Origin: Campylobacteraceae bacterium
GTDB taxonomy: Bacteria > Campylobacterota > Campylobacteria > Campylobacterales > Sulfurovaceae
Length of the DNA: 33,338 nt
Reading direction: 5' to 3'
Assembly (NCBI GenBank): GCA_026985655.1
Contig: JALSQB010000150.1
Coordinates: 1-33,338 of the forward strand
Shown: in pieces, positions 1 to 33,338 of the stretch
Position numbering within the stretch: position 1 is the first letter of the stretch
Layout: every line of letters begins with the position of its first letter
Notes under the pieces: model-generated
Seen by the model: only the letters and a program-made list of their open reading frames with translations
What the model was told of the DNA's origin: nothing
The model's database searches: none
Program-made: the position numbers and the translations under genes

Positions 1-62
1 ATAAGTGCGAGTAGCCCTAATACTCCGTAATCAACAATGTCGCTCATTAATTTAATATCCAT
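1..62 (-). CDS. exbB: ExbB/TolQ-type proton channel protein, N-terminal fragment
   Basis: Only the first 20 codons are inside the window; the gene runs off the left edge on the minus strand. The start reads MDIKLMSDIVDYGVLGLLAL, which fits the N-terminus of Campylobacterota ExbB-like proteins (a short amphipathic start, then D-Y-G-V-x-G-L-L leading into the first membrane helix). The family forms, with ExbD and TonB, the inner-membrane motor that powers outer-membrane transport. A GAGGGA ribosome site lies just upstream, and a TATAAT -10 box on the minus strand (plus positions 93-98) suggests its own promoter. The family call is inferred from 20 residues only; another short membrane protein is possible. 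Confidence 0.55.
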   Translation of the reverse strand, partial: MDIKLMSDIVDYGVLGLLAL

Positions 63-285
63 GATTTTCCCTCATTGTGTTATGTTATGAGTATTATAAT
101 CTAAAAAGATGAGAGGAAAATGAGTTTTAGGAGAAAGTAGAAATAAGCCAAGCTTAATAATAATATTTGTACGTGTTGATACAGCCTCATGTTTAGCAAG
201 CTCTTTACCCTTATCACTAGTATATAAGAGTTTCAGATAGAGTAGCACAAAAACTAGATTTAGAAAAATATTTGAATTTGACAGT

Positions 286-846
286 TTACTTTAAAATAGC
301 ATGTTTAATTATATCACATAAACATCTAAACTGACGCCTTTTAGTGAGGTGTTTCATGTATTGAGAATAGGTCATGTTTTCTTCTTTAAGATAGGATTCT
401 AGGTACTGAATTGACGCGTCTATACCAACTTCTTGTTCTATTTCACAGAGTATTTGGTAGAGTGGTTCCATGACTTTAATAATAGAATTAGGGGCCTGTT
501 TAGCATAGGCAATATAAGAGATGACTTTATTATTTCTATCTTTTTGAGCGTGTATGCTCACAAGTGTCCAATAGTAGTGTCCATCATTTGTTTTATTTTT
601 AATAACGGCTTGAATGGATAGTCCCTGCTTAATAATTGACCAAATAATATGAAATATCGTTTTAGGCATGTCTGGATGACGAACAATATTATGTGGTTGT
701 TTTATAACTTCAAAACTTTTAAAGTTATTGATTTCTAAAAATATTGGATTACAGTAAATAATATTTCCCTCTGTATCTGTACGGCTAATAATAATTTGCT
801 GAGTAGCACATTTAATTTCATTTTTCACTTTTCTTAACTTAGGCAT
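286..846 (-). CDS. PAS-domain protein, Aer-like sensor module without output domain
   Basis: A soluble 186-residue protein. The N-terminal about 120 residues form a PAS domain of the Aer/energy-taxis type: a TDTEGNIIYCN strand, then the typical NIVRHPDMPK segment, then W-x-x-I-x-x-G and the N-x-x-x-D-G-x-x-Y-W motif. Such domains often bind FAD or another cofactor and sense redox state. About 60 residues of helical, charged sequence follow; there is no methyl-accepting, kinase, GGDEF or DNA-binding domain, so it must act through a partner, or is a stand-alone sensor. The ATG has an AAAGGAATAG ribosome site and a weak TATAAT -10 lies at plus positions 887-892. It is on the same strand as the exbB-like gene, about 220 bases away. 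PAS call is firm, ligand and role unknown. Confidence 0.8.
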   Translation of the reverse strand: MPKLRKVKNEIKCATQQIIISRTDTEGNIIYCNPIFLEINNFKSFEVIKQPHNIVRHPDMPKTIFHIIWSIIKQGLSIQAVIKNKTNDGHYYWTLVSIHAQKDRNNKVISYIAYAKQAPNSIIKVMEPLYQILCEIEQEVGIDASIQYLESYLKEENMTYSQYMKHLTKRRQFRCLCDIIKHAILK

Positions 847-1036
847 TGTCTATTCCTTTATTTATATAAATAAATTTCAAATTAATATTATATTATGTTT
901 TATTTTATGAATAGTTGAAAAATCTATAATTAGCTTAATTTGCTAATTTTTATAATATATTATAAATAATAAAGATAGCTTTAAAATATAAGTTTTGTTT
1001 CTTTTTAGGAATAATTACTATATCTTTATGTAAGGA

Positions 1037-1066
1037 TTGTCAATGTATTCTTTAAAATTATATAAT
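1037..1066 (+). promoter_or_regulatory. Sigma70-type promoter for the methionine-rich membrane protein
   Basis: TTGTCA (1037-1042) and TATAAT (1061-1066) are separated by 18 bases, about 40 bases before the ATG at 1108. A second -10-like TATACT follows at 1071. It lies in the 261-base AT-rich gap between the divergent PAS gene and this gene; nothing else is evident in that gap. Confidence 0.5.
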
Positions 1067-1107
1067 ATGTTATACTTTAACAGTAGTAGTTTATAAAGGA
1101 AGTAGTA

Positions 1108-1497
1108 ATGCATGAAGTTTTAAACCATGAAGTAGTAAAGAAAGAGACCAGTATCTTAATGATGTTAGTGACAGCATTTGGTGTGGTGATTGTACTGTTT
1201 TTTGCCAAGATGATGTATGATATGACCTCTTATGTAGGAGTTATGTCTCAAGAAATTGTATCTATGAATAAGAAAGTTGATCACATGAGTGAAGGTATGG
1301 AAGCGATGAATGTGTATATGGGTGAGATGAATATCCATGTTAAAAATATTCAATCCAATATGGCACGTGATATTAATTCTATGAGTCATTCGGTTAGACA
1401 GATGAGTCATGATATAACTTCTATGCAACAAGATATGAACAAAGGGGTTGGGAAACTAAGTCCCATGGGCATGGCTAAATCTATGATGCATCGATGA
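1108..1497 (+). CDS. Methionine-rich membrane-anchored coiled-coil protein
   Basis: A 129-residue protein of no family I can name. One transmembrane helix (about residues 15-36, LMMLVTAFGVVIVLFFAKMM) is followed by a long helical domain. Methionine makes up 22 of 129 residues and recurs at 3-4-7 spacing (for example VMSQEIVSMNKKVDHM), so the hydrophobic a/d positions of a coiled coil are filled largely by methionine. The topology suggests an inner-membrane anchor with a rod in the periplasm. Short Met-rich proteins with M-N-x-x-M/V-type repeats occur near respiratory genes in other proteobacteria, but I cannot assign a function. The AAAGGAAGTAGTA site gives the start. A separate promoter and the next gene's own -10 suggest monocistronic expression. 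Confidence 0.75.
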   Translation: MHEVLNHEVVKKETSILMMLVTAFGVVIVLFFAKMMYDMTSYVGVMSQEIVSMNKKVDHMSEGMEAMNVYMGEMNIHVKNIQSNMARDINSMSHSVRQMSHDITSMQQDMNKGVGKLSPMGMAKSMMHR

Positions 1498-1506
1498 GGG
1501 CTTCAC

Positions 1507-1540
1507 TTTTAAGTTCAAAAATCGTATAATAGACTTAAAA
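1507..1540 (+). promoter_or_regulatory. Promoter -10 bracketed by an 8-bp inverted repeat
   Basis: TATAAT at 1525-1530 precedes the DUF2868 gene (ATG 1555). TTTTAAGT (1507-1514) and ACTTAAAA (1533-1540) are perfect inverted repeats on either side of the -10 box, arranged like an operator. No repressor can be named. It could also be chance in AT-rich DNA. Confidence 0.4.
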
Positions 1541-1554
1541 ATAAAAAGCTTCTA

Positions 1555-2958
1555 ATGAAAAACAATACTGCTAACTTTAGCTTTAAATCCTATTTGGATT
1601 TAGCACAACTTTTAACCAAATATAGAGGAACGCATGAAGAGAATAGAGCATTTGCTTTAAGTCAAAAAGAAAAAGGCTTAAAACTTCTCTCTTTATGGAA
1701 AGATAAAAATCTACATAGAGTGCTTGATGAACTTGACTCTTTTAAGTATCTTCATTATTTAACCCTTTTTACCTCTCTTTTTGGCTTTACGCTATTGCTC
1801 TTAGGCTTTTTTACAGGAGTTGCACTGCTCTCTTACTCTGGAAGTCAGCCTGTTAATGTTATTTATCTACTTTTAGTAATGGTGGGTTTTCCTCTTTTCT
1901 CAATGTTGCTCTCTTTGCTCTCATTGTTTACAGGGAACATTGGGGCAAAAATTTTTAGTCACTTTTCACCTCTTTACTATTTGGAAAAAGTCATAAACTT
2001 TTTTCCTTTTGCTAAGCAAATAGACTTTTCAGCCCTTCCTTTTTCTTCAACACTTAGCAAATGGATATTTTTAAAACGTTTACAACTCTTCTCTTTTCTT
2101 TTTGCTTTAGGGCTTTTTTTAGCCTTAGTGCTTACCGTTGTCTCCAAAGATATTGCGTTCGCTTGGAGTTCGACTTTAGCCATTGACCCTGTGGCATTTC
2201 AACATGTTCTCTCCTTTTTAGCAAGCCCTTGGCAGAACTTTTTTCCTTCAGCAGTTCCTAGTTTGGAGCTTATTGAAGTTTCTCACTACTTTAGACTGGG
2301 TGATAAGCTTGATGCCAACATGGTACAAAATGCCGATAAACTAGGTGCGTGGTGGAAGTTTTTAGCTATGGCTACTTTAACCTATGCCTTACTTTTACGG
2401 CTTGTTTTTTGGTTTATGATGAAGCTAGGATTTAATCAACAACTTAAAAAAGAGGTTTTAAGATTAGAGGGGGTTAAGAGGCTGTTGAAAGAGTTTTCTA
2501 CTCCTTTTGTCTCGACGGCATCACATAAACCTGAACAACATTTAGAAATAAAAAATGAAAGTACATTTTTGGCTACGGACATGTTTTCTGATAAGTATGC
2601 TTCATTGTTGGCATGGAATTATGCTGAAAAGACCTTACGCTTACTTCAAGATACCAATAAAATAACAGCAACCAAGAGCTATGTCGTAGGAGGTAAAAAC
2701 TCTTTTGCACAGGACAAAGCCATTGTCGATGGATTAGAAGGTAAAGTACTTATCTATGTCAAAGCGTGGGAGCCTCCAACGATGGATTTTATGGATTTTT
2801 TAGCAGAGGTATTGGCTAAAGATAGCGTAAACGCTGTTGAAGTTTGCCCTTTGGGAACAGCCAATGAAAATTATAGCTCTAATGCATCAGACATGAAGAT
2901 GTGGCTTCAAAAACTAGAGACTATTCATTCAGACAAATTGGAGGTAATAGATGTCTAA
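1555..2958 (+). CDS. DUF2868-family integral membrane protein
   Basis: A 467-residue protein resembling the DUF2868 family, whose genes are found next to DUF3482 GTPases, as here. Four hydrophobic helices are visible at about residues 66-94, 101-126, 173-197 and 266-288. The N-terminal about 60 residues and C-terminal about 170 residues are soluble. The stop overlaps the start of the GTPase gene by eight bases, so the two are translationally coupled and probably act as a membrane complex. No ribosome site is clear in front of ATG 1555 (only AAAAAG). Biochemical function is unknown; the family assignment is from memory of the gene pair and general architecture. Confidence 0.7.
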   Translation: MKNNTANFSFKSYLDLAQLLTKYRGTHEENRAFALSQKEKGLKLLSLWKDKNLHRVLDELDSFKYLHYLTLFTSLFGFTLLLLGFFTGVALLSYSGSQPVNVIYLLLVMVGFPLFSMLLSLLSLFTGNIGAKIFSHFSPLYYLEKVINFFPFAKQIDFSALPFSSTLSKWIFLKRLQLFSFLFALGLFLALVLTVVSKDIAFAWSSTLAIDPVAFQHVLSFLASPWQNFFPSAVPSLELIEVSHYFRLGDKLDANMVQNADKLGAWWKFLAMATLTYALLLRLVFWFMMKLGFNQQLKKEVLRLEGVKRLLKEFSTPFVSTASHKPEQHLEIKNESTFLATDMFSDKYASLLAWNYAEKTLRLLQDTNKITATKSYVVGGKNSFAQDKAIVDGLEGKVLIYVKAWEPPTMDFMDFLAEVLAKDSVNAVEVCPLGTANENYSSNASDMKMWLQKLETIHSDKLEVIDV

Positions 2959-4339
2959 TTACCCTAAATTTGCTGTTGTTGGTCACCCTAACAAAGGTAA
3001 AAGTAGTATTGTGGCTTCTTTGTCGTTAGACAGCTCTATTCAAATTGGTAATACGCCTGGAACAACCCAAGTAAAACGAGGATTTCCCCTAAAAGTAGAT
3101 GGTGAAATTATCTATGAGTTGTTTGATACCCCTGGTTTTCAACGGGCTAGACGCGTGTTTGGGTGGTTACAAGAGCATGGTGATGTTCCTGCTGATAAAA
3201 GAGCTGATGTGGTCAGTGAATTTGTCTTTAAACACAAAGAGAATGAACAGTTTAGAGATGAGGTAGAGCTACTTGAACCCATTTTAAATGGAGCAGGAAT
3301 TATCTATGTGGTAGATGCTTCAAAGCCTTATGGGGCTGAATATGAAATAGAGATGGAAATTTTGCGTTGGTGTGGGCAACCCTCTATGGCAATTTTAAAT
3401 CTTATTGGTGAAGAAGATTATAGAGAAGATTGGACAAGAGCTTTAGGGCAGTATTTTAGAATGGTACGTACTTACAATCCGATGACAGCACGACATAATG
3501 AGCATATAGAACTTTTAGAGAGCATGGCACAACTCAAAGAGGAGTGGACAAAGCCCATTAAAAAAGCCATTATTGTATTAGATGAACTTTACGATAAAAA
3601 AGTAGATGAGAGTATTGATACCCTTGTCAATTATATGGTTGAAGTTCTCTCCTTGGTGCATAAGCAGAAGATTAAAAAGGAAGAGGTTTCACCAGAGGAA
3701 AAAGAAGAAGCGAAGTTGGATTATCGTAAAAAAATTTTACAACTTGAAAAAAAAGAGCGTCAAAGCATAGAGAAGATTTGGAACCATAGTGAGATTGAAA
3801 AAAATGAAGCAACTTTAGCACTTGAGCGAGTAGGACTTTTTTCGAAGGAATCGGCTTCTATTTTTGGTTTGACACAAAAAGAACTTATTGTAAGCTCCGT
3901 AGCCACAGGAGCAACAGCTGGAGCAACCATTGACCTTCTTGCCGTTGGACATACCATGCTTTTGGGTGCATTGGTTGGTGGTGTGGTTGGTGGTGTAGGA
4001 GCAATGTTTGGATTTGACAACCTCTATGAAGTAAAGGTGTTAGGAAAGAGTTTGGGCAGACGGGAACTGACCATTGGTCCAATGCAAAATTTAAATTTTC
4101 CTTATGTACTTTTGGGACGTTCTTTATATCATGCCTCTATGGTCGCTAAACGTTCTCACGCTGTTCGTGGAAACTTAGATTTAGAAGAGAGTACCTTTAC
4201 ACAAGAATTGATGGAGGGTGAAAACCGTAAAGGTTTGGAAAAATTGCATCTAAAACTGCGTAAAGCAGATGAACTTGAAGAAGAAGTACTGGAAGCCTAT
4301 AAAAAGCTTATTAAGAAAATATTTTTAAAACTTCTCTAA
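2951..4339 (+). CDS. DUF3482-family GTPase with C-terminal glycine-rich membrane segment
   Basis: A 462-residue TrmE/Era-like GTPase. The P-loop is GHPNKGKSS (residues 11-19), G2 is the GTTQ stretch (37-40) and G3 is DTPG (59-62). The expected G4 (NKxD) position reads NLIG (150-153), so guanine specificity is degenerate, a trait to check against the family. A charged helical region (about 235-300) is followed by a glycine-rich hydrophobic stretch (about 312-354, with ALVGGVVGGVGAMFGF) that could form a membrane hairpin. The gene starts with a strong GGAGGT site inside the upstream gene. It likely works with the DUF2868 partner at the inner membrane; the cellular role is not known. Confidence 0.75.
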   Translation: MSNYPKFAVVGHPNKGKSSIVASLSLDSSIQIGNTPGTTQVKRGFPLKVDGEIIYELFDTPGFQRARRVFGWLQEHGDVPADKRADVVSEFVFKHKENEQFRDEVELLEPILNGAGIIYVVDASKPYGAEYEIEMEILRWCGQPSMAILNLIGEEDYREDWTRALGQYFRMVRTYNPMTARHNEHIELLESMAQLKEEWTKPIKKAIIVLDELYDKKVDESIDTLVNYMVEVLSLVHKQKIKKEEVSPEEKEEAKLDYRKKILQLEKKERQSIEKIWNHSEIEKNEATLALERVGLFSKESASIFGLTQKELIVSSVATGATAGATIDLLAVGHTMLLGALVGGVVGGVGAMFGFDNLYEVKVLGKSLGRRELTIGPMQNLNFPYVLLGRSLYHASMVAKRSHAVRGNLDLEESTFTQELMEGENRKGLEKLHLKLRKADELEEEVLEAYKKLIKKIFLKLL

Positions 4340-4351
4340 AGCACTTTTGGC

Positions 4352-4483
4352 TATAATTCGCACGAAATTTTGCGTATTGCCAAGAGTTTTACGGAAATGA
4401 CCTATCTGAATTAATTTTCTAAGATAGAAGAGCGAATGCTAGAGCAGGTTAGTGGCCTGACATAAAAATTACTAAAAGGTCTT
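4352..4483 (+). promoter_or_regulatory. rpmE promoter and structured 5' leader
   Basis: TATAAT at 4352-4357 (context GGCTATAATTC) gives a transcript with roughly 120 untranslated bases before rpmE. The leader can fold into three local hairpins: TTTTGCGTA with TACGGAAA (4368-4376 / 4390-4397, one G-G mismatch), CTATCT with AGATAG (4402-4407 / 4422-4427), and CAGGT with GCCTG (4445-4449 / 4455-4459). Leaders that let L31 control its own synthesis are described in several other phyla; this one is a candidate by position and structure only. Confidence 0.5.
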
Positions 4484-4486
4484 ATG

Positions 4487-4684
4487 ATGAGAAAAGATAT
4501 TCACCCAGATTACAAAGAGTGTAAAGTTAAATGTGCTTGTGGAAACGAGTTTGAAGTTAGAACAAACAAAGCAGAGATGACCATTGATATTTGTAACGAA
4601 TGTCACCCATTCTTTACAGGTTCTGAAAGAAGCGTTGATGCTGCTGGAAGAATTGATAAATTTAAGAAAAAATACAATCTTTAA
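4487..4684 (+). CDS. rpmE: 50S ribosomal protein L31, zinc-binding type
   Basis: L31 bridges the large subunit to the small-subunit head. The protein (65 residues from this start) shows [18 protein letters not shown] and [11 protein letters not shown], with the CxC plus CxxC cysteines of the zinc-carrying form, and ends in KFKKKYNL. Two ATG codons are adjacent at 4484 and 4487. The AAAAGG site is only four bases from the first but seven from the second, and homologues start M-[KR]-K-D-I-H-P, so 4487 is chosen. rsmI follows after a small palindrome, the usual order in this phylum. Confidence 0.93.
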
Positions 4685-4689
4685 TGATG

Positions 4690-4716
4690 TAGGGGCGACC
4701 TTGGTGTCTGCCCTTT
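4690..4716 (+). repeat. Degenerate REP-like palindrome, possible weak terminator
   Basis: GTAGGGGCGACCTTGGTGTC followed by TGCCCTTT starts five bases after the rpmE stop. GGGCGAC (4693-4699) pairs with GTC-T-GCCC (4706-4713) around loop CTTGGT with one bulged T. The G/C-rich stem stands out from its AT-rich surroundings. From memory it resembles a GTAGGGGCAGAC...GTCTGCCC palindrome scattered in many bacterial genomes, with one base lost from the left arm. The trailing TTT could support partial termination. Confidence 0.45.
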
Positions 4717-4735
4717 ACTTAACTCTAATAAATAG

Positions 4736-5560
4736 ATGCTAACCTTTATCCCCACTCCTATTGGAAACCCCCAAGATATTACCATTCGTGCATTAAAAGC
4801 TTTTGAAAAAGCCACACTGTTTTTGTGTGAAGATACCCGTGAGACCAAAAGATTATTACGCCTTTTAGAAGCGCGTTTTGAATTTACTTATCCTTGTGAG
4901 ATGGTCGAATTTTTATCTTTTCATGAACACAATGGCGAAGCACGACTTCAAGAGATAGCGTTACGTTTAGAAAAAGAAGAGGTAGTCTATGTTTCAGATG
5001 CTGGAATGCCCATTATCTCTGACCCTGGTCAAGTTTTGGTGGAGTATTGTCAAAATGAAAAGATAGACTACGATGTCCTACCTGGTGGAACGGCAGTGGC
5101 AACAGCATACGCAGCGTCAGGTTTTGAAGAGGGAGCATTTACTTTTTATGCTTTTTTACCACAAAAAGGTTCTGAACGGACAGCTTCTCTGATTGAGATA
5201 ATGAATGGAAAAACAGCAGGGGTACTCTATGAAGCACCTCATAGAATAGAAAAACTTATTGTTGAAATAGCCAATATTGATGAAACAAGAGAAGTGTTTT
5301 TTGCTAAAGAACTGACTAAAAAATTTCAAAATTATTACAGAGGTTCTGCCGAAGGGATTTTAAAAAAGTTTCAGAATGGAACGATTAATCCTAAAGGCGA
5401 GTGGGTTGTGGTGATTAAAGCCAAAGAAGAGGAAGCCAAAGCCTTATATATAGATGATATTTTATCTTTTGATTTACAGCCTAAAGTTAAAGCAAAGTTA
5501 CTGGCAAAATTGACAGATAAGTCGGTAAAAGAGTGGTATAAGCAACTTATCTCACAATAA
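4736..5560 (+). CDS. rsmI: 16S rRNA (cytidine1402-2'-O)-methyltransferase
   Basis: A 274-residue SAM-dependent tetrapyrrole-methylase-fold enzyme that methylates the ribose of C1402 in the 16S decoding centre. Hallmarks are PTPIGNPQDITIRAL at the N-terminus, CEDTRETKRLL near residue 31, SDAGMPIISDPGQVLV, and the LPGGTA loop with the following A-Y-A-A-S-G-F. Length is normal for the family. It lies between rpmE and rlmB, so two ribosomal RNA 2'-O-methyltransferases are neighbours. No strong ribosome site is visible directly before the ATG; the upstream bases read AATAAATAG. Confidence 0.93.
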   Translation: MLTFIPTPIGNPQDITIRALKAFEKATLFLCEDTRETKRLLRLLEARFEFTYPCEMVEFLSFHEHNGEARLQEIALRLEKEEVVYVSDAGMPIISDPGQVLVEYCQNEKIDYDVLPGGTAVATAYAASGFEEGAFTFYAFLPQKGSERTASLIEIMNGKTAGVLYEAPHRIEKLIVEIANIDETREVFFAKELTKKFQNYYRGSAEGILKKFQNGTINPKGEWVVVIKAKEEEAKALYIDDILSFDLQPKVKAKLLAKLTDKSVKEWYKQLISQ

Positions 5561-5597
5561 AATAAGCTAGGCTAATAGAAATACAGCAAAAAAAGGG

Positions 5598-5603
5598 TAA
5601 AAT
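5598..5603 (+). promoter_or_regulatory. Candidate -10 box placing transcription start at the rlmB ATG
   Basis: TAAAAT ends six bases before the ATG at 5610 (TAAAATCTTTTTATG), the normal spacing from a -10 box to a transcription start. The only purine-rich run, AAAGGG, ends 12 bases before the ATG and overlaps the -10. A leaderless rlmB transcript is possible, alongside read-through from rsmI. Confidence 0.35.
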
Positions 5604-5609
5604 CTTTTT

Positions 5610-6293
5610 ATGATTATTTATGGAAAACAAGTCTGTCTTCATGCTTTGCAAAAGCATGAAGCAAAGATTAAAACAGTTTACATTGCAAAAAAGGGAATTT
5701 TACCTCAAAATCTTTTTGAAGCAAATAGAGATAGAATAAAGTTTTTAGAAGAGAGATGGGCTCAAAAAATGGCTAAAGGGGGCAATCATCAAGGTATTTT
5801 ACTTGAGATGGAACCTTTGGAGCATAGTGACTTAAACACCTTGAAAAAAGAGCATTTTATTTTAGTACTTGATGGCTTAACCGATACAGGAAACATAGGT
5901 GCTATTGTACGTTCAGCTTATGCTTTAGGCGTTGATGGCATTGTGGCAACAGGGGTTAAAAACTTACATATTCCTGCACTTGTCCGTACCAGTTCGGGAG
6001 CATTACTTGATATGCCTTTTACCATTATTCCTAATATTTTAGATGTTTTAAATGAACTCAAACAAGTTGATTTTACAATTTATGGAGCTTCAGCAGAGGG
6101 TGAAGTAGTTGATACATGTCAATTTTCAGAAAAAAGAGTACTGGTCTTAGGTTCAGAGGGTGAGGGTTTGTCAAAAAGGGCAAAATCAAAAATAGATACA
6201 ATGGTTTCCATTGAAATGAAACACGCGTTTGACTCGCTTAATGTAAGTGCCGCAGCAGCAATATTAATTGATAGGATGAAAAATGTTATTTAA
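5610..6293 (+). CDS. rlmB: 23S rRNA (guanosine-2'-O)-methyltransferase, SpoU/TrmH family
   Basis: A 227-residue SPOUT-class methyltransferase, probably acting on G2251 of 23S rRNA. A short N-terminal substrate-binding domain (MIIYGKQVCLHALQ) leads to the knotted catalytic domain. Motif 1 is DTGNIGAIVRSAYALG, motif 2 is LVLGSEGEGLSK, and motif 3 is LNVSAAAAIL. The target could be another guanosine (TrmH-type), but the N-terminal domain and the rsmI neighbour favour RlmB. The end overlaps the next gene by 11 bases, so the two are coupled. Confidence 0.85.
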   Translation: MIIYGKQVCLHALQKHEAKIKTVYIAKKGILPQNLFEANRDRIKFLEERWAQKMAKGGNHQGILLEMEPLEHSDLNTLKKEHFILVLDGLTDTGNIGAIVRSAYALGVDGIVATGVKNLHIPALVRTSSGALLDMPFTIIPNILDVLNELKQVDFTIYGASAEGEVVDTCQFSEKRVLVLGSEGEGLSKRAKSKIDTMVSIEMKHAFDSLNVSAAAAILIDRMKNVI

Positions 6294-7299
6294 TGAACTT
6301 ATAGAAAAAGAAAGCATAGAAAGTGTTGCAGAAACAACCAATATCTCTGCTATGAATTTAGAATATTTACAAAATGAAAACTTTGAAAAGCTTAATCGTG
6401 TAAAAGCCTTGGGCTTTTTGTTGATTCTTGAGCGGGAGTATAAAGATATTGATGTCGCTGAGTTAAGAGAAAGCATTAAATTGCACTATGACAGTAGCTC
6501 CACAGATGATAAAGTGGTGATGGTGGCACTAGATTCAGAAGAGAGTGGCTTTTCATTTTTTAAAACTTTTATTCTTTTGGCAATTTTAGGTGGAGGGTAT
6601 TATCTTTACAGTGAAGGTAAATTGGACTCTTTGTTTAATCAAATAGGAGAGAAAGAAGAGTTCTTTGATGATAAGAAAGCATTGGAAAACAATGTAAGTA
6701 ATGACGAAGCGAACAAGGTTGTTGTGGGAAAGTCCAGCAAGGAGTCGATTAGCATTGAAACGCCTGTTGCTCCAAAAGAGGAACTCATTAGCTTAAATGA
6801 TGACAAGAACACTTCCAAAGAAAAAGTTTCTAAAAATGAAAAGGTGTCGAAAAACGAAAAGAGCTTAGATACCAGTGAAAAGAAAGAGGAAAATCAATCA
6901 GTTGAATCTGTGGTAAAAGAGGTGGGACAAGCCTTTTTAGCCAAAGAGGAAAATGCTTCTATAGCAGTAGCTAAAGAGAACGAAAAAGCAACTGCCACGG
7001 AAGAATCTATTGTCTCTACGATAACCATTAATCCTACGCGAGGCATGTTATGGTATGGTTTTATTAATTTAGACAATAAAAAACGTAGAGAGTTTATGAA
7101 AAAAAGTTCAACACCGTTTAACATTGCAAATAGTCGATGGCTTTTAGTGACAGGGCATGGTTTTCTTGATATTGTTGCAAATGATAAAACAGTAGAAATA
7201 GCAGATAGTAAAAAACATTATTTCTATATAGATAGTTCAGAAATAAGAGAAATTGATAGAAAAGAGTTTAGAGAATTAAATGGGAACAGAGGCTGGTAG
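6283..7299 (+). CDS. RodZ-like helix-turn-helix membrane protein
   Basis: A 338-residue single-pass protein. Residues 1-70 resemble the cytoplasmic HTH domain of RodZ (SIESVAETTNIS, then LEYLQNENFEKLNRVKALGF). A transmembrane helix lies at about 91-109, followed by a long charged, low-complexity linker with repeated KVSKNEK units (about 185-205). A C-terminal globular domain begins near residue 240. RodZ links MreB to the envelope in rod-shaped cells; this has the same topology but low similarity, so cell-shape scaffolding is an inference. An AGGAT site seven bases before the ATG lies inside rlmB. It is followed by the aminotransferase gene after 27 bases, probably in one operon. Confidence 0.65.
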   Translation: MLFNELIEKESIESVAETTNISAMNLEYLQNENFEKLNRVKALGFLLILEREYKDIDVAELRESIKLHYDSSSTDDKVVMVALDSEESGFSFFKTFILLAILGGGYYLYSEGKLDSLFNQIGEKEEFFDDKKALENNVSNDEANKVVVGKSSKESISIETPVAPKEELISLNDDKNTSKEKVSKNEKVSKNEKSLDTSEKKEENQSVESVVKEVGQAFLAKEENASIAVAKENEKATATEESIVSTITINPTRGMLWYGFINLDNKKRREFMKKSSTPFNIANSRWLLVTGHGFLDIVANDKTVEIADSKKHYFYIDSSEIREIDRKEFRELNGNRGW

Positions 7300-7326
7300 C
7301 TTCTACACGATAAGAGAGGATAAACA

Positions 7327-8556
7327 ATGTTTGATGAAATTCAATTTGAGAAGATAAATAGATTACCAAAGTATATTTTTGCTGAGATTAATGACCTAAA
7401 GATGGCAGCAAGACATGAGGGGAAAGATATTATAGATTTTTCTATGGGAAACCCAGATGCACGAACTCCTCAACCTATTATTGATAAACTTTGTGAAACA
7501 GCACAGCGTGATAAAACACATGGATATAGTGCTAGTAAAGGTATCTATAAACTTCGACTTGCCATGTCTAATTGGTACAAAAGAAAATATAATGTAGCGC
7601 TTGACCCCAATACCGAAGTAGTTGCAACTATGGGGAGTAAAGAGGGGTATGTTCACTTGGTTCAAGCCATTACAAACCCAGGCGATGTTGCCATTGTTCC
7701 TGACCCTACTTATCCAATTCACTCGCAAGCTTTTATATTGGCAGGGGCAAATGTTGAAAAGATGGAGCTTAAGTTTGATGAAGAGAACTTTGAGGTTGAT
7801 GAAGAGACATTTTTTGCAGATTTAAACAATGCGTTGGATAACTCTTTACCCAAAGCAAAGTTTTTGGTTCTAAACTTTCCTCATAATCCAACAACAGCCA
7901 CGGTTACCCCTGAATTTTATGAAAAAATAGTAGCATTGGCAAAAGAGAAACGTTTTTATATTATTTCAGATATAGCTTATGCTGATATTACGTTTGATGG
8001 CTATACAACACCATCTATCTTAGAGGTAGAGGGTGCAAAAGAGGTTGCCGTTGAAGCTTATACTATGTCCAAGTCTTATAATATGGCAGGTTGGCGTGTT
8101 GGGTTTGTTTGTGGTAATAAAAAACTCATTGGGGCGTTACAAAGCATTAAATCTTGGTTAGATTATGGAATGTTTACTCCTATTCAAGTAGCAGCTACTG
8201 TTGCACTTGATGAACACCACTATGTACCAGATGAGCAGATTATTCCTCTTTATGAAAAGAGACGTGATGTGATGCTAAAAGCATTTGAGAATGCAGGTTG
8301 GCATATGGGAAAACCAAATGCTTCTATGTTTATTTGGGGTAAAATCCCTGAAAATTGTAGGGCAATGGGTTCATTAGAATTTTCAAAAAGATTATTAACT
8401 GAAGCTGGGGTAGCTGTAAGCCCAGGGATTGGTTTTGGTAAATATGGTGATGATTATGTGCGTATTGCCTTAATTGAAAATGAAAATAGAATTCGTCAAG
8501 CTGCAAGAAACATAAAGAAGTTTTTAAAAGTAGTTGATGCTGAAAATGCAAAGTAA
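7327..8556 (+). CDS. PLP-dependent class I/II aminotransferase (AlaC/LL-DAP aminotransferase-like)
   Basis: A 409-residue fold-type I aminotransferase. Substrate and cofactor motifs are SMGNPD (39-44), the YSASKG loop, NFPHNPT with N187, SDIAYAD with D215 and Y218, and the Schiff-base lysine K249 in YTMSKSYNMAGWRVGF. The arginine near the C-terminus (DDYVRIAL) binds the substrate carboxylate. Close relatives are annotated as glutamate-pyruvate, aspartate or LL-diaminopimelate aminotransferase; the sequence does not decide. Being directly upstream of hom suggests aspartate-family amino acid metabolism, which would fit either aspartate or diaminopimelate chemistry. Confidence 0.85.
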   Translation: MFDEIQFEKINRLPKYIFAEINDLKMAARHEGKDIIDFSMGNPDARTPQPIIDKLCETAQRDKTHGYSASKGIYKLRLAMSNWYKRKYNVALDPNTEVVATMGSKEGYVHLVQAITNPGDVAIVPDPTYPIHSQAFILAGANVEKMELKFDEENFEVDEETFFADLNNALDNSLPKAKFLVLNFPHNPTTATVTPEFYEKIVALAKEKRFYIISDIAYADITFDGYTTPSILEVEGAKEVAVEAYTMSKSYNMAGWRVGFVCGNKKLIGALQSIKSWLDYGMFTPIQVAATVALDEHHYVPDEQIIPLYEKRRDVMLKAFENAGWHMGKPNASMFIWGKIPENCRAMGSLEFSKRLLTEAGVAVSPGIGFGKYGDDYVRIALIENENRIRQAARNIKKFLKVVDAENAK

Positions 8557-8578
8557 GTAAGAAAAAAAGGAAAATAAA

Positions 8579-9841
8579 ATGGTAAAAATAGGAATACTTG
8601 GGGTAGGAACAGTGGGAGCAAGTGTTGCTAATATCTTAGAAACTAATGCTGATATTTTAGAAGCAAGAGCAGGCAAAAAAATCGTTGTTAAATCAGGGGT
8701 AGTTAAAAATTTATCAAAAGATAGAGGAGTCTCTATTAAACTCTCTGATAATCCTTCAGATATTATTGATGACCCTGAAATTGATATTGTTGTTGAGCTT
8801 ATGGGTGGGGTTGAAGAGCCTTATAGATTAGTAAAACAAGCATTAGAAAATGGCAAAGCAGTAGTAACAGCCAACAAAGCACTTCTTGCCTATCATCGTT
8901 ATGAACTTCAAGAGATAGCAGGCAATACTCCACTGATGTATGAGGCTAGTACAGCTGGAGGAATCCCTATTATTGGAGCATTGCGAAATGGTTTGACGGC
9001 GAACCACATAGAGTCTATTCAAGGAATTATGAATGGCACTACCAACTATATGCTAACCAAGATGATAAATGAGGGTGCGTTATATGATGATATTTTAAAA
9101 GAGGCTCAAGCCTTAGGTTATGCTGAAGCAGACCCCACATTTGATGTTGGTGGTTTTGATGCCTCTCATAAACTTCTTATCTTGGCAAGTATTGCTTATG
9201 GAATTGATGCTAAACCAGAAGATATTTTAATTGAAGGTATAGAAAATATAAATCAAACCGATGTGGCTTTTGCAAAAGAGTTTGGATATGAGATTAAATT
9301 ATTAGGAATTGCTAAAAAAGTAAAAGAGGGAGTAGAGCTTCGCGTTCACCCAACAATGATACCAGCATCAAGTATGATAGCAAAAGTAGATGGGGTGATG
9401 AATGCTGTATCGGTTGTAGGTGATAACGTGGGAGAGACCATGTATTATGGAGCAGGAGCAGGTGGAGAAGCAACAGCTTCAGCTGTTATTGCTGATATTG
9501 TTGATATTGTTCGTGGAAATCAAGATCCAATGCTAGGCTACAAAAAGCCCCTAGAAACAGGTATGGAATTACTCTTTGAATCTGAAATCGTAACCAACTA
9601 CTATTTACGCATGAGTGTGATTGACCAATCAGGTGTTTTAGCCAAAATTACTAAAGCGTTAGAAACCTTTAATATATCAATAGAGTCTATGCTACAAAAG
9701 CCACATAGAGATGATGAATTGGTAAAACTTCTTTTTACAACGCATGCTTGTCAAGAAGAGAAAATTCAAGAGGCGATGATAGCCTTAAAAAAGCTTAACT
9801 GTGTGCATGGTGAGATTGCCATGATAAGGATTGAGAAGTAG
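8579..9841 (+). CDS. hom: Homoserine dehydrogenase with C-terminal ACT domain
   Basis: This enzyme reduces aspartate semialdehyde to homoserine with NAD(P)H, the branch to threonine and methionine. The 420-residue protein starts with the dinucleotide fold GILGVGTVGAS, then VTANKALLA, the catalytic domain motifs IMNGTTNYML and EADPTFDVGGFDASHK, and ends with an ACT domain (about 345-420, YYLRMSVIDQSGVLAKIT) that normally senses threonine. Length is standard for single-domain bacterial Hom. An AAAGGAAA site precedes the ATG. It sits 22 bases after the aminotransferase gene and is probably cotranscribed with it. Confidence 0.95.
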   Translation: MVKIGILGVGTVGASVANILETNADILEARAGKKIVVKSGVVKNLSKDRGVSIKLSDNPSDIIDDPEIDIVVELMGGVEEPYRLVKQALENGKAVVTANKALLAYHRYELQEIAGNTPLMYEASTAGGIPIIGALRNGLTANHIESIQGIMNGTTNYMLTKMINEGALYDDILKEAQALGYAEADPTFDVGGFDASHKLLILASIAYGIDAKPEDILIEGIENINQTDVAFAKEFGYEIKLLGIAKKVKEGVELRVHPTMIPASSMIAKVDGVMNAVSVVGDNVGETMYYGAGAGGEATASAVIADIVDIVRGNQDPMLGYKKPLETGMELLFESEIVTNYYLRMSVIDQSGVLAKITKALETFNISIESMLQKPHRDDELVKLLFTTHACQEEKIQEAMIALKKLNCVHGEIAMIRIEK

Positions 9842-9851
9842 TTATTTTTTG

Positions 9852-9860
9852 TGCTATAAT
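9852..9860 (+). promoter_or_regulatory. Extended -10 promoter for the lipoprotein gene
   Basis: TGCTATAAT fits the extended -10 pattern TGn-TATAAT, preceded by a T-run as is common in this phylum. It is 25 bases before the lipoprotein ATG, and a TGGAGG ribosome site follows. Confidence 0.6.
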
Positions 9861-9885
9861 AAGCAATATTATTGGAGGCTTTATA

Positions 9886-10476
9886 ATGAAAAAAAATATT
9901 TTGCTACTTCTCTTTATGCTCTTTTTTGTAGCTTGTGAGACAGGTACACGTTATGATACAAACGCAAGTAAAAAGCAAGTTACTCAAGAAGTAGCCCCTC
10001 GTAACTTGGTGAAAAGTGAAGACATTGAAGCCTTACTTGATGACGATGGCAAGAAGTTAGAGGGTGAACCTTATTATGATGATAAGGAACAAGTAGAAGA
10101 GATTACTTCTTTTTCTGGTGGTAGAGAAATGGATGGATTAGAAGTCCACAAGATAAGAGAAGGAAAGCACGAAGGATATACCCGTTTAGTTTTTGACATC
10201 TATGAAAATGGCAAGCCTAGTAATAGTTTTGGACATTATGAAGCTAAGTATAATAGTCAAAAGAAAGATATTACCGTGGTATTAAGTGCTTATCGAAAGT
10301 TTACAGAATCGTTACCCTCTTTTTCTCACGATTCAATTATAGAAAAAATTTATTTGGAAAAATATCTTGATGATAGTGGCTTTAAATTTCATATTAAGTT
10401 ACGCCAAGATGCCAAAGTAAGAATTTTTAATTTGCCTAATCCTGCACGCCTTATTTTTGATATTAAAGCTATTTAG
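9886..10476 (+). CDS. Lipoprotein with C-terminal AMIN-like domain
   Basis: A 196-residue predicted lipoprotein. The signal peptide MKKNILLLLFMLFFVAC ends in an F-V-A-C lipobox with the acylated cysteine at residue 17 and glutamate at +2. After a charged linker (about 20-80), residues 85-196 alternate beta-strands in the pattern of AMIN domains (TRLVFDIYE, KDITVVLS, ARLIFDIKAI), which bind peptidoglycan or secretin partners. Function is unknown; envelope anchoring is inferred. It has its own extended -10 promoter, and the ArsC-family gene follows after 30 bases. Confidence 0.7.
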   Translation: MKKNILLLLFMLFFVACETGTRYDTNASKKQVTQEVAPRNLVKSEDIEALLDDDGKKLEGEPYYDDKEQVEEITSFSGGREMDGLEVHKIREGKHEGYTRLVFDIYENGKPSNSFGHYEAKYNSQKKDITVVLSAYRKFTESLPSFSHDSIIEKIYLEKYLDDSGFKFHIKLRQDAKVRIFNLPNPARLIFDIKAI

Positions 10477-10506
10477 CTAAAATTTTAAAAAAATATAGGA
10501 TTTATA

Positions 10507-10860
10507 ATGGAAAAAATTACCATATGGCATAACCCTCGATGTTCAAAGTCAAGAGATTCATTTAAGCTTTTAGAAGAAAAGGGTTTAGCACCTAAAGTGG
10601 TGAAGTATTTAGAAGAAACTCCTTCTATTGAAGAGCTTCAAAATATACTTAAAATGTTAGGTATGACTTCAGCACAAGAACTTATGAGAAAAAAAGAGAG
10701 CATCTATAAAGAACTCAATCTTAAAGATGAAACATCTGAAGAGAAACTGCTTCAATCTATGGTTAAAAACCCTAAGCTCATAGAAAGACCCATTGTAATT
10801 AAAGGTCATAATGCTGTTATTGGTCGTCCTGTTGAGCGAGTTATTGAGCTTTTGGGCTAA
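10507..10860 (+). CDS. arsC: ArsC-family arsenate reductase-like protein (glutaredoxin-dependent type)
   Basis: A 117-residue thioredoxin-fold protein. The N-terminal HNPRCSKSRDSF carries the catalytic cysteine C12, and the three arginines that bind arsenate in E. coli ArsC have counterparts at R61, R94 and R107 (in LIERPIVI and VIGRPVERV). This supports real reductase chemistry rather than an Spx-type regulator. There is no arsR or arsB nearby, so it may be a YfgD-type general member of the family. It is the last gene before the alpha operon promoter. Confidence 0.8.
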   Translation: MEKITIWHNPRCSKSRDSFKLLEEKGLAPKVVKYLEETPSIEELQNILKMLGMTSAQELMRKKESIYKELNLKDETSEEKLLQSMVKNPKLIERPIVIKGHNAVIGRPVERVIELLG

Positions 10861-10963
10861 ATTGTCTTTAAAAACCACTAAAAACCCCATATTTTAAGTT
10901 TCTTTTTGTTACCATTCGCGACCTAAATTAAATTTTAGTGTAAATCTACGTGAAGAATTTTTA

Positions 10964-11019
10964 TATAATTCGCACTGATTATATAAGAGTTGGTTAGATA
11001 AAAGTCTTTTTTCGACTTT
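10964..11019 (+). promoter_or_regulatory. Alpha operon promoter (-10) and leader hairpin
   Basis: TATAAT at 10964-10969 in TTTTTATATAATTCGC is followed by a roughly 100-base leader before rpmJ. AAAGTC (11001-11006) and GACTTT (11014-11019) form a hairpin with a T-rich loop. In E. coli S4 represses this operon by binding its leader; whether this leader does the same cannot be seen. The rest of the 212-base gap after arsC shows no gene. Confidence 0.55.
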
Positions 11020-11072
11020 CTCCTCTTCCCATAAAACGCGTACAGGTGCAAAAACACACTTAGGAGTAACCC

Positions 11073-11186
11073 ATGAAGGTTAGACCATCAGTAAAAAAAA
11101 TGTGTGATGATTGTAAAATAATCAAACGAAAAGGTATCGTTAGAATTATCTGCAAAAATCCAAAGCATAAACAAAGACAAGGATAA
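11073..11186 (+). CDS. rpmJ: 50S ribosomal protein L36, zinc-ribbon type
   Basis: A 37-residue protein missed by the ORF track because of its size. The sequence [20 protein letters not shown] has the CxxC pair, and a third cysteine (IICKNPKH) with the following histidine completes the zinc site of C+ type L36. A TTAGGAG site precedes it. It opens the alpha operon, two bases before rpsM. infA, which often stands immediately upstream, is absent here. Confidence 0.95.
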
Positions 11187-11188
11187 GC

Positions 11189-11551
11189 ATGGCACGTATA
11201 TCAGGTGTTGATTTACCAAAGAAAAAGAGAATTGAGTACGGACTTACCTATATTTATGGTATTGGTCTTCATACTTCAAGAAAAATTCTTGATGCGACAG
11301 GTGTTGATTATAACACAAGAGTTTTCGAATTGACAGATGCACAAGCAGCTTTAATCCGTAACGAAATTCAAGCAAACTTTATGGTTGAGGGAGATCTTCG
11401 TAAGAAAGTTACTCTTGACATTAAAGCACTTATGGACTTAGGTTCATACAGAGGTCTTAGACATAGACGTGGTCTTCCATGTAGAGGTCAAAAAACCAAA
11501 ACAAATGCTAGAACTCGTAAGGGTAAAAGAAAAACTGTTGGCGCAGCATAA
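11189..11551 (+). CDS. rpsM: 30S ribosomal protein S13
   Basis: S13 sits in the head of the small subunit and contacts L5 and the P-site tRNA. The 120-residue protein begins [20 protein letters not shown] and contains the helix-two-turn-helix segment ([14 protein letters not shown]), GDLRKKV, and the basic tail [20 protein letters not shown] that reaches toward tRNA. Length is typical. It is closely packed between rpmJ and rpsK. Confidence 0.98.
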
Positions 11552-11565
11552 GCGAGGATTGATTA

Positions 11566-11940
11566 ATGGCTAAGAAAAAAGCAAAAAAGAATATTGCTAA
11601 AGGTGTTGTGTACGTAGCAGCAACCTTTAACAATACAGTAATTACAGTTACTGACGAAATGGGTAACGTTCTTGCATGGAGTTCTGCTGGAGCATTAGGG
11701 TTTAAAGGTTCTAAAAAATCTACACCTTTTGCAGCAACAGAAGCAGTAACAGATGCAATGCAAAAAGCAATGGAACACGGAATCAAAGAAGTTGGAATTA
11801 AAGTTCAAGGACCTGGTTCTGGTAGAGATACTGCTGTTAAAGCAATTGGTGCAACAGAGGGACTTAGAGTATCTTGGTTAAAAGATATTACACCACTTCC
11901 TCATAATGGTTGTCGTCCTCCTAAGCAGAGAAGAGTTTAA
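11566..11940 (+). CDS. rpsK: 30S ribosomal protein S11
   Basis: S11 forms part of the platform near the anti-Shine-Dalgarno helix. The 124-residue protein starts with a lysine-rich [13 protein letters not shown], then [36 protein letters not shown] and the conserved end [17 protein letters not shown]. It has normal length and lies 14 bases after rpsM in the alpha operon. Confidence 0.98.
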
Positions 11941-11992
11941 TCACTTTTTGTGATTATATTCATATTTAATAGAATAATTAAAGGTATTACAA

Positions 11993-12619
11993 ATGGCAAG
12001 ATATAGAGGTCCAGTTGAAAAACTAGAGCGAAGACTTGGTGTTGATCTCGGCTTAAAAGGTGAGAGAAGACTTGCAGGAAAATCAGCTTTAGAAAAAAGA
12101 CCATACCCACCAGGGCAACATGGTCAAAGAAGAACAAAGTTAAGTGAATATGGTGAACAGCTTCAAGAGAAGCAAAAAGCTAAATTTATGTATGGTGTAT
12201 CTGAAAAACAATTTAGAGGATTGTTCGCAGAAGCTAAAAAACAAGAGGGAAATACAGGGGCAATCCTTATTCAACTTCTTGAGCAAAGACTTGATAACGT
12301 AGTTTACAGAATGGGTTTTGCAACAACCAGAAGATTTGCTAGACAACTTACAAACCACGGACATATTCTTGTTGATGGTAAAAAAGTTGATATTCCTTCT
12401 TTTAGAGTAAAAGCAGGTCAAAAAATTGAAATTAGAGAAGCCAGCAAAACTAACCCTCAAATTGTGAGAGCAATGGAATTAACTAACCAAACTGGTATGG
12501 TTGAGTGGGTAGATGTTGAAAAAGAGAAATTATTTGGAATTTTCACAAGAGTTCCAAACAGAGATGAAATTTCAATTCCAGTAGAAGAGCGTTTAATCGT
12601 TGAACTTTACTCTAAGTAG
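11993..12619 (+). CDS. rpsD: 30S ribosomal protein S4
   Basis: S4 nucleates assembly of the 5' domain of 16S rRNA and is the usual translational regulator of the alpha operon. The 208-residue protein shows [44 protein letters not shown] and the S4 RNA-binding motif [20 protein letters not shown]. The N-terminus lacks the zinc cysteines, so it is the C- form. The 52-base gap before it contains AATAATTAAAGG as ribosome site. Confidence 0.98.
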
Positions 12620-12641
12620 TAATTAGTAAAAAAGGCAAAGA

Positions 12642-13646
12642 ATGAAAAAAATTAAAGTAGCACCATCACTTCCTGAAAATGTAGAAGTAAATGAATTGGG
12701 TGAAAACAGATCTGAAGTAATTGCCTACCCTTTTGAAAGTGGTTACGCGATTACTTTGGCACATCCACTTAGAAGACTTATTTTAGGTTCTTCTATTGGG
12801 TATGCACCAATCTCAATTAAGATTGAGGGTGCAGCACATGAGTTTGACTCAGTTCGTGGAATGCATGAAGATGTTGCTGTATTTATTATTAACCTTAAAA
12901 ACATTCGTTTTAAACTTGCCGAGGGTGTTGAGAGACTAGAAGTTTCTTATAGCTTTGCTGGATCAAGAGAGATTACTGCTGCTGACTTAGTTAATGATGA
13001 TGTAGAAATTGTTAATCCTGATGCTTTTTTAGCAACACTTAACGAAGATGCACTGCTTAACTTTACAGTGGTGATTGCTCAAGGTTTAGGTTATGTTCAA
13101 AGTGAAGACTTAAGAGATGACGTTGAATCTGACAGTATCGCTTTAGATGCTTTCTTTACCCCTGTAAAAAAAGCAAATTATGACATTCAAAATGTATTAG
13201 TTGAAGACAACCCTAACTATGAAAAAATTGTTTTTGATATTGAGACAGATGGTCAAGTATCACCTGTTGATGCGTTTACTAATGCCTTAGAGACTATGTA
13301 TAAACAACTTTCAGTCTTTAATGGTGTTCTTGATGTTGAAATTAATGCTACACCAATTAAACGTTCTAATGATGATTCAGAGATTAAAGCGTATCTTGAA
13401 CCTATTGAATCTTTAGGTTTATCGGCACGTTCATTTAACTCTTTAGACAGAGCTGGAATGAAAGTAGTTGGAGAATTAGTACTTATGAGTACAACAGAGA
13501 TTAAAAACATTAAAAACCTTGGTAAAAAATCTTTAGATGAAATTTCTGAATGTTTAGAAAACCTTGGTTATGGTGAAGATTTCGAACTAGCAGACAGTGT
13601 AAGAGTAAATCTTATTAAAAAAATTGAGCAGATTAAAGAATCATAA
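12642..13646 (+). CDS. rpoA: DNA-directed RNA polymerase subunit alpha
   Basis: The alpha dimer is the platform for assembling beta and beta'. The 334-residue protein has the N-terminal dimerisation domain (HPLRRLILGSSIGYAPISI, EFDSVRGMHEDV) and the C-terminal DNA-binding domain with two helix-hairpin-helix motifs (IESLGLSARSFNSLDRAG, IKNIKNLGKKSLDEI), which contacts UP elements and activators. Length is normal. It is 22 bases after rpsD. The beta and beta' genes lie about 10 kb downstream in the same window. Confidence 0.98.
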   Translation: MKKIKVAPSLPENVEVNELGENRSEVIAYPFESGYAITLAHPLRRLILGSSIGYAPISIKIEGAAHEFDSVRGMHEDVAVFIINLKNIRFKLAEGVERLEVSYSFAGSREITAADLVNDDVEIVNPDAFLATLNEDALLNFTVVIAQGLGYVQSEDLRDDVESDSIALDAFFTPVKKANYDIQNVLVEDNPNYEKIVFDIETDGQVSPVDAFTNALETMYKQLSVFNGVLDVEINATPIKRSNDDSEIKAYLEPIESLGLSARSFNSLDRAGMKVVGELVLMSTTEIKNIKNLGKKSLDEISECLENLGYGEDFELADSVRVNLIKKIEQIKES

Positions 13647-13667
13647 GCTCTTAACAAAGGAACATAG

Positions 13668-14015
13668 ATGAGACATAAACATGGATACCGTAAGCTTAGC
13701 AGAACTTCTGCACACAGAGCTGCGTTGTTAAAAAACCTTTCTATTGCTCTTATTAAATATGGAAAGATGGAAACAACTTTACCAAAAGCAAAAGAGCTTA
13801 GTAGATATTTTGAAAAACTTATCACTAAAGGTTTAAGTGGAGAGAATGCTCATAGAGCAGTATTTGCACTTTTACAAGACAAAGAGTGTACTAACAAATT
13901 AGTAACAGAAATTTCTCCAGAATATGCTGAGAGAAATGGTGGTTACACAAGAATCATCAAAACTCGTATGAGACGTGGTGATGCTGCACCAATGGCAATT
14001 ATCGAACTTGTATAA
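13668..14015 (+). CDS. rplQ: 50S ribosomal protein L17
   Basis: The last gene of the alpha operon; L17 lies near the peptide exit tunnel. The 115-residue protein begins [20 protein letters not shown] and has the typical N-terminal helices ([18 protein letters not shown]) and the C-terminal strand [20 protein letters not shown]. An intrinsic terminator follows within 15 bases of the stop. Confidence 0.98.
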
Positions 14016-14027
14016 TTAGCTTTTCAA

Positions 14028-14062
14028 AAAGATTAAGTTGTTTAGGCATCTTAGTCTTTTTT
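14028..14062 (+). terminator. Intrinsic terminator of the alpha operon
   Basis: AAAGATTAAG (14028-14037) pairs with CTTAGTCTTT (14050-14059) through one G-U wobble, with a 12-base loop and a T-run. It lies just after rplQ and closes the operon. Confidence 0.75.
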
Positions 14063-14146
14063 CTCTTCTTCTTTTTAATCTCTTCAAAGTCATCTAAAAA
14101 TTAATTTTTTAATTTAAGTTTAAATTTATTTAAAGAAAAAACTCCC

Positions 14147-14152
14147 TATACT
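14147..14152 (+). promoter_or_regulatory. Candidate -10 box for the 30-residue ORF
   Basis: TATACT lies 43 bases before the small ORF, in DNA that follows the rplQ terminator. No convincing -35 is seen. Any transcript starting here would contain only the small ORF before the next terminator. Confidence 0.35.
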
Positions 14153-14195
14153 TTCAATGTCATAAAGACACATCATATAAATTTAAGGATATAGT

Positions 14196-14288
14196 ATGCA
14201 AGAGATTATCAATAAAATAGTTGTTTTTTTATTTTATAAGAAAGAACGTAAATTAGGTGAAATTCAGATTCCTGTAACAAAGTTATAA
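14196..14288 (+). CDS. Possible small protein of 30 residues
   Basis: ATG with a good TTAAGGAT site five bases upstream opens a 30-codon frame (MQEIINKIVVFLFYKKERKL start) ending in TAA at 14286-14288. The N-terminal third is amphipathic or hydrophobic (IVVFLFY) and the middle is basic (KKERK), as in small membrane-associated peptides. It has an upstream -10-like TATACT and a hairpin terminator starts ten bases after its stop, so it looks like a complete transcription unit. No family is recognised. It could be a non-coding transcript. Confidence 0.4.
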   Translation: MQEIINKIVVFLFYKKERKLGEIQIPVTKL

Positions 14289-14298
14289 TAGCCAATAT

Positions 14299-14335
14299 AA
14301 AAGGTATAAAAAGTTTATATTCTTTTATACCTTTT
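14299..14335. terminator. Perfect 13-bp bidirectional terminator overlapping a gene end
   Basis: AAAAGGTATAAAA (14299-14311) is the exact reverse complement of 14323-14335, with an 11-base loop. A/T runs at both ends allow termination in either direction. The right arm encodes the last codons of the minus-strand DUF2062 gene, whose stop codon falls in the loop. Confidence 0.75.
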
Positions 14336-14815
14336 AAATCGTAAAATCTTCTCTTTTCTTACCGAGTCTATCCAAAGTTTATTAATCAAAAAATATATCA
14401 GTGTTGAAACTCCTATGGAGTAGGGGATTGTACCGACATATAGAGGGGTAATAATTTTATTCCAATTATCTGAAAACCAATTAAGTGTTAAGTCGATATT
14501 ATCTAATCCCTCATAACCAAGTAAGAAATTTCCTGTTTGGTACTCCATGTAGTACATAAATGGCATGGTAATAGGATTGGAGAGCCAAACCATAGAGATA
14601 GCAATAGGTACATTAAATTTTATAAAAGGGGTAATAGATAAGACGGCTAACATCTGCATAGGCATGGGAATAAAGCCCCAAAAAAGACCTATAAGTACAC
14701 CTCTTGAGATAGCTTTTCTGTTAATGGCAAGATACTCATGGGGTATCTTATATTTGTGTATAAAATCTTTTATTTTACCATTAGATTGTTTTTTTTTAAA
14801 TACTTTTCGAATCAT
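14315..14815 (-). CDS. DUF2062-domain inner-membrane protein
   Basis: A 166-residue membrane protein of the DUF2062 family. Typical features are a basic N-terminus, a first hydrophobic segment with GLFWGFIPMPMQ (about residues 41-52), the NPITMPFMYYMEYQTG motif (about 80-95), and a C-terminal transmembrane helix (about 125-148). Function of the family is not established. The ATG has no Shine-Dalgarno; TTGAAA-N17-TAAAAT ends only five bases before it, suggesting a leaderless transcript. The end is shared with a convergent bidirectional terminator. Confidence 0.8.
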   Translation of the reverse strand: MIRKVFKKKQSNGKIKDFIHKYKIPHEYLAINRKAISRGVLIGLFWGFIPMPMQMLAVLSITPFIKFNVPIAISMVWLSNPITMPFMYYMEYQTGNFLLGYEGLDNIDLTLNWFSDNWNKIITPLYVGTIPYSIGVSTLIYFLINKLWIDSVRKEKILRFKRYKRI

Positions 14816-14820
14816 AGTGT

Positions 14821-14849
14821 ATTTTATTCATTCTATCTTTAGGTTTCAA
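14821..14849 (-). promoter_or_regulatory. Promoter of the DUF2062 gene, start at or near the ATG
   Basis: On the minus strand TTGAAA (plus 14844-14849) and TAAAAT (plus 14821-14826) are separated by 17 bases. The ATG begins five bases after the -10 box, leaving no room for a ribosome site. Confidence 0.45.
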
Positions 14850-14911
14850 TGAAAGATGTGATATTTTAGAACAAGAGAAAAACCTAAGGGGTTAAAAGTT
14901 AGCACAATAGC

Positions 14912-14940
14912 TTGACAAAGTTTTAAATATAATGTATAAC
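14912..14940 (+). promoter_or_regulatory. Near-consensus sigma70 promoter of the nfu-murE cluster
   Basis: TTGACA (14912-14917), a 17-base spacer and TATAAC (14935-14940) lie 30 bases before the nfu start codon. This is one of the few promoters in the window with a full -35 box. Confidence 0.75.
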
Positions 14941-14969
14941 TAGATTAATAATATATTAAGGAGAAGCGA

Positions 14970-15248
14970 GTGCTTCCATTTACAGATGAAGAGTTACAAC
15001 CCATAGTTTCTAGCATGATTGAAAAAGCAAGAGTATGGATTAAGAAAGATGGTGGAGATGTTACTTTACTTGATATTAAAGAGGGTAAAGTTTTTGTACA
15101 GTTACAAGGGGCATGTGTGGGGTGTGGTTCTTCAGGAACAACACTTAAATACGGTATTGAAAAAGAGATGAGAACAATGATTCACCCTGAAATAACTGTT
15201 GTTAATGTACCCCACGGTATGGAAGATAAGTTAGAAGAATTGGTATAA
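14970..15248 (+). CDS. NifU C-terminal-domain (Nfu-type) iron-sulfur scaffold protein
   Basis: A 92-residue stand-alone Nfu domain that binds a labile Fe-S cluster for delivery to apoproteins. The cluster ligands are C49 and C52 in GACVGCGSSGTTLK, and the family's KKDGGDVTLLDI stretch precedes them. The start codon is GTG, chosen because AAGGAGAAG lies four bases upstream and the reading frame fits family length. The gene is three bases before the tetratricopeptide-like gene and leads an apparent operon with it and murE. Confidence 0.9.
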   Translation: MLPFTDEELQPIVSSMIEKARVWIKKDGGDVTLLDIKEGKVFVQLQGACVGCGSSGTTLKYGIEKEMRTMIHPEITVVNVPHGMEDKLEELV

Positions 15249-15250
15249 TC

Positions 15251-15841
15251 ATGGGAAGAGTCAGTCTTAATACATTGCTAACACGTGCTGAAGAACAATT
15301 TACTTCAGGAAAATATGAAAATGCATTGAGAACCTATGGACAGCTTTTAACCGAATATCCAAGTGAGGCTGATGCCCAAGTAGGTATTTATCTTTGTGAT
15401 ATTGGACTAGAGAGTGCTGATGAAGCCCAAGCTCTTTTTGATTATTATCAAATTATTAAAACTGAACAAGATGATGCACCTGAAGTTATGGTAAATCTAT
15501 TGACTACTTTAGATGTAAGTCAAGGAAAAGTAGCTGAAATTTTAAGTAGTAAAGAGGATAAAGCCGAATACAAAAATGGTATTGGCTATAAAGACTTTTT
15601 AAAATTTATAGACAATCGAGGTAGTTTTAAACGTGCTTTTGAAGATATTATGTTTTCAACACGTGTTATTTTGAAAAACAAAGAGGAGTATTTTCTTTTT
15701 ATTGAACTGCTCATAGAACGAGGTCAGATAGAATTAGCCACACAGTTTTTAGACTCTTTAAGTAATAGTTTTGCCAATGACCAAGAAATTTATGCTTTAT
15801 ATCATAAGCTAAAAGAACAGAAAAAAGAAAATATCGAATAA
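15251..15841 (+). CDS. Tetratricopeptide-like helical repeat protein
   Basis: A 196-residue soluble protein made of helices. The first about 65 residues match a TPR pair (AEEQFTSGKYENALRTYGQL, then EADAQVGIYLCDIGL). The C-terminal half (FLFIELLIERGQIELATQFL) has a further TPR-like unit. No enzymatic motif is present, so it probably mediates protein contacts. It sits between nfu and murE with gaps of 2 and 22 bases, implying cotranscription. The specific role is unknown. Confidence 0.7.
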   Translation: MGRVSLNTLLTRAEEQFTSGKYENALRTYGQLLTEYPSEADAQVGIYLCDIGLESADEAQALFDYYQIIKTEQDDAPEVMVNLLTTLDVSQGKVAEILSSKEDKAEYKNGIGYKDFLKFIDNRGSFKRAFEDIMFSTRVILKNKEEYFLFIELLIERGQIELATQFLDSLSNSFANDQEIYALYHKLKEQKKENIE

Positions 15842-15863
15842 ATCACTTTAAAAAGAGTAATGT

Positions 15864-17162
15864 ATGACCTTAGAATGCAATATAGATGGTTTTAGCCATT
15901 TAACCGATGACACGACAGCACTGAATCAACAATCAAAATTTTTATTAACAGCACAAAATCAAAAATATTTTGATGCCTTAGACCCAAAACCCTCTTTTAT
16001 TACACCTTTAGAACTTATTGACTTTTGGGGGCTTAAGAATTTAAAAATCGTTGGTGTGACAGGAACGAACGGAAAGACAACCGTAACTGCGGCGATTTAC
16101 TCTTTTCTTTTAGATTTAGGTGAAAAACCTGCTCTTTTAGGAACACGTGGTTTTTTTGTCAATGAAGAACGCGTTGAAGAGAAGTCGATGACAACGCCTT
16201 CTATTTTGCATATTTTATCGGCGATGAAAATAGCCAAAGAGAAAGGGGCAAATTACTTCATTATGGAGGTAAGTTCCCACGCCATTGAGCAAAAACGTAT
16301 TGAAGGGCTTGAGTTTGCATTAAAAATTCATACCAATGTCACCTCTGACCATCTTGATTATCATGGAACAGTAGAAGAGTATCGACGTGTTAAGAGTCTA
16401 TTCTTTGCCGATGAATCACCTAAACTGCTTAACAAAGATGACATTAAACACATTGAGTATAATCCTAAAAATGCACAGAGTTATGGGGTAGATGAGCCTG
16501 CTACTTTTAAGGTTCAAGCATTCTCACTCCAACATGGAATTACTGCGGGGATTAAACATTTAAGTACAGAAGCCACTTTTCATTCTCCTATGGTGGGTTT
16601 GTTTAATCTCTTTAACCTTATGGCAGCCATTGGGGCGTGTACCATGCTTACAGGTAGAAATGTTGCTGAAATATGTGAAGTAGTAAGTAATTTCGCAGGG
16701 GTAGCAGGGCGTATGGAAGTAGTTTCGCAAGACCCTTTAGTTATTGTCGATTTTGCACATACTGATGATGGTATGATTCAAGTGTTAGACTCCATGAAAG
16801 ACCGAGACATATCGGTAGTCTTTGGAGCAGGGGGTGACCGAGACCAAGGAAAACGTCCACGTATGGGGGCTGTGGCTGCAAAATTTGCTAAAAAAGTCTA
16901 TGTGACCTCGGACAATCCACGTTCTGAAGCACCTGAAGCGATACTTAAAGAGATATTATCAGGCATTAAAGACCAAAGCAATACTCGAGCGATGATTGAT
17001 AGAGCTTTTGCCATTCAAGAAGCCCTTAAAGAGTTAGAAGAGGGTGAAGTTTTAATGATTTTAGGAAAAGGTGATGAAGACACTATGGAAATAAATGGAG
17101 AAAAAATTCATTTTGATGACAGAGAGATAGTCAGGGCTTTATTAGCAGAGATAGACAATTAA
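15864..17162 (+). CDS. murE: UDP-N-acetylmuramoyl-tripeptide synthetase, meso-diaminopimelate-adding
   Basis: Adds meso-diaminopimelate to UDP-MurNAc-L-Ala-D-Glu in peptidoglycan synthesis. The 432-residue ligase shows the ATP loop GVTGTNGKTTVT (G67-T73), the EVSSHAIEQKR and NVTSDHLDYHG motifs, the carbamylated-lysine region YRRVKSLFF, and the DNPR signature (SDNPRSEAP) that selects diaminopimelate over lysine. It is shorter than E. coli MurE (about 495), with a reduced N-terminal domain. The stop overlaps the convergent yaaA by four bases within a palindrome. Confidence 0.93.
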   Translation: MTLECNIDGFSHLTDDTTALNQQSKFLLTAQNQKYFDALDPKPSFITPLELIDFWGLKNLKIVGVTGTNGKTTVTAAIYSFLLDLGEKPALLGTRGFFVNEERVEEKSMTTPSILHILSAMKIAKEKGANYFIMEVSSHAIEQKRIEGLEFALKIHTNVTSDHLDYHGTVEEYRRVKSLFFADESPKLLNKDDIKHIEYNPKNAQSYGVDEPATFKVQAFSLQHGITAGIKHLSTEATFHSPMVGLFNLFNLMAAIGACTMLTGRNVAEICEVVSNFAGVAGRMEVVSQDPLVIVDFAHTDDGMIQVLDSMKDRDISVVFGAGGDRDQGKRPRMGAVAAKFAKKVYVTSDNPRSEAPEAILKEILSGIKDQSNTRAMIDRAFAIQEALKELEEGEVLMILGKGDEDTMEINGEKIHFDDREIVRALLAEIDN

Positions 17163-17171
17163 TTGTCTATC
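17150..17171. repeat. Perfect 22-bp palindrome spanning two convergent stop codons
   Basis: GATAGACAATT is followed directly by its reverse complement AATTGTCTATC. It encodes the last residues Ile-Asp-Asn plus TAA of murE on one strand and of yaaA on the other. It may act as a shared 3' hairpin, though it lacks the T-runs of a classic terminator. Confidence 0.8.
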
Positions 17172-17893
17172 GTGTAAATTATCTCTGTTTTATTTTTTTT
17201 GGTTTGAATCTCATCTATGCTTAGATTGTCGATAGATAGTTTCATAAATGCTTCGATGCTAGTAATATTTGATTTTGCAACTTCTCTTAAAACAATGCCC
17301 CTATAAGCTTTCGCCCAATGAGAAACAACTTTGCCGTTTTTGATGAACTTTAAAGTAGTGTAATTTTTTGTCGGCTTATAAAACTTATCATAAAACCCAG
17401 CACGTAAATCTAAAATATCATCATCTTTTAAATAGGCTTCTAATAAATGGCTTTGTTCTTTATAAAGTTTTTCAGGTTTTAACTCTCCCAAGACAGCACC
17501 TTGCTTAAGGCGATATTCTGGAATCATATCATCAGCGCGTATAAAACCAAAAAGATTAGAGCATAAAATAACATTCTTATCTATATAGTTTTTTTCGTGA
17601 TTGTTAAGTTTTGTATAGTTTAGATAATCAAAAGCCACCCCAGTGTAACGCTTAATAGCTTTCATTGTTAGCTCATGCACAATATCTTTGTTATGATAAA
17701 GAAGGTCTGCCTCTTTTTTTAGCCCAAATATTTTACGTAGTTCTTCTAAATCATTTTTTTGTAAAATATTCATATAGTGATGCAAAAGCATTTTTCGAGT
17801 AGTTGTGAGTTCCGTAAAAAGTAACGACTCTAAAGAGAAGTTTTCAAAGCCTCCTTTATTTTTTGTTTCACTTGGAGCTAAAAGAATTTTCAT
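17159..17893 (-). CDS. yaaA: YaaA (DUF328/UPF0246) family protein, peroxide-stress type
   Basis: A 244-residue protein of the YaaA family, whose E. coli member lowers free iron and limits DNA damage under peroxide stress and binds DNA. Features are the start MKILLAPSETKN, the YTGVAFDYL stretch, LFGFIRADDMIPEYRLKQG, LDLRAGFYDKFY, and SHWAKAYRGIVLRE near the end. Length is normal. A TGATATAAT extended -10 lies at plus 17916-17924, with an AAGGC ribosome site. It is convergent with murE and divergent from the tRNA operon. Confidence 0.85.
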   Translation of the reverse strand: MKILLAPSETKNKGGFENFSLESLLFTELTTTRKMLLHHYMNILQKNDLEELRKIFGLKKEADLLYHNKDIVHELTMKAIKRYTGVAFDYLNYTKLNNHEKNYIDKNVILCSNLFGFIRADDMIPEYRLKQGAVLGELKPEKLYKEQSHLLEAYLKDDDILDLRAGFYDKFYKPTKNYTTLKFIKNGKVVSHWAKAYRGIVLREVAKSNITSIEAFMKLSIDNLSIDEIQTKKNKTEIIYTIDN

Positions 17894-17960
17894 AATTAAG
17901 CCTTGTTTTTTATGAATTATATCAAATTTTAAAAAAAATCTATAAATTTTATTTAAACCC

Positions 17961-17989
17961 TTGACATAGATTATATTTTTGTCTATAAT
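17961..17989 (+). promoter_or_regulatory. Perfect consensus sigma70 promoter of the tRNA-tuf operon
   Basis: TTGACA (17961-17966), 17 bases, TATAAT (17984-17989), followed by a GC-containing discriminator GCGACTCC. Both hexamers match consensus exactly, unlike most promoters here, as expected for a strong stable-RNA promoter. Confidence 0.9.
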
Positions 17990-17996
17990 GCGACTC

Positions 17997-18019
17997 CATT
18001 TAAAGAATGACTTTAAATG
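17997..18019 (+). other. Hairpin at the 5' end of the tRNA operon transcript
   Basis: CATTTAAAG (17997-18005), loop AATGA, then CTTTAAATG (18011-18019), a perfect 9-bp stem that would begin within a few bases of the predicted transcription start and ends six bases before tRNA-Thr. It may guide leader processing or protect the 5' end. Confidence 0.55.
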
Positions 18020-18025
18020 AATGGT

Positions 18026-18102
18026 GCTGATGTAGCTCAGTTGGCTAGAGCAGCTGATTTGTAATCAGCAGGTCGGGGGTTCGAGTCCCTTCATCAGCTC
18101 CA
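18026..18102 (+). tRNA. tRNA-Thr (anticodon TGT)
   Basis: Cloverleaf with acceptor GCTGATG/CATCAGC, D-arm GCTCAG, anticodon stem GCTGA/TCAGC with loop TTTGTAA (anticodon TGT), T-arm GGGGG-TTCGAGT-CCCTT and encoded CCA. First of four tRNAs in the order Thr-Tyr-Gly-Thr-tuf, the same as thrU-tyrU-glyT-thrT-tufB of E. coli. Confidence 0.95.
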
Positions 18103-18142
18103 TTAAAATTTTATCAGTGTTTGACCAGAAATATAAAAATAT

Positions 18143-18227
18143 GGTGAGTTACTCAAGTGGCCAACGAGGGCGGATTGTAAATCCGCTGACTACGTCTTCG
18201 AAGGTTCGAATCCTTCACTCACCACCA
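18143..18227 (+). tRNA. tRNA-Tyr (anticodon GTA)
   Basis: Class II tRNA with acceptor GGTGAGT/ACTCACC, anticodon stem GCGGA/TCCGC with loop TTGTAAA (anticodon GTA), a long variable arm (GACTACGTC) and encoded CCA. The extended variable arm is normal for bacterial tRNA-Tyr. Confidence 0.95.
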
Positions 18228-18247
18228 TTTGTATGTTTGATACCAAT

Positions 18248-18323
18248 GCGGGAATAGCTCAGTGGCTAGAGCCCCTGCCTTCCAAGCAGGATGTCGCGAG
18301 TTCGAATCTCGTTTCCCGCTCCA
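18248..18323 (+). tRNA. tRNA-Gly (anticodon TCC)
   Basis: Acceptor GCGGGAA/TTCCCGC, anticodon stem CCTGC/GCAGG with loop CTTCCAA (anticodon TCC), T-loop TTCGAAT and encoded CCA. Confidence 0.95.
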
Positions 18324-18351
18324 AATAGTATCAAATTAATCTGGGAGCTGA

Positions 18352-18408
18352 TGTGAAATTTTTATTACTACTTTCACATTATCAATCAAAACAACAAACA
18401 CTTATAAT
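18352..18408 (+). promoter_or_regulatory. Spacer hairpin and candidate internal promoter before tRNA-Thr(GGT)
   Basis: The 115-base gap between tRNA-Gly and tRNA-Thr(GGT) is longer than the other tRNA spacers. It holds an inverted repeat TGTGAAA/TTTCACA (18352-18358 / 18372-18378) and then TTATCA-N18-TATAAT (18379-18408), which could start a second transcript 25 to 30 bases before the tRNA. Confidence 0.35.
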
Positions 18409-18438
18409 ATTTTATAAATAGTTATGTAATTTAATTAC

Positions 18439-18513
<75 letters not shown>

Positions 18514-18518
18514 CTTAA

Positions 18519-18575
18519 AATATGGACAAAAGTATTGTAATATTTACTATATTTTACAATAGTTCTGTCCATATT
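18519..18575 (+). other. Long near-perfect hairpin between tRNA-Thr and tuf
   Basis: Two 22-base arms (18519-18540 and 18554-18575) pair with only two mismatches. The outer ten pairs are AATATGGACA/TGTCCATATT and the inner seven ATTGTAA/TTACAAT, around a 13-base loop. No T-run follows, so it looks more like a processing or stability element than a classic terminator. Confidence 0.75.
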
Positions 18576-18608
18576 ATGCTATTTAAAGCAATATAAAAAA
18601 CTTTTCGC

Positions 18609-18614
18609 TATAAT
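18609..18614 (+). promoter_or_regulatory. tuf promoter -10 box
   Basis: TATAAT in TTTTCGCTATAATGTCG, 37 bases before the tuf ATG, preceded by A/T-rich sequence without a clear -35. tuf can thus be transcribed independently of the tRNAs upstream. Confidence 0.6.
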
Positions 18615-18650
18615 GTCGAAATTTTAAAAATTAAACTTAGGAGACCTCAG

Positions 18651-19859
18651 ATGGCTAAAGAAAAATTTGAACGAACCAAACCCCATGTTAACATTGGAAC
18701 AATTGGTCACGTCGATCACGGTAAAACTACACTAACAGCTGCAATTACAGCAGTACTTGCACTTAAAAATGATTCAGAATTAATGGATTATGATGCAATT
18801 GATAATGCTCCAGAAGAAAGAGAAAGAGGAATTACCATTGCTACTTCTCACGTTGAGTACGAAACTGAAACTAGACACTATGCTCACGTAGATTGTCCAG
18901 GTCACGCGGATTACGTTAAAAACATGATTACTGGTGCTGCTCAAATGGATGGTGCTATTCTTGTTATTGCTTCAACTGATGGACCAATGGCTCAAACTAG
19001 AGAGCATATTCTTCTTTCTAAACAAGTTGGTGTACCTTACATTGTTATTTTCTTAAACAAAGAAGATCAACTTGATGATGAAGATAAAGAAGAGATGTTA
19101 GAATTGGTAGAGATGGAAGTTCGTGAACTTCTTTCAGAATACGATTTCCCAGGTGATGATACACCAATCGTTGCTGGTTCTGCATTCCAAGCACTTGAAG
19201 AAGCAAAAGCTGGTAAAGCTGGAGAATGGTCAGAAAAAATTTACAAACTTATGGACGAAGTTGATGCTTACATTCCAGAGCCTGTAAGAGAAACTGATAA
19301 AGATTTCTTAATGCCTATTGAAGATATTTTTACTATTCAAGGTCGTGGTACGGTTGTAACTGGTAAAATTGACAGAGGTACTGTTTGTATTGGTAACGAT
19401 GTTGAAATCGTTGGGATTAAAGACAACCAAAAAACAACAGTAACTGGTGTTGAGATGTTCCGTAAAGAGATGGAATGTGGTGAAGCTGGAGATAACTGTG
19501 GTGTTCTTATCAGAGGTATTGATAAAGATGCAGTTGAAAGAGGTATGGTTCTTTGTAAGCCAGGTTCAATTACTCCTCATTCTAAATTTACAGCTGAAGT
19601 GTATATTCTTAAAAAAGAAGAAGGTGGAAGACATACTCCATTCTTTAACAACTATAGACCACAGTTTTATGTAAGAACAACAGATGTTACAGGTTCAATT
19701 ACACTTGCTGAAGGTGTTGAAATGGTTATGCCTGGTGACAATGTTACTATTACTGTTGAACTTATCAACCCAGTTGCTCTTGAGCAAGGTACTAAATTTG
19801 CTATCCGTGAAGGTGGTAGAACTGTTGGTGCTGGTGTTGTTGCTGATATTATTGAGTAG
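18651..19859 (+). CDS. tuf: Elongation factor Tu
   Basis: EF-Tu carries aminoacyl-tRNA to the ribosome as a GTP complex. The 402-residue protein has the P-loop GHVDHGKTT, the switch region [25 protein letters not shown], the guanine motif NKEDQLDD, and C-terminal domains 2 and 3 ending VADIIE. It has NKED where NKCD/NKVD is common, still matching NKxD. The TTAGGAGACC site is strong. The position next to rpmG, tRNA-Trp, secE and nusG matches the single tuf copy of this phylum; no second tuf is seen in the window. Confidence 0.98.
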
Positions 19860-19864
19860 TTACG

Positions 19865-20017
19865 ATGAGAGAAACTATTCACTTAGGGTGTGAGAAGTGT
19901 ACAAGACGTAACTATCACACTACTAAAAACAAAAGAAACACTGCTGAAAAACTTGCTTTAAAAAAGTATTGTAAGTGGTGTAAATGTCATACGACACATA
20001 AAGAGATGAAGCTGTAA
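19865..20017 (+). CDS. rpmG: 50S ribosomal protein L33, zinc-binding type
   Basis: A 50-residue protein too short for the ORF track, five bases after tuf. It reads MRETIHLGCEKCTRRNYHTT and continues with YCKWCKCHTTHKEMKL. The two CxxC pairs (C9/C12 and C36/C39) define the zinc-carrying form. The tuf-rpmG-tRNA-Trp-secE-nusG order is conserved. The ATG follows the tuf stop with little ribosome site, so coupling to tuf translation is likely. Confidence 0.95.
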   Translation: MRETIHLGCEKCTRRNYHTTKNKRNTAEKLALKKYCKWCKCHTTHKEMKL

Positions 20018-20035
20018 GCTTTCCTCTTTATTAGT

Positions 20036-20066
20036 TCAGGTATTTTAACTAATACCTGACTTTCTT
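20036..20066 (+). terminator. Hairpin, probable terminator or processing site after rpmG
   Basis: TCAGGTATT (20036-20044), loop TTAACT, AATACCTGA (20051-20059), then CTTTCTT. The perfect 9-bp stem stands between rpmG and tRNA-Trp; the tail is interrupted, so partial termination or RNA processing is as likely. Confidence 0.5.
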
Positions 20067-20070
20067 AGCT

Positions 20071-20146
20071 AGGCCAATAGCTCAGTTGGTAGAGCACTGG
20101 TCTCCAAAACCAGGTGCCGGGGGTTCGAGTCCCTCTTGGCCTGCCA
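20071..20146 (+). tRNA. tRNA-Trp (anticodon CCA)
   Basis: Acceptor AGGCCAA/TTGGCCT, anticodon stem CTGGT/ACCAG with loop CTCCAAA (anticodon CCA), T-loop TTCGAGT and encoded CCA. Embedded between rpmG and secE. Confidence 0.95.
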
Positions 20147-20178
20147 TAAATAACGGTAAAATTTAAAAGGTAAACATA

Positions 20179-20364
20179 ATGGGAAAATTAACAACATATT
20201 TCGCACACGTTAAAGAAGAGATTCAAAAAGTTATATTTCCAACAAAAATACAAGTAAGACAAGCATTTTTTGCAGTTTTTATTGTAGTTACAGTCATATC
20301 AATCTTTTTAGCACTTGTTGATTTATTAATGTCATCACTTGTATCTGCTGCAGTTGGTGCATAA
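20179..20364 (+). CDS. secE: Preprotein translocase subunit SecE
   Basis: The 61-residue, single-helix form of SecE, which clamps SecY in the protein-export channel. The amphipathic segment (HVKEEIQKVIFPTKIQVRQA) with the conserved KV-x-(F/W)-P-T turn precedes one transmembrane helix (about residues 30-53, FFAVFIVVTVISIFLALVDLL). It has one helix, not the three of E. coli, as in most bacteria. nusG starts two bases after its stop. Confidence 0.95.
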   Translation: MGKLTTYFAHVKEEIQKVIFPTKIQVRQAFFAVFIVVTVISIFLALVDLLMSSLVSAAVGA

Positions 20365-20365
20365 T

Positions 20366-20896
20366 ATGGCATTTCAATGGTACGCAATTCAAGTTTATTC
20401 AGGTTCTGAACAAGCTGTTAAAAAAGGTATAGAACTTCTGGTTGTAGAGAATGGGATTGAAGAACAAGTAGAGAGTATTATTGTCCCTACAGAAGAAGTC
20501 ATTGAAGTTAAAAATGGTGAGAAAAAAATTACAGAGCGTGTGCTTTATTCTGGTTATGTTTTTGCTCATGTAGATTTAGACACTTCCCTTTGGCATAAAG
20601 TGCAATCTTTACCACGTGTTTCACGTTTTATTGGAGAAGGTAAGACGGCAACACCACTAACACCAGCTGATATTAAAGTAATTTTAGAAAAAATGGAAAC
20701 CAAACAAGCACCTCGTCCAAAAGTTGATTTTGAAAAAGGTGAAATGGTTCGTATTATCGATGGTCCATTTGCTAACTTTACAGGAATGGTTGATGAGTAC
20801 GATTTAGACCACGGAAAGTTAAAATTAAATGTTTCTATATTTGGTCGAAATACACCTGTAGAGATACTTTATACGCAAGTAGAAAAAATAATATAA
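20366..20896 (+). CDS. nusG: Transcription termination/antitermination factor NusG
   Basis: NusG binds RNA polymerase and links it to Rho or the ribosome. The ORF track starts at 20339, but residues before MAFQWYAIQVYSGSEQ are not part of the family, so the ATG at 20366 is chosen (176 residues). The NGN domain covers about 1-110 (ERVLYSGYVFAHVDL), and the KOW domain follows (FEKGEMVRIIDGPFANFTG). The start lies one base beyond the secE stop without a clear ribosome site, so translation is likely coupled to secE. Confidence 0.95.
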   Translation: MAFQWYAIQVYSGSEQAVKKGIELLVVENGIEEQVESIIVPTEEVIEVKNGEKKITERVLYSGYVFAHVDLDTSLWHKVQSLPRVSRFIGEGKTATPLTPADIKVILEKMETKQAPRPKVDFEKGEMVRIIDGPFANFTGMVDEYDLDHGKLKLNVSIFGRNTPVEILYTQVEKII

Positions 20897-20906
20897 TTAT
20901 AGCTAG

Positions 20907-20932
20907 GAGTAGAGTGCAATCTCTACTCTTTT
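20907..20932 (+). terminator. Intrinsic terminator after nusG
   Basis: GAGTAGAG (20907-20914), loop TGCAAT, CTCTACTC (20921-20928), then TTTT. A perfect 8-bp stem ten bases after the nusG stop; it separates secE-nusG from the L11 operon. Confidence 0.75.
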
Positions 20933-20936
20933 ATAT

Positions 20937-20980
20937 ATTTAAATTAAAAATTTAAATAATAAAAAAATGTTTTTATTATT
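20937..20980 (+). repeat. Two overlapping AT-only palindromes before rplK
   Basis: ATTTAAATT-AAA-AATTTAAAT (20937-20957) and AATAATAAAAA-AATG-TTTTTATTATT (20955-20980) are both perfect inverted repeats that share three bases. Only one of the two hairpins can form fully at a time. They lie between the nusG terminator and rplK, where the rplK promoter must also be. Confidence 0.55.
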
Positions 20981-21032
20981 CAAGTTTTTATTTAATACTA
21001 AATAAACGACTATTTAATCTAAGGAGACAATG

Positions 21033-21458
21033 ATGGCAAAAAAAGTAAGCGAACGCTTCAAAATGATGATTCCTGCTGGATCAGCAAATCCATCACCACC
21101 AGTAGGACCAGCACTTGGTCAACGTGGTGTTAATATTATGGAATTTTGTAAAGCATTTAATGAAAAAACAAAAGATAAAATGGGATTTAAAATTCCTGTT
21201 GTTGTAACAGTATATGTTGATAAATCTTTTACTTTTGAAACAAAACAACCACCTGCATCAGAGCTTATTATGAAAGCTGCGAACATTAAAAAAGGGACAG
21301 ATAATCCTATTATTAATAAAGTGGGAACACTTACATCAGCTCAAATTGATGAGATTGTTGAAAAGAAAATCGCTGATTTAAACACAACTGACAAAGAGAT
21401 GGCAGCAAAAATTATTGCTGGTACTTGTCGTTCAATGGGTGTTGAAATCGCTGGATAA
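21033..21458 (+). CDS. rplK: 50S ribosomal protein L11
   Basis: L11 forms the GTPase-associated stalk base with L10 and is needed for RelA activation. Two ATG codons are adjacent; the second gives six bases from AAGGAG instead of three and yields the standard 141 residues ([20 protein letters not shown]). The proline-rich [20 protein letters not shown] and the C-terminal rRNA-binding domain ending [11 protein letters not shown] are intact. It is followed by an 86-base gap with small inverted repeats and then rplA. Confidence 0.97.
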
Positions 21459-21544
21459 TTCGAGTTTATCGAATGAGCTAATGGTCTATTGATGACCCAT
21501 AATACCACTGAAAACGTGGGAGATTTATATCGCTGGAGAAGTAA

Positions 21545-22255
21545 ATGGCAAAGAAAGTAAATAAAAAGAGAGCATCTCTTTTAGAAAAAATAGAAGTAGA
21601 AAAGAAATACGGTGTTGATGAAGCAACAGCACTTCTTAATGAATTAAAATCAGCTAAGTTTGATGAGACAGTTGAGCTTGCATTAAATTTGAATCTTGAT
21701 CCAAGACATGCAGACCAAATGCTTAGAGGTTCAGTTGTTCTTCCAAATGGTACAGGAAAAACAGTAAGAGTTGCAGTATTTGCAAAAGATGATAAGGCTG
21801 ATGAAGCTAAAGCAGCAGGTGCTGATTTGGTTGGTTCTGATGATTTAATTGAAGCAATTCAAGCAGGTAACATTGATTTTGATACCGTAATCGCAACACC
21901 TAATATGATGGGAACATTAGGTAAAGTAGCAAGAGTTTTAGGACCAAAAGGTTTAATGCCTAACCCTAAAACAGGAACAGTTACTATGGATATTACTAAA
22001 GCAGTTACTGAAGCTAAAGGTGGAAAAGTAAACTTTAGAACAGACAAAAAAGGTAACATTCACGCTGGAATTGGAAAGGTATCTTTTGGTGCTGATAAAA
22101 TTAAAGAGAATTTAGAGACTTTTATGCAGACAATTAACAAAGTTAAACCAGCATCTGCAAAAGGTAGATATATCTTAAATGGTGCTATTTCATTAACAAT
22201 GAGTCCATCAGTAACTTTAGAGACTGCTGAACTTTTAGAGATGAAAGCCAAATAA
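21545..22255 (+). CDS. rplA: 50S ribosomal protein L1
   Basis: L1 builds the mobile stalk at the E site and in many bacteria represses the L11 operon by binding its mRNA. The 236-residue protein shows [36 protein letters not shown], the [14 protein letters not shown] signature, and the C-terminal strand [13 protein letters not shown]. The gap between rplK and rplA could hold the regulatory site, but none is recognised. Confidence 0.97.
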
Positions 22256-22295
22256 GAACGCTAATAGATAAACTTTTTGAGAGTCTAAAGCTTAG

Positions 22296-22339
22296 GACAA
22301 AAAAGGGGTCAGGTTTAAACCTGACCCCTTTTTGTCTTT
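22296..22339. repeat. Perfect 40-bp GC-rich palindrome, terminator-like
   Basis: GACAAAAAGGGGTCAGGTTT (22296-22315) is followed with no spacer by its exact reverse complement (22316-22335), then TTTT. The A-run and T-run inside the arms would make a strong intrinsic terminator in either direction. It lies about 40 bases after rplA and before the L10-type leader. The core GGGGTCAGG...CCTGACCCC resembles, from memory, palindromes near REP-associated transposases, but no transposase is here. Confidence 0.85.
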
Positions 22340-22369
22340 TGCTTTATGCTTAGCATATGAATCTAGATT

Positions 22370-22440
22370 GAAGATAAAAGGGGCGAAAGCTTAATATAGA
22401 ACCTTGAAAGAGGTTTGTTGGTGAAAACTACCCTTTTAGA
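22370..22440 (+). promoter_or_regulatory. L10-type leader (rplJL autoregulatory RNA element)
   Basis: TAAAAGGG (22374-22381) pairs perfectly with CCCTTTTA (22430-22437). Inside are a GC-GAAA-GC hairpin, an AACCT/AGGTT hairpin (22399-22403 / 22410-22414) and an asymmetric single-stranded part. This position and layout match the L10 leader, where the L10-L12 complex binds and represses rplJ. The assignment is structural; no covariance search was run. Confidence 0.6.
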
Positions 22441-22457
22441 GATCGAAAGGAGAACAA

Positions 22458-22943
22458 ATGACTAGAACTGAAAAAGAAGCCATTGTAAATGAACTGACTT
22501 CTGCTTTTACAGATCAAGGTGCTGTAATCGTATGTGATTACAAAGGTATGACTGTTGAAGCATTAGAAGGTGTTAGAAACATGGCACGTGAGAATGATGT
22601 ACAAGTTCGTGTTGTAAAAAACACACTGGCAGGAATTGCACTTAAAAATGCAAACTGTGAAGAGATGGAACTTGTAGATACCAATATCTTTATTTGGGGT
22701 GAAGACCAAATTGCTACTTGTAAAGTAGCTGATAAATCGGCTGAAGCAAATAAAGATAATTTCTCAATCAAATCTGGGGTAATCGAATCTAAAGTTGCAG
22801 ACATTGCTACTATTAATGCAATGGCTAAACTTCCAGGAAGAGATGAACTTCTTGGTATGTTACTTAATACTTGGAATGCTCCAGTACAGAACTTTACTAT
22901 TGGTATGAGTGCACTTGCAACTAAATTAGAAGCAGAAGCATAG
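22458..22943 (+). CDS. rplJ: 50S ribosomal protein L10
   Basis: L10 anchors the L7/L12 dimers to the ribosome. The 161-residue protein has the rRNA-binding N-terminal domain (MTRTEKEAIVNELTSAF, YKGMTVEALEGVR, VVKNTLAGIAL) and a C-terminal helix (FTIGMSALATKLEAEA) that binds L12 dimers. GAAAGGAGAAC provides the ribosome site. It stands behind the L10-type leader and just ahead of rplL. Confidence 0.97.
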   Translation: MTRTEKEAIVNELTSAFTDQGAVIVCDYKGMTVEALEGVRNMARENDVQVRVVKNTLAGIALKNANCEEMELVDTNIFIWGEDQIATCKVADKSAEANKDNFSIKSGVIESKVADIATINAMAKLPGRDELLGMLLNTWNAPVQNFTIGMSALATKLEAEA

Positions 22944-23001
22944 ATTGAATGTGATGATATTAAAATCATTAAAAAATATATAGAATTTTAAGGAATTAAA
23001 A

Positions 23002-23373
23002 ATGGCAACAACTAAAGAAGACGTTTTAGAATTTATCTCAAACATGTCAGTACTTGAGCTTTCTGAGCTTGTAAAAGAATTTGAAGAACACTTTGGTGTA
23101 TCTGCACAAGCTACAGTAGTAGCTGGTGGTGGTGATGCAGGTGCTGGTGCAGCAGAAGAGAAAACAGAATTTGATGTAGTACTTACTGATGCAGGTGCTA
23201 AAAAGATCAATGCTATTAAAGTGGTAAGAGCTGTTACAGGTCTTGGACTTAAAGAAGCAAAAGCTGCTGTTGAAGAAGTACCAACAACACTTAAAGAAGC
23301 TTGTTCTAAAGAAGAAGCTGAAGAGATTAAAAAACAAGTTGAAGAAGCTGGTGCTTCTTGTGAACTTAAATAA
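23002..23373 (+). CDS. rplL: 50S ribosomal protein L7/L12
   Basis: The flexible stalk protein that recruits translation factors. The 123-residue protein has the N-terminal dimerisation domain ([20 protein letters not shown]), an alanine/glycine hinge ([12 protein letters not shown]) and the C-terminal factor-binding domain ([32 protein letters not shown]). TTAAGGAAT gives strong initiation, fitting the need for several copies per ribosome. Its stop codon is part of the first of four hairpins in the gap to rpoB. Confidence 0.98.
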
Positions 23374-23421
23374 GTCATCTTTGACTTATCTGTTTCAAAT
23401 GGATAAACTCCATTTGAAACA
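23370..23421 (+). other. Two perfect hairpins directly after rplL
   Basis: ATAAGTCA-TCTT-TGACTTAT (23370-23389) includes the rplL stop. One base later TGTTTCAAATGGA-TAAAC-TCCATTTGAAACA (23391-23421) forms a 13-bp stem. Neither is followed by a T-run. In E. coli the same gap holds an attenuator and an RNase III site that reduce rpoB expression relative to rplL; a similar role is inferred. Confidence 0.65.
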
Positions 23422-23444
23422 TTAAAAATATTTAGACCCTTTCT

Positions 23445-23502
23445 TCTACTGCATTAGTAACAGTAGATTATATTTTCTTACATAGCATTAGTAACTATGT
23501 AA
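23445..23502 (+). promoter_or_regulatory. Tandem hairpins with identical nine-base loops upstream of rpoB
   Basis: TCTACTG-CATTAGTAA-CAGTAGA (23445-23467) and TTACATAG-CATTAGTAA-CTATGTAA (23478-23502). The loops and the closing G-C pair are the same; the stems differ except for their ability to pair. TACTAAT, complementary to seven loop bases, lies at 23560-23566 beside the rpoB ribosome site. No known RNA family is recognised. A regulatory role is inferred. Confidence 0.6.
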
Positions 23503-23570
23503 ATATCAATAATTTTTTTAATTTTTGTATATCTATACATTAACCACTTAACATCAACATACTAATATAA

Positions 23571-32260
<8,690 letters not shown>

Positions 32261-32272
32261 GCTTTCTCTTCT

Positions 32273-32299
32273 TTACTACGACGTTAAATGTCGTAGTAA
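32273..32299. terminator. Hairpin between convergent rpoC and the CPXCG gene
   Basis: TTACTACGAC (32273-32282), loop GTTAAAT, GTCGTAGTAA (32290-32299), then GTTTAG. A perfect 10-bp stem 12 bases after the rpoC stop and two bases from the end of the minus-strand gene. The T-tail is weak, so termination strength is uncertain. Confidence 0.6.
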
Positions 32300-32301
32300 G
32301 T

Positions 32302-32484
32302 TTAGATTCCCTCCATCTGTTTTGCTTCAAAATGAACCAAACGCTCCCCGATAAATTTAAATTTTAACTCTATGGGACGACAACAAACTTCACAATCTTC
32401 TATGTAATCAGAAGTCTCTTCTTCGCTTTCTAATATCATTGAAATTCTTTCCCAGCAGTAGGGGCAGGTAAAAAAGTGTTCCAT
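32302..32484 (-). CDS. CPXCG-motif cysteine-rich zinc-ribbon protein
   Basis: A 60-residue protein of the CPXCG-like family. MEHFFTCPYCWERISMIL and IEDCEVCCRPIELKF hold two CxxC knuckles likely to bind zinc, here with W instead of G after the first pair (CPYCW). The ORF track starts eight codons earlier, but AAGGAG at plus 32494-32499 is correctly placed for the ATG at 32484 and family members start just before the first CPxC. Function is unknown. It is transcribed against rpoC, in the gap before the str operon. Confidence 0.8.
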   Translation of the reverse strand: MEHFFTCPYCWERISMILESEEETSDYIEDCEVCCRPIELKFKFIGERLVHFEAKQMEGI

Positions 32485-32553
32485 AAACGCTAACTCCTTA
32501 AATGGCATAAGTTGAATGATAGCAGGTTTTATTATAATAAAAGCCTATTTCGG

Positions 32554-32619
32554 TATAATATGCACCATTTTCTAAGCATGAATGTCCCGAAAGTACGTAT
32601 AAATAGCGTTTTTTCGGGG
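32554..32619 (+). promoter_or_regulatory. str operon promoter (-10) and GC-stemmed leader hairpin
   Basis: TATAAT at 32554-32559 (TTTCGGTATAATATGC) begins a roughly 100-base leader before rpsL. TCCCGAAA (32585-32592) pairs with TTTCGGGG (32612-32619, one G-U) around a 19-base loop. An AT-only palindrome TTTTATTATAATAAAA lies just upstream of the -10 at 32527-32542. Confidence 0.5.
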
Positions 32620-32663
32620 CTTTCCTGCCCAGATTTCAAAAAAACTAACAGAAAGGAATTGTA

Positions 32664-33038
32664 TTGCCTACAATTAACCAACTCGTTCGTAAAGAACGTA
32701 AAAAAGTGATTAAAAAATCAAAATCACCTGCATTAGAAAAATGTCCTCAAAGAAGAGGTGTATGTACTAGAGTTTACACAACAACTCCAAAAAAACCTAA
32801 CTCAGCCTTAAGAAAAGTTGCCAAAGTTAGATTGACAAGTGGATTTGAAGTAATCTCATACATTGGTGGAGAGGGTCACAACCTTCAAGAACACTCAATC
32901 GTATTGGTACGTGGAGGTAGAATTAAAGATTTACCTGGTGTTAAATATCATATTGTTCGTGGTGCATTAGATGCCTCAGGTGTTAATGGTAGAACCGTTG
33001 CCCGTTCTAAATACGGTACTAAAAAACCTAAAAAATAG
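32664..33038 (+). CDS. rpsL: 30S ribosomal protein S12
   Basis: S12 lies at the decoding centre and governs accuracy. The 124-residue protein begins [14 protein letters not shown] after a TTG start codon, which is chosen because the family always begins M-P-T-I-N-Q and GAAAGGAATTG is correctly spaced. [18 protein letters not shown] and [18 protein letters not shown] are intact, with lysines at both classic streptomycin sites, so the wild-type sensitive form is predicted. rpsG follows after a 149-base gap. Confidence 0.97.
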
Positions 33039-33099
33039 TTAATTTATTAGCTTTTAGATTAAAATAAGTGTGAGCTTTGAGATAAGCTTTAAGCAGTTT

Positions 33100-33124
33100 T
33101 TATCAACATCTTTAGAGATGATAA
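33100..33124 (+). other. Hairpin in the rpsL-rpsG gap, candidate S7 regulatory site
   Basis: CATCT-TTAG-AGATG with an outer TTAT/ATAA extension across a CAA bulge. In E. coli S7 binds the rpsL-rpsG intercistronic region; here the gap is also long (149 bases) and structured, but no sequence match is claimed. An AGCTT/AAGCT stem lies just before (33073-33088). Confidence 0.3.
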
Positions 33125-33184
33125 CCTTAGGGGATAAAGATTGAGTAAATCAATTTAGACGATTGAAGATATAAGGAAAAATAG

Positions 33185-33338
<154 letters not shown>

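Follow-up and report, generated by a model that had tools for sequence, protein, structure and literature searches.

The GC-rich palindrome found between rplA and rplJ is the apical part of a conserved hairpin (hairpin A) and not a free-standing repeat. Probably, it represents a minimal head-to-head pair of TIRYT ends (GGGGTCAGGT, TTAA, ACCTGACCCC) located at the apex of this hairpin, before the structured leader of rplJ. The core matches the motif of such ends and occupies the tip of the hairpin, the foot of the hairpin displays compensatory pairing, and the tip has been turned over recurrently among close relatives. TIRYTs are Y1 transposases flanked by TIRs, many of which share the motif GGGGWSAS; the name was given by Di Nocera et al., 2013 (PMC3733652). 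The window, i.e., the whole stretch of 33,338 nucleotides analyzed, is contig C150 of an assembly of 1.67 Mb in 245 contigs, which is 80% complete.

The palindrome, hairpin A and the rplJ leader

The features of the window considered here are the following:
21545–22255, + strand: rplA, 50S ribosomal protein L1 (TIGR01169, 328 bits)
22287–22295, + strand: conserved 5′ foot of hairpin A, AAAGCTTAG (25-genome alignment)
22296–22336, + strand: stem of the insert in hairpin A, 20 bp interrupted by a bulged A at 22299 (sequence and fold)
22300–22333, no strand: exact zero-spacer palindrome with 17-nt arms
22305–22328, no strand: probable double TIRYT end, GGGGTCAGGT-TTAA-ACCTGACCCC (single copy in its own genome; transposon ends of the same genus)
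22337–22351, + strand: conserved 3′ foot of hairpin A, rich in U, TTTTGCTTTATGCTT (25-genome alignment; at least five T in eight positions in 22 of 25)
22376–22437, + strand: core of the rplJ leader, a helix AAAAGGG/CCCTTTT enclosing two hairpins (fold of the window and relatives)
22420–22429, + strand: site B, the second leader hairpin tip, short in the window (palindromes of this kind in seven relatives)
22458–22943, + strand: rplJ, 50S ribosomal protein L10 (NF000955, 129 bits)

The original prediction described an exact palindrome of 40 bp with 20-nt arms. The exactness and the lack of a spacer are borne out, while the length has to be corrected: the exact arms, AAAAAGGGGTCAGGTTT and AAACCTGACCCCTTTTT, are 17 nt each and cover 34 bp. 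The sequence 22296–22336 reads GAC AAAAAA GGGGTCAGGTTT/AAACCTGACCCC TTTTT GTC, so that six A precede GGGG (22299–22304) and five T follow CCCC (22329–22333). Because of this difference of one base, the outer GAC and GTC can pair only across the bulged A at 22299, which gives a stem of 20 bp over 41 nt. As anticipated, a palindrome of this length lies far beyond chance expectation; indeed, when the whole window was shuffled 30 times with its dinucleotides preserved, the longest zero-loop arm was 10, and the second-longest in the 33-kb window itself is 11. Its placement between rplA and rplJ is likewise correct, the spacer extending from 22256 to 22457 and both bordering genes being confirmed by NCBIfam.

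The rplA–rplJ spacer was compared across 29 genomes of the same genus. Hairpin A is found in 25 of them, between rplA and the rplJ leader, and is absent from the other four in the spacer alignment. In the 25-genome consensus the 5′ foot is AAAG[CT]TTAG and the 3′ foot ends in CTTTATGCT, the stem-loop between the two feet varying from 16 to 122 nt. Pairing is kept in 121 of 125 cells over the five pairs at the base of the insert stem, with compensatory changes at four positions, a result reached by 0 of 2000 shuffles; this covariation can be considered strong but not absolute, since the shuffles do not fully remove the kinship among the genomes. The predicted fold energy of hairpin A is about −29 kcal/mol in the window vs. 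about −6 to −11 kcal/mol in relatives without the insert.

As to the leader, the covariation observed in its core helix was reached by 53 of 2000 shuffles. The basal pairs of site B are paired in 109 of 116 cases and covary, and 0 of 2000 shuffles reach this value. Palindromes at site B occur in seven genomes, two of which (G028 and G030) have visibly degenerate versions, and one genome (G032) carries the same core at both site A, the tip of hairpin A, and site B. In G009, one GGGGTCAG palindrome is nested inside another. Rfam matches obtained at permissive E-values (HrrF, CsrC, miRNAs) fall far below the gathering scores and those displayed align on the A-rich hairpin; they were therefore dismissed as due to chance or composition. 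Farther downstream in the window, the rplL–rpoB gap contains an inverted repeat of 13 bp with a loop of 5 nt (23391–23421).

Tip turnover and distribution of the core and ends

The tips found at site A were sorted into classes of our own. Some tips are short plain loops. The GGGGTCAGGTTTAAACCTGACCCC core, which constitutes the tip in the window, is also present inside longer stems of G006 and G032 and, slightly changed, of G026 and G033, and variants centred on CTTAAG form another class. Full-length double ends, GGGGTCAGGTGAACGTAATCATG, lie head to head at the tip of G010, G020, and G021, while G003 carries the GGGGTCAGGTGATAACG form of the double end. A different repeat, GAGGGCAGAG/CTCTGCCCC, occupies the tip in G024 and G029. 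Three different tips are found among close relatives that form a single rplA clade (G003, G006, G010, G021, and G026). On the rplA, rplJ, and rpoB trees, the tip type requires at least 16–19 changes and the presence or absence of the TIR at least 5–6. Overall, a TIR-type tip is missing at site A in about half of the genomes, and several have short plain tips only. For G020 and G030 the trees and identities of rplA and rplJ conflict and the neighbours differ, suggesting recombination near the spacer.

Concerning the mobility that had been suggested, the palindrome is single copy in the 80%-complete assembly of its own genome, yet the tip that it occupies is recurrently replaced in relatives. 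The sequence GGGGTCAGG is found in only three places of this genome, namely this palindrome, contig C7, and contig C47, where it appears to lie within coding sequence. No match to the exact 34-bp palindrome was found in GTDB genomes; the 24-bp core is present in three MAGs titled Campylobacteraceae, one Elusimicrobia MAG, and one Deltaproteobacteria MAG. A search of 34 genomes of the genus for the short core (up to three mismatches) returned 13 occurrences in eight genomes, 12 of which are located at sites A and B of the rplA–rplJ spacer and the remaining one in the rpmG–tRNA-Trp gap of G012. Two more palindromes of this kind were found outside the genus among 175 genomes of the family, beside tRNA-Met and before tRNA-Sec; all these counts are probably lower bounds, given the incompleteness of several genomes and the tendency of palindromes to interrupt MAG assemblies. 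The G012 copy (L046:1483–1542) consists of GGGGTCAGACTTAAGTCTGACCCC within a perfect stem of 18 bp.

By contrast, the GGGGTCAGGTKA ends, which occur 33 times in the 34 genomes vs. 2 for the reversed control, are spread over numerous loci; these are often genes for transposases, whole or fragmentary. At the leader sites the outer flanks of the palindromes are mostly self-complementary, without interruption, for 5–19 bp, whereas flank self-complementarity is 0–2 bp in the dispersed copies examined. Flank symmetry thus tends to set the two groups apart, symmetric flanks being present also in two cases outside the leader, the GGGGACAG palindrome of G025 (10 bp) and a palindrome of G140 (7 bp). The former (L151:1491–1542) is a double end with symmetric AACAATAAAA/TTTTATTGTT flanks; its neighbours are a transposase-like ORF, which is truncated, and a pair resembling mazE/mazF.

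Relation to Y1 transposases

The core had been likened to REP-type palindromes mobilised by Y1 transposases. The kinship with Y1-transposase repeats is supported by the GGGGTCAGGTKA ends, which flank intact TIRYT genes of the same genus, and by the turnover of the tip. The attribution to canonical REPs, on the other hand, does not hold: the palindrome has no GTAG or GTGG foot (its flanks are AAAAA and TTTTT), it does not exist in many dispersed copies, and the family is that of the TIRYTs. Indeed, GGGGTCAG fits GGGGWSAS and is present at both ends of the core (22305–22312 and 22321–22328). Most TIRYTs belong to subclass 2.1 of TnpAY1, which is characterized by a C-terminal HTH and is prevalent in epsilon-, beta-, and deltaproteobacteria (Quentin et al., 2018; PMC6006769). 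The TIRYT genes of the same genus are bounded by inverted GGGGTCAGGTGAACG/GGGGTCAGGTGAACGYAATC ends and encode proteins of 255–261 aa, with Y1_Tnp above the cut-off and a C-terminal similarity to HTH models below it. Since the length of these genes agrees with that of TIRYTs, as do their Y1_Tnp domain and the similarity of their C-terminus to HTH, we have filed the palindrome as TIRYT-derived. In one relative, G010, TIRYT copies are nested in tandem (L105:1501–2860): the first transposase gene is truncated, a complete one comes directly after it, and both have a GGGGTCAGGTGAACG start of their own.

Only TIRYT fragments, and no intact gene, were found in the 80%-complete assembly of the palindrome's own genome; the palindrome may nonetheless derive from a copy that was lost or is missing. 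An N-terminal fragment of 54 aa lies downstream of AGGGGTCAAACGTTG on contig C5, and a weak match of 55 aa is present on C100. On C7, the C-terminal 45 aa of an ORF match a TIRYT C-terminus at 57% (25/44), with the GGGGTCAGG copy 3′ of the ORF, and this fragment is closed by the same form of end, GGGGTCAGGTGATAACG, that forms the site A tip of G003. At this locus (L001:157–330), an RHS-like ORF apparently runs in frame, at its end, into the TIRYT C-terminal HTH segment, and the transposon end follows. The sole Y1 gene detected with the Pfam model in this genome, on C117, is a canonical RAYT (NF047646, 148 bits); GTAGGGGGCGATTGC/GCACC repeats are found on both sides of this intact gene (L005:1275–1763).

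Origin, persistence and alternative readings

The GGGGTCAGGTTTAAACCTGACCCC core is read as a minimal double end because of the TIRYT ends of the relatives and of the head-to-head ends placed at the same tip in three of them. The element that entered the hairpin tip would have been a TIRYT or a double end of the non-autonomous kind. Its middle would then have disappeared by deletion or by fold-back copying centred on TTTAAA or CTTAAG, and it is the self-complementarity of these centres that suggests the two routes. About 10 bp (GGGGTCAGGT) are common to the core and the intact ends, hence we infer, rather than observe, that the short core derives from transposon ends. The insert may persist because a hairpin made longer at its apex would not prevent the folding of its foot or of the rplJ leader downstream. 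It would probably make hairpin A much more stable and thereby strengthen whatever this hairpin already does between rplKA and rplJL, the candidates being partial attenuation and RNase III-type processing. More tentatively, Y1 transposases of the TIRYT type might preferentially insert into hairpin tips, or have their ends regrown there by fold-back repair, in which case the hairpin apices of a ribosomal leader would offer a recurrent landing pad where ends nest without breaking the RNA fold. One point against the TIRYT reading is that an element able to disperse would not be expected to stay within a single operon.

The palindrome had also been regarded as a possible strong terminator. The window hairpin followed by its U-tract matches the terminator consensus (GC-rich stem, then U-tract) and, taken together with its T5 tract, exceeds the other terminator-like sites in 20900–23600 in its numbers of pairs and of G-C pairs. 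The U-rich tail of hairpin A is present in 22 of 25 genomes, with or without an inserted tip, and the plain hairpin of G018, which lacks the insert, also scores as terminator-like; therefore, any terminator or processing role would belong to hairpin A and not to the insert. The terminator scan gives no + strand match in G006, which carries an insert, and a scan limited to sigma-70 promoters found none between the palindrome and rplJ. The ranking of the window hairpin, the U-rich tail, and the terminator-like score of an uninserted relative all speak for an intrinsic terminator or attenuator that evolved locally between rplKA and rplJL and resembles a transposon end only incidentally. Nevertheless, we consider this origin unlikely, given that it accounts neither for the match to TIRYT ends, nor for the full-length transposon ends that three relatives carry at this tip, nor for the like palindromes at site B and in the rpmG–tRNA-Trp gap, and that G006 has no + strand terminator and four genomes have no hairpin A.

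Selection by the host could instead have placed long GC-rich stems at both leader tips, where they might act, e.g., as RNase III sites between the rplKA and rplJL transcripts, with transposon ends as a convenient raw material. Such recruitment would be in keeping with the near-exclusive occurrence of the palindromes in the rplA–rplJ spacer, with their long, sometimes nested stems containing few G-U pairs, and with the position of other palindromes next to tRNA genes, whose transcripts are also processed. Yet the long stem is dispensable, as indicated by the genomes that have no TIR-type tip, by the several short plain tips, and by the four genomes devoid of hairpin A, and we regard this scenario as rather improbable. 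Hardly credible is a canonical REP unit, tagged with GTAG, that would owe its mobility to the genome's own RAYT. The TnpA_REP gene whose presence had been envisaged does exist there as one intact RAYT, but it is flanked by its own REP, GTAGGGGGCGATTGC, which is unrelated to the palindrome, and not by GGGGTCAG; the palindrome, for its part, lacks the GTAG foot and occurs only once. A pair of TIRYT ends at the apex of hairpin A is the reading that we prefer.

TIRYTs are widespread and little studied, and a genus in which their ends are found repeatedly at two defined RNA hairpin tips displays an unusual pattern. The nested and minimal forms of the ends provide a natural series of intermediates for how such palindromes form, and the system bears on the way in which an essential ribosomal leader absorbs mobile DNA.

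Among known systems, the L10 leader (RF00557) likewise is a structured leader lying directly before rplJ, with a helix enclosing two hairpins; however, the Rfam covariance model finds no match in the window or in five relatives. Mitochondrial repetitive hairpin-forming elements may sit inside RNA genes and stay in the transcripts (PMC2800124), but they are organellar and of unrelated sequence, and the part of that source considered here describes no link to Y1 transposases. The REP/REPIN/RAYT system (NF047646) also ties short palindromes to Y1 transposases acting on single-stranded DNA, and a REP "double foot" was proposed to arise by central deletion (PMC6006769); in contrast, the palindrome described here lacks the GTAG foot, is not high copy, and is related to a different transposase subclass. 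The closest likeness is with the TIRs of TIRYTs/TIRtrons (PMC3733652, PMC6006769), which share the GGGGWSAS motif and the inverted ends around Y1/HUH transposases of about 255–260 aa with a C-terminal HTH, and for which dimeric repeats have been reported; here, unlike in those systems, the presumed ends are collapsed to a perfect palindrome of 24 bp, single copy, and are nearly confined to the RNA hairpin tips of one ribosomal spacer.
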